From a virus: a DNA stretch of 45,102 nucleotides. The notes under the pieces are model-generated. The model was not told the DNA's origin. It made no database searches and saw only the letters and a list, made by a program, of their open reading frames with translations. The position numbers were made by a program, and so were the translations under genes. The stretch is taken from IMG/VR virus record IMGVR_UViG_3300025617_000040, positions 1 through 45,102 of that record; one strand, written 5' to 3'. Every line of letters starts with the position of its first letter. The stretch's first letter is position 1. Of this stretch, positions 1 to 45,102 are shown piece after piece.

Positions 1-1
1 G

Positions 2-619
2 ATTAAAATTGAAAGTGAAAGAGCCTCTCGTAATCTTGCAGAGATTTATGGAGAACCTTTATGGTGCGCTGGTACTGGTATGCGAAATACTCATCTTCGC
101 GCTATTGCTCCTACCGTTAGTAATAGTAAGTTGTCTGGAAACATATCGCCAGGAATAGAGCCTTGGGCTGCGAACGTTTTTACAGAGCAAAGCGCTAAAG
201 GTACTTTTATCAGAAAGAATCCTACATTAGAAAGGATATTAGAAGAACATAATTTGAATACAAATGAAACATGGAATAAAATATTGGCTGACGGAGGTAG
301 TGTCCAGGATATTACTGCTTTGGATAGTATCAGTATGGGTCATGACATACCAGTTAAAGAGGTTTTTAAGACGTTTAAAGAGATTAATCAACTGGAATTA
401 GTTAATCAAGCAGGTATAAGACAACAGTATATAGATCAGTCTGTTAGTTTAAACTTAGCTTTTCCTTCTGAAGCTACGCCTAAATGGCTTAATAAAGTAC
501 ATATGGAAGCCTGGAAGAAAGGAGTTAAGACTTTATATTATACTAGAACTGAAAGTGTCTTACGTGGAGATATTGCGCAGCAAGCAATGAATGAAGATTG
601 TTTAGCTTGTGATGGCTAA
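2..619 (+). CDS. nrdA: Ribonucleoside-diphosphate reductase large subunit, C-terminal part (5' truncated by window)
   Basis: This is the C-terminal ~205 residues of a class I ribonucleotide reductase alpha subunit, which reduces NDPs to dNDPs for phage DNA synthesis. The frame is open from base 2, upstream of the first in-frame ATG at 80, so the gene enters from outside the window. Family marks seen: SERASRNLAEIYGE, SNSKLSGNISPGIEPW, the neighbouring radical-transfer tyrosines in KTLYYTRTES, and a C-terminal CLAC (CxxC) that in this family shuttles reducing equivalents to the active site. The catalytic thiyl cysteine and nucleotide-binding parts lie upstream and cannot be checked. It converges on the leftward structural operon and ends just before a strong hairpin. 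The small subunit and thioredoxin/glutaredoxin partners are expected upstream. Identification is secure; the subclass (T4-like Ia) is inferred. Confidence 0.95.
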   Translation: MKIESERASRNLAEIYGEPLWCAGTGMRNTHLRAIAPTVSNSKLSGNISPGIEPWAANVFTEQSAKGTFIRKNPTLERILEEHNLNTNETWNKILADGGSVQDITALDSISMGHDIPVKEVFKTFKEINQLELVNQAGIRQQYIDQSVSLNLAFPSEATPKWLNKVHMEAWKKGVKTLYYTRTESVLRGDIAQQAMNEDCLACDG

Positions 620-648
620 AGGCTAAAAGTTATAACTTTTTAATACAT

Positions 649-688
649 AAAAAAACCGCTGGTAATTAATTTTACTAGCGGTTTTTAT
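649..688. terminator. Bidirectional intrinsic terminator between convergent genes
   Basis: Bases 651-664 (AAAAACCGCTGGTA) pair with 673-686 (TACTAGCGGTTTTT) with a single mismatch, leaving an A/T loop. The stem is flanked by A-runs on one side and T-runs on the other, so it can act as a rho-independent terminator in both directions. It lies 30 bases after the nrdA stop and overlaps the last codons and stop of the leftward M15 peptidase gene. Confidence 0.9.
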
Positions 689-1067
689 TTGTAAAGTTCC
701 AACGAGCATTGGTACCTCTAATATCTACATGTGTGAACGAATTGTATCTACCAACTCCTCCTTTTGTTATAGTTTCAGTTTTCATTAAGTCTTCAACTAA
801 ATCTGCTACCTCAGCTGGTTCAATACCTTTTATATTTATATCAGCAGCTTTGCCTTTTAAATGTTGCGATGATTTGACTCCTCCGATAGAAGCGTTATGC
901 TCAGAACATCTATAAGCACTATTTGGCGTAAAGCCTACACCAACTTTATCTCTAATTACTTGTAAGTCTTTAGCTAATTCTTCTACGTTTTTTTTAACAA
1001 ATTCAGGCATATCACAACCACACTTACATTGAAATTCGCTAAGGTTAAAATTCTTAGTTAATTGCAT
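675..1067 (-). CDS. M15-family zinc peptidase, putative endolysin
   Basis: A 130-residue protein matching the small Peptidase_M15_3 / D-alanyl-D-alanine carboxypeptidase-like endolysins that cut peptidoglycan cross-link peptides. Expected zinc ligands are visible: His69 and Asp76 in SSQHLKGKAADI, and His113 in FTHVDIRG. The C-terminal ARWNF also fits the family. An N-terminal cysteine group (CKCGC, residues 14-18) is seen. There is no signal peptide, so a holin is needed for access to the wall. It is the last gene of the leftward operon and its stop lies inside the terminator stem. The start overlaps the previous stop as TAATG, suggesting translational coupling. Family assignment is firm; a lysis role follows from position and family. 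Confidence 0.9.
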   Translation of the reverse strand: MQLTKNFNLSEFQCKCGCDMPEFVKKNVEELAKDLQVIRDKVGVGFTPNSAYRCSEHNASIGGVKSSQHLKGKAADINIKGIEPAEVADLVEDLMKTETITKGGVGRYNSFTHVDIRGTNARWNFTNKNR

Positions 1068-1384
1068 TATCTATTATTTAATTTATTAAATATTTTTAAA
1101 AATTCTTCTTCTGTAACTTTGAGTTTAAAGTTGATACCAGCTGACCATTGGTAAATTGGTTTTTTGTTTTTTATTAAAACTAAAACAGGCACTGATTTTA
1201 TTTCTTTTTGAAATTCTTTAGATTGATCTTCAAGCCAACCAAAATCAATTCTTATTCCACCTAATTTTTTTTGTGGTAAGTTATTTTTAGCGTTCCATTT
1301 AGCATTTATCTCAAGTAGTTCAAATTCTTGAGAGTAGCAACTAATAGTTGCAAGAGCAAATAATATAATTAAATTAATTTTCAT
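1067..1384 (-). CDS. Secreted thioredoxin-fold protein without catalytic cysteines
   Basis: A 105-residue protein with a short hydrophobic N-terminal signal (INLIILFALATIS). It is either cleaved near CYSQ or lipidated at Cys16; the lipobox TISC is imperfect. The rest fits a thioredoxin fold: AKWNAKNN sits where thioredoxins have the WCGPC site, SVPVLVLIKNKKP matches the cis-proline strand (Pro66), and a final helix EEEFLKIFNKL follows. Both active-site cysteines are asparagine here (Asn31, Asn34), so disulphide chemistry is not expected. It sits between the endolysin gene and a small membrane protein, suggesting a periplasmic or outer-membrane job in lysis or superinfection exclusion. That role is inference. 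It could also be an outer-spanin-like lipoprotein with chance similarity. Confidence 0.7.
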   Translation of the reverse strand: MKINLIILFALATISCYSQEFELLEINAKWNAKNNLPQKKLGGIRIDFGWLEDQSKEFQKEIKSVPVLVLIKNKKPIYQWSAGINFKLKVTEEEFLKIFNKLNNR

Positions 1385-1389
1385 TGCAT

Positions 1390-1671
1390 TTATTTTTGTA
1401 TTATTTTATATAGTTTTTCGTCTATTTTATCTAATTTCTTACTGTTTTCTTCAACTTTTTGCTGAGTATTCATAATAGTTTCTCTAACAAGACGATCTTT
1501 TAAATCATATTCAGTTCTTGTTACAGGTGGTTCTGGTAAATCTTTTGCTAGTTCTATATCCGATTTTAGTGTAAAATAAATTCCTACCATGGATACTGTG
1601 AAAGTAATAACTAAAACTATAGTTTTTATGTCAAGAATTAGTTCTGTGTTTTCGCTTATTTTTTGAGGCAT
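1390..1671 (-). CDS. Small single-pass membrane protein, possible spanin or holin-like lysis protein
   Basis: A 93-residue protein with one clear membrane segment (about residues 16-36, TIVLVITFTVSMVGIYFTL). It is followed by a proline-rich hinge (PEPPVTR) and a charged coiled-coil-like C-terminus. One membrane segment plus a coiled coil is the usual shape of an inner-membrane spanin, and some small holins look similar. It lies directly upstream of the secreted thioredoxin-fold protein and the endolysin. I recognise no family; a lysis role is inferred from topology and position. Confidence 0.6.
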   Translation of the reverse strand: MPQKISENTELILDIKTIVLVITFTVSMVGIYFTLKSDIELAKDLPEPPVTRTEYDLKDRLVRETIMNTQQKVEENSKKLDKIDEKLYKIIQK

Positions 1672-1688
1672 TTTATATTGTTTTTATA

Positions 1689-1922
1689 TTACTTTTTATA
1701 TTTACTTACTCTTCCTTTAGTATTTTTTTCTTTTTGGCCTCTTGCTTTCTCAGCAGGAGTAAGTTCACCCCAAGTAGCAGGTGTATCTTTAGATATTCTT
1801 TTAGTTGGTCTAAATGTATTTTCACCACCACTATAATCTTCTTTACCTTTTGGTGTTTTCCATTCTTCTTCAAACCAGCGTTTAAGATTTTTAAATGGAG
1901 ATGGTTTTAATTTAAATGCCAT
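1689..1922 (-). CDS. Small basic SPFK-motif protein
   Basis: A 77-residue lysine-rich protein starting MAFKLKPSPFK, chosen over a start 11 residues upstream because related proteins in the window begin MAFKLK or MAY. The motif SPFK is at residues 8-11. The C-terminal half (RPTKRISKDTP, TWGELTPAEKARGQK, GRVSKYKK) looks like a conserved basic module I recall from other marine phages and large DNA viruses, without a known function. There is no membrane segment. It lies between another SPxK protein and the lysis group. A nucleic-acid-binding or packaged role is speculation. Confidence 0.75.
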   Translation of the reverse strand: MAFKLKPSPFKNLKRWFEEEWKTPKGKEDYSGGENTFRPTKRISKDTPATWGELTPAEKARGQKEKNTKGRVSKYKK

Positions 1923-1923
1923 A

Positions 1924-2361
1924 CTATTTAGACTTATTTCCCCAGTTAGCAGCACCTACTTTTCTACACTTAACTAAAGCACCGCTAGCATAAGCTGATG
2001 GCCATTTTTTATAACGACTTTTTACTTTACCGTAGCAAGCATCTTTTTTTTGAAAAGGAGAACTTTTGCGGTTTTCGGTTTCTGCATTGCTTCGCTCTAT
2101 TGCTCGTTGCCTCTGTCTTTCTTTAGTTGGATTTGATTGAACTCCCCGATCCTGTAATTGCTTCTTACGTTCCTTGTTTGAAGAGTTGAAAGTGTTTTTA
2201 TTTTTTTTTACCTTCGCAGGTGATCCTATGTGATAACCTTTGTTCCCTTTAGCCCCTAAACCTTGAAGACCTATTTTTTTAGCAGGTGATTTATCACATC
2301 CGCAATCAGATTCTTTATTACTATGAGTTAAGTTTTGTATTTTAGATGTAAATGGTTTCAT
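1924..2361 (-). CDS. Basic SPAK/SPFQ-repeat protein with C-terminal WPSAYASGALVKC module
   Basis: A 145-residue, strongly basic protein. The start at 2361 (MKPFTSK) is preferred because the longer frame would run about 50 bases into the upstream gene and adds non-basic sequence. It carries SPAK at residues 25-28 and 47-50 and SPFQ at 101-104, all in Lys/Gly-rich linkers, plus a cysteine pair CGC at 20-22. The C-terminal module (about 107-145) includes WPSAYASGALVKCRKVGA, which I remember as widespread in marine phage and giant-virus proteins of unknown function. It follows the giant ejection protein in the operon. It belongs with the other SPxK proteins of this window. Confidence 0.8.
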   Translation of the reverse strand: MKPFTSKIQNLTHSNKESDCGCDKSPAKKIGLQGLGAKGNKGYHIGSPAKVKKNKNTFNSSNKERKKQLQDRGVQSNPTKERQRQRAIERSNAETENRKSSPFQKKDACYGKVKSRYKKWPSAYASGALVKCRKVGAANWGNKSK

Positions 2362-2383
2362 AAATATATATATTACGTAATTG

Positions 2384-5300
2384 TTAGTCTTTCTTACCCC
2401 ACTTTCTACTTTTCCATTTAGTAGAGCTTCCAAATTTTGATTTCTTTTTCTTTTTATCTTTACTAGTTTCTACCATTCCAACATCCCATTGACTGTAACC
2501 TAACATTAAAGCTATTGATTGCCAGTACTTAGTATCGTTATCTAAAGCGACTCTTATGTTGTCAGCTTTTCTAATAGCTCTATCTAAAGGTATATTAGTT
2601 GCAGCTGAAACAATTTGACCAGTAGCGTAATATGCAGGGTTATCTAAACCAAAACCTTTCATCTTCTCTCTAGTAGTTTTATAACTAAAAGCTCTACCTG
2701 CAGACATAAGTTTTCTCATTTTAGAATCAACCGGTGGAGATATACTTAATGCTCTTTGCGCTGCTACAGTAAAATCAGGTCTGTCTTTATCAGATTGTTT
2801 TTTAACTTCTATAGCTATATTCTTAAGAGTAGAAGCAATAGCTCCGTAAACACCAACCCCTCTTAATATAGAGTCAAGCATAGAGTTAGCCATTTGAATT
2901 TCTTTATTGTTTAACTCTTCTTCGTCATCTTCAAACAGTGAAGCAAATAATGCAGATTGTAATGCTGTAAATATAATATTCTGAACAGCCATATAATAAG
3001 CTATCTTTGTGATATTAGTTTTAGCATCTCCACGTCCATTCTTAAGATCTAAGAAAGCTTTTTTAGTCAATCTCATATATTGCATAGGAGTGTTTGCAAA
3101 AGCTAATACAACACGTCCTAATGGACTCGCTTGCTGTTGACTGATTCTATCAGGTCTACTTGACTGTTGGCTTTCTTCTGCAATCTCTTGGAAGTCTAAT
3201 AATGCTTGTTCCATTGCTGCATCATCTGTTAATGAAGGATCAGCTTTCTTTAAGGATTTAAATCTGTTCCTAACAAATGAAGCACCGCCTAAAGCAATAG
3301 CGAAGCTATCAGCCATTTGCGTAGGTAAGAATCCCATCTTTAATAAAGAAGCTTTTACAGCACCAGCTTTATTAGTAGCGGTTTCTGCAGCACTTGCAAT
3401 ATCATCGGCATTTATATCATTCTTTAAACCAGAACGTCTTTGTTTTAAGAAATCTGAATTAAACAACATAGCAAAGTCAGACCAAAATTGTTTTTGATTT
3501 GCAAAAGCTTTACCTGCTTCAATAGGATTATTATCTCCCCAATTTATAAAGTTAACTGTTGACAATGTTTGTAATAATGCTGATCTTGTGTTGAAGAACA
3601 TTATAGTACCTACAGAATCGTTAACCCAGTTCATAAACTTATTAGTTAACTTGTTGCTACCAGAAGGGCGGTTCCTACCACTCTTCATCCTGTATAGCAT
3701 ATCTTCCATAGCTTCTACGTAGTTATCTCCAAAGGCTGCTCTTAGTTTGTTTAAGTTATCTTTAGAAAATATTTCATCAACGTTTTCTTGCCACTCTTGT
3801 AAGAACTCAGCTCTTTTAGTGGTGTTAATCATATTGATGGCATCAGTAGTAATAGTGCCCGCTAACCAATCATTTTGAGGTTCTGGATATTTACCTAATG
3901 CTAAATCTAACTTTTTAGCAAATTCTACTAACTTAGGACTTTTATTAACAACGTTTATTAATTCTGTTTGGTCTTCTTTTGTTAATCCTGGAATATCAAT
4001 ACCTTGTTTAGCCCATAAATAAACTCTTACAGCATCTTCATTAGTAAAACCAGTTTCGTTTATTTTCTTTAAGCCAGCTGGTATGTTTTTTATACTTTTC
4101 TTAAGGTTTTTTACAATTAAAGCCGCATTTTCTTTATAGCTTTCAAAATCTCTTATGCCTCTTGAAAAAGGATCAAATAAGTTTTCTTTAAACCAAGCTT
4201 GCTGTTGATTACCTTTATCTCCTTTACCTAGTAGTTTGTATAATAAACCAGCAAAATCATCTGCTGACGGTGGTATAAAGAACTTAAATCTGCCTTTACC
4301 TCTAGCTAGCATTTTACCTTTAGCTTCAGATATTATTTTCTTAGCTTTAATACCTGTAGATTCCTCTATAATATTATTAAAATCATCGCTTAGTGGTACT
4401 TTAGAAAACTGTTGAGGCCCTTCGGATTCAGATATTATTTTTGTTAGCTTCTCAATACCTTCTTTTGTACTTAAGGAATTACTTTTCTCATTAATAATTT
4501 CTTTAAAATTAGGAAATAATCTAAAATATACAGTTTCTGAGGATATTACGGGTCTTACTACATTGGTTATTTCAGCTTTTAAGGAGTTATAAAACTTTGA
4601 AGCTTTAGAATCTTTACCTATAGCGTATGCTCCATGAGCTCCTATTTCTATTAAATCAACACCTTTGTATAAGTCTTCTACAATAGTATGATCTGAATCG
4701 TATGAAAAATACCCAGCATTACCGTTGTTTTTGTTTTTAATCTCGTCCCATAACGTCTTACCTTCTATAAGCTTATTGTTTAATGTGGTTGTTTTAGGAA
4801 ACTTTATATGTCCACTTCTATTGAGCCCTATTTTTGGACCTGTTAGTTTTTTATTTAAATCATTTATTATTTCTACTACGCTTTCTAAGTACTTTTTGTT
4901 ATTGTTTATAGACTCTAATAAAGCAATAGTATTACTCTCACTTATTTTTTTAGAAAGCTTCAATGTTTCTTTGGTAAAGTTTTTTAGTTTAATTTGATTA
5001 TTTTTAACTTCAAATAAGCTCGCGTTTAAACTACCAACTTGGGCTTTGTTGTTAAGTTTTACTTCTACTTTAAACTCAATTCCTTTAGGTCCTTTTATAG
5101 TTAAATCCCCTTTTTTTCCTGCTATGTAGTCTACTTTGAATCCTTTTCCTAGCTTACTCAACGATTCTCTTAATGCTTTTTCATACTTAAAACCATTATT
5201 AGAGCTTTTTATATCTTGCATCATAGCTATAATACCCTCGTGAGTTACTTCAGATAAAATAGTATCTTGTGTAGCTGTATCTGTTATTTTTAAATCTTCT

Positions 5301-8300
5301 AAATATTTTTTTGCTTTACTACTAAAGACACCTCCAAAATTTATCATAATATCAAATAAACTCTGTATATCCTTCGATCCTAATCCATTTTTAATAAAGA
5401 CTTCTTTGTTGGCTTCTAAACTAAATTGTATCTGCGCCGCTCCCGCTCTAATATCTGCTTTTTGCTCACTTGTTAATTCAGCTAATTCTCTTATTGCAGT
5501 GTTAGTAGTAATTTGACCATACAATCTAATAAGAGCTAATATAGTCTGAGCTCTAGGATCTTTTCCTGTAATCTTAACTAGCGTTTCGTCTTTGTTAATA
5601 CCAAAAGCAGCATAAAAATCTTCTTTAGTAATATTTCTTTTAAGATTAAACGGTATTAAACCAGCCCCTTTAGAAGTTCTTTCTCCTTTATCATAAAATG
5701 CTTGTTGTAATTTTCGAGGAACACCTACTCCTGTACCTATTAATTCTTCTCTAGCTGTTTCTCCCTCCAGTATTGCACCTTCGGGTAGCATAGATATGAA
5801 CATGTCTGCATGCTTTATAATCAAACGCTGCATATAAGGTATTTCTTTTGTAGCTAAGTTAGCTGCAGAAGTTGTAACCTTTTTAACCGTAGTCCTCCAC
5901 CAATCAGCAGTAATATCCGGAGCCATGTCTTTTAATTTAGCAAAAGACAACGCACTAAAGTCTTCAGAAACCATATCAGCTATAGCTTCACCAACGGCTT
6001 CTGTATAGTCTTTAGATCTTTGCGGCCCTAATATTATTCTAGGGTCCACTAATTTTTTCTTTCTATTTTCTTCAGAACGAATTTCGGTCATTGTTGTTTC
6101 AGGATCGTAATCTGAAGCAATCTGGATAGTTCCTTTACCTTCGCTATCTACAGCATCTAAACTAGCTTTAATAGTAGTTTCAATACCTAGACGTTTAGCT
6201 AAATCATTTGCTCTTAAATAACCTCTATTTACTAAGAATTTTTCAACATCTTGAGTTCCGTTGTATTCATTAACAAGCATTGCTTGAAGATCTGATCGCA
6301 TAGAATCTTGATAATCTTCTCTACTAACGTTTCTTTTTTGATCCGGAGCAATTGGATCGTACAATGCTTTTGTTCTGTTGGTAACAATTTTTTCTATAAC
6401 TGGCTGCACAGCTACTAAAACTTTTTGTTCTAAACGCTCTTGTTTACCACTTTTCATAAACTCTTTACCAAACTTAGCTGCAATTTCTCTACCTTCTTTT
6501 GCAACATCTTGTATTTTTAGTACTTGCTCTTTAACAGTATTAGAAACATCTTCCGATAAAGACTTAGAGAATTGTTCTTGACCTAATATTTTTACGTCTT
6601 TTATTTTAGTGGTTGATTGTGCTTCTGCTTCTTTTAGTTTTGATATAGTAGCATCAGATACTTCACCTGCTTTTATTCCTTCGTTGTATTCTTTTAAGAA
6701 ATTATACACTGATTCACCATCTTTAAAATTAAGATCATCTTTATTTAAACCTACAGCGCCTCTAATAAATCCAGAAATTGCACCACCTATTTTTTCAAAG
6801 GTAGTTTTATCGTAATTAATCTCCCCTTTAACAATACCATCAGAAAAGATATTCATAGTTTCAATACCTATATTTTCCTTACTTATGTTTCTTGCTTTTA
6901 TTTGTTGATCAACATAAGCTTTTTGCTTAGAAGTCATATTTCTTCTAAACTTATTTACAACTTTAGTTTGTTCTTTAGAGCTACCGATTAAAGCATTAAA
7001 TATAGGGTGTAGTACTTCGTGGGATGCTGTAGATATATCTCCAAAGCTTCCGGTAGCAATATCTACTTGATTTCTTATTTTAGCTTTATTTATAAAAGTA
7101 ACACCTTCTCCAGCAAATACTCCTGTAGATGTGTCCCATCCTTTAGGTAAACTACCAAATGCTTTTTCTATAGCCTTTTTATAACCTAGTTCTGTTTTAT
7201 ATACTTTAGATTTAATACCTACTTTTTTGCCAAATTCGTTAGCAGCATTGTAGTTTACGTTAAATCTTTTTTCAAATTCTGTTTCTAAAGCATTAGCTAC
7301 AGCTTCTTGACGTGATTGTATATCTACGTCTACTTCAGAGTTTTCATATTTAGTTTCAATTTCAGCAATTTTTGCTTGTAACTGTTTCTTTTTTATTTTG
7401 TTGCCTTCAGCAGTACCTAAAGCATTTATTTCTTTTTGTATTTTTATAGCTTCTGCTCTATCATCAACATCACTAATCCTACTATCAACCTTTTGATCTG
7501 CAGCTATATTTTGTCTTCTGTTATCTATTAACTTTTGAACAGCGGGGGAATTTTCAATTTGAATATCTGCTTTAACAATAGCTTCATCGCTCATTATTTT
7601 AATAGCATCAATAAATTTTTTACCGTTTACTTGCTTTTTGTTTACTACATATTTAGGACTACCAGTATTTATAGCTTTTGCTATTTCTATCGATGTAAAC
7701 GTTTTGTCAGCAAACCCTTCAATTAAAACTTCTTCTAAATTAAACTCTTGACCCGCGGCAGCTTGACCAGCAATCTCACTAGCCATACCTCCAGCCGTTT
7801 CAACAGCAGCACTAGCAGCAACTCTTGCCGCATTTGCTATTCCACTACGAGCACTTTTACTAACACCTTTGAACACCGCACTACCAGCTCCTGCAGTAAG
7901 TATTCCTGTTATACCGTCAATAGCTCCAATAGAAACACCTCTAGCTAGAGCTTTACTTTTAATATCATTAAATCCGTCTTCATCGTTTTGTAGCTTTCTG
8001 ATATAATCAAATCTTTTATCATCAGACATTTTAGACCAATCCAATCCATCTTCAACAGCTTTCTCTTGTATTAAAGCAGCTGTAGTCATACCTGTTTCCA
8101 TTGCTCCAGATAAACCTCCAAAAAATCCTGCTCCTGCACTAACACCAGCACCTACTGCAGTACCAATACCTGGTACAATAGAACCTACAGCAGCACCAGC
8201 CGCGGCAGAACCTCCAGCAGCCGCAGCTGCAGTACCTATTACTTCTTCGCTATCAGCAGCCGCTCTGACCATTTGAGCCATAGACATAGCTGTATATTGC

Positions 8301-8923
8301 AGCATAGCGGATGGATTATCCCACCAACCTCCTAAAAAAGCACTAAAGCCATTGTAGCCTTTTTCTTTTAGCTCAGCCATTTTTTGAGAAGCCGCAATCA
8401 TTTCATCCGTTTGTCCGTTAGCTTCTATATCTCTTGTTTTTTCTAAGAAATCTTTAACTTCCTGGTCAGTTGCTTCTTTTCCTTTATATATATCAAAAGC
8501 TTCGTTTACTGAAGCTCCCGCTGTCCATCCTGATTTACCAGCTCTATATATATCCCCTACAAAATCAGTAAACTCATTTTTACCAAAAAAGTCTTCTATG
8601 TAAGTGTTTTTTTCTTTAGTGTTTTCAAAATCACTAGCGTCTACTGATCTCGATAAACCACTTTCCGATTTGGATCCCGTATCGTTTTGAGACTCCACAA
8701 TCGGATCCGCAGCTGCAGAGTCTTGCGTCTTTGCTGTTTCTAGACCCATTAAGGAGCTGAAATCATTTTGACTGCCGTTATACCCAGTGCTTTTAAATAA
8801 CCCATAAGAATCATTAAAAGCATCTTCATTAGTTTTGATTAATTCTTTATAATCATCAAAAGTTCCATTGTAACCTTCTTCAGTGAATAAGTTGAATGCG
8901 TCTTGTAAAGCTTGTTCGTTCAT
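2384..8923 (-). CDS. Giant internal virion/ejection (polyvalent-type) protein with zincin and nuclease-like motifs
   Basis: A 2179-residue multidomain protein. In order: two related ~28-residue N-terminal repeats around GYNG (about 5-30 and 34-60); Gly/Ala-rich, membrane-seeking stretches (about 228-280 and 328-395); a zincin motif HEVLH at 635-639 inside TASHEVLHPIFNAL; long helical regions; a candidate PD-(D/E)xK nuclease core with Asp1273 in KKGDLTI and Glu1287/Lys1289 in KVEVKLN; and a hydrophobic C-terminal part (about 1940-2010) after NTPMQYMRL. The layout and C-terminus resemble large phage polyvalent and podovirus ejection proteins. It lies next to two other internal-protein genes. 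I infer that it is packaged and injected, and may form a membrane channel, cleave itself or a host protein, and act on DNA. The enzymatic motifs are seen; activity is not shown. Confidence 0.85.
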   Translation of the reverse strand: MNEQALQDAFNLFTEEGYNGTFDDYKELIKTNEDAFNDSYGLFKSTGYNGSQNDFSSLMGLETAKTQDSAAADPIVESQNDTGSKSESGLSRSVDASDFENTKEKNTYIEDFFGKNEFTDFVGDIYRAGKSGWTAGASVNEAFDIYKGKEATDQEVKDFLEKTRDIEANGQTDEMIAASQKMAELKEKGYNGFSAFLGGWWDNPSAMLQYTAMSMAQMVRAAADSEEVIGTAAAAAGGSAAAGAAVGSIVPGIGTAVGAGVSAGAGFFGGLSGAMETGMTTAALIQEKAVEDGLDWSKMSDDKRFDYIRKLQNDEDGFNDIKSKALARGVSIGAIDGITGILTAGAGSAVFKGVSKSARSGIANAARVAASAAVETAGGMASEIAGQAAAGQEFNLEEVLIEGFADKTFTSIEIAKAINTGSPKYVVNKKQVNGKKFIDAIKIMSDEAIVKADIQIENSPAVQKLIDNRRQNIAADQKVDSRISDVDDRAEAIKIQKEINALGTAEGNKIKKKQLQAKIAEIETKYENSEVDVDIQSRQEAVANALETEFEKRFNVNYNAANEFGKKVGIKSKVYKTELGYKKAIEKAFGSLPKGWDTSTGVFAGEGVTFINKAKIRNQVDIATGSFGDISTASHEVLHPIFNALIGSSKEQTKVVNKFRRNMTSKQKAYVDQQIKARNISKENIGIETMNIFSDGIVKGEINYDKTTFEKIGGAISGFIRGAVGLNKDDLNFKDGESVYNFLKEYNEGIKAGEVSDATISKLKEAEAQSTTKIKDVKILGQEQFSKSLSEDVSNTVKEQVLKIQDVAKEGREIAAKFGKEFMKSGKQERLEQKVLVAVQPVIEKIVTNRTKALYDPIAPDQKRNVSREDYQDSMRSDLQAMLVNEYNGTQDVEKFLVNRGYLRANDLAKRLGIETTIKASLDAVDSEGKGTIQIASDYDPETTMTEIRSEENRKKKLVDPRIILGPQRSKDYTEAVGEAIADMVSEDFSALSFAKLKDMAPDITADWWRTTVKKVTTSAANLATKEIPYMQRLIIKHADMFISMLPEGAILEGETAREELIGTGVGVPRKLQQAFYDKGERTSKGAGLIPFNLKRNITKEDFYAAFGINKDETLVKITGKDPRAQTILALIRLYGQITTNTAIRELAELTSEQKADIRAGAAQIQFSLEANKEVFIKNGLGSKDIQSLFDIMINFGGVFSSKAKKYLEDLKITDTATQDTILSEVTHEGIIAMMQDIKSSNNGFKYEKALRESLSKLGKGFKVDYIAGKKGDLTIKGPKGIEFKVEVKLNNKAQVGSLNASLFEVKNNQIKLKNFTKETLKLSKKISESNTIALLESINNNKKYLESVVEIINDLNKKLTGPKIGLNRSGHIKFPKTTTLNNKLIEGKTLWDEIKNKNNGNAGYFSYDSDHTIVEDLYKGVDLIEIGAHGAYAIGKDSKASKFYNSLKAEITNVVRPVISSETVYFRLFPNFKEIINEKSNSLSTKEGIEKLTKIISESEGPQQFSKVPLSDDFNNIIEESTGIKAKKIISEAKGKMLARGKGRFKFFIPPSADDFAGLLYKLLGKGDKGNQQQAWFKENLFDPFSRGIRDFESYKENAALIVKNLKKSIKNIPAGLKKINETGFTNEDAVRVYLWAKQGIDIPGLTKEDQTELINVVNKSPKLVEFAKKLDLALGKYPEPQNDWLAGTITTDAINMINTTKRAEFLQEWQENVDEIFSKDNLNKLRAAFGDNYVEAMEDMLYRMKSGRNRPSGSNKLTNKFMNWVNDSVGTIMFFNTRSALLQTLSTVNFINWGDNNPIEAGKAFANQKQFWSDFAMLFNSDFLKQRRSGLKNDINADDIASAAETATNKAGAVKASLLKMGFLPTQMADSFAIALGGASFVRNRFKSLKKADPSLTDDAAMEQALLDFQEIAEESQQSSRPDRISQQQASPLGRVVLAFANTPMQYMRLTKKAFLDLKNGRGDAKTNITKIAYYMAVQNIIFTALQSALFASLFEDDEEELNNKEIQMANSMLDSILRGVGVYGAIASTLKNIAIEVKKQSDKDRPDFTVAAQRALSISPPVDSKMRKLMSAGRAFSYKTTREKMKGFGLDNPAYYATGQIVSAATNIPLDRAIRKADNIRVALDNDTKYWQSIALMLGYSQWDVGMVETSKDKKKKKSKFGSSTKWKSRKWGKKD

Positions 8924-8932
8924 TATTTAATT

Positions 8933-10315
8933 TTATTTGTTGTATTTAGATCCTACTCCTCCTCCAGCTCCTTTATTAGAAGAAACGTAATTATCGTAGT
9001 TTGATAAATGGTAATTTTGTGCTTTATCACTTATATTTGAATTTCTTAAATATAACTGATATAAATCTTTAGGATTATTTATACTAGCGGAAATAGGTTG
9101 AGGTGGTCCTTGCTTTCTAGAATCGTATAAGAATATTTGTTGCGTTCTAGGGTGCTTTCTAATAAATTGATTTCTTGCTTGCTCGCTATCTTCAATCTCA
9201 TTGTTTTCAAGCCAACCTTCATAGTATTCACCTCTTGTTATATAGTTACCAGGTTTAGTTGGATCTATAGAATTAAGCTCTTGCACTATTGCCGATGTTT
9301 TCTGTTCTGTAGTGCCTCCTTTGAAGTTCGCTATTTGAGAAAAGTTAAGCCCTTGACTTGCAGTGTCTTGAGATAATTGGATGTCTTGTTGTAATGATCT
9401 AGTAAATCCACTGCCTGTGCCTTTTGGTTTTTTATCTTGAACACCTTGATTAGCGGCTTCAGTGAATGCTTGCATGTAGCCATCTAATACTTTTTGTTTT
9501 AACAAGTTTTGATTAGCGGGGTCAAATAACTTAGGATCTTTTAATCCTAATCCACCTTCTACAACAAAGTCATCAGTTGCTAAAGACATTAGTGTTTGTC
9601 TACCACCCTTTGTAATAGCGTTCTTTAATTTTTCACGAATCATATTAGCTCTTGCTCCAGTTAAAGGCGCTCCTGCGTTATATATTTTTTCGTTTAAAGA
9701 AAGTATAGTGTCAGCTGTTTTAAAGTCTTTTAAGAAAGGTTTTTGCATTTGAGAATAAGAATCATAATTACCTTTATCTTCATCCCAGAAATTTAAACTA
9801 CCGGAATCATCAATAGCAATATTCCCTTGATCTGTGTATATATTTGCAGCTTTATTTAAAGAGTCAATTTCATTTCCATCAGATAAAACACCATCGTTAA
9901 AATCTTTCAAATAATTAACCTTGTCTTCTTTATACGCATTAAGTTGTTTAGATAAGTTACCAAAAGCCATTTGCACCCCGTTCATTTGATCTCTTAATTC
10001 TAAGTATCTTGGATCAGATGGATCTTCTATTCTAGCTATTTCACTAGCAGCACTTGCATAAACATTTCTTTTATCCACAAGAAAAGAAGTAATTGATTTT
10101 TGTTGCTCAGCAGTTAATCCAGCTAAGTCTACGTTTGAGTTAAGACTATTTATATAAGAAGCAGTTTTTGAATTTATACTGTTCTTTTTAGCTTCGGCTT
10201 TTCTAGCCGCTATTTCATCTTGCCTTACTAATTGATCGGTTACATTTTGTATGTTACCTGGCATTTTGCTTCTTCCTACTAAAGCTGCTCCTTGTATTAA
10301 ATTTCTATCTGCCAT
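8933..10315 (-). CDS. Putative internal virion protein (460 aa)
   Basis: Start taken at 10315 (MADRNLIQGAA), one base after the upstream stop; the longer frame (to 10375) would overlap that gene by about 60 bases. The protein is hydrophilic, rich in Asn, Gln, Lys and Ala, mostly helical by composition, with no signal or membrane segment. The region AARKAEAKKNSINSKTAS could be a coiled coil. I recognise no domain. It sits between a 206-residue T7 gp14-like protein and the giant ejection protein, the place where podoviruses keep internal core/ejection proteins. That context is the basis for the call. Confidence 0.75.
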   Translation of the reverse strand: MADRNLIQGAALVGRSKMPGNIQNVTDQLVRQDEIAARKAEAKKNSINSKTASYINSLNSNVDLAGLTAEQQKSITSFLVDKRNVYASAASEIARIEDPSDPRYLELRDQMNGVQMAFGNLSKQLNAYKEDKVNYLKDFNDGVLSDGNEIDSLNKAANIYTDQGNIAIDDSGSLNFWDEDKGNYDSYSQMQKPFLKDFKTADTILSLNEKIYNAGAPLTGARANMIREKLKNAITKGGRQTLMSLATDDFVVEGGLGLKDPKLFDPANQNLLKQKVLDGYMQAFTEAANQGVQDKKPKGTGSGFTRSLQQDIQLSQDTASQGLNFSQIANFKGGTTEQKTSAIVQELNSIDPTKPGNYITRGEYYEGWLENNEIEDSEQARNQFIRKHPRTQQIFLYDSRKQGPPQPISASINNPKDLYQLYLRNSNISDKAQNYHLSNYDNYVSSNKGAGGGVGSKYNK

Positions 10316-10316
10316 A

Positions 10317-10937
10317 TTATTGTTCTGTAATTTTATCGATTGCCTTATTAAAGCCTCCAATACCACCTTCTGCAAATGCCCCTACAGTGGAGGTTATACC
10401 ACCAATTAATTGATTCTGAGCTTGCTGTCTTGCTTGATTAGCCGCTCCTAATCTTTGTTGAGACATTCCTAGTAGCGTACTTACTTTTTCGTTTTCAGCT
10501 GCTCTTGAATCTAATTCACCTTCGGCTTCTGCTACCTGCAATTTAGATGCTTGTCCTCTTTCAGCCATTTGATTTGCCTGCTCTTGTTGGCCTATACTAA
10601 TTGATGCTGCTTGATTGTTATTTGCTTGTTGGTTTGCTAATGATTGAGCTAAAGCTGCGATACCACTACCACCTGCAGCACCTTGTAAAGAATTCAAAGT
10701 ATTACTTAAACCTTGTTGGTTTTGTTGCGCTTGAAAGTCAGCTGCTTGTGTGTTAACAGTTAGATCTTCCATGGTATTTTCCATGTTAGCATATACGTTA
10801 GACGTATCTAAGTTTTCAAACTGAGCTTTACGAAAGTCCATTTCTTGTTGAGCTTGCCTCTGCTCTCTTCTTCTTGCTCCTCCTCCGATTAAACTTTGAG
10901 TAACATTAGCTAAGCCTCCTACTATTTTGCCTATCAT
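10317..10937 (-). CDS. Putative internal virion/ejection protein (206 aa, T7 gp14-like in character)
   Basis: Begins with a hydrophobic, glycine-rich helix (IGKIVGGLANVTQSLIGG), then a long Gln/Ala-rich helical body (RREQRQAQQEMDFRKAQ, LAQSLANQQANNNQ), and ends with a second Gly-rich hydrophobic stretch (LIGGITSTVGAFAEGGIGG). This composition and layout are typical of small ejection proteins that enter the cell envelope with the DNA. It is first of three consecutive candidate internal proteins and follows the tail genes. No sequence-level homology is claimed. Confidence 0.75.
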   Translation of the reverse strand: MIGKIVGGLANVTQSLIGGGARRREQRQAQQEMDFRKAQFENLDTSNVYANMENTMEDLTVNTQAADFQAQQNQQGLSNTLNSLQGAAGGSGIAALAQSLANQQANNNQAASISIGQQEQANQMAERGQASKLQVAEAEGELDSRAAENEKVSTLLGMSQQRLGAANQARQQAQNQLIGGITSTVGAFAEGGIGGFNKAIDKITEQ

Positions 10938-10981
10938 TATATTATGTTTTATATATTATTATTACACTTTAGCTATGAATC

Positions 10982-11326
10982 TTAACTACTTATAAAAGTG
11001 TTAGAGCTCACGGCAAAAAGTTCCTTTTTAGATGTTGAATCTATTTCCATATCTACTTCAGCATAATAACCGGCTAAACCAGAAGTGTTAGTTTCAGGTG
11101 ACTTAGCAAAAAAGATAAAATCATTATCACTAGGTCTTTTAGCATTATTAGGTATATAACAAGTTACTGATGTATTAGTTTTGCTTATGCAAGGACCTAA
11201 TTTATATACGTTATCTAAAGAATCTTGAAAGTATACAATATCTGCACCTGCATAATTAGGAGCATCATTGTTCGCTTGTATAGATACGTTTATTTTATTA
11301 TTAAAGTTTAATGTTATTGTTGCCAT
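10982..11326 (-). CDS. Small beta-rich virion-associated protein, unknown function
   Basis: A 114-residue, beta-strand-rich protein (MATITLNFNNKINVSIQAN). It has two cysteines (CISKTNTSVTCYIP) that could pair and a Ser/Thr-rich end, with no signal or membrane part. It lies 12 bases after the 567-residue beta-rich protein and before the internal virion proteins, so a tail accessory or structural role is likely. I do not recognise the family. Confidence 0.7.
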   Translation of the reverse strand: MATITLNFNNKINVSIQANNDAPNYAGADIVYFQDSLDNVYKLGPCISKTNTSVTCYIPNNAKRPSDNDFIFFAKSPETNTSGLAGYYAEVDMEIDSTSKKELFAVSSNTFISS

Positions 11327-11338
11327 ATTTATTTATTA

Positions 11339-13042
11339 TTAAAGTTCTCCTACAAATAGTACACCTACGCTAATATCACAAACGTCACTAGCTTCAATAG
11401 CTCCGCTGTCTGCTTGGAAGAAAACTGAAAACTGCAATTCTACAGACCCGTTGTATAAATCCGTAACCGAGTTAGGTGGTCCATCTTCTCCAGCAGATGT
11501 TCCTACTCTTATAATTATATCTGCAGGGCTTATATTAGAAGTTACGTTTATTCCGTAGTCTCCTGTGTCTGTTCCACCACCAGGTCCTCCGATATTTTTA
11601 TCACATGTAACCGTGAAATTTTTCTTATTAGGTAAAGTAGACCCTACCGGTAATGTAAGTGTAGTCCCTGAAACTAGCGTAAGGTTTCTTATAGGTAAAT
11701 ATGTTACGGTAATAGGTATTGTAGAAACTGCAGCGGTTGATATATAATTGTCTATATCAAAAACTGAAGTAACATCCGATGTTCCTACAGTGTCTACTGA
11801 CCCAATAAACAACGCACTAATTTCAGTGGCAGACTCCGATAAGAATATTAAACTATCTATGTCTATAAATGTTCCTCCGTTTGTTAACGGATCGTTGTTT
11901 GTAAAATCCTCTATATTTCCAAATATGTCTATAATATTTAAAGTACTTGTAGATGTTATTGTAAATGTATTAATAAGATTACCTGCTGTATCTGATGTCA
12001 CCACTGTTGATGCTGGTAATGTAACACTTACAGGAGATGATATATTTATAGTACTATCCGCAGTTTGTAAATCTACTGTTATAGTTTTATCACTTACTTG
12101 AGTTATTGTAAATGTATGAGGTTGTTCACCAGATCCTCCAAAATTGGTAGATACTTGAGTACCAGTTAAAACGAAATCATATGAATCATCGCTAGACACA
12201 GCTGGAAAGGATATTATAAAAGTATAATTACCAGAAGCTGGTATTGTTATATTAGTTAAACTAAATATAGAATCACTATTATCATTTGTAACAGCTAAAC
12301 TAAAAGTAGCACCAGGTGTTCCAAAAACTGTCATAGTTCTAATACCTCCTACTAAATCTATATTGTTAGTCAACAAGTTATACGAAGTTATACCTGCAGT
12401 TTCCGTAAAATACTCTTCAGCAGCAGCACTAAATTCTATAGTATCACCTGAAACATTACTATTTGAAAAAGTAAAGTCAACAGTAAATATTGAAGCTGTT
12501 ATTCTATTTTCTCCATCTAATGTATCTTGCCTTGTTATATTATATTGACTTGAGTTATTCGATGTTAATACATAGCTTGGCGCTTCAGGGAAATAATAAC
12601 CACTATCAGCTGTAAACATTTTCATAAATACAGTTTCTACAGATCCGTTATTACCAGAGTCTGTGTATGGTATGTTTGTTTCAGAAGCGGGTGAAGCATT
12701 AGATACTGTAGATGAATATGTTCCACTTAAAGCATATGTAATAAGATCTGCATCTCCATCTATGTCTATAGTTATTGTAGTATCTCCAGACGGCATTACA
12801 TAAGCGTCATCTAAATCTACGTCTACAATAACTGTGTTACCTATAATTCCAGCAGCTGAGCTGTCAGATAGCGCTATTGAATTTATACCGCTAACAACTC
12901 CAGTGTTATTTGTGAAATTACTAGCTGAAACAACATAGCCTGGATTTGGTGAAATTACTAATTGTGCATTTTCACTTCCTATAGCATCTCCTCCTGTTTT
13001 TGATAAACTAGAGGAGTTAATAGTACAATTTGTTAAAGCCAT
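11339..13042 (-). CDS. Beta-rich repetitive structural protein (567 aa)
   Basis: A 567-residue Ser/Thr/Asp/Val-rich protein made of alternating strands (ITVDLQTADSTINISSP, TTITIDIDGDA, LTLPVGSTLPNKKNFTV), suggesting several stacked Ig-like or beta-sandwich domains of about 90-100 residues. Cysteines are few and there is no signal peptide. It starts two bases after the 1344-residue tail protein and fits a tail-surface or adhesin role. I could not name a domain; a BACON-type or Ig-like fold search would settle it. Confidence 0.75.
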   Translation of the reverse strand: MALTNCTINSSSLSKTGGDAIGSENAQLVISPNPGYVVSASNFTNNTGVVSGINSIALSDSSAAGIIGNTVIVDVDLDDAYVMPSGDTTITIDIDGDADLITYALSGTYSSTVSNASPASETNIPYTDSGNNGSVETVFMKMFTADSGYYFPEAPSYVLTSNNSSQYNITRQDTLDGENRITASIFTVDFTFSNSNVSGDTIEFSAAAEEYFTETAGITSYNLLTNNIDLVGGIRTMTVFGTPGATFSLAVTNDNSDSIFSLTNITIPASGNYTFIISFPAVSSDDSYDFVLTGTQVSTNFGGSGEQPHTFTITQVSDKTITVDLQTADSTINISSPVSVTLPASTVVTSDTAGNLINTFTITSTSTLNIIDIFGNIEDFTNNDPLTNGGTFIDIDSLIFLSESATEISALFIGSVDTVGTSDVTSVFDIDNYISTAAVSTIPITVTYLPIRNLTLVSGTTLTLPVGSTLPNKKNFTVTCDKNIGGPGGGTDTGDYGINVTSNISPADIIIRVGTSAGEDGPPNSVTDLYNGSVELQFSVFFQADSGAIEASDVCDISVGVLFVGEL

Positions 13043-13043
13043 A

Positions 13044-16000
13044 TTAATCGTTGTTTTCTTGTATTGTTAAAGTAAATTCTGTAGTAGAGGTATCTCCTGT
13101 TGAGTTAGCTAATGAACCAATACCTTGAGTAGAAAATTCAGAAGAATCTAATGAACCTGTTTGATTATCATTATCCCAACTATTCTCGTTACCTTTTATA
13201 AAGTTATAGTATATGCCCTCTTTAGCTATAAAGCTAGGTACTTTACCATCTTGCATATCTGTTTTTATATTAGCACATGACCAATCTTTACTTCCTTCGT
13301 ATGCTAACGTTTTAAAGTTCTTAATATTAGATCTAGCTTCATTAAATATTAATTTAACGGTAGATTTATATTGTGTACCATAAAAGTTATTTCTAGTATC
13401 ATTATTGTGTGACCATATTTGGCTTCCTTTAAACGTGTAAAACACATTGTTTAATGATACACCACTTTCTGGTATAAATGACTTTCTAGTAGGCCAACCT
13501 CTTAATCCATGTTTATATGAAACAGTTTCATCACTAAATGAAATATTATAACAATTTGAATAGTCATCATAGCTACCTATAATAACAGATTCTTGTGCTA
13601 GCTTATCAGAGAAGTAGTCAGACATACCTTGAGAAGATATTTCTTCTAATCCATCTGTAGATAACCTTAATACAACACCTCTGTTTTTATCTGTAAAAAA
13701 TACTCTAAATCCGTATTGTGCAAAGCTTTCTGGATTTTTAGATATACCATATTCTCCGGCATAAGCAATAGCTTGACCTAAAACATTGGTATTAGAAGTA
13801 ACGTTAGCGTTACCATCAGCGTTAAATAATGCATCTTTATTAGCAAGTACTTTTAAAACTTTGTCTTCACATAAAGTAATTAAATCAGTATTTCTCGCAT
13901 GAAGCTTTTGTATTGACCCATATGCAGGATTTAAATCTTTAGTTATAGGTAATGCTTGAATAAACTGGTTTAGTCTATTTATACCTGACGTAGAATTAAA
14001 TATCTGAGAAAATATAAAACCGCTTTCTCTTCTTTCTTCAGCATAAGGCTCATCTAATACTGCAGATACCTTAACACCTTTACCAATTCTAGTAGCATTA
14101 AAATCATCTCTAATACGATCAGATTCAACACCATTCCCGAATGAATAGCAATTGAACCAGTCTAATGTTTTAGTTGTGTTTAAATTGTTTACGTGTATAG
14201 CATCTGAAGCTTCGTAGTAAATATCTAATTCGATGTTCTCTTTAGGCTCAGTTTCAAATATTGCAGGGTTCTTGGAAGATAATATATTGTTATCATCAGA
14301 TATTAACTCTTCAACAATTTCTACACCTGTTACTGTACCAAAACCACTTTCAAATTTTCTATCTAATGTACATCTTACTTGTTTCCTAGAGTTACTAGCT
14401 AATCTTCTTGTACCTCCAATACCTGTCCATCCTCTTCTGTGATATTCTACTGTAGAGTCTGTAATTGTATATACTTCACTTTTGTTTCCATTAGCATCAG
14501 TAAATCTAACTAAAGTATTAAAATTCGATAAATGATCATCTATTATAGGATGCGTTGCGCTACCTGTAGATATTGGTGAATCTCCTCCACCACTATATCC
14601 AGCCCATCCAATACCAAACCAGTTTGACTGCGCTATTGGTTTTCTTATATCGTTAATCCAATTGTTAGAGTAAGGAGCTTTTGTATCTGTAAAACCAAAT
14701 CCTTGAGTTCCATCTCCAGGACCAGTATTAGCTATAGTGTTAGGAATATCAGCACTGTCTAATATACCGTATCTTGTTTCAGCAGATGAAAATGTTTTAA
14801 TAATGTTATTGTTAAAATGAACATCTCTATTTATTTTAACAAAGAATCTACCTATAAATTCGGGCTTGTTATCAACAACTTTTTCTTTTACAAAAATTTC
14901 AAACGTACTACCTTGCACTATAGAATCTAAAAAGCTTTCTTCAAGAGGCTCTTTTATGGTAACTCTGTATACATCGTCTGTGCCTGTAGGTCCTCCTGAT
15001 GTTATTTCATAGTTTCTTGTAACGTTACCTCCTGATTTTATACTTATTAAGTTTCCTGACTTAAAATCATTTCTAAAATTAGGATTACTATCGAAAGTAG
15101 GTCCGTCAAATTCAAACGTAAGTTGATCTACACCTGGAATAGAAGCCGCTCTAGCTTCTACATCAGCACTGGATATTGTTTTAATGCTTTCTTTTATATA
15201 TAAAGGAGCTTCGTTAGATATATCTAAAACCTTGTATTTAGTATCAGAAGTTACAGCGTCATCACTATTGTGCTTCTTTTTTAAAAATAAATATGTATCT
15301 TCTTGTACTTTGTTTCTTTCAGAAGAAGGAAAAGAAAGCCAAACGTTACCATCTTCAGCTAAGTAAAATCTGTCTAAAGCTAAATTATAATATTCATTCG
15401 ATGTTTCTTTTATAAAATATTTAAAGTGTGTTGCAAAACTTGGTGCTGATAGAAGATTTATTTTAGCAGTTAGTGCATTTTTTTTATTTGCAAATGAACC
15501 ATCTAGTATTAAAGAGGAGTTAGGGCTTGTGAATACAGGTGTTTCTCTACCGTATTCATCTTTCCAAACTACACCTAATTGATATGTTCTTTTTGTTTTT
15601 ATAGACTCTTCTGGAGAACCAGGAGATGTATGAGGTAAACTACTAAAGCTAAATTCCAGATTTAAAGTTTCGTCTACATTAAAGTTCTGTATGTAGTTAC
15701 CGTATACTATTCTATTACCAACGCTTTCTTGAGCTTTTGCTCTTAAAGGCACGTTATCCCAAGGCCTTAATATTTGGTTAGCCTCTATAACTTTATGAAT
15801 AAGTTCAGATTCAATCACTATCTCAGGGCTATCTAAAGGAACAGTATCAACACTATAAACTAGATTGTTGTTTGTTTCCTTATATAAAACCTCAATTTCA
15901 ATAACGTCAGCTGGAGGCACTTCTAATCCATGTACTCTTACGTACCTTAAATTGTTAACCATTCCAGCATTATGCCCGTCTGAAGATTTATATTCAAAAT

Positions 16001-17078
16001 TACCTGGAATAAAAACAGCTTGTGTAAATGGAGAAAATGTGGAGTATTGTCCGTCATTGTATTTCCATCTATATGCGAATCTTGGAAACTTATATTCAAA
16101 CATTGCCCCATCTTCTTCTAAAACAACTTCCCATGTTAACGACTCATTCGGCAAGTCCGAAGGTATCGCTAATATAGTCGCTGTTATATTTGAAAATTGA
16201 ATAGTACCAGAAGCTATCTGTAATACAACTTCAAATTCGTTTATGCTATTATCAGCATCTGCATATTCTGTTTTAAAAGAAAGTATATCGCCTACTTGGT
16301 AATTAGGCGGTTGGCTAAAAGAAACACTAACTGTGCTGCCGGAGGGTATGGATTGAAAATCAGGACCTCCATCTATCAGTTCTGTGAAGTTTTTAAATAC
16401 AGACAATGTATTTATACCTGTTCCAGTTCCGGATCTCTTAGAGTCCTTCTTTTCAATTGATGGAGCAGTTAATGGAGACTTTTTAATAACAGTTGTATCT
16501 GCTTCTATGAAATCTCTACCATATATTTCTGTATGGTTAGCAAATCCGTTTGTAGATGCAGCTGAAGCTTCTCTAAATCTTTTTATGTTGATGCATTTAG
16601 GTTCGCTGTTATCATCTGTAAAGAATAATAAATCTTCTATGATATTAATACCAGTTATTAATTTATCTTTTGAAAAATTTAAAACGTTATTCTTATCAAC
16701 TATAATAGGATTTACAACATTGATGCTTTGGTTATATTCTATAATTGCGTCTACAGTGTCTGAAGTTACAAACCAGTATATACATTCTGTTTTATCAAAC
16801 CTAATTGATCCAATAGTTTTTGACTCGGGTGGTAATCCAAATATATCAAAACCACTTACTTGGTTGTTGTATTCCGTATATACTTGTGTATCAGCGTTAT
16901 AAGCTCTGTTTATGATAGCTTTATTACCTAATATATTTTCTATAGCACCAACATCTCCATCTTCTGAGCTAGATACTTGTATATTCAAAGCATCTCTATA
17001 CTCTCCGTTAGGAAGTAACCTTTCGTCAAGGTCCTTGTTCATTTTACCTGACGTAAATAACCTTTTCAATTCTGGCAT
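13044..17078 (-). CDS. Large tail tube/nozzle structural protein
   Basis: A 1344-residue protein starting MPELKRLFTSGKMNKDLDE, then RLLPNGEYRDALNIQVSSSE. This N-terminus is conserved, as I remember it, in tail-stabilisation/nozzle proteins of marine and crAss-like podoviruses, similar in role to T7 gp12. The rest is beta-rich with repeated Asp/Asn/Gly turns (NFVIYK-like patterns are absent, FRVFFTDKNRGVVLRLS is typical), as in propeller or barrel tail proteins. There is no signal or membrane segment. It follows the two connector genes by four bases, the usual head-to-tail order. Tail role is well supported by context; the exact counterpart (tube, nozzle or hub) is not settled. Confidence 0.8.
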   Translation of the reverse strand: MPELKRLFTSGKMNKDLDERLLPNGEYRDALNIQVSSSEDGDVGAIENILGNKAIINRAYNADTQVYTEYNNQVSGFDIFGLPPESKTIGSIRFDKTECIYWFVTSDTVDAIIEYNQSINVVNPIIVDKNNVLNFSKDKLITGINIIEDLLFFTDDNSEPKCINIKRFREASAASTNGFANHTEIYGRDFIEADTTVIKKSPLTAPSIEKKDSKRSGTGTGINTLSVFKNFTELIDGGPDFQSIPSGSTVSVSFSQPPNYQVGDILSFKTEYADADNSINEFEVVLQIASGTIQFSNITATILAIPSDLPNESLTWEVVLEEDGAMFEYKFPRFAYRWKYNDGQYSTFSPFTQAVFIPGNFEYKSSDGHNAGMVNNLRYVRVHGLEVPPADVIEIEVLYKETNNNLVYSVDTVPLDSPEIVIESELIHKVIEANQILRPWDNVPLRAKAQESVGNRIVYGNYIQNFNVDETLNLEFSFSSLPHTSPGSPEESIKTKRTYQLGVVWKDEYGRETPVFTSPNSSLILDGSFANKKNALTAKINLLSAPSFATHFKYFIKETSNEYYNLALDRFYLAEDGNVWLSFPSSERNKVQEDTYLFLKKKHNSDDAVTSDTKYKVLDISNEAPLYIKESIKTISSADVEARAASIPGVDQLTFEFDGPTFDSNPNFRNDFKSGNLISIKSGGNVTRNYEITSGGPTGTDDVYRVTIKEPLEESFLDSIVQGSTFEIFVKEKVVDNKPEFIGRFFVKINRDVHFNNNIIKTFSSAETRYGILDSADIPNTIANTGPGDGTQGFGFTDTKAPYSNNWINDIRKPIAQSNWFGIGWAGYSGGGDSPISTGSATHPIIDDHLSNFNTLVRFTDANGNKSEVYTITDSTVEYHRRGWTGIGGTRRLASNSRKQVRCTLDRKFESGFGTVTGVEIVEELISDDNNILSSKNPAIFETEPKENIELDIYYEASDAIHVNNLNTTKTLDWFNCYSFGNGVESDRIRDDFNATRIGKGVKVSAVLDEPYAEERRESGFIFSQIFNSTSGINRLNQFIQALPITKDLNPAYGSIQKLHARNTDLITLCEDKVLKVLANKDALFNADGNANVTSNTNVLGQAIAYAGEYGISKNPESFAQYGFRVFFTDKNRGVVLRLSTDGLEEISSQGMSDYFSDKLAQESVIIGSYDDYSNCYNISFSDETVSYKHGLRGWPTRKSFIPESGVSLNNVFYTFKGSQIWSHNNDTRNNFYGTQYKSTVKLIFNEARSNIKNFKTLAYEGSKDWSCANIKTDMQDGKVPSFIAKEGIYYNFIKGNENSWDNDNQTGSLDSSEFSTQGIGSLANSTGDTSTTEFTLTIQENND

Positions 17079-17081
17079 ACT

Positions 17082-17993
17082 CTAATGTTTTATTTGCTTA
17101 GATTTGTTTCGCATTACTTGCGCAATCTCTTCAATTTTAATATTTGATAATCTTATTTTTGCATTTCTTCTTGCAGCAGCGGCTTCTCTTTTAAATCTAG
17201 ATACGATGTACTCTTGTGTATTTGCTCTAGTAGCTAAAATAGCGTGAGCAATATATTTGTAAATAGCTTCTTCTGCAAATTTATGCACAACCATTTCTTC
17301 GTCAGTACCTAAACCGTCTGAAATATATTTTAACGTAACGATTCTATTAACCATAGAAGAGTCAAAATATATAATGCCTTGCAAAGGATCTATATAAAAT
17401 ACACCATTAATCTGTGAATGTTCCGGGTTTAATCCATACCTTCTTCCAAACGTTGCCTCATTAAGCAAATCCCCATTATTTATATTTTTTATATAATCTT
17501 TACTATGACTTTCAGATGATTGAAATTTTTTTCTAGTTTCAGATTCATCAGCGGTTAGTATCTCTCCGTTTTGTTCGTCAAATAAATACTCCAGGTTATT
17601 GTCTTGAAGTATCGGCAATGGATTACTAGTCTTACTTGCCGGGTATATAATTCTTTCTATACCGCTTTGATCAGTCCAAGTTAGCTTAACGTAGTTAACG
17701 TAGTCCTTAGGTAATATAAAGCTTAAATTTGGTCCAATTTCAATTTCTTGAGACTTCATTGAAGGTAATAAATCAAAACTAAACTCTTGCAATGCTCTTT
17801 GTGCATGAAATGCTACATCAGTACGTTTTGCTTTTGATATTATTTTTTCTTCACCTACGTAAGATATTATGAAGTTATTGACTATATCTTTTAGGCTAGT
17901 AAATTGATAGTTCCCGTAATTTTCATCAAGACTATTCCAATTTCCATCTGGGCCTAAATAATATTGTTCATCTGTTTTATTTATTAAACCCAT
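17082..17993 (-). CDS. Head-tail connector / ring protein 2
   Basis: A 303-residue protein with the N-terminal block QYYLGPDGNW then YQFTSLKDIVNNFIISYVGE, followed by KRTDVAFHAQRALQEFSFD and LPKDYVNYVKLTWTD. I recall this block as strongly conserved in crAss-like and related podoviruses, where it forms a ring below the portal. Its C-terminus is a basic helix (FKREAAAARRNAKIRLSN). It lies between the other connector and the tail nozzle protein with three- to four-base gaps. The connector role is inferred from family memory plus gene order. Confidence 0.8.
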   Translation of the reverse strand: MGLINKTDEQYYLGPDGNWNSLDENYGNYQFTSLKDIVNNFIISYVGEEKIISKAKRTDVAFHAQRALQEFSFDLLPSMKSQEIEIGPNLSFILPKDYVNYVKLTWTDQSGIERIIYPASKTSNPLPILQDNNLEYLFDEQNGEILTADESETRKKFQSSESHSKDYIKNINNGDLLNEATFGRRYGLNPEHSQINGVFYIDPLQGIIYFDSSMVNRIVTLKYISDGLGTDEEMVVHKFAEEAIYKYIAHAILATRANTQEYIVSRFKREAAAARRNAKIRLSNIKIEEIAQVMRNKSKQIKH

Positions 17994-17996
17994 ACG

Positions 17997-18731
17997 TTAT
18001 GATTTTTGTTGTTGTACTTTTTGATTGTCTTCTTTGTCAAATACTTGGTAAACATCCAAGTTTCTTGTAGATATTCCAGCTAGCTCTAATATTTTAAACA
18101 CTAATTCTACTTCTTCTGATTTATGCAGTTCAAAATTAACGGAGTTAGATGCATCGTATAAAGCTTCACCTAATACTGTACGGTAAGCCCAAGACACTTC
18201 TGCTGGGTTTTTAATATATTGTATATCTATTTTGTTTATATCTGTTATTTCGCTATCTCCATAAACTTTTATACCTTGAGATGTAGATATAAATATAGGT
18301 CTAATGTTTTTTGGTTTTGTTAGGGGAGATGAATTTATGTATAAAAATTCATTAGCGTTAATTCTTTCAGCTTCGATGCTTTCTGTAGATGTAACCCCGA
18401 ATGCATCTGTTGTTTGATTTTTATATACAACAGAACCTAGTCGATACAAATCGCTAGGTAAAGAAAAATAAGATCCACTTCTAGAAACAAGTGGTCCTAT
18501 AGTTTCAAATATATTTATTTTTTCATTTAGTAAGGTAAGCATATCTGAATACTCTGTACTGTTACCAGATATTCTTCCAAACTGGTTTATGTCATAGAAG
18601 TATTGTTCAAATAAATCCTGTTGTGCTTGATTAGCAAACAAATTAAATTCTTGTGGCGTTAAATAGCCTCTTTGTTCTTTATTAAGTATACCAAGTACTC
18701 TTTGGTAAACTGTATCTATGCTTACACTCAT
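17997..18731 (-). CDS. Head-tail connector / ring protein 1 (adaptor-like)
   Basis: A 244-residue protein beginning with helices VYQRVLGILNKEQRGYLTP and EFNLFANQAQQDLFEQY, a pattern shared with adaptor/connector proteins of crAss-like phages. Then come beta strands (SYFSLPSDLYRLGSVVY) and a hydrophilic Gln/Lys-rich end. It is downstream of the capsid genes and immediately before the second connector. The adaptor function is inferred from this order and the remembered family. Confidence 0.8.
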   Translation of the reverse strand: MSVSIDTVYQRVLGILNKEQRGYLTPQEFNLFANQAQQDLFEQYFYDINQFGRISGNSTEYSDMLTLLNEKINIFETIGPLVSRSGSYFSLPSDLYRLGSVVYKNQTTDAFGVTSTESIEAERINANEFLYINSSPLTKPKNIRPIFISTSQGIKVYGDSEITDINKIDIQYIKNPAEVSWAYRTVLGEALYDASNSVNFELHKSEEVELVFKILELAGISTRNLDVYQVFDKEDNQKVQQQKS

Positions 18732-18793
18732 ATTTTTTATTATTTATAATAGTTGAGCCACGATTACAGCAGCTCAACCACTATAATGTAACT

Positions 18794-19618
18794 TTAATTA
18801 AGTTTCTTTAAAATTGCTTTGTAAACTTCCATTCCTTCATCTGTCTTAAAGTAAGCAGCTAAAGCTGAATATGGATGCTCATCAAAAGGTACAGTCATTA
18901 ATTTTCTATTAGAAGAACCGTAAGTGAATGTACGTTGGTCTGCAGATAATGTTAATATATTCGCTTCAGTAGCTTTAATTCCTACATTACGTAATTTCAC
19001 ATTGTCATCATTAGCTAATTCAATAAATAATTCTGGATTACGTTTAGCGAAAATAAGTAAGTCTCTTTTTAATTCGCTAGAAGATAAGTCAGATACTTCA
19101 CTTCCGTATTCTGCTCTTAATACAGCTTCTGCTGCATCAATATCCATTTGTCTAGCTAAAGAAACTGCTTCAAATTCTAATTCAATCCAATCTATTTCAT
19201 TAACAGAATTTCCAACAGGATCAAACTCGTAATATATTTTATCTTTTAATGGGTGATATAAAGAAAGTAATTTTTGTAATACTACATTTTCTTTTTTCAC
19301 AGTTATTTGCCCGTCTCTCATTATGATTCTACCTAATGTAGAAGTTCCTTGTTGTTCATCTGCAAAGGGAGACTGCTGATTTGTAGCGTATCTTATTTCT
19401 CTTTGATACCCTAATTCTTTATCAAAATAAAGTAAAGGTTTTTTACTTGAATGTTTTGATGGTATTGTATATACTAAAGGAGATTTATTTGTTTTAAGAA
19501 CATAAGTTCTATCTTTAAATTCCCAAGTTGGTTTCTTTTTAACTGGTGGTGTTGCCACAGCAGCTGGTTCTTGAGGCGCAACCTCAACTTTTTTTGCTGG
19601 CGCTTTTTTTGTTGCCAT
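18794..19618 (-). CDS. Capsid-associated structural protein with Ala/Lys/Pro-rich N-terminus
   Basis: A 274-residue protein. Residues 1-30 are rich in Ala, Lys and Pro (ATKKAPAKKVEVAPQEP), like histone-tail linkers. A mixed globular part follows (WEFKDRTYVLKTNKSPLVY, GRIIMRDGQITVKKENVVLQ), with a helical C-terminus (DAAEAVLRAEYGSEVSDLSS). It lies directly after the major capsid gene, separated by an 83-base gap with a hairpin, and before the connectors. It may be a head completion or decoration protein; I recognise no named family. Confidence 0.75.
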   Translation of the reverse strand: MATKKAPAKKVEVAPQEPAAVATPPVKKKPTWEFKDRTYVLKTNKSPLVYTIPSKHSSKKPLLYFDKELGYQREIRYATNQQSPFADEQQGTSTLGRIIMRDGQITVKKENVVLQKLLSLYHPLKDKIYYEFDPVGNSVNEIDWIELEFEAVSLARQMDIDAAEAVLRAEYGSEVSDLSSSELKRDLLIFAKRNPELFIELANDDNVKLRNVGIKATEANILTLSADQRTFTYGSSNRKLMTVPFDEHPYSALAAYFKTDEGMEVYKAILKKLN

Positions 19619-19655
19619 AATATAATAAAATTAAAAAAATTGATAAAGGTAATAT

Positions 19656-19682
19656 TTACCCTCATCGATAAGACAAGGGTAA
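19656..19682 (-). terminator. Hairpin after the capsid gene, possible attenuator
   Basis: TTACCCT (19656-19662) and AGGGTAA (19676-19682) form a perfect 7-bp stem with a 13-base loop in the gap between the capsid gene and the next leftward gene. On the leftward transcript a run of seven U (19633-19639) follows, but about 16 bases beyond the stem. It is therefore more likely a partial terminator or mRNA-end stabiliser than a full terminator. Confidence 0.5.
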
Positions 19683-19701
19683 TTATTACACTAATTTATA
19701 C

Positions 19702-21105
19702 CTATGCTGGTAAGTTTTTCAATAACACAAAGTTATTAGCTCCTTGTACACATAAACATCTTTCTGATAAGAAGTGAACGTTCATTGCATCTTCGTCGCT
19801 TGTATAGTTTCCACCTACAGATCCAGTAATCCAAGATTTCATTTTTCTATCATCTGCTTCAGAAGCTCTGTAACGGATATGTAAGAAAGGTCTTGAAATA
19901 TTTTTACCTAATTGTTGGTCGTAAACAGTAGAAGTTCCTGCTGGTACAATAACACCTTCAACATCTCCAACTAATCCACGAGTAGTTGAATCGTTTAAGT
20001 ATTTCCAGTCAGTCTTATAAAAGTCATAAGAACCTCTTCTGAATCCTGAGAAACCTAAGTTTAAAGCCATATCTTCGTTATTGTCGAATACACCATAAGA
20101 TGTTCCTCCAGCTCCGTAAGAATTTTGCTTAGCTAACATATTATCGATACCTAAAGAAGTAGCTCTATCTAAGAAAAGCATGTTTTCTTCAATCGCTCCT
20201 TGCTTATCTAACTCTTGTAAGATTGCATCGAAATCATCTAAACCATTAGTTCCACCAAAGTCTTGATCGTTGTACTGTAATCCTCTGCTTTCTAATGCAG
20301 CGAATAAACCTTCAGAACCTGTAAGTTCAGAACCACCACCAAATCCAGCACCTGGAGTAATTGGAGACGCAGCTTTTTCAGCTTCAATCATAGACATTTC
20401 TAATTGGTCTTCGAAACGGATTCTTGCTTCGTGCTCAGACTTTAAGTACCATAAGTAACCTGAAGTTCCAGACTCAGTTGCTACTTCTACCCATCCGATA
20501 GATGCAGTATCAGAACCGTTAACAGCGTATTTATCTCTTAAGATAATTGGTTTGTTGCTAAACTGGCTGAATGCACCGTCAATAGATGTACCAGCTTTTT
20601 CAGTTCCTTTTGCATATTCAGAACCGTATACAAATACTTTTACGTTTCCAGTACCAGTTACAGTTAATGCTCCAGCGTATCCAGCTACAGTTAAAGTAGC
20701 TACAGATCCAGAAACAGCAACGTTAGATACATATGCTTTTTCAACTACTAATCCAGCAGCATCAGCAACAACGATAGTTGCTCCTTTACCAATAAGGTTT
20801 TTACCTCCTGGAATTGTAATAGATGTAGCAGATACTACAGTAGCATCATCATAAGCTACGTGTAATCTTCCTTGCTCAGACCAAACTACTTGATCAGAAG
20901 CCATTGGCATCTCTGCTCCTACCATTCTTAAGAATCCTGATACAGTTCTGTTTCCGTATCTTTCAACTTCTTTTTCATACACTTCTGGTAAGAATTGTTG
21001 TGTAAATGTCATGTCAGCTAATGATAAATAGTTATCATTAAACAACGCTTGCGTTGGACGTGGCGTTAGGTGATTTAATGCAGCACCTGAATTGTTAATT
21101 GCCAT
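19702..21105 (-). CDS. Major capsid protein
   Basis: A 467-residue protein with the N-terminal block LADMTFTQQFLPEVYEKEV then RYGNRTVSGFLRMVGAEMP, the long-helix and switch pattern of HK97-fold capsid proteins from marine phages. The middle has an Ala/Val/Gly-rich beta insertion (about residues 90-160, VATLTVAGYAGALTVTGTG) that may form a surface domain. Its ordered codons, absence of a signal and placement after portal and scaffold genes support the call. A hairpin downstream may set its mRNA level. The protein is expected to be the most abundant in the virion. Confidence 0.85.
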   Translation of the reverse strand: MAINNSGAALNHLTPRPTQALFNDNYLSLADMTFTQQFLPEVYEKEVERYGNRTVSGFLRMVGAEMPMASDQVVWSEQGRLHVAYDDATVVSATSITIPGGKNLIGKGATIVVADAAGLVVEKAYVSNVAVSGSVATLTVAGYAGALTVTGTGNVKVFVYGSEYAKGTEKAGTSIDGAFSQFSNKPIILRDKYAVNGSDTASIGWVEVATESGTSGYLWYLKSEHEARIRFEDQLEMSMIEAEKAASPITPGAGFGGGSELTGSEGLFAALESRGLQYNDQDFGGTNGLDDFDAILQELDKQGAIEENMLFLDRATSLGIDNMLAKQNSYGAGGTSYGVFDNNEDMALNLGFSGFRRGSYDFYKTDWKYLNDSTTRGLVGDVEGVIVPAGTSTVYDQQLGKNISRPFLHIRYRASEADDRKMKSWITGSVGGNYTSDEDAMNVHFLSERCLCVQGANNFVLLKNLPA

Positions 21106-21126
21106 AATTTTAATTTTTTAAATTAG

Positions 21127-22305
21127 TTATCGTTTTGTTCTTATTTTCAATTTTGAAGAACTCTGCCCACCAGATATTGATTTAACCGTCCAGCCATTAG
21201 AAGCAATAACATTCTCGTGTGAGCCCCTAGGGTTCATGTCAATGTTCTTAGCTTTCGAAACTACGTTTTTTAAAGCATCTGCTTTACCTTGTTCGTAGAA
21301 GTGGTTTGCAATAGCATCTGGATTCATAGCTGTAAATAAAGACTTGTGATACCCTGCGGCGTCCGACATTTCATTTTTATCGTTCAAGAACTTCTTGACA
21401 AAATTATTAATGTCACTTTGTTGTGTCTTAACCTGATCTACATTGTTAACTTTAAACCTAAATTTCTTTTCCCCAACTTTGTATTCAAAACCTTTGAATT
21501 CATCAGAGAATAGATTTTCTGTTTTCTTTTTAAATGTAGATACCTGTTGTTCAGCTAATTTGGTTTGCTCTTCATTTTCTTTTGTATAGCGATTGAAAAA
21601 GTCTACCGCTTTTTTTTGTTCTGGATTTAATTTAGACCCAGCTTTTATTTCGTCGTAATACTTGCTTTTTAAACTATCTAAATGATTCTTAGCTTTAGAT
21701 AATGCTTGTTTACGTTCTAACTTTTTTAAACGAACATCACGTTCTTCATCGATGTCTTCGTCATATGAAAACTTATCTTCTATTAAGAAGTCAATATCCT
21801 CTTTATCTAAATCAGGATTTGTGCTTTCATAATATTCTCTTAGCAATTGATCTTCATTCAACTGAGAATAATCAGTGTTTAACTTTACGTAATCCTCAAG
21901 ACTACCTCCAGTTTCGTTCATAAACTCAACTACCTTCTGTATATTCTCAGGTAATTCAACACCGTTTTCTTCTTCTTCAGCTATAGCTTCTTGTATCTCT
22001 TCATTAAGATCTTCTGCTTGTTCAGCTATTTCTTCCTCTGTTACCTCTTCAATTAAGTTTTCAGCAACAGTAGGTTCACTTTGCTCAGATACAACTTCTT
22101 CTTGAACTTCTTCAACTACTTGATTAACAGCTACTTCAGGTTCGTTAGTTGTTTCTGGAACAGCTTCTTCAGCTGGTTTGTTCAACTCATCCAAATTTAC
22201 TTTGATGACACCATCGTCACTATAAGACATAGGTGCTTTAGTTTCTTCTGGTTGAGAAGCTACTTGTTCAGTATTTTCAACTGACTCATTATTAGTTCCT
22301 TCCAT
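21127..22305 (-). CDS. Acidic head scaffolding-like protein
   Basis: A 392-residue protein with an extremely acidic N-terminal third (about residues 1-120, with repeats such as EEVQEEVVSEQSEPTV). A charged helical middle follows (KLERKQALSKAKNHLDSL), then a basic C-terminal end (SSSKLKIRTKR). Acidic, coiled-coil-prone proteins with a basic tail between portal and capsid genes are typically scaffolds that guide shell assembly and bind capsid through the basic end. No protease motif is seen. The role is inferred from composition and position. Confidence 0.75.
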   Translation of the reverse strand: MEGTNNESVENTEQVASQPEETKAPMSYSDDGVIKVNLDELNKPAEEAVPETTNEPEVAVNQVVEEVQEEVVSEQSEPTVAENLIEEVTEEEIAEQAEDLNEEIQEAIAEEEENGVELPENIQKVVEFMNETGGSLEDYVKLNTDYSQLNEDQLLREYYESTNPDLDKEDIDFLIEDKFSYDEDIDEERDVRLKKLERKQALSKAKNHLDSLKSKYYDEIKAGSKLNPEQKKAVDFFNRYTKENEEQTKLAEQQVSTFKKKTENLFSDEFKGFEYKVGEKKFRFKVNNVDQVKTQQSDINNFVKKFLNDKNEMSDAAGYHKSLFTAMNPDAIANHFYEQGKADALKNVVSKAKNIDMNPRGSHENVIASNGWTVKSISGGQSSSKLKIRTKR

Positions 22306-22337
22306 GATAAAATATTATATAATTATTACTATTATTA

Positions 22338-24764
22338 TTACTTAGGCTCAAAGGAACCTAAGTTGAAATCACCGCTAAGTATATCGTTTCCTGCAGATTC
22401 GAAATTCTTAGGAGGTAAATTGTTTTGTCTTTGTTGTATTAATTCGCTTTGTTGAGTAGCCTGCAATTCAGTTCTTTTATCTTTACGATCTTCTTTTTCT
22501 TTAAGCTCTGATTTCTTATTATCCACTTCAATGCCTTTTAAACGCATATTCATTTCAAATTCTAATTGCATTAACTCTTTCTTTAATTTAGCTTCTTGCA
22601 TTAGTTTTTGCTGATCTATTTGAGCTTTAGCTTGTTCGATAGCAATTTTCTGTTGTGTTAACGCTTGACCTTTTTCTACTTCAGCTTGAGCAGCTACTTG
22701 CTGAGCTTGAGCATTTGCATTAGCTTGTGCTTGTATATTCTCTTGCTGCATTTTTTGGTCGTTAAGCTGCTTTTCTTTTCTTCTTAATTTAAGTAATTGA
22801 TTAGCTAGTTTAATATTTTTTATTTCTCTTAAATCGATAGCATCGGATAAATCAATTAACCCTGAAGATACAGCTGCTTGAATATTGTTTTCTAACACAC
22901 CTTTTTCTTCTTCGTCAGGCGCTAATTCAATAAATATACCAAAGTCATATAAATGTAAATCTTTCATTTCAGATAAAACAGCAACGTTCTGGTTACCAAT
23001 TTTATTAATAAAAGATTCTTTAGTTGGCGAGTATTCAATAATATCAGATATTCTTAATGATAAGTTTTCACATAAATCTGATGTTAAAAATAAACTACCA
23101 TTTAATATGTGCCTTGTTGCTGTGTTTGAATTTGCAGCAGCTAACTTTTGCACACCTACTAAAGCTCTTGAATCAGGAGTACTTCCATCTCTAGCTTCAT
23201 TTAATCCCGTTACGTCTCTAATCATTTGTAAGTAATAATTATACGTAGCTATTAAACTTTGCAGCTTAGCTCCTCCAGATCCTGATGATATTTCTTGAAT
23301 AGGTATTTTACCTGGATTCATATCACCTTCTTGTGTAAATGATCTACCAATTACAGAACCTGTTTGGAAAAACATATTCAATGCCTCTTGTGGATTGTAA
23401 TTTGTACCGTTACCTAAATCAACCTCAGCTAAACCATCAGCATCTAAATAAACACCATCTGGCACCATTCTAGACATTACTTGCTGTAACTTTAAATGCG
23501 TAAGCTGAATCATATCTGCAAACCCTGTTATACGCGATACGATACTCTCTATCTTACCTTTGTACATTCTAGGTGCAACAATACTGTAATTCATTTTAAC
23601 CTTAGTATAATCGCTCTTAGGGCGTATCATATTTTTAGCTAGCTCCCACTTTAACATTCTACCACCTAATATCTTTACACCTTCGTATAATACTTCAAGT
23701 GATTGAGATAATTTAGCAATACCATATTCCGCTATGATTTCTTCTGGCGGATTAAAGGTATCATCTTTAGGTATAATTTTAGCAGCTCCTGTTGCTGTTT
23801 CCTTTACTTTATAAACATCATTAGCAAAAGTCTTATAGTTAAAATATAAAACCTGTACAGTATTAGAATCATCTTCGTCGTAGTTTGACAATGTTCGATC
23901 ATAAAAACCGTTGTTACTCGATGATTGCGAAGATATTTCTTTTAAGTCTTCGTTAGTTAGATTTGGAAATTGCTTTTTTAATTCGTTTAGGTGTACTCTT
24001 CTTACTTCACCTACATAATATATATCATCAAAATAAGGCGATTCTGTATAAGACCATATTAAATTAGCAGGATCTACGTAATCAACTTTTACACCCTCTG
24101 ATTTATTAAAATGATTTTTAACAGCTGCAATACCCAATGTAGTTAAATCGTAGTTGCATCTTCTTCTAACTAAATCGTACTTGTTACCATCAAGTAGCAC
24201 GTTGATAGCTTGTTCTTCAGCGATTTCAACTTGTTGCTTGTAGCTTAGTTGCATGTGAAGCTCTAGCTCTTCTTTATTTTTAGGTAAGTTTTCTGGATCG
24301 TTTTCAAACAAATTCACTCCAAACTCTTGTGCAGCAAACTCATTTAATTCTTTTGTTTGCATATCACGTAACAAAGATTCCATATACTTCGTTCTTTTTT
24401 CAACTCCGTATGGATCTTGTGAATATGCTTTAACATCAAAAGATCTTTCTGAAATACCATTAACTACTATATCTACAAATTTAGGTATAATAGGTACTGG
24501 CTTCCAGTCTAAATTTAAATAAGACAAATCACCATTAATAGATAATTCATCTTTATACTTTTGTATAGACTGTTCACCTCTAGCGTACAATCTTAAATTA
24601 TGAAATGTATTTTGATTACTCTTAAATCTACCAAGACCATTATCTGATCTAAACCACTCGTTTTCGATAGCTCTACCTACAGATGTTCCGTAATCGATAG
24701 ACATCTTTTCCGCATCGCTAGCTATCTGGCTTGGAAAATAATTTGTTATAACTGACTCAGCCAT
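22338..24764 (-). CDS. Portal protein
   Basis: An 808-residue protein. The N-terminal part includes LRLYARGEQSIQKYKDEL and LNLDWKPVPIIPKFVDIVVN, which I recall as a block of crAss-like portal proteins. The core holds wing/stem-like helices, and DVTGLNEARDGSTPDSRALV matches the conserved segment near the channel. The C-terminal ~130 residues form a long Gln/Ala/Lys-rich helix (KQLNDQKMQQENIQAQAN) that could line the head interior. The size is usual for this group. It starts four bases after the terminase stop; terminase-portal-capsid order supports it. Confidence is high. Confidence 0.9.
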   Translation of the reverse strand: MAESVITNYFPSQIASDAEKMSIDYGTSVGRAIENEWFRSDNGLGRFKSNQNTFHNLRLYARGEQSIQKYKDELSINGDLSYLNLDWKPVPIIPKFVDIVVNGISERSFDVKAYSQDPYGVEKRTKYMESLLRDMQTKELNEFAAQEFGVNLFENDPENLPKNKEELELHMQLSYKQQVEIAEEQAINVLLDGNKYDLVRRRCNYDLTTLGIAAVKNHFNKSEGVKVDYVDPANLIWSYTESPYFDDIYYVGEVRRVHLNELKKQFPNLTNEDLKEISSQSSSNNGFYDRTLSNYDEDDSNTVQVLYFNYKTFANDVYKVKETATGAAKIIPKDDTFNPPEEIIAEYGIAKLSQSLEVLYEGVKILGGRMLKWELAKNMIRPKSDYTKVKMNYSIVAPRMYKGKIESIVSRITGFADMIQLTHLKLQQVMSRMVPDGVYLDADGLAEVDLGNGTNYNPQEALNMFFQTGSVIGRSFTQEGDMNPGKIPIQEISSGSGGAKLQSLIATYNYYLQMIRDVTGLNEARDGSTPDSRALVGVQKLAAANSNTATRHILNGSLFLTSDLCENLSLRISDIIEYSPTKESFINKIGNQNVAVLSEMKDLHLYDFGIFIELAPDEEEKGVLENNIQAAVSSGLIDLSDAIDLREIKNIKLANQLLKLRRKEKQLNDQKMQQENIQAQANANAQAQQVAAQAEVEKGQALTQQKIAIEQAKAQIDQQKLMQEAKLKKELMQLEFEMNMRLKGIEVDNKKSELKEKEDRKDKRTELQATQQSELIQQRQNNLPPKNFESAGNDILSGDFNLGSFEPK

Positions 24765-24768
24765 ATTT

Positions 24769-26982
24769 TTATTTTTCTATTAATTTTGAAAATGCACCAT
24801 TATTGGTGTACTTAGCTATTTTTAAATTTAATTTTTGCTTTTGAACCTGAGCAACAGGTCTATACAAGTTTTTGTTGCAAGCCATAATTGCTAATCCCGA
24901 ACTAATAGCAGCATCAAATTTTGTTCTATTGTTTATATCAAACCTAGCCCAATCATTTAAAGTCTGAGAGAAATACATTGATCCATATTGTCCGTCTTCT
25001 TTTAATCCTACATATTGATTTATATATGATTCAATTGCAGCAGCATGGGCTTGCTTTATATCTTCACTAGAGTTTGGTATTCCACCAATTTCTTTTTCTG
25101 TTGTAGATAGTTTATTCCAAATTCTATCAGGTCTATTCATAGAGTAACCTCTATAACCTCTTCTTTTAAAATAATACAATAATCTAGGTTTATTGTTTTC
25201 AGCTAATATTGGCATTCCGTAAAATACACAAGCCATTAAAACGTCTTCAAAAAATATCTCAGCTGTTTGAGGTCTAGCTACATATTCTAAAAAGAAAGTA
25301 TTAGGTGGTGCGTCTTCCATACTGAACTTAGTTAATCCATGCAATGCTCCTTTAGATCCTCTACCGTCTGTTGTTCCTGATATATCATAACTATCACAAC
25401 CAAAAGCGCCCATGTGTTCGTTACCTGGATATTTTATACCTTTCTTTATTATTTGTCTATTCTGTAAGTTTAAACTAGGTACCCACGTAACTTTAAATCT
25501 GCCATTAGGGTTAGGTGTAAATTTAACTGTTGTATCTTTTATTCCGTCTTCCCATTGAAAGCTACCAGTAGTAACTACATTAGTATTACGCAAATCCTCA
25601 TTATAATCAACCTGTTCGTATATTTTTGCTAAATTAAATATACTATTTTTTGCTTCATCTCTAAAAGCGTGATCCTCAGATCTAGGAAACTGTCGGTAGT
25701 ATTCGTTTAAAGCATCTTGATCTCCTTTTAAACCATCAACCTCATTTTCCCAATGTTCTATAACCCCTATGTCTATAACATCCCCTAAAGGTCCCTTGCA
25801 AGGTTCCTCTGGTGTATTAAATACAGGCATACCATATTCGTCTATAAATCCTTCAAAGTTCCATTCCATTGGTATAAACAATGCATATAACCCAGATTTA
25901 GTTTGACCATTACGGTTTCTTTTGGTAACGTCAGATGATTGATATAACTTTTTAAAGTTTTCACCTCCTTTGTCTAATGCATTCGATGTTGACCCCATCA
26001 TACACTTACCAATAATCCTAGAACCTAATCTTAAACACGTTTTAGTAACTCGCCAGTTATTTAATATATTGTCAGGCTTTTCCCATTTACCACTTTCATC
26101 ATGAACTAATAACTTTAGTTTCTCACCATCATAACTGTTATCACCTGTATTTTTCCAGTCAATTGTTGTATCTAATCCTTCAAGTAATTCTTGCTCAGAT
26201 TTTGTTTTTATAGATTTTCTAGTTAATCTACTAGCTGGTATTCTATAAGCCAATTCTGTTTTAGGACGGTCCATACCATCTTGTATTGGTTTAAAGAAAA
26301 AAGGATAGTTAGAAGATATAGGTACAACCTTATCTGTAAACATCTTTTTCGCATCGCTACCAGACTTTGATAAAATACCAAACCTTGCATCACTAGATAT
26401 TGTTGCCTGATTTACCGTTTCTCCTGAAGCCATAAAAGAAAAACCAGAACGTCTGTTTTTTAAATAAGCCATTCCGTAACATCTATCATCCGCTTTACAG
26501 GCTTCCCAGAATATGAAGAACAATCTATTAGCTTCTCTAAAGTCTGGTTTACCAACATCAATCTTAGACCATTGCAAGTACATATAATGTGTACCTGTTA
26601 TATAAGTTGCTTTATTTTTATTCCAAAACCAGTGCCCTTCATCTCTGCGTCTGAATTCTTCATCTATATAAGGCTCCCACGACTCTTTAAAAGCGTCCGG
26701 ATAATCTCTCCAGTCAAATACACTATTTATAGCTTTTAGCTCTTTAGGATATTCCTGTGGAGTCCATTTGCTATTTGTTTTATCAATTTTTTTTGGTTCA
26801 GGTGGTAGAGCGATTTTTAAATTCTGTATATTATATATTTCGCCTATTGTACCAGTTCTACTTATAACAACTACATCGTGTTCTTTATTGTAACCGTACT
26901 TCCATTTCTTAGACCTATTCATCCTTGAAATAGTGTTACTTCTTATAGGTGTTATCACCTTGTACAAGTCTTGCTCGTACAT
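24769..26982 (-). CDS. terL: Terminase large subunit
   Basis: A 737-residue DNA-packaging motor with ATPase and nuclease halves. Seen: an unusual Walker-A region LKNRRSGFSFM at 174-184 (no GKT/GKS), a Walker B LLVHDES with Asp295-Glu296, a coupling motif GSTSN near 331-334, and nuclease acidic residues Asp530/Asp533 (GCDSYD), Glu595 (ILAENN) and Asp641 (SEDIKQAH). The N-terminal RTGTIGEIYNIQNLKIALP resembles crAss-like terminases as I recall them. It starts on the TAATG overlap with the small-subunit candidate and precedes the portal. Function is firm; the Walker-A deviation should be compared with its relatives. Confidence 0.95.
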   Translation of the reverse strand: MYEQDLYKVITPIRSNTISRMNRSKKWKYGYNKEHDVVVISRTGTIGEIYNIQNLKIALPPEPKKIDKTNSKWTPQEYPKELKAINSVFDWRDYPDAFKESWEPYIDEEFRRRDEGHWFWNKNKATYITGTHYMYLQWSKIDVGKPDFREANRLFFIFWEACKADDRCYGMAYLKNRRSGFSFMASGETVNQATISSDARFGILSKSGSDAKKMFTDKVVPISSNYPFFFKPIQDGMDRPKTELAYRIPASRLTRKSIKTKSEQELLEGLDTTIDWKNTGDNSYDGEKLKLLVHDESGKWEKPDNILNNWRVTKTCLRLGSRIIGKCMMGSTSNALDKGGENFKKLYQSSDVTKRNRNGQTKSGLYALFIPMEWNFEGFIDEYGMPVFNTPEEPCKGPLGDVIDIGVIEHWENEVDGLKGDQDALNEYYRQFPRSEDHAFRDEAKNSIFNLAKIYEQVDYNEDLRNTNVVTTGSFQWEDGIKDTTVKFTPNPNGRFKVTWVPSLNLQNRQIIKKGIKYPGNEHMGAFGCDSYDISGTTDGRGSKGALHGLTKFSMEDAPPNTFFLEYVARPQTAEIFFEDVLMACVFYGMPILAENNKPRLLYYFKRRGYRGYSMNRPDRIWNKLSTTEKEIGGIPNSSEDIKQAHAAAIESYINQYVGLKEDGQYGSMYFSQTLNDWARFDINNRTKFDAAISSGLAIMACNKNLYRPVAQVQKQKLNLKIAKYTNNGAFSKLIEK

Positions 26983-27257
26983 TATTTAGATCTTTTTTCT
27001 GCAAACCCTTTAAAAGCTTGCTTAGCGTTATCTTCTTTAGGTTTATTCTCAAGTAAGTTTTCTTCTTCTTGTAACCTATTTAATATTTCAAAAGCATCAA
27101 AAATAGCTAACTTCTTTGTAGCTGCAGCGTTTTTTAATCTGTCTGCAGATATATCATCATCTGAGTCTACAATAGCTTCCTTAGCTACTTTTATTAATTC
27201 CTCAACTGCTTTTTGTCCAGCTTGGATTATATTCTTCTTCGTTTCCTTGACGTTCAT
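26982..27257 (-). CDS. Putative terminase small subunit
   Basis: A 91-residue, highly charged helical protein (VKETKKNIIQAGQKAVEELI, AAATKKLAIFDAFEILNRLQ) with no cysteine or membrane part. It lies immediately upstream of the large terminase and overlaps its start as TAATG, the usual place of the DNA-recognition subunit. Its 5' end overlaps the previous gene by 56 bases, yet only one ATG is available, so the overlap appears real. The family is not recognised; the call rests on position and helical character. Confidence 0.6.
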   Translation of the reverse strand: MNVKETKKNIIQAGQKAVEELIKVAKEAIVDSDDDISADRLKNAAATKKLAIFDAFEILNRLQEEENLLENKPKEDNAKQAFKGFAEKRSK

Positions 27258-27801
27258 ATTTAATTGTAATTGAATTGGTTGGCACTCTGTAGTATTTCTG
27301 GTTGTCTATGATAAACTCATATTCACTACCAGGTTTAAAACCAACTAGATCTTCTTCTTGAACATTAGTTAATTCAGGGTCAACTGTTTTAATAACGCCT
27401 ATTAAAGGTTTTTCAAAATCTGTAGAAAACATTTTAGTTTCTTTTACAGGTTTTACAAAGTTAAACCCCTTACAAGCTTCCCATTTTTCACCTTTATTAA
27501 AAGCGAATATTTGATCGGGATGTACAAAGTACGTATTTTCTTCGTGATAACTTTTGCTGTTTTTTTCAACACCCCTAATATCTCTAAACCTTCTAAAAAC
27601 ATTGTGGTGTACAACAACTTTATCTCCTTCACTTATGTTGTTTGGATTATCAAGACATACGTATTTTACAACTCCTATCCTACTAACATAATTATGATTG
27701 TGTAATTCTGTGTTTAAAATAAGTTCAGATCCGTCAATGCTCTTCTTATTGTCATATCTTCCTTCGAAAGGCTCTATAACAAAATTAAACATTCCTTTCA
27801 T
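27202..27801 (-). CDS. Possible tandem GroES-like beta-barrel protein
   Basis: A 199-residue beta-rich protein. Two regions share GroES-type sequence logic. The first has GVVKYVCLDNPNNISEGDKV then VVHHNVFRR (about residues 38-70); the second has IGVIKTVDPELTNVQEEDLV then GFKPGSEYEFIID (about 135-170), ending PTNSITIKYER. The pattern of a strand, a variable loop, 'GD-V/L' and a strand is that of a co-chaperonin barrel, apparently twice. It sits in the same cassette as true GroEL and GroES. The call is fold-level and modest. A small virion protein with an OB-like fold is the alternative. Confidence 0.5.
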   Translation of the reverse strand: MKGMFNFVIEPFEGRYDNKKSIDGSELILNTELHNHNYVSRIGVVKYVCLDNPNNISEGDKVVVHHNVFRRFRDIRGVEKNSKSYHEENTYFVHPDQIFAFNKGEKWEACKGFNFVKPVKETKMFSTDFEKPLIGVIKTVDPELTNVQEEDLVGFKPGSEYEFIIDNQKYYRVPTNSITIKYERQGNEEEYNPSWTKSS

Positions 27802-28019
27802 TAATATTCTAAATCAAATTCTACTGCAATTGCCATATTCTTATTGAATTCCTTCCATGGCAATATCTCATCTTTTTTCTTTATAAATATAGAGTACTTA
27901 TCTTCGTCTTCTATTATATTAACTATAGTATGGCCACCATACACTTCCTGTCCAACAGAATAGTGCATGGCGTCATTCTTATAGTCTCTACCTATACTAA
28001 TTTTCCTTACTAGGCTCAT
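27801..28019 (-). CDS. Small beta-rich protein, unknown function
   Basis: A 72-residue protein starting MSLVRKISIGRDY; this start is chosen over one 14 codons upstream, giving a 23-base rather than 65-base overlap with the preceding gene. It contains AMHYSVGQEVYGGHTIVNII and an acidic end (VEFDLEY), with strand-rich character. Its stop overlaps the next start as TAATG. I recognise no family. It lies inside the folding/assembly cassette. Confidence 0.7.
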   Translation of the reverse strand: MSLVRKISIGRDYKNDAMHYSVGQEVYGGHTIVNIIEDEDKYSIFIKKKDEILPWKEFNKNMAIAVEFDLEY

Positions 28020-28236
28020 TCTCTTTAATGTCTCCTGTTTGGATGTCAATAGAAACAGCACCGTATTCTTTCTCTAGTTCTGCTTGCATTGCTTGTAGTT
28101 CAGTAGTTGCTTGTTGAGCTCCGTGTAGTAATTCGTGTTTTTGTAACTCGATTCCACCTAATTGCATTTGGAAGTTATTTACTTTACCAATTGCTCCTTG
28201 CAACTCTTTTAATTGTTCTTCTGTTAATTTACTCAT
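27997..28236 (-). CDS. Small coiled-coil, prefoldin-like protein
   Basis: A 79-residue protein, almost wholly helical: LTEEQLKELQGAIGKVNN, then LGGIELQKHELLHGAQQ and ELQAMQAELEKEYG, ending in a short strand-like tail (AVSIDIQTGDI). Two heptad-like helices with a central 'LG-E' turn are the shape of a minimal prefoldin hairpin, and similar short proteins occur, as I recall, in Bacteroidetes phages. A chaperone link is suggested by the nearby GroEL/GroES genes. No motif proves it. Confidence 0.65.
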   Translation of the reverse strand: MSKLTEEQLKELQGAIGKVNNFQMQLGGIELQKHELLHGAQQATTELQAMQAELEKEYGAVSIDIQTGDIKENEPSKEN

Positions 28237-28279
28237 TTTTATAAAATTTAATTGTTATACTTAAGATATTAATTACGTG

Positions 28280-28678
28280 TTATTTGTTTTTTGTAACGGT
28301 TTTAGATTTTTCCCACGTTCTTCCTACAAAATAAGCTCCGTATACGGTAACTAGCAATGTTTGGAATATTGGAATGTATTCTTTAGCTACTTTAAAACCT
28401 CCTATATTACCATCAAAAAAAGATAATATAGTAAATATAAATGTTAGATATATAAGTACTAAAGGACGAATGTTTTTAGATAACCAACTATCACTATCCA
28501 TATCAGCTTTCCATCGTTCAGTAACTTGTTCTTGCGCTTCTTTATCAGCTTTCTCAAGAATCTCAGTTATCTTCCTTTGAGCTTCTAGTTTTTCTTCTTT
28601 ACTAGTTGTTAGATTATCTATAACGCCACCTAGGTCTTTTATAAGACTTCCCGTAAGCCACTTAAATATCTTGTTCAT
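28280..28678 (-). CDS. Holin (GTA/3TM-holin-like)
   Basis: A 132-residue membrane protein. An amphipathic N-terminal helix (KIFKWLTGSLIKDLGGVI) precedes a charged helix, the motif RWKADMDSDSWLSKNIRPLV, and two membrane segments at about residues 71-88 (RPLVLIYLTFIFTILSFF) and 101-119 (IPIFQTLLVTVYGAYFVG). The DSDSWLSKNIRP block is typical of the GTA_holin_3TM family. It would permeabilise the inner membrane to release the cytoplasmic M15 endolysin, though it is far from that gene. The assignment is fairly strong. Confidence 0.8.
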   Translation of the reverse strand: MNKIFKWLTGSLIKDLGGVIDNLTTSKEEKLEAQRKITEILEKADKEAQEQVTERWKADMDSDSWLSKNIRPLVLIYLTFIFTILSFFDGNIGGFKVAKEYIPIFQTLLVTVYGAYFVGRTWEKSKTVTKNK

Positions 28679-28682
28679 AATA

Positions 28683-29717
28683 TTATTTTCTTGCTGCTCT
28701 TTTCTTAATTCTTTCTTCTCTTCTTTTTAATCTTCTGGCTTTTCTTACATTACCACTAGCTAATGCAGCTTCACCTTTAGCTCTAACACCTGCAGCTCTA
28801 GTCAACTTATTTGCTTTAGCTTTAGATACTTCTTCAACTTTAGGTTTAATAGTTGTACGTGACTTAGTTTTCATAGGATCAAGAGCTACCGCTTTTTTTC
28901 TAGGTGGTGTAGCTTTATTTTTGCTTTTAACATCCCATCCTTTACCGGCTTTTTTAGATGCATTTTGACGCTTAGCTTCTTTTATATAAGTAGCTTTATC
29001 CATTTTACCATAAGTTTTCATATCCCTATTTTTGTAGGCTGCATCGTATGAAGTTTTTTTAGTTGTCTTAGGGGGATCGTTTTTAGGAGTATCAGTTTTA
29101 AATGGATCGTTTTTAAAAGGATCTTTATTTTTAGGAAAGCTATATCCACTTGATAAGGGATTAGTCTTTACATTACTAGCTTTAGGTACACCTGGAAAGC
29201 CTCCGCTTGAATTTGGAGCGGGTTGTGCTTTTATATTTTTATTTCGTATTGCTTCTTTCTTATATCTATCTTTGTACTTAGACTCAAACCCTGCGATTTC
29301 TTTTTTTGCTTTATTAATTTTTCTATATTGAGCTGAATTTGCTACACCTTTCAAACTAGTGTCAGGAGCTTTTAAAGCAGTCTTTTTATTAAGCTCATAT
29401 TGTGTTTTAGCTAAATCGTATTTTTTATTTTTTCTATCCGATTCTTGTTTTTTTCTATCTGCTGCATTTTGAGCCATTTTTTTTTGGTAGTTAGATCCGA
29501 ATGGTTCATTGGTAATTTTTGCAGGAGAAGACATTGATTTATCAATAGCTGTTTGACGAGCAGTTTCATAACCACTCATTTTACCATCTTTGTTTAAATC
29601 ACCCTTCATTTTTGCTACAGATCCAACATTTAATAAAGGATCTTGTACCATACCGCCTTTTGTAGTTCTTTTTAATTTCGCTGTTATTGGTGAACAGCCT
29701 TTTTGCTTATAAGCCAT
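28683..29717 (-). CDS. Lysine-rich SPAK protein with an EF-hand/dockerin-like loop
   Basis: A 344-residue, very basic, low-complexity protein. The N-terminal MAYKQKGCSPITAKLKRTT shares CxPITAK with the 239-residue neighbour. Residues 40-51 form a complete EF-hand loop, DLNKDGKMSGYE (ligands at positions 1, 3, 5, 9 and 12). SPAK follows at 64-67, then Lys/Pro/Asp repeats (KNDPFKTDTPKNDPPK) and an Arg/Lys-rich tail. No enzyme domain is seen. A calcium-bound or structural/nucleoid role is possible. It lies between the holin and another SPFK protein. Confidence 0.75.
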   Translation of the reverse strand: MAYKQKGCSPITAKLKRTTKGGMVQDPLLNVGSVAKMKGDLNKDGKMSGYETARQTAIDKSMSSPAKITNEPFGSNYQKKMAQNAADRKKQESDRKNKKYDLAKTQYELNKKTALKAPDTSLKGVANSAQYRKINKAKKEIAGFESKYKDRYKKEAIRNKNIKAQPAPNSSGGFPGVPKASNVKTNPLSSGYSFPKNKDPFKNDPFKTDTPKNDPPKTTKKTSYDAAYKNRDMKTYGKMDKATYIKEAKRQNASKKAGKGWDVKSKNKATPPRKKAVALDPMKTKSRTTIKPKVEEVSKAKANKLTRAAGVRAKGEAALASGNVRKARRLKRREERIKKRAARK

Positions 29718-29739
29718 AATATATATATTTATTTATTTT

Positions 29740-30054
29740 TTAACAATTCCATCTACGTCTAGCAGCTCTACCTCTTTCCGATGTCCAACTTTTAGATCTA
29801 GCACAAAACGCTTTTCTTCTTTTAGCAGCTTTACCCCCTGGTTTTAATTTAGAAGGATCTTTAGTAACAGCAGTTTTTAATTTACTACCTGGATTATCTG
29901 CTCTATATTTTTTTACTCCTTTAGAGGTCATTCCCCCCCCTGCTGCAGCACCAGTTCCTGTAGGATTTGCTTTGTTGTAATATCCTTTAGATTTTTTACG
30001 TGAAGGAGCATCTCCTTTCTTCTTGAATGGTGAATTGTTTTGTATATATGCCAT
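29740..30054 (-). CDS. Basic SPFK protein with DUF6321-like C-terminus
   Basis: A 104-residue, strongly basic protein starting MAYIQNNSPFKKKGD, with SPFK at 8-11. The second half, GMTSKGVKKYRADNPGSKLK then GKAAKRRKAFCARS and a final RRRWNC, matches a motif I recall as DUF6321 from marine phages and algal viruses, of unknown function. Residues 36-40 (AAGGG) are encoded over a run of eight G on the coding strand (29933-29940 on the plus strand), prone to length change. Nucleic-acid binding is plausible from charge only. Confidence 0.75.
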   Translation of the reverse strand: MAYIQNNSPFKKKGDAPSRKKSKGYYNKANPTGTGAAAGGGMTSKGVKKYRADNPGSKLKTAVTKDPSKLKPGGKAAKRRKAFCARSKSWTSERGRAARRRWNC

Positions 30055-30056
30055 AA

Positions 30057-30776
30057 CTATTTCTTTTTACCGTAACCTTTCATTTTAAAACCAGATCTCA
30101 TAGGAAAGCCAGATCTTTTTAAAGCCTCTTGCCTAGCTTGTTCTAACTGTTGGGTTTCGGTTCTTTCTCCTAAACTTACATCTCTATCGTAAAGATATGC
30201 TTTACCTGCTCCTGGAGCTAACCCTGATTGCTTAGAAAGACTACCTCTTTTTGAAGCTGCAGTAAAATCTTCAGCCTTCTTAGTAGCTATGTCAGATTTT
30301 ATTTTTAAACGTGCCGTTCTTTTGGAATTACCTTTACTTTCAGCGTCCTCTAACCTATTTTTAGCTCTAGCTGCTTTTAGCCTTGCTCTTTTTTCGTCTC
30401 TATAAGATTTTTTAGTATCTCTAGATTCTTGACGTCGTTCTTGAGGTGTAAACACATCTCCTTTTACAGCTGTTTTTAATTTAGCGCTGTAATTTAAATC
30501 ATCTCCTGGAACAGTTTTAGTTGTTTCTGTAACTATCTCCCCTTGTTCGTTTGCACCTACATTAGCATTCATTCTTCTTCTTTGCTCAGGTGTTAAAGCA
30601 TTCCATTCTGCATCAGACATTTTTTTGCCTTGATAGCTTGATTTTGTAGTTTCAGTTACTTGCTTGTCCTCTCCTTTATCAGATCCGTAAGCATAAGCCG
30701 CTCCTTTTATTAAAGCTTCATTCGCTTTGAATGGTGATTGTTTAGCTTTCGCTGTTATTGGTGTACATTTACTCAT
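30057..30776 (-). CDS. Basic, repetitive SPFK protein
   Basis: A 239-residue protein. The start at 30776 (MSKCTPITAK) is preferred because the longer frame would overlap the upstream gene and the same CxPITAK start occurs in the 344-residue neighbour. SPFK is at 14-17. The body is Lys/Arg/Glu/Ala-rich and helical (KRARLKAARAKNRLEDAESK) with SAKLKTAV similar to the next protein downstream. It ends in a Gly/Lys-rich basic tail (RSGFKMKGYGKKK). It contains no catalytic motif. It belongs to the SPxK series and probably works with those neighbours. Confidence 0.75.
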   Translation of the reverse strand: MSKCTPITAKAKQSPFKANEALIKGAAYAYGSDKGEDKQVTETTKSSYQGKKMSDAEWNALTPEQRRRMNANVGANEQGEIVTETTKTVPGDDLNYSAKLKTAVKGDVFTPQERRQESRDTKKSYRDEKRARLKAARAKNRLEDAESKGNSKRTARLKIKSDIATKKAEDFTAASKRGSLSKQSGLAPGAGKAYLYDRDVSLGERTETQQLEQARQEALKRSGFPMRSGFKMKGYGKKK

Positions 30777-30777
30777 A

Positions 30778-31128
30778 TTATGAATTTTTATAAGCCTCAT
30801 CTTCCCAAGGCAGTTGTTTAGCACCCTCATTCATAGTTGCTCTTGAATAAACTCGGGCTGGTGATCTTGTATCTTTTTTCCACGTTACCGTATTATCAGT
30901 GTATTGCAATTTACCTTGCGCCATCTGATCCATATGTACTTTCTCGTGTGCAACGGCTTTTTCTTTTTCTTTACCTTTTAAAGACTTATCTATAAATATA
31001 GTTCCATCGTTATTTGCTTCTGCCATAATGTCACCTTCTAAGTTCTTTTTAAAAACTGGCGTATTATATGTAGAAGTTTCTTTGTCTATACCTACTAGGT
31101 CTGAAAAGTGTTTAAGTTTAAATGCCAT
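30778..31128 (-). CDS. Small HExxH zincin-like protein
   Basis: A 116-residue protein starting MAFKLKHFSDLVGIDKE. It holds the zinc-peptidase signature HEKVH at 61-65 (AVAHEKVHMDQM). Glu109 or Glu111 in LPWEDEAY is a possible third ligand, as in gluzincins. It also carries SPAR at 89-92. There is no signal or membrane segment, so it would act in the cytoplasm or in the capsid. It lies between the winged-helix protein and the SPFK proteins and shares their MAFKLK start, so it may process them or other head proteins. Motif seen; activity inferred. Confidence 0.8.
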   Translation of the reverse strand: MAFKLKHFSDLVGIDKETSTYNTPVFKKNLEGDIMAEANNDGTIFIDKSLKGKEKEKAVAHEKVHMDQMAQGKLQYTDNTVTWKKDTRSPARVYSRATMNEGAKQLPWEDEAYKNS

Positions 31129-31571
31129 TATCTTTCTTTATCTTTTATCATATCATCAATAGCCTTGTTAAAGACTTTATCTGTATATGTTTTATTATTA
31201 TAGAATACATTACTTCCTTTACATACTGGTAAATCTTCTTCACCTAATAAAATACGATATATTCTTGTTATTAATTGTTGTCCTTTAAAAGATACTTTAT
31301 ACACTGCGTATTTAGACGATGTTCGATTTCGTTCTTTAAAAACATCTATCCAACCTTCTCTTCTTAACCTCTCCCATCTATTTTTATCCCAACTGTATGT
31401 ATACGAACCGTTTATAAAATCATTACGTGTAAATAATTTTTTACAGTCCAAGTAAACTAGTAGTTCTAAATCAGCATCGGTAAAGCCATAAGTCTTACGA
31501 GCCCATCTTCTGACAAGCCTGTAATACTTAAGTAAATTCATATCACGAATATCCTGAGCTGTTATTCTCAT
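31128..31571 (-). CDS. Winged-helix-like DNA-binding protein
   Basis: A 147-residue basic protein. The order of elements, DIRDMNLLKYYRLVRRWARK, LELLVYLDCKKLFT, NRWERLRREGWIDVF then a beta wing SSKYAVYKVSFKGQQLI, fits a MarR-like winged helix with a C-terminal helix for dimerisation. It could regulate late transcription or bind packaged DNA. It starts one base from the zincin stop and overlaps the groES start by four bases, so it is made together with the chaperonin genes. The fold assignment is by pattern only. Confidence 0.6.
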   Translation of the reverse strand: MRITAQDIRDMNLLKYYRLVRRWARKTYGFTDADLELLVYLDCKKLFTRNDFINGSYTYSWDKNRWERLRREGWIDVFKERNRTSSKYAVYKVSFKGQQLITRIYRILLGEEDLPVCKGSNVFYNNKTYTDKVFNKAIDDMIKDKER

Positions 31572-31825
31572 TCTACCAGTACTATATCTTGTGCTTTTAA
31601 TACATAATACAAAGATTCACCCCATTCAATCCCGTGACCAGCGTGCCTATCATATCTTATAATATCACCTTTCTTTATATCAGGTACTAAATTACCAACA
31701 CTTATAACTTCAGCTCTAAGGTATCTTACGTCTTTGTTTTGTTTTTCAGTTAACTCTAAACCACCTACTTTCTTCGGAGCTTCTTTAATCTTGTCAACTA
31801 CTACATAATAATTAATTGCCTGCAT
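31568..31825 (-). CDS. groS: Co-chaperonin GroES
   Basis: An 85-residue GroES, slightly short of the bacterial ~97. The mobile loop is recognisable as KVGGLELTEKQ (GG plus hydrophobics, the GroEL contact), followed by the conserved AEVISVGNLVPDIKKGDIIR and a final ILVE-like strand (AQDIVLVE). The usual roof-loop segment is shortened. It caps GroEL during folding. It directly follows groEL with a one-base TAATG overlap, so both are made together. Identification is strong from the mobile loop, barrel motif and gene pairing. Confidence 0.88.
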   Translation of the reverse strand: MQAINYYVVVDKIKEAPKKVGGLELTEKQNKDVRYLRAEVISVGNLVPDIKKGDIIRYDRHAGHGIEWGESLYYVLKAQDIVLVE

Positions 31826-33381
31826 TATGCTAATCTTTTATTACTGATTACACAATCGGCAGATATAATTGTAGTAACAACACTAACTGCATTTTTTAAC
31901 GCGGACTTTGTAACTAAAACAGGATCTATAATACCTGCTTTAATCATATTAGAATTTTTACCTGTAACTACATTTATACCCCAGCCTTTTTTGTTTGGCA
32001 TGTAATCAATCATAATACCAGCGTTTTCTAATATTGTTTTATAAGGCGCTTGAATAGCTTCTAATAAAACTTCTTCACCTTTATTCTTTGGCTTTATATT
32101 TTTTGATGCATTTAATAAAGCAATACCTCCTCCTGGAACAATACCCTCTTTATAAGCGGCTTTTGTCGCATATATTGCATCTTCAATACGATCTTTCTTT
32201 TCTTTCATTTCTACTTCAGAATCAGCACCTACTCTAATGATACCAACTTGACCGGAAAGCATTGATAATCGTTGTTCTAATTTCTTTCTAAAAAACGAAT
32301 TTGTTTCTGTTTTAATTTTTTCTTTAACAGCTTCTATTCGCTCTTCAAGCTCTTCTGAATTTGGCTCAACTTGTAACACAGTGTTTTTATCATCTGTAAC
32401 AGACTTAATAGCTTGACCTAATACTGAAGGATCTATTAAATCTAAATCATCACCTAATTCTTCGTTTATTACTGTAGCTCCTGTTAGTATAGCCAAGTCT
32501 TCAACTGTTTGTTGTCTAGTAGGTCCAAATCCTGGAGGATCTACTATATTTACTTTTATATTTCCTTTTGCTTTATTAGCTACTAAAGTTGCAAATGGTT
32601 GTTGCTCTACTTCAGATACTATTAATAAGCTTCTTTTGTTCTTTATAACGTGTTCTAAGACGTTTTGTATTCTTCTGATATTAGGTATAGGAGAAGATAC
32701 AATAAGTACGTAAGGATTGTCTAAAACACTTATACCTTTATCTTTGTCAGTTACTAAATGCTGTGACTTTAACTTTGAATCAAATTGAACACCTTCTACA
32801 AAATCTACGTAAGTTTCGTTTGTTTCAGATTCTTCCATTAACACTACACCGTTCTTTCCAACCTTTTCATAAGCCTCGCCGATTTTATCGCCCAAGTCTT
32901 TATCGTTGTTACAGCTAATTGCTGCAACTTGTTTAAGCATTTCACCTTCAACTTCTATACTTATTTTATCTAGGTAGCTCCTAACTTTAGAAGCACCGCT
33001 TACAATACCTTGCTTAAGCTCTCTAACTTCTGTATCTGTTAATTGCTCATTTGCTTTTTGTAATAAAGCGTTTGCTAACACAGTTGCTGTTGTTGTTCCG
33101 TCTCCTGCTTCTTTTACGGTATTGCTTGCTGCTTCTTTTATTAGTGTTGCTCCTATATTTTCAACCGGATGTAATAAGACTACGCTTTCCGCAACGGTTA
33201 CACCATCTTTTGTTATCACCGGTCTTCCTAAAGCGTCTTCATATATTACGCATTTACCCGACGCTCCTAGCGTAGATTTTACTGCGTTTGATAATTTTTG
33301 AACGCCTTGTACTATTTGTTCTTTAGCTTCGCTTCCGAATGTGAGTGTTTTAACAATCTCACTTGGGTTATTAAATTCCAT
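31825..33381 (-). CDS. groL: Chaperonin GroEL
   Basis: A 518-residue chaperonin of the bacterial (group I) type. ATP-site motifs are intact: GDGTTTATVLA at 93-103, TKDGVTVAE near 57-65, Asp401 in RIEDAIYATKAAY and PGGGIAL at 416-422. The apical domain is recognisable (PPGFGPTRQQTVEDLAILTG), but the segment corresponding to the GYLSPYFI substrate/GroES-binding strip is KLKSQHLV (203-210), far less hydrophobic. There is no C-terminal GGM tail; the protein ends ISNKRLA. These changes suggest a chamber tuned to phage proteins such as capsid or fibres. It is expressed with groES. Identification is certain; specialisation is inferred. Confidence 0.97.
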   Translation of the reverse strand: MEFNNPSEIVKTLTFGSEAKEQIVQGVQKLSNAVKSTLGASGKCVIYEDALGRPVITKDGVTVAESVVLLHPVENIGATLIKEAASNTVKEAGDGTTTATVLANALLQKANEQLTDTEVRELKQGIVSGASKVRSYLDKISIEVEGEMLKQVAAISCNNDKDLGDKIGEAYEKVGKNGVVLMEESETNETYVDFVEGVQFDSKLKSQHLVTDKDKGISVLDNPYVLIVSSPIPNIRRIQNVLEHVIKNKRSLLIVSEVEQQPFATLVANKAKGNIKVNIVDPPGFGPTRQQTVEDLAILTGATVINEELGDDLDLIDPSVLGQAIKSVTDDKNTVLQVEPNSEELEERIEAVKEKIKTETNSFFRKKLEQRLSMLSGQVGIIRVGADSEVEMKEKKDRIEDAIYATKAAYKEGIVPGGGIALLNASKNIKPKNKGEEVLLEAIQAPYKTILENAGIMIDYMPNKKGWGINVVTGKNSNMIKAGIIDPVLVTKSALKNAVSVVTTIISADCVISNKRLA

Positions 33382-33435
33382 TTTATTATATTTAAATTTT
33401 ATTAAAAAGCCTATTAGCGGCTATACAAGTTATTA

Positions 33436-33452
33436 TTACACAAATTGTGTAA
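33436..33452. promoter_or_regulatory. Perfect 8-bp dyad (TTACACAA-A-TTGTGTAA) upstream of groEL
   Basis: Perfect inverted repeat with a single central base, in the 74-base gap between the small virion-type protein gene and groEL, about 55 bases before the groEL start. The one-base centre suits a DNA-bound dimer more than an RNA hairpin, so it may be an operator. A weak hairpin with a U-run (AGCC/GGCT, then TTTTT) lies just downstream on the leftward strand. No other copy was noticed. Confidence 0.45.
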
Positions 33453-33455
33453 AAA

Positions 33456-33845
33456 TTACTCTTCAGCTACAGGGTCGTCTCCCCCTGTATTTATTTCTGG
33501 CTCTACTGGTTCTTCTGTTGCTAACCAGTCTAATTCTGTTACGTCTTCGTTAGTAGGCACAACCTTAGCTTTAATACCTTTTTCAATAACTTCATTCATA
33601 TGATCTACAGGGTGATTTGCTTTTGCCCACTCGATAACCATAGCTTCAGTTAATGTTTCAATACTCGCAAAGTTTTCAGCAGATGGTGCTCCTACAGGGC
33701 AAGCTCCACTAAATGTGTGTGACTCTCCAGATTCCGCATCAGTACCGGTATAATCAAATTTAATGTGTGTAATCACATTAGACAATCCGTCTAGTGTTGG
33801 CGCTTTCTTTAAAGCCGTGATTTTCCAATCGTAAGTAATGTTCAT
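33456..33845 (-). CDS. Small virion-type protein (DUF7936-like)
   Basis: A 129-residue protein with a beta-rich N-terminal half (NITYDWKITALKKAPTLDG, NVITHIKFDYTGTD) and an acidic, Pro/Glu-rich C-terminal tail (EEPVEPEINTGGDDPVAEE). The N-terminus resembles the small cyanophage-type proteins I know as DUF7936, whose function is not known to me. It lies between the S74 fibre gene and groEL and may be a fibre accessory or assembly factor. Confidence 0.65.
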   Translation of the reverse strand: MNITYDWKITALKKAPTLDGLSNVITHIKFDYTGTDAESGESHTFSGACPVGAPSAENFASIETLTEAMVIEWAKANHPVDHMNEVIEKGIKAKVVPTNEDVTELDWLATEEPVEPEINTGGDDPVAEE

Positions 33846-33856
33846 TGTTTCTGTTT

Positions 33857-36800
33857 TTAATTATTATTTTCTAGTGTTTGTATTCTTGTTTCTAATTGTT
33901 CTATTTTTGTTATTGCATCTTGCAATGCTGCTGTCAGCAAAGGTACTATTTTAGATTGATCTATACCTTGATAGTCAGGTGTTCCATCTTCTTTTATTGC
34001 ATCTTTTTCACCTAGAACCGCTTCAGGTATTACCTCTGAAAGCTCGTGTGCTATAAATCCATCTACTTTAGGTTCGTTTAATTTGTCATTCCAATTAAAT
34101 CTATGAACCGAAATTTGTTTTAACCTATCAATAGCATTATCTAAAGGTACAATATTACTCTTTAATCTATAATCCGATTGAACAGAAAATGCAGAAGCAT
34201 ACACAGCATAGTAGGTTGAGCCTTCCTGCACTAAAAGCCCTTGACAGTTTGCTTTTATTCTTTGACCAAAATAAGTTGGTGCAAAATATAATGACGAAGC
34301 GTTGTTTAGGTACAAACTATCACATTCTACGTGTCCTGCTAATTTTACTGATATACCAGTATTAGATGGATCTAAATAATAGGCTGTATTATTATGGTCA
34401 TAGAATACAGGCGCTCTAGACGAGCCGGGTGAATATGTGTATGATGTGTAAACATAAAACTCAGGGTTATTATCACAGTATAACATTAACGGGGATGTAC
34501 CTGTTCGAGTTCTAACCGCCCAAGCACCATCGTGATCTAATAAACCAAAATTAGTTATGTCTGAGAATATAGTCCCTCTTACAGTGTTATCTCCACCGAT
34601 AAATTGAATCCCCCCATAAATTGAATCACCGTATTTGAAGTTTAGATAACTATCGTCACTATTATCATAAAACCTAACGTTATCATTAAATTGTATTTTA
34701 GATACATAATCAATTGAGTTGTTATTCATATCGATACCACCAGCTGCCATACTCAACCTATAACCGGTGCCCGCGGCTGGAGCACCCGTACCTATTCCTA
34801 AGAAATTACCTTGAGCTGAATTGTACCTTGAAGTACTAGCAGGGTCTAAGTAGTATCCGGTATTGTTTAAATCATAGAATCTAGGTGCTCTCATGTCATA
34901 AGACGCTTCAACATACCCCGATTTTAATGCAGGCTCAATATTTGTTTGTACAGTATCAAAAGAAGTAACAATACTAATATCATACCCACTAGTCATATTA
35001 TTAATGGTAGCGTTTCTAAACCCTCCAGATACATCTTTTAAAGTCACCACAGGGTAAGACCAAGCATGAGAAGTTTCCCCTATCCATACGCAGTCTTTAG
35101 TACCGTCGTTACCAAACCTAACGTTTTTAGGTGTAGAATCTTTAGCTCCTTTATATGTAACCGAAGAATGGTAACCACCATTACTATAAGAGTAATTACC
35201 TAAAGTATATTCTTCTGATTGATTTGTTCCATAATTATATATTTCTACGGTCATTGACCACATTATATTAATAGCTTTCCAAGGCAATGTTATTTTTATA
35301 GCACCTACATTACCTCCATCCCAAGACGCAACACCTCCATCTGGAGCTATAACTCTTGTTACTGCATTATAAGAACTTCCAGCGTCGTTAACTAAAGTAG
35401 TATTTACTAAATTTAACTCAGACTTACCAGCTGGATTTACATAATAACTAGTATCATCTGAGTCAAAGAATAAAGGTGCTCTAAATGAAGATGTTGCATT
35501 GGAGCTTCCTTCCACTGTCAACTTCATTCCGCTATCAGCGTCTCCAGTGCCACCTATTCTTAATCTACCTCTTAACCTAACTGGATTACCAGACTCTCCA
35601 AGGAACATTACCTGGCTACCCGTGTCACCATACCAATGCTGACCCTGTATAACATAAAATGCTGTGTCGTATCTAGGATTTGCTCCTGAATCTGCTGTTT
35701 GTATTTCGTTAAATCTTGATCTCGAGTTAGGATCTACATAGTATCCAGTATCATCAGAATCATAAAATATTGGTGCTCTAAAATCACCATCAGAACTAAC
35801 AGTAGTATACCCTGGTGATGTGTTCACAAAAGAAACGGCGTTATTCTCAGCGGTAACATTTATGTATTGGGCTCCGTCGTACCAAGCGTGTTTAAAGTTC
35901 CTAGTGGCATCTGAATCATCTTTTCCGTACCAATGCAATCTAGCTTGGTCAGACCCATCTAATCTACCATCTACTCTTTGATGAGCGTTATTACTCGAAT
36001 CTCTAAACCACCTTTGCTCTCTTTTTACATTTAATTCGTCTAAGACAGATGCGCTAGCAGGGTTTAAGTAGTAGTTTGTATCGTTGGAATCGTAGAATAT
36101 TGGAGCTCTCATATCTACTGTACTTCTTAGTGAATTCACAAAGTTTGTATCCCCGTAATTCCAAGTATGAGTTATTAAAGATGATCCACTATATAATCTC
36201 CAATTTATATTAACACCATTAGCATTACTACCATCTCTAAAGTGAGGATAGTGATTACCATTTGCATCAAACGCATTGTAATATAAATGCCCGTTATAAG
36301 CATTATCTGCACTTAAAAGTGAAACAGCATTGCTTGTACTCGCACCTCTTGCTGTTACGGTGGCTAAGGTGTCTGTTTCTGAAGTTAAAAACGCAGAAGC
36401 GTGTTGCCCGTCTAAAGTATCAGCGTCTAATCCTGAACCTGATCCGTCGCTGCTTGAATTCCATACCTCAGCCCAGCTTGTCCAAGTTCCATTGTAATAA
36501 TGTCTAACATATTTGTCGTTAGTGTTATATCGCGAATACCTCTGTTCTGTTTGTAGCCCGTTACCTTGATCGCCACTTATTACTTCAAGTATACCAGCTG
36601 TGTTAACTGGATAATTAGATCCACTTGCAGCATCAGCGTTTGAGTCCTGAGCATAATAACCAGTAGTCCTATAATTATTTAAATCTTGACCTCCTGGAAT
36701 TTCAGAACCTGACTTGAAAACACCAGATAGTCTAGAATTGTTCAAAGTGCCTGAAACTATATCTGAAGCATCGTGAGTGTGCACGGCAGCTGCAGCTCCT

Positions 36801-39118
36801 AATGAAGCTAAAGTTTGATCACCTGTGTTTGTTCCTGAAGATGTACCTGAAAAGTTTGAAGCTGATATATTCCCCGAAGAATTTATATCACCGTTATCTA
36901 ATGCGATTGTTGCTTTAGAAGTTCCTGCTGATTTAAATTGAATAACGTCAGGTGTATTTTCATCATAAAATATACCCCAATCCGTATATTCCCCACTTAC
37001 ACACCATATAGTTGCATCTGGAGCACCTGTTGCTCCTCCCATTAATTTGCCTATAAAAGAGGGAGCTGTTATATCACCTGAGAAAGTTCCTCCGTTAGCA
37101 GCTGAAACAAAGTCTGTAGGTATTGTAGGAGTACCAGTAAGGTTACTATATGCCATAGTACCAAGTTCTGAGTAAGTTGGTTTATGACCTTCGTGATAAA
37201 ACTCATACCAATTTCCCCAAGCAGTATTGTTCCTACTTCTAAAATAAATTTTCTGAGTATTCGTAGTCATAGCTATTTGATGACCATAATCACCTCCGTG
37301 CGTATTAAAGCTTAATAAACCATTAGCATTATGTAAACCGCTAGTTGGTATATTAGGGGAATTACTGTCAAAAGTAGTATAACTCCATCCACCTTCTTGA
37401 GTAGTAAACCTAGTGTCTAAGTCAATTCCCGACCTATGCCCTAAGAAGTTTGGCAAAACAGAGTTGCCATTCGTTTTAAAATCTATTTTATTTGATTCCA
37501 GTATTAAATCACCAGTCATTGTATCACCAGCAACATTTACAAATCTACCGTCAGACTCTGTTTTTGTATAATACACACTTAAATCCTGATCCCCTGTGTT
37601 TGTACCTGAAAGATTTGCAGCAGATAAATTACCCCCTATTGAAGTGTCTCCTGTACCTAAGTTATGATCTAGCTTAATATGAGCTGTTCTAGCCGCACCT
37701 GCATTGTTATATAATGTTTTAGACCCTAAACTACCTGCAGAGGACCCTCCTGTAAATTGTATCTTGTTATTACTATTTTCTGTACTAATCCCCCACTCTA
37801 CATGGGGGTCATAATCAGCAAATATAATTGTATCTCCTTCTGCTGTTGCTTGTTGTATTGCTATAGAAGCTTGTTCGTCTCCAGTTCCTGACGCGGTAAC
37901 TAATAATGCAGGTAAATTAGCACTAGAGTTTCCAGCAATACCTGCTTTTATAGTTCCGTTAACTTCTAACTTAGCACCAGGACTAATCGTTCCGATACCT
38001 ACGTTACCTCTAACATACATATTACCATTATCATACATAATGACATTGTTGAATGCGTCATCAGAACTGTTCCATCTAAATCCATGAGAAGGAGCGCCTA
38101 TAAAATATGCATTATCCGTAAGCGTAGATGCACCGTTTAATTTAATACCTCCATTTACATCCAGCTTATGGGTAGGACTATCCGTCCCGATACCGACTTT
38201 GCCGTTGTTTGAAATAGTAAGTTTAGCATCAGCTAAAGTTGCGTTATTTTGGTTAAGGGAATTATTTACTGCAAAATGCAATTTGCCTCTTGAATAACTT
38301 TCGCCTATGTCTTCAAATATAATCGCTGACTTCGTATTGTTACTTTCTCCTCCAATACCAATACCTGTCCAAACGCCAGCTCCATTATTAGTGCTACCCT
38401 CAAACCTTGCTACGTAATCGTTGTCAGTGTCTGAATGCACATGAAGCTTGTGAGTTGGGTTAGCCGTGTCGATACCCATCCTACCATTAACCTCATCCAA
38501 GTGTACAACAGTAGACTCTACGGTATTATCATCACCTACCCATATCTTACCAGTTGTAAGGTTAGGTACATCATTCGTTCTAAGTATAGATGAAACTACT
38601 AAAGACCCGTTACTCGCGTGTACACGAGATACCTTAGCAATGTTCTGTATTAATCCTGACCCTGTAGGTTTAGTCATTGTAAGACCACCACCTGATTTAA
38701 CATAAACAGTATCATTAGCTGTTGTTGCTGTACCATCAATCGTAGCTGTTGCTAAAGCTTCTAATAATCCACCCTGAACACAAAATCCTTCGGCATTGTT
38801 ATCTAAGGTAGACTCTAGTAATCCTAAAGCTGGCATTTTAGCACTATCAGAAGCATCCGCAGGAGCAATCTCTATCTTTCCCGAGTTTCCTGTCTCTCCC
38901 GTTACATAAACTGGTGTACCCTTCAGTATCTGAGCGCCTGAAGTATTCTTTACAGATATATGTACAGACTCTGATGATTCAGCTGACGCAGCAGTAGCAC
39001 TTCCAAATGTTAGGTTTCCCGCTCCGTCTGTTATTATTGCCTGACCATTACTACCATCCGTTGAAGGAAAAGTGTACTGGTCGTTTATATTTATGTTATT
39101 AAGAAAACGCTTCGCCAT
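33857..39118 (-). CDS. Long tail fibre with C-terminal S74 chaperone-peptidase domain
   Basis: A 1753-residue fibre. The N-terminal ~100 residues likely attach to the tail. The shaft has repeated beta-helix or triple-strand signals, including SGTNTGDQ twice and five copies of a motif like RAPIFYDSNDTNYYLNP between about residues 1000 and 1575. The C-terminus holds the intramolecular chaperone: SDYRLKSNI with Ser1648 and Lys1653, the five-residue Ser-Lys spacing of S74 peptidases. DGFIAHELSEVIPEAVLGE and a terminal coiled coil (ITKIEQLETRIQTLE) follow. It should self-cleave after trimerisation and release about 106 residues. Receptor binding is likely near its end. It is the last of five adjacent fibre genes to be transcribed. 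Confidence 0.92.
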   Translation of the reverse strand: MAKRFLNNININDQYTFPSTDGSNGQAIITDGAGNLTFGSATAASAESSESVHISVKNTSGAQILKGTPVYVTGETGNSGKIEIAPADASDSAKMPALGLLESTLDNNAEGFCVQGGLLEALATATIDGTATTANDTVYVKSGGGLTMTKPTGSGLIQNIAKVSRVHASNGSLVVSSILRTNDVPNLTTGKIWVGDDNTVESTVVHLDEVNGRMGIDTANPTHKLHVHSDTDNDYVARFEGSTNNGAGVWTGIGIGGESNNTKSAIIFEDIGESYSRGKLHFAVNNSLNQNNATLADAKLTISNNGKVGIGTDSPTHKLDVNGGIKLNGASTLTDNAYFIGAPSHGFRWNSSDDAFNNVIMYDNGNMYVRGNVGIGTISPGAKLEVNGTIKAGIAGNSSANLPALLVTASGTGDEQASIAIQQATAEGDTIIFADYDPHVEWGISTENSNNKIQFTGGSSAGSLGSKTLYNNAGAARTAHIKLDHNLGTGDTSIGGNLSAANLSGTNTGDQDLSVYYTKTESDGRFVNVAGDTMTGDLILESNKIDFKTNGNSVLPNFLGHRSGIDLDTRFTTQEGGWSYTTFDSNSPNIPTSGLHNANGLLSFNTHGGDYGHQIAMTTNTQKIYFRSRNNTAWGNWYEFYHEGHKPTYSELGTMAYSNLTGTPTIPTDFVSAANGGTFSGDITAPSFIGKLMGGATGAPDATIWCVSGEYTDWGIFYDENTPDVIQFKSAGTSKATIALDNGDINSSGNISASNFSGTSSGTNTGDQTLASLGAAAAVHTHDASDIVSGTLNNSRLSGVFKSGSEIPGGQDLNNYRTTGYYAQDSNADAASGSNYPVNTAGILEVISGDQGNGLQTEQRYSRYNTNDKYVRHYYNGTWTSWAEVWNSSSDGSGSGLDADTLDGQHASAFLTSETDTLATVTARGASTSNAVSLLSADNAYNGHLYYNAFDANGNHYPHFRDGSNANGVNINWRLYSGSSLITHTWNYGDTNFVNSLRSTVDMRAPIFYDSNDTNYYLNPASASVLDELNVKREQRWFRDSSNNAHQRVDGRLDGSDQARLHWYGKDDSDATRNFKHAWYDGAQYINVTAENNAVSFVNTSPGYTTVSSDGDFRAPIFYDSDDTGYYVDPNSRSRFNEIQTADSGANPRYDTAFYVIQGQHWYGDTGSQVMFLGESGNPVRLRGRLRIGGTGDADSGMKLTVEGSSNATSSFRAPLFFDSDDTSYYVNPAGKSELNLVNTTLVNDAGSSYNAVTRVIAPDGGVASWDGGNVGAIKITLPWKAINIMWSMTVEIYNYGTNQSEEYTLGNYSYSNGGYHSSVTYKGAKDSTPKNVRFGNDGTKDCVWIGETSHAWSYPVVTLKDVSGGFRNATINNMTSGYDISIVTSFDTVQTNIEPALKSGYVEASYDMRAPRFYDLNNTGYYLDPASTSRYNSAQGNFLGIGTGAPAAGTGYRLSMAAGGIDMNNNSIDYVSKIQFNDNVRFYDNSDDSYLNFKYGDSIYGGIQFIGGDNTVRGTIFSDITNFGLLDHDGAWAVRTRTGTSPLMLYCDNNPEFYVYTSYTYSPGSSRAPVFYDHNNTAYYLDPSNTGISVKLAGHVECDSLYLNNASSLYFAPTYFGQRIKANCQGLLVQEGSTYYAVYASAFSVQSDYRLKSNIVPLDNAIDRLKQISVHRFNWNDKLNEPKVDGFIAHELSEVIPEAVLGEKDAIKEDGTPDYQGIDQSKIVPLLTAALQDAITKIEQLETRIQTLENNN

Positions 39119-39135
39119 TTAATTGTATTTAATTA

Positions 39136-40218
39136 TTATGAGTACGTTACAGTACTGTCTGCAACACTATTCTTTGCGTCGATTACAACAACTCTTATGT
39201 CGTTTGTAGGGGTTTGTGCAAATATAATGGAAATTGCATTAATGCTTGTATGATCCACATCTGCAAACACAACTTCGCCTGTCGTAACGTCGTACATCTG
39301 AACTATAAGGTTCTTAGATGCTAAGCTATGAGTGAACGACGCTGTAGTGTTATTACCCATTGCACTAACATCAATCAATGCAGCAGCTGTTGCTAACTGG
39401 CTAATATCATCTAAAAGAGCAATAGTACCTGAAGCATCTGGTAATGCAACCGTATGATCTGCTGTAGGATCACCACCCGTTAATTTTATTTCAAAATCAT
39501 TAGCTGTAGTTCCTTCAAACTCAATAGTGTTATTCTCAACAACCTTTACAGTTTCGTTTACGGTTGTTACTGTTCCAACTACCTCTAAGTCTCCTGAAAT
39601 TAATACGTTATTGTTAACTGTTAATCCATCTACAGTAATGTCGCTCTGTAAACCAACAGTAATAATATCTCCTGATTCGGTAACTGTGACTCCATTGTCT
39701 GTACCTTGTATTGTTATAGAGTCTGTACCTGAACCTGAACCTCCTGCGTTTAGGTCTATAGTAGATGAGTTTGCACCCCCTGCTCCAACAGATATGTCGT
39801 AAGTTGTATCTGTATTATCAGACGCAGGTATCGTTACTGTAGATACATCTATTGCTGTTACGTGACCCTGTGCATTTGTAGTTACACCTGTTACAGCTTC
39901 AAAAGTACCGCCGTATGCAGGCGCATCTGTAGAGGTTGTGTCTGTTCTACTAGTATCTGCATGCGTTATAGTAGGTACCGGACCGTCTGCATTTGTTATA
40001 TTAATATATGTACCTTGTGCAACACCAGTTATATCTCCTGATATACTCTTCCATTGAGAAAGCTCTGCATCATATACATATATAGATTTGTTACCATTTG
40101 TAGTATTGTAATATACCTGTCCATCTACAGGATTTGCTGGAGCTGTTCCCAACGGGTGAACAACCGCGTTTTGTAATTGATTCTTACTTAAATCAATGTG
40201 GTTTAAATATTTTGCCAT
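39136..40218 (-). CDS. Tail fibre / adhesin-like protein (360 aa)
   Basis: Begins MAKYLNHIDLSKNQLQNAVV, a probable virion-anchor region, and DGQVYYNTTNGNKSIYVYD. A Thr/Ser/Asp-rich beta part follows (VTIPASDNTDTTYDISVGAG, GDLEVVGTVTTVNETVKVVE), then SMGNNTTASFTHSLASKNLI near the tip. It has no enzyme motif and no signal. It lies between the S74 fibre and another fibre, with 4- to 17-base gaps, and probably assembles with them. A role in host adsorption is inferred. Confidence 0.8.
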   Translation of the reverse strand: MAKYLNHIDLSKNQLQNAVVHPLGTAPANPVDGQVYYNTTNGNKSIYVYDAELSQWKSISGDITGVAQGTYINITNADGPVPTITHADTSRTDTTSTDAPAYGGTFEAVTGVTTNAQGHVTAIDVSTVTIPASDNTDTTYDISVGAGGANSSTIDLNAGGSGSGTDSITIQGTDNGVTVTESGDIITVGLQSDITVDGLTVNNNVLISGDLEVVGTVTTVNETVKVVENNTIEFEGTTANDFEIKLTGGDPTADHTVALPDASGTIALLDDISQLATAAALIDVSAMGNNTTASFTHSLASKNLIVQMYDVTTGEVVFADVDHTSINAISIIFAQTPTNDIRVVVIDAKNSVADSTVTYS

Positions 40219-40222
40219 GTTT

Positions 40223-40942
40223 TTAGTTTAAATACGCCTTACCTGAGAAAGCGGCTGTAAAGTTTATAGTTAATGTATTCTCGTTTGTATACGCTATATC
40301 GCCTACAACCCAGTTCCCACCTGAATCCACAATGGATACGGAAGGATGTTTCCCCAGATTATGTGTAATTTCCCAGCTTGACGATGCTGCAACTTGATTG
40401 TGTGTGTAATTTAAATCCCCGACTTTGTTAGGATCTGCAAATTCACTGAATATATAATGACCATCTATAGCTAATGATCCGTTTGATGCTAAATTTGTAA
40501 GTGTAACTACATAAAACGATGTTTCAGTCTCATGCTCCTCTATAGATTCTACATGAAATGTCCCATAGTTGTTAATTTTACCAGATTCTGCGATTATAAT
40601 GTCTCCACCGGTAAATAAATTAAGCCAATTAGCGACGTTTTTACTACCAGGAGCAGTTTTACTTACCATCAACTCTGTTATCGCGCTAAAAGCCGTGTTT
40701 TGACCTCCTCCTGCTTCAAAACTAATAGTACCTGCGTTCCTACCGTCTGTAATATCTGTCTGTAATTTGAATAATATCTGATCCGCGACCGCCAATGTGT
40801 TTAATTCATTGAACATTTGGATCACTTCGTATAAAGAGTAGTTCTTTGTAGCAAAATTTGCGCCTGCTGATGTATCAGTCCCTATTACTTTGTCTCCTAG
40901 TTCAGGGATAGCGTCTACACCATAAGTACTTATTCTTGCCAT
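40223..40942 (-). CDS. Tail fibre protein with MARIS-type N-terminal anchor (239 aa)
   Basis: The first ~45 residues (MARISTYGVDAIPELGDKVI) resemble the start of the 591-residue fibre in this window, suggesting a common attachment module. The middle is mixed (FKLQTDITDGRNAGTISFEA), and the end is beta-rich (AASSSWEITHNLGKHPSVSI, LTINFTAAFSGKAYLN), like small fibre tips. It has no catalytic motif. It is one of five adjacent fibre genes. Confidence 0.8.
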   Translation of the reverse strand: MARISTYGVDAIPELGDKVIGTDTSAGANFATKNYSLYEVIQMFNELNTLAVADQILFKLQTDITDGRNAGTISFEAGGGQNTAFSAITELMVSKTAPGSKNVANWLNLFTGGDIIIAESGKINNYGTFHVESIEEHETETSFYVVTLTNLASNGSLAIDGHYIFSEFADPNKVGDLNYTHNQVAASSSWEITHNLGKHPSVSIVDSGGNWVVGDIAYTNENTLTINFTAAFSGKAYLN

Positions 40943-40955
40943 ATTTTTATTTTTA

Positions 40956-41639
40956 TTAGTCTTTTATTAATCTTACAGAAAGGCCTGATTCTTTACTGCT
41001 ATTATAGTCTTTAAAATACTCATAATAACTATTACAGAACCAATAAATAGCATTTGGTGATGAGAATTCCGTGGAGGTCCAAAAATTAGCGTTTGAGTTT
41101 ATGCTATTAAATCCTACACTTTGTGCCCTATATCCTCCTGGGATGGCTGTAAAACCAGACTCATTAGTAGCTCCTTCATTTGGGCTATTCCATAAGCCTG
41201 TGCCTGCTTGTTTCATTTTACCCCCTGCAACTTCCCAACCTCCTAAATAATCTACTAATGTAGTGAATTCTTCTTCGGAAGGAACGTGATACCCCTCGGG
41301 AGCTAAACCTCTAGGATCATTCACAGCATACCAGTTATATAATTTACCATAAATTACCCCGTTTGCGGTGTTATTAGCGTAGTAACACCATGCTCCCGTA
41401 GTCAATCCGAAGAAGGTATTATTGAGCTGTACCTCTGGTATGGGATCACCGTTTCTATATGTATCAACATTCAAATTACATCCCATCCAGGTTTGGGTAC
41501 CTATAACAACATCTCCTAATGTACATGAATAATCTGGGAAAATTAGTGTGTCGCCAGCGTAGATCCTACTTACGTCTTGTGTTCCCGCTTTTATATCACC
41601 CACAGAAGGTAATATACTACCTATTTTTAAATTTGCCAT
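40956..41639 (-). CDS. FISUMP-domain receptor-binding protein
   Basis: A 227-residue protein with a short anchor (MANLKIGSILPSVGDIKAG, residues 1-35). A near-complete Fibrobacter succinogenes major paralogous (FISUMP, TIGR02145-type) domain follows: TWMGCNLNVDT (50-60), YGKLYNWYAV (97-106), RGLAPEGYHVPSEEEFTTLV (110-129), GATNESGFTAIPGGYR (156-171), FWTSTEFS (186-193) and the closing SGLSVRLIKD. The domain is common in Bacteroidetes surface proteins. Residues 201-216 just before the end are unusually rich in Asn, Ser, Tyr and Asp, as at variable binding surfaces. The likely role is host-receptor recognition at a fibre tip. Domain call strong, role inferred. Confidence 0.85.
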   Translation of the reverse strand: MANLKIGSILPSVGDIKAGTQDVSRIYAGDTLIFPDYSCTLGDVVIGTQTWMGCNLNVDTYRNGDPIPEVQLNNTFFGLTTGAWCYYANNTANGVIYGKLYNWYAVNDPRGLAPEGYHVPSEEEFTTLVDYLGGWEVAGGKMKQAGTGLWNSPNEGATNESGFTAIPGGYRAQSVGFNSINSNANFWTSTEFSSPNAIYWFCNSYYEYFKDYNSSKESGLSVRLIKD

Positions 41640-43414
41640 TATAAAATTATATAAAGTGTTGAATCTAGTTTAGACGATGCTTCGTATTCCGCTTGAGACA
41701 ATGTTACAATTTGTGTTATTTTAGCTGTACCAGTATAAGTGTCTGTGTTGTTCCCAACAACCCCTATGGTGTCACCTGTAACTTCTAAATCCCCTGGGAT
41801 ATTTACGTTTCCTTTTAAGTAAGTGTCCGTTATATCGTCATTTCCTAAAGTAACTGTATTACTACCATTACCTATAGCCAGAGCACCGATAACTATTTGA
41901 TTAGTTTGTCCGTCACTGTTAGACGATGATCTGTCCCCTATAAACACACAGTCGGTTAAGTTATTATGAGTAGACCCACCAGCCGCGGATCCTATAGCTA
42001 CGTTTCTGGTGCCATCTACAAGTCCACTTAAGCTACTTGAGCCTATACCTATGTTATAATTAGAACCTACTAGCGAGTTTAAAGCACTGCTTCCAACAGC
42101 TACGTTAGCGCTACCTCCACTAATCGCTACTAAAGCTGAGTCGCCAACCCCGACGTTATTTATTCCACTACTTAAAGCTCTTAAAGATCTATAACCAACA
42201 CCAACGTTGCGATCTCCAGATATGATATACTGACTCATAGAAGCGTTACCAATAGCAGTGTTGTAAAAACCAGTACTATTGTATCTTAACGCAGACCAAC
42301 CTACAGCTGTATTAAAATCCCCTGAACTTTGCCCTAAACTAAGCGCACCAATTCTAGTGTTTTCATCCGCGTTTTCATTAGGACCAGCCCCAATAAGTAC
42401 TCCATTAACAGTTATATCTTCAGTAAAAGTATTACTTAATGCAGGAGAAGCGTCTATAGTTACAGTGTCTAAAGTGTCATCTGTCGTGATAGTTATATTA
42501 TTTCCAGCAACTAACGTAAGTGTGTCGCTAATTGAATCCGCAGTTACAGTTGTTTGACCATCTACAGCAAAGCTTTTAAATACGCTAATACCATCTAATT
42601 TAGTTTTGTCTGCAGCACTCATACTTCCATCTGCACTTGTAGTTGCTGCACTAATAGAAATTACAGGTGCAGCTCCACCACTGCTAATTATAGGAGCGGT
42701 TCCCCCAACGCTTTCAATAGAACCTGTACCATCTCCTGCTCCTATTAATGTTCTAATTTCTTCAGCAGTAATACCTGAGTTTAAGGTTGGTGTCGACCCG
42801 TCTGAAAGTATAGCTGGCACACCTGTATCTGGAGCTGTGTTTGTAATTGTTATAGTTCCAGATGTAGTAATTGGTACACCTGAAACACTTATACCAGTTC
42901 CCGCGGTAGCATTAACGGAAGTAACAGTACCAGAACCCTCACTACTACCTGCACCTATCAATGTTCTGATCTCTTCTGCGGTAACTCCCGATGCTAATGC
43001 CGGTGTGCCTCCTCCTGAGAACATAGCAGGCTCATTATATATTGGTGGTTTATTTGTTAAACTACCATAATCGCCATCAAAAGATGTAAAACCATCTGGG
43101 TTCGCTGCATCATAAGGTGTATAACCTATAGCTGATGTAATATCGGCAGGATCTATTTCCAATGCTCCTCCCAATGTTAGCTCTCCACTAGCCGTTACCG
43201 TTCCAGATAATGTTATACCATTAACACTACCGGTTCCCGCCACAGATGTTACAGTTCCACTCCCTGGCGATCCTGGGCTTTCTCCATTTATATATGCAGA
43301 TAAAGCACCAACTGTAAACTTTTTGGTTACGTTAGCATTCTCTGCGTCTGATCCTAAAAGCTGATCTTTAGCACTTATGTTTGTATCTACTTGATACTGG
43401 GATATTCTTGCCAT
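41639..43414 (-). CDS. Tail fibre with MARIS-type anchor and YadA-like head repeats
   Basis: A 591-residue fibre. The N-terminal anchor (MARISQYQVDTNISAKDQLL) matches the 239-residue fibre. Glycine/Ser-rich shaft repeats follow (EEIRTLIGAGSSEGSGTVTS and a second EEIRTLIGAG copy). About residues 340-530 carry YadA-head-like repeats such as NTAVGWSAL, NTAIGNASM, NVGVGYRSL, NVAVGSSAL and NIGIGSSSL, which form left-handed trimeric beta rolls in adhesins. It ends with a conserved-looking tip (ITQIVTLSQAEYEASSKLD). It probably binds the host surface. Its start lies just after the first gene of the leftward block. Confidence 0.9.
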   Translation of the reverse strand: MARISQYQVDTNISAKDQLLGSDAENANVTKKFTVGALSAYINGESPGSPGSGTVTSVAGTGSVNGITLSGTVTASGELTLGGALEIDPADITSAIGYTPYDAANPDGFTSFDGDYGSLTNKPPIYNEPAMFSGGGTPALASGVTAEEIRTLIGAGSSEGSGTVTSVNATAGTGISVSGVPITTSGTITITNTAPDTGVPAILSDGSTPTLNSGITAEEIRTLIGAGDGTGSIESVGGTAPIISSGGAAPVISISAATTSADGSMSAADKTKLDGISVFKSFAVDGQTTVTADSISDTLTLVAGNNITITTDDTLDTVTIDASPALSNTFTEDITVNGVLIGAGPNENADENTRIGALSLGQSSGDFNTAVGWSALRYNSTGFYNTAIGNASMSQYIISGDRNVGVGYRSLRALSSGINNVGVGDSALVAISGGSANVAVGSSALNSLVGSNYNIGIGSSSLSGLVDGTRNVAIGSAAGGSTHNNLTDCVFIGDRSSSNSDGQTNQIVIGALAIGNGSNTVTLGNDDITDTYLKGNVNIPGDLEVTGDTIGVVGNNTDTYTGTAKITQIVTLSQAEYEASSKLDSTLYIIL

Positions 43415-43420
43415 GTTCTA

Positions 43421-43669
43421 TTATGTGTTTGTTGAATAGTTATTTCCGCTTTCCTTTTTAGTACCTTGCCCTTCATTACCTCTATTTGATTTTACAGAAA
43501 CAAATCTTTGACGCTTATGATCATAATCCTGACCGTTAGCCTCGAGAGGATTCTCTCTTCTCTTACGCTGGGCATGTGCTTTTTTAGCCTTCCTAGCAGG
43601 AGACATCGCATAAGCCTTATCTCTAGCGGCTTTTGCTCTTCTAGCGGATGGTGAAAGTTGCTGTCTCAT
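43421..43669 (-). CDS. Small basic SPSAR/SPARK protein, first gene of leftward operon
   Basis: An 82-residue Arg/Lys/Ala-rich protein. The start at 43669 (MRQQLSPSARRAKAARDKAY) is preferred over one five codons upstream because this N-terminus matches a family I remember in marine phages, with the following GQDYDHKRQRFVSVKSNRG block. It has motifs SPSA (6-9) and SPAR (23-26). The charge suggests nucleic-acid binding. It is the promoter-proximal leftward gene and lies 39 bases from the structured inverted repeat. It is an outlier of the SPxK group in position but not in composition. Confidence 0.75.
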   Translation of the reverse strand: MRQQLSPSARRAKAARDKAYAMSPARKAKKAHAQRKRRENPLEANGQDYDHKRQRFVSVKSNRGNEGQGTKKESGNNYSTNT

Positions 43670-43707
43670 ACAATGTATGATCACGCTCTTTTATTTTTAC
43701 TTAAAAC

Positions 43708-43753
43708 TGCGACGATAGCCTGTTATCATTATATATAACTACCTAATGTCGCA
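43708..43753. repeat. Structured inverted repeat, copy 1
   Basis: Outer arms TGCGAC (43708-43713) and GTCGCA (43748-43753) are perfect complements. An inner TAG/CTA pair and the stem GTTAT (43722-43726) / ATAAC (43735-43739) with an 8-base loop complete a branched or interrupted hairpin of 46 bases. Its sequence is partly conserved in copy 2 about 1.3 kb away, with the same arms and the shared TAGCCTG segment. Confidence 0.65.
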
Positions 43754-44009
43754 TTGCTGTAAACCAAAAATAAAAATTAAAAATTTTTTTTACCCTAGCT
43801 AAAACTGAAAAATATAAATTTTAGATATATGGAACCATTGTGTTACGCTACGCTATACATTTTTTTTTTAATATACGGAAAACTAATTTTATTTTACCAG
43901 CCCCCCTGTGTTTTTACAATTTTGGTGATGTTTTATCCCTTTTTCTATATATAATATAATGTAACTAATAACTATTTTTTATTTTTTTATATAATTTTTG
44001 GGCAAATTT

Positions 44010-44035
44010 AATACGTAGTATTTTAGATAATATAA
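44010..44035 (+). promoter_or_regulatory. Two-box promoter-like motif, copy 1
   Basis: AATACG, nine bases, AGATAAT, then ATAA. The box spacing is the same in three copies of this window (44010, 44286, 44690), each upstream of a rightward gene; here the start codon lies about 80 bases downstream of the first box. The second box resembles a -10 element, but the pattern is not the Bacteroidetes TAnnTTTG type, so it may be read by a phage polymerase or a phage-modified one. Confidence 0.6.
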
Positions 44036-44087
44036 GTGTTATTAAAATAAATAAATAAATAAATATTAAAATTAAAACTAAATTATT

Positions 44088-44261
44088 ATGCACAATTTAA
44101 AAATTCAAAAAGCAGTTACTGATCTAATAAATTTAACATCTGAGGAAGAGTGCTTAAATATAGAATATAGTATGGAAGCTCTAATAGAATATTTACAGTA
44201 TGAACTCAAACAAGAAAAAAATTACATGGACTATTTAGCTAACAGAGATCATTTAATATAA
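44088..44261 (+). CDS. Small hypothetical protein (57 aa)
   Basis: An intact frame from ATG at 44088 to TAA at 44261, encoding a 57-residue acidic, helix-rich protein (HNLKIQKAVTDLINLTSEEE, YSMEALIEYLQYELKQEKN). The A/T-rich leader without Shine-Dalgarno (ATTAAAACTAAATTATT) resembles that of the next genes, and the promoter-like motif precedes it. I recognise no family. It is likely one of the small early proteins made soon after infection. Confidence 0.65.
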   Translation: MHNLKIQKAVTDLINLTSEEECLNIEYSMEALIEYLQYELKQEKNYMDYLANRDHLI

Positions 44262-44285
44262 AATAAAATATCAAAAAACAAACTT

Positions 44286-44312
44286 AATACGACTAGTAAA
44301 AGATAATAATAA
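44286..44312 (+). promoter_or_regulatory. Two-box promoter-like motif, copy 2
   Basis: AATACG (44286-44291), nine bases, AGATAAT (44301-44307), then AATAA. It lies in the gap between the 57- and 107-residue proteins, 58 bases before the start at 44344. It shares both boxes and the 9-base spacing with copies 1 and 3. Confidence 0.6.
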
Positions 44313-44343
44313 AGTAAATAAATAACAATTAAAATTAAATATT

Positions 44344-44667
44344 ATGACAAATCAAGAATTAATTACAAATGCAATTGCAAACATGACTAATGAAGAGAAA
44401 GCTAAGATCTTTCCACCAATCGAAAGAAAAAACTTTGTAGTAAGAAAAAGTTGGTTAGGTAGAAATCAAATCATCACCTTTGTAAACAACAAAAATCAAA
44501 AAGTTACTTATAACCATGATGAAGTATTAAATAGAATGTTACCTAAACTATCAATAATGCCATGTTGGATTAAAAGAGGATATTGGTCACAAAGTACTAA
44601 TGCACCGACAACGGTAAGAGATCTATGTGAAATAATAGATTTAGAAGAGGTTACTACTGAAAAGTAG
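44344..44667 (+). CDS. Small hypothetical protein (107 aa)
   Basis: A 107-residue mixed protein: an N-terminal helix (NQELITNAIANMTNEEKAKI), a basic strand region (RKNFVVRKSWLGRNQIITFV), a tryptophan-rich segment (PCWIKRGYWSQST) and a helical acidic end (VRDLCEIIDLEEVTTEK). It shows no recognised domain, signal or membrane part. Its own motif copy 2 and A/T-rich leader suggest independent, early expression. Possibly a host-takeover protein, but no data support a target. Confidence 0.75.
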   Translation: MTNQELITNAIANMTNEEKAKIFPPIERKNFVVRKSWLGRNQIITFVNNKNQKVTYNHDEVLNRMLPKLSIMPCWIKRGYWSQSTNAPTTVRDLCEIIDLEEVTTEK

Positions 44668-44689
44668 TAGCTTCAACTAAAGCAAACTG

Positions 44690-44715
44690 AATACGAAGTA
44701 ATAAAGATAATATAA
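44690..44715 (+). promoter_or_regulatory. Two-box promoter-like motif, copy 3
   Basis: AATACG (44690-44695), nine bases, AGATAAT (44705-44711), then ATAA. It begins 22 bases after the stop of the 107-residue gene and 46 bases before the start of the 85-residue gene. Identical box spacing to copies 1 and 2. Confidence 0.6.
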
Positions 44716-44735
44716 ACGAATTAAATATAATAATT

Positions 44736-44993
44736 ATGAACATTAAAACATTAATCCAAACAGAAATTACAAACCTAAGTACAAACGAACAGTACTGGGG
44801 AACTGAAGAGAACATTAACAATGAAAACAAGATCTTCGATTACATGCTAACAAGAGATATTGTAACACAAGATTGGTTTGACGACAAATTAAACTATACT
44901 AACGTAGAACGTTTACAAGCATTGTTAAACAGATTCAACGAACGTAAAATACTGATGGAAAGAGCTATCCAAGCATTTGGTACATCATCATAA
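44736..44993 (+). CDS. Small hypothetical protein (85 aa)
   Basis: An 85-residue acidic, mostly helical protein (NIKTLIQTEITNLSTNEQYW, NKIFDYMLTRDIVTQDWFDD, NVERLQALLNRFNERKILME). It shows no signal or membrane segment and no recognised family. The leader and the preceding motif copy 3 mirror the two upstream genes. Inverted-repeat copy 2 starts six bases after its stop codon. Likely an early or accessory phage protein. Confidence 0.75.
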   Translation: MNIKTLIQTEITNLSTNEQYWGTEENINNENKIFDYMLTRDIVTQDWFDDKLNYTNVERLQALLNRFNERKILMERAIQAFGTSS

Positions 44994-44998
44994 AATAG

Positions 44999-45045
44999 TG
45001 CGACAATAGCCTGCTATTATATATATATAACAAGCTAACGTCACA
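44999..45045. repeat. Structured inverted repeat, copy 2
   Basis: Outer arms TGCGAC (44999-45004) and GTCACA (45040-45045) pair with one mismatch, which is a G-U wobble when read on the minus strand. TAGC (45007-45010) pairs with GCTA (45034-45037), and TTATATATATATAA (45017-45030) is a perfect palindrome at the centre. Same orientation and layout as copy 1, at the end of the third rightward gene. Confidence 0.65.
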
Positions 45046-45056
45046 CTTTTCATTTC

Positions 45057-45083
45057 GCTGGTAATGATCGTTCCGTTGCCAGC
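45057..45083. repeat. Hairpin near the window end
   Basis: GCTGGTAA (45057-45064) pairs with TTGCCAGC (45076-45083) with one G-T wobble, leaving an 11-base loop. No T-run follows, so a terminator is not clear. The sequence after it (from 45087) is less A/T-rich and is cut by the window end. Confidence 0.4.
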
Positions 45084-45102
45084 AGCTAGGGCCTGGTGTA
45101 TG

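Follow-up and report, generated by a model that had tools for sequence, protein, structure and literature searches.

A giant podovirus-type protein with a predicted zincin and an exchangeable PD-(D/E)xK nuclease module, best read as a polyvalent protein

Could a single viral protein of 2179 amino acids carry two enzymes into the infected cell? The question is raised by a gene of the window, as we call the whole stretch of 45,102 nucleotides analysed here, a 45.1 kb viral contig in which genes for a portal, a large terminase and GroEL are also present. The original prediction, made from the letters alone, had placed the gene at 2384-8923 and proposed a protein delivered with the DNA that unites a zincin protease and a PD-(D/E)xK nuclease. 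The coordinates proved correct and the gene lies on the minus strand, where a single open frame runs from 8923 to 2384 with an ATG start and no internal stops.

2384..8923, minus strand: giant protein, proposed polyvalent (ejected, multi-enzyme); open frame, relatives in viral contigs

We favour, with a probability of roughly 0.6, a podoviral protein of polyvalent type that would be packaged, ejected and cut by its own zincin at QFSK-type linkers, freeing a nuclease that acts early. A sequence search of the PDB with the whole giant protein gave no match.

To place the virus, the large terminase of the window was compared with those of known phages. The nearest was that of MW202828 (63%), followed by those of the Flavobacterium elemo phages (46%) and of Cellulophaga and Tenacibaculum podoviruses (31-38%). 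In these terminase-related phages a giant gene is the last of the virion gene cluster, the position that the window gene also occupies, and in the cultured ones this cluster-closing gene carries the annotation 'structural'. Calle and Gundel, cultured representatives of these lineages, have podoviral form (PMC8776804). The virus is probably marine and probably infects Flavobacteria-type bacteria, with the giant protein inside its particle, and it would itself be a podovirus related to those of Cellulophaga and Flavobacterium. Three of the cluster-closing genes annotated as structural are elemoE gp18, phi13:2 gp127 and phi38:1 gp101, from Flavobacterium and Cellulophaga phages. The first resembles the window protein further in a zincin-like HEIFH, whereas the two proteins from the Cellulophaga podoviruses are without HExxH, and all three differ from it in being out of reach, by sequence, of a profile of its C-terminal module.

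Relatives were drawn from two overlapping sets, 15 near relatives and 80 loci with the C-terminal module (C module) in viral contigs, which together make 84 distinct proteins.

2387..4411, minus strand: conserved C-terminal carrier module, all-helical, residues 1505-2179 (near-relative identity; BFVD matches)

The C module is 60-80% identical to that of the near relatives and is predicted by AlphaFold2 to be all-helical, with patchy confidence. No relative of it was returned by tblastn of a phage collection or by a search of a genome collection, the latter thus giving neither a link to a host nor a sign of a prophage. When a model of the nuclease and C module was compared with BFVD by Foldseek, the matches included ART-PolyVal and large polyvalent protein-associated entries (E 2e-9 to 3e-4) and also the structural proteins of Tenacibaculum phage Gundel_1 and Flavobacterium phage elemoC; TM-scores in these matches were low, probably owing to differing domain arrangement and to the patchy confidence. 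The proposed delivery with the DNA has indirect support from the place of the gene at the end of the virion cluster and from these fold matches to viral polyvalent and structural proteins; ejection itself is something we infer. The helical module would then be a conserved carrier or packaging part of a protein that is packaged in the virion and presumably ejected with the DNA.

The role commonly proposed for polyvalent proteins is to disarm the host within minutes of the start of infection. As described (PMC5512222), they are large, carry several unrelated enzyme domains with a zincin metallopeptidase as a common element, and combine at least two disparate activities per polypeptide; the window protein is likewise large, and its predicted zincin and nuclease correspond to the last of these traits. 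Further likenesses are the ART and other cargo found in its relatives and the fold matches in BFVD to proteins named polyvalent. It differs in a zincin that falls outside the MPTase-PolyVal profile. Most of the class features that can be tested being present, the best reading of the giant protein is that it belongs to the polyvalent class. A different comparison, with the N4-type virion RNA polymerase, fails on the RNA polymerase domain, which is absent from the window protein (no Pfam or PHROG match).

The zincin was examined first for its catalytic residues and then for its fold.

6830..7213, minus strand: zincin-like metallopeptidase domain, residues ~571-698 (AlphaFold2 pLDDT 79; H635, E636, H639 and E688 invariant)
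7007..7021, minus strand: HEVLH motif, residues 635-639 (motif search; shared by relatives)
6860..6862, minus strand: E688 in IETMNIFSDG, proposed third zinc ligand (invariant in 28 and in 53 relatives)

The HEVLH motif stands at residues 635-639, as had been reported, and is unexpected there because histidine is so rare in the giant protein (7 of 2179 residues); 0.0016 occurrences of HExxH are expected by chance. All family members in which the N part is present have HExxH, the exceptions being contigs or frames without that part, and among 53 divergent relatives invariance is limited to four columns, H635, E636, H639 and E688. An AlphaFold2 model of the zincin based on 28 sequences (pLDDT 79, pTM 0.75) has three strands followed by helix 98-111, which holds HEVLH, and helix 148-164, which holds E688 (model numbering). 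This topology is that of the MPTase domain of Iyer et al. 2017 (PMC5512222), which consists of three strands, an HExxH helix and a later helix with a Glu. The top match of the model in a Foldseek search of the PDB was a zincin, PPEP-3, at a non-significant E of 0.56, and a profile search of the PDB with the zincin alignment gave no sensible match. Most Pfam matches of the zincin set were scattered and attributable to chance, those to Peptidase_M78 and DUF6782 (a putative metallopeptidase) ranking first. The MPTase-PolyVal profile (PF18818) matched none of 13 records, even with E allowed up to 10; as 12 divergent MPTase clades were distinguished by Iyer et al. 2017 (PMC5512222), this single profile is not exhaustive. 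Being universal among the members, the zincin probably belongs to the carrier.

The second enzyme would lie between the zincin and the C module.

4415..5422, minus strand: nuclease module, PD-(D/E)xK core and IG..G.Y..G domain, residues 1168-1503 (conservation, profile comparison, model)
5180..5182, minus strand: E1248, helix-1 glutamate of the nuclease core (invariant)
5105..5107, minus strand: D1273 of the nuclease core, start of strand 2 (position, model, invariant)
5057..5065, minus strand: E1287-V-K1289 of the nuclease core, in strand 3 (position, model, invariant)

D1273 and E1287-x-K1289 were found where they had been placed. The nuclease core had been deduced from their spacing, which turned out to be uninformative: the loose PD-(D/E)xK spacing pattern occurs at 14 places within the giant protein and is therefore no proof by itself, so that conservation was taken as the test. 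In an alignment of 13 rows, in which the other modules are 17-52% identical to that of the window, E1248, D1273, E1287 and K1289 are invariant, together with the Tyr and Gly of the downstream IG..G.Y..G domain. Judged by this conservation, the PD-(D/E)xK instance at 1248-1289 is genuine. The 14 loose spacings, and PDB fold searches without a significant match, would also suit a core protein of purely structural function in which the two motifs are leftovers or due to chance; with catalytic residues exactly invariant while their surroundings have nearly all diverged, we regard this as highly improbable.

The module (~1168-1503) is common to L010/L018 (one contig), L017, L019, L020 and L021 at 40-52%, each time directly before the same C module, and more divergent versions occupy the same place in L011, L033, L058, L001, L012, L039 and L015. 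A scan of viral contigs with the nuclease region as a single sequence gave no confirmed match, whereas relatives were recovered with an alignment of two sequences; the window-type and L011-type modules were joined by hhalign at E 5e-9. For the structure, nuclease and C module were folded together by AlphaFold2 (model residue + 1167 = protein residue). The nuclease part, with pLDDT mostly 80-94, contains a helix (80-91) and strands at 96-99, 107-110 and 116-122 (model numbering); D1273 is model residue 106, just before strand 2, and E1287 and K1289 are residues 120 and 122, in strand 3. A Foldseek search of the PDB with this large combined model was not significant, its matches being dominated by the helical part, and a profile search of the PDB with the nuclease alignment gave no sensible match. 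The nuclease modules had sub-threshold matches in Pfam to PDDEXK_9, Mrr_cat_2, the TnsA N-terminal domain and SfsA, all four of which we take to be PD-(D/E)xK families. A DUF7659 match at residues 1149-1267 (E 0.0023) fell short of the cut-off. From its sequence and model, the module at 1168-1503 is predicted to be a metal-dependent DNA nuclease of PD-(D/E)xK type.

Combined, the conservation of both catalytic sets, the AlphaFold2 topologies and the stand-alone phage homologues of the nuclease bear out the proposal of two enzyme-like domains in one protein. Structure prediction followed by Foldseek, the check suggested for it, had a divided outcome, with good confidence and a fitting topology in AlphaFold2 for both domains and no significant PDB match by Foldseek for either.

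The content of the region in front of the C module was then compared across the family. By profile, the nuclease module is present in 15 of the 84 proteins. A HAD-type DxDxT motif occurs in 43 of 84, mostly ~163 residues before the C module; ART-PolyVal matches were obtained in L006-L008 and L015, below the curated cut-off, and a zeta-toxin-like kinase in L100, above the cut-off. The LPD38 profile had no match. With zincin and C module constant and the other modules varying, it is the cargo that varies, and by these profile and motif matches the nuclease is one swappable cargo among several, HAD-, ART-type and zeta-kinase modules standing in its place elsewhere. The idea of one protein carrying two enzymes holds in that both are present, but their roles are unequal, the universal zincin going with the carrier and the nuclease being an optional cargo. 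As to a lack of catalytic residues in close relatives, which the original prediction had named as speaking against it, most relatives are without the whole nuclease module, while every aligned module keeps the residues. A search of the main text of PMC5512222 yielded no PD-(D/E)xK cargo, 'restriction endonuclease' appearing there only in the title of a reference.

Homologues of the nuclease module also exist as free-standing proteins, namely PSSM2_192 of P-SSM2, P-TIM40 gp181 and a protein of S-8S53, all of which adjoin uvsX, helicase and MazG genes and keep the E, D, ExK set. They belong to phrog_26930, of unknown function, for which the module now supplies a predicted one. They were matched by hhalign at E 4e-22 with the L011 type and at E 3e-7 with the window type. 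The likeness of the PSSM2_192 family covers the whole module, with the same E..D..ExK set and the downstream IG..G.Y..G domain; the difference is that PSSM2_192 is a stand-alone gene in a T4-like cyanophage replication cluster whereas in the window the module is embedded in a giant protein. The P-SSM2 entry Q58MG2 (225 residues), one of the fold matches in BFVD, is probably the same protein as PSSM2_192 because their lengths are equal.

These homologues lie in replication clusters of T4-like cyanophages, with uvsX, gp41 helicase and MazG. Such a location would fit a nuclease that serves the phage's own DNA, resolvase-like or for repair, and processes it while it enters or shortly afterwards, with no attack on the host. 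So would the E..D..ExK set, which presumably resembles that of REase-fold Holliday junction resolvases. REase-fold proteins have been reported as resolvase candidates in jumbo phages (PMC7824862). We nevertheless consider such a role unlikely, as the module is swapped with ART-, HAD-like and kinase modules, which is the pattern of conflict effectors, and as most relatives do without it.

The preferred reading, release of the nuclease by the zincin, requires sites of cutting, and candidates are provided by a short motif.

6563..6574, minus strand: QFSK linker motif 1, residues 784-787, after the zincin region (motif and mosaic-edge analysis)
5420..5428, minus strand: QFS linker motif 2, residues 1166-1168, on the mosaic edge at 1168 (motif and mosaic-edge analysis)
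4400..4411, minus strand: QFSK linker motif 3, residues 1505-1508, in the loop between nuclease and C module (motif, mosaic-edge, model)

Around the motif at 1505 the model has a low-confidence loop, with pLDDT < 50 at model residues 334-342, that is 1501-1509. Upstream of the C module, QFSK was seen 63 times in 31 nearer members against 0.6 expected, and 6 times in 51 distant members against 1.1 expected, counts that are inflated by the relatedness of the sequences. Of 79 QFS motifs, 44 lie no more than 20 residues from a mosaic edge, compared with a mean of 12.7 and a maximum of 22 in 200 random trials. In the window protein, the mosaic edges at 1168 and 1505 match the motifs at 1166 and 1505 and bracket the nuclease. 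The 64 copies of QFSK tested have 17 DNA spellings that use both classes of serine codon (TCN and AGY), so the motif is kept as protein. A check of 22 further window proteins did not find it. QFSK is on these grounds a candidate cleavage site for the giant protein's own zincin. As far as PMC5512222 was searched, such a border motif was not found described in it, and the PD-(D/E)xK type of cargo is apparently undescribed.

QFSK may also simply link modules, or be a scar of recombination. The motif sits at mosaic borders, as a recombination joint would, and the N4 virion RNA polymerase is packaged unprocessed according to Iyer et al. (PMC5512222); recombination scars or neutral flexible linkers in a giant protein that, like the N4 enzyme, works uncut would account for both. 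We find this rather unlikely, given that the variety of DNA spellings indicates upkeep at the protein level and that the motif is confined to the giant protein among the window proteins checked. QFSK would have no role either if the zincin were an effector cleaving host proteins after entry, and effector function is given as an alternative for such domains by Iyer et al. 2017 (PMC5512222). This we doubt more strongly: the zincin is universal and, unlike the cargo, not exchanged, and it is in the clade with related zincins that QFSK clusters at borders, the signal being much weaker among the distant members.

On the reading that we prefer, the zincin (~571-698) would be the carrier's own protease and would most likely cleave the polyprotein, either inside the particle or once it has entered the cell, putatively at the QFSK-type linkers at 784, 1166 and 1505. 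Cutting would release the module between 1166 and 1505, that is the predicted PD-(D/E)xK nuclease (E1248, D1273, E1287, K1289), which may act early on the DNA of the host or of a rival. Relatives would retain zincin and carrier and exchange the cargo. Since this family combines a zincin found throughout with a motif at the joints and payloads that are swapped, the question of payload release is directly testable here.

A wider version of this scheme is tentative, and we would call it possible but short of probable. It describes an exchangeable-payload system whose zincin carrier would cleave itself at a short code (QFSK for the clade of the window). The code would also mark the joints of payload swaps, any module between two sites being packaged, injected and released. 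The nuclease would be one such payload and would found a new REase-fold family (E..D..ExK plus the IG..G.Y..G domain), serving as payload and as free-standing cyanophage gene alike.

A last observation concerns the Gly/Ala-rich parts, which had been cited as membrane-seeking features of an ejected protein.

8099..8218, minus strand: Gly/Ala-rich hydrophobic stretch, residues 236-275 (same test passed by 35/79 family proteins)

The stretch is present in the window protein, and at 35 of 79 proteins it is a feature of part of the family and not family-wide.

Homologues of the nuclease module that precedes the conserved helical C-terminal part (C module) of the giant protein are encoded in the replication clusters of cyanophages:

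NC_006883, 157263-157940 (in locus L106): PSSM2_192 of P-SSM2
NC_028663 (in locus L107): gp181

These cyanophage proteins of unknown function are predicted to be PD-(D/E)xK nucleases.

In relatives, the cargo place carries other modules. A HAD-type phosphatase-like module, with motifs DFDDTLA, LTAR and FYFADDA and DUF2608 as its nearest Pfam family, was present in 43 of the 84 family members (loci L070-L091 and others), in most of them about 163 residues upstream of the C module (e.g. L071:6623-8500). In L100:6623-8500 the place was occupied by a kinase module of Zeta-toxin or AAA_33 type (E 4e-15), and BFVD also contains a relative named UDP-N-acetylglucosamine kinase.

Giant virion-cluster proteins are encoded at the same gene position in other phages:

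L104:20852-31936: gp18 of Flavobacterium phage elemoE, 3694 aa, one HExxH
L102:741-12320: giant protein of MW202828, 3859 aa, two HExxH

A GYNG-containing repeat at the N-terminus of the window protein (residues 1-96; window 8636-8923) is common to the MW202828 protein (E 5e-7), and the extreme N-terminus is therefore an older shared part, perhaps serving as a virion attachment or packaging element. One subgroup of relatives (L045-L051, L055-L057 and L059) carries a second HExxH C-terminal to the C module, about 60-75 residues before the protein end. In L020:5311-12987 the giant gene is broken into overlapping frames (5311-9093, 9023-12700 and 12628-12987), which probably represent frameshifts or assembly errors.

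The window and MW202828 both encode GroEL (window 31825-33381); the GroEL of Cellulophaga podovirus phi38:1 is reported to be methylated in virions (PMC13288928).
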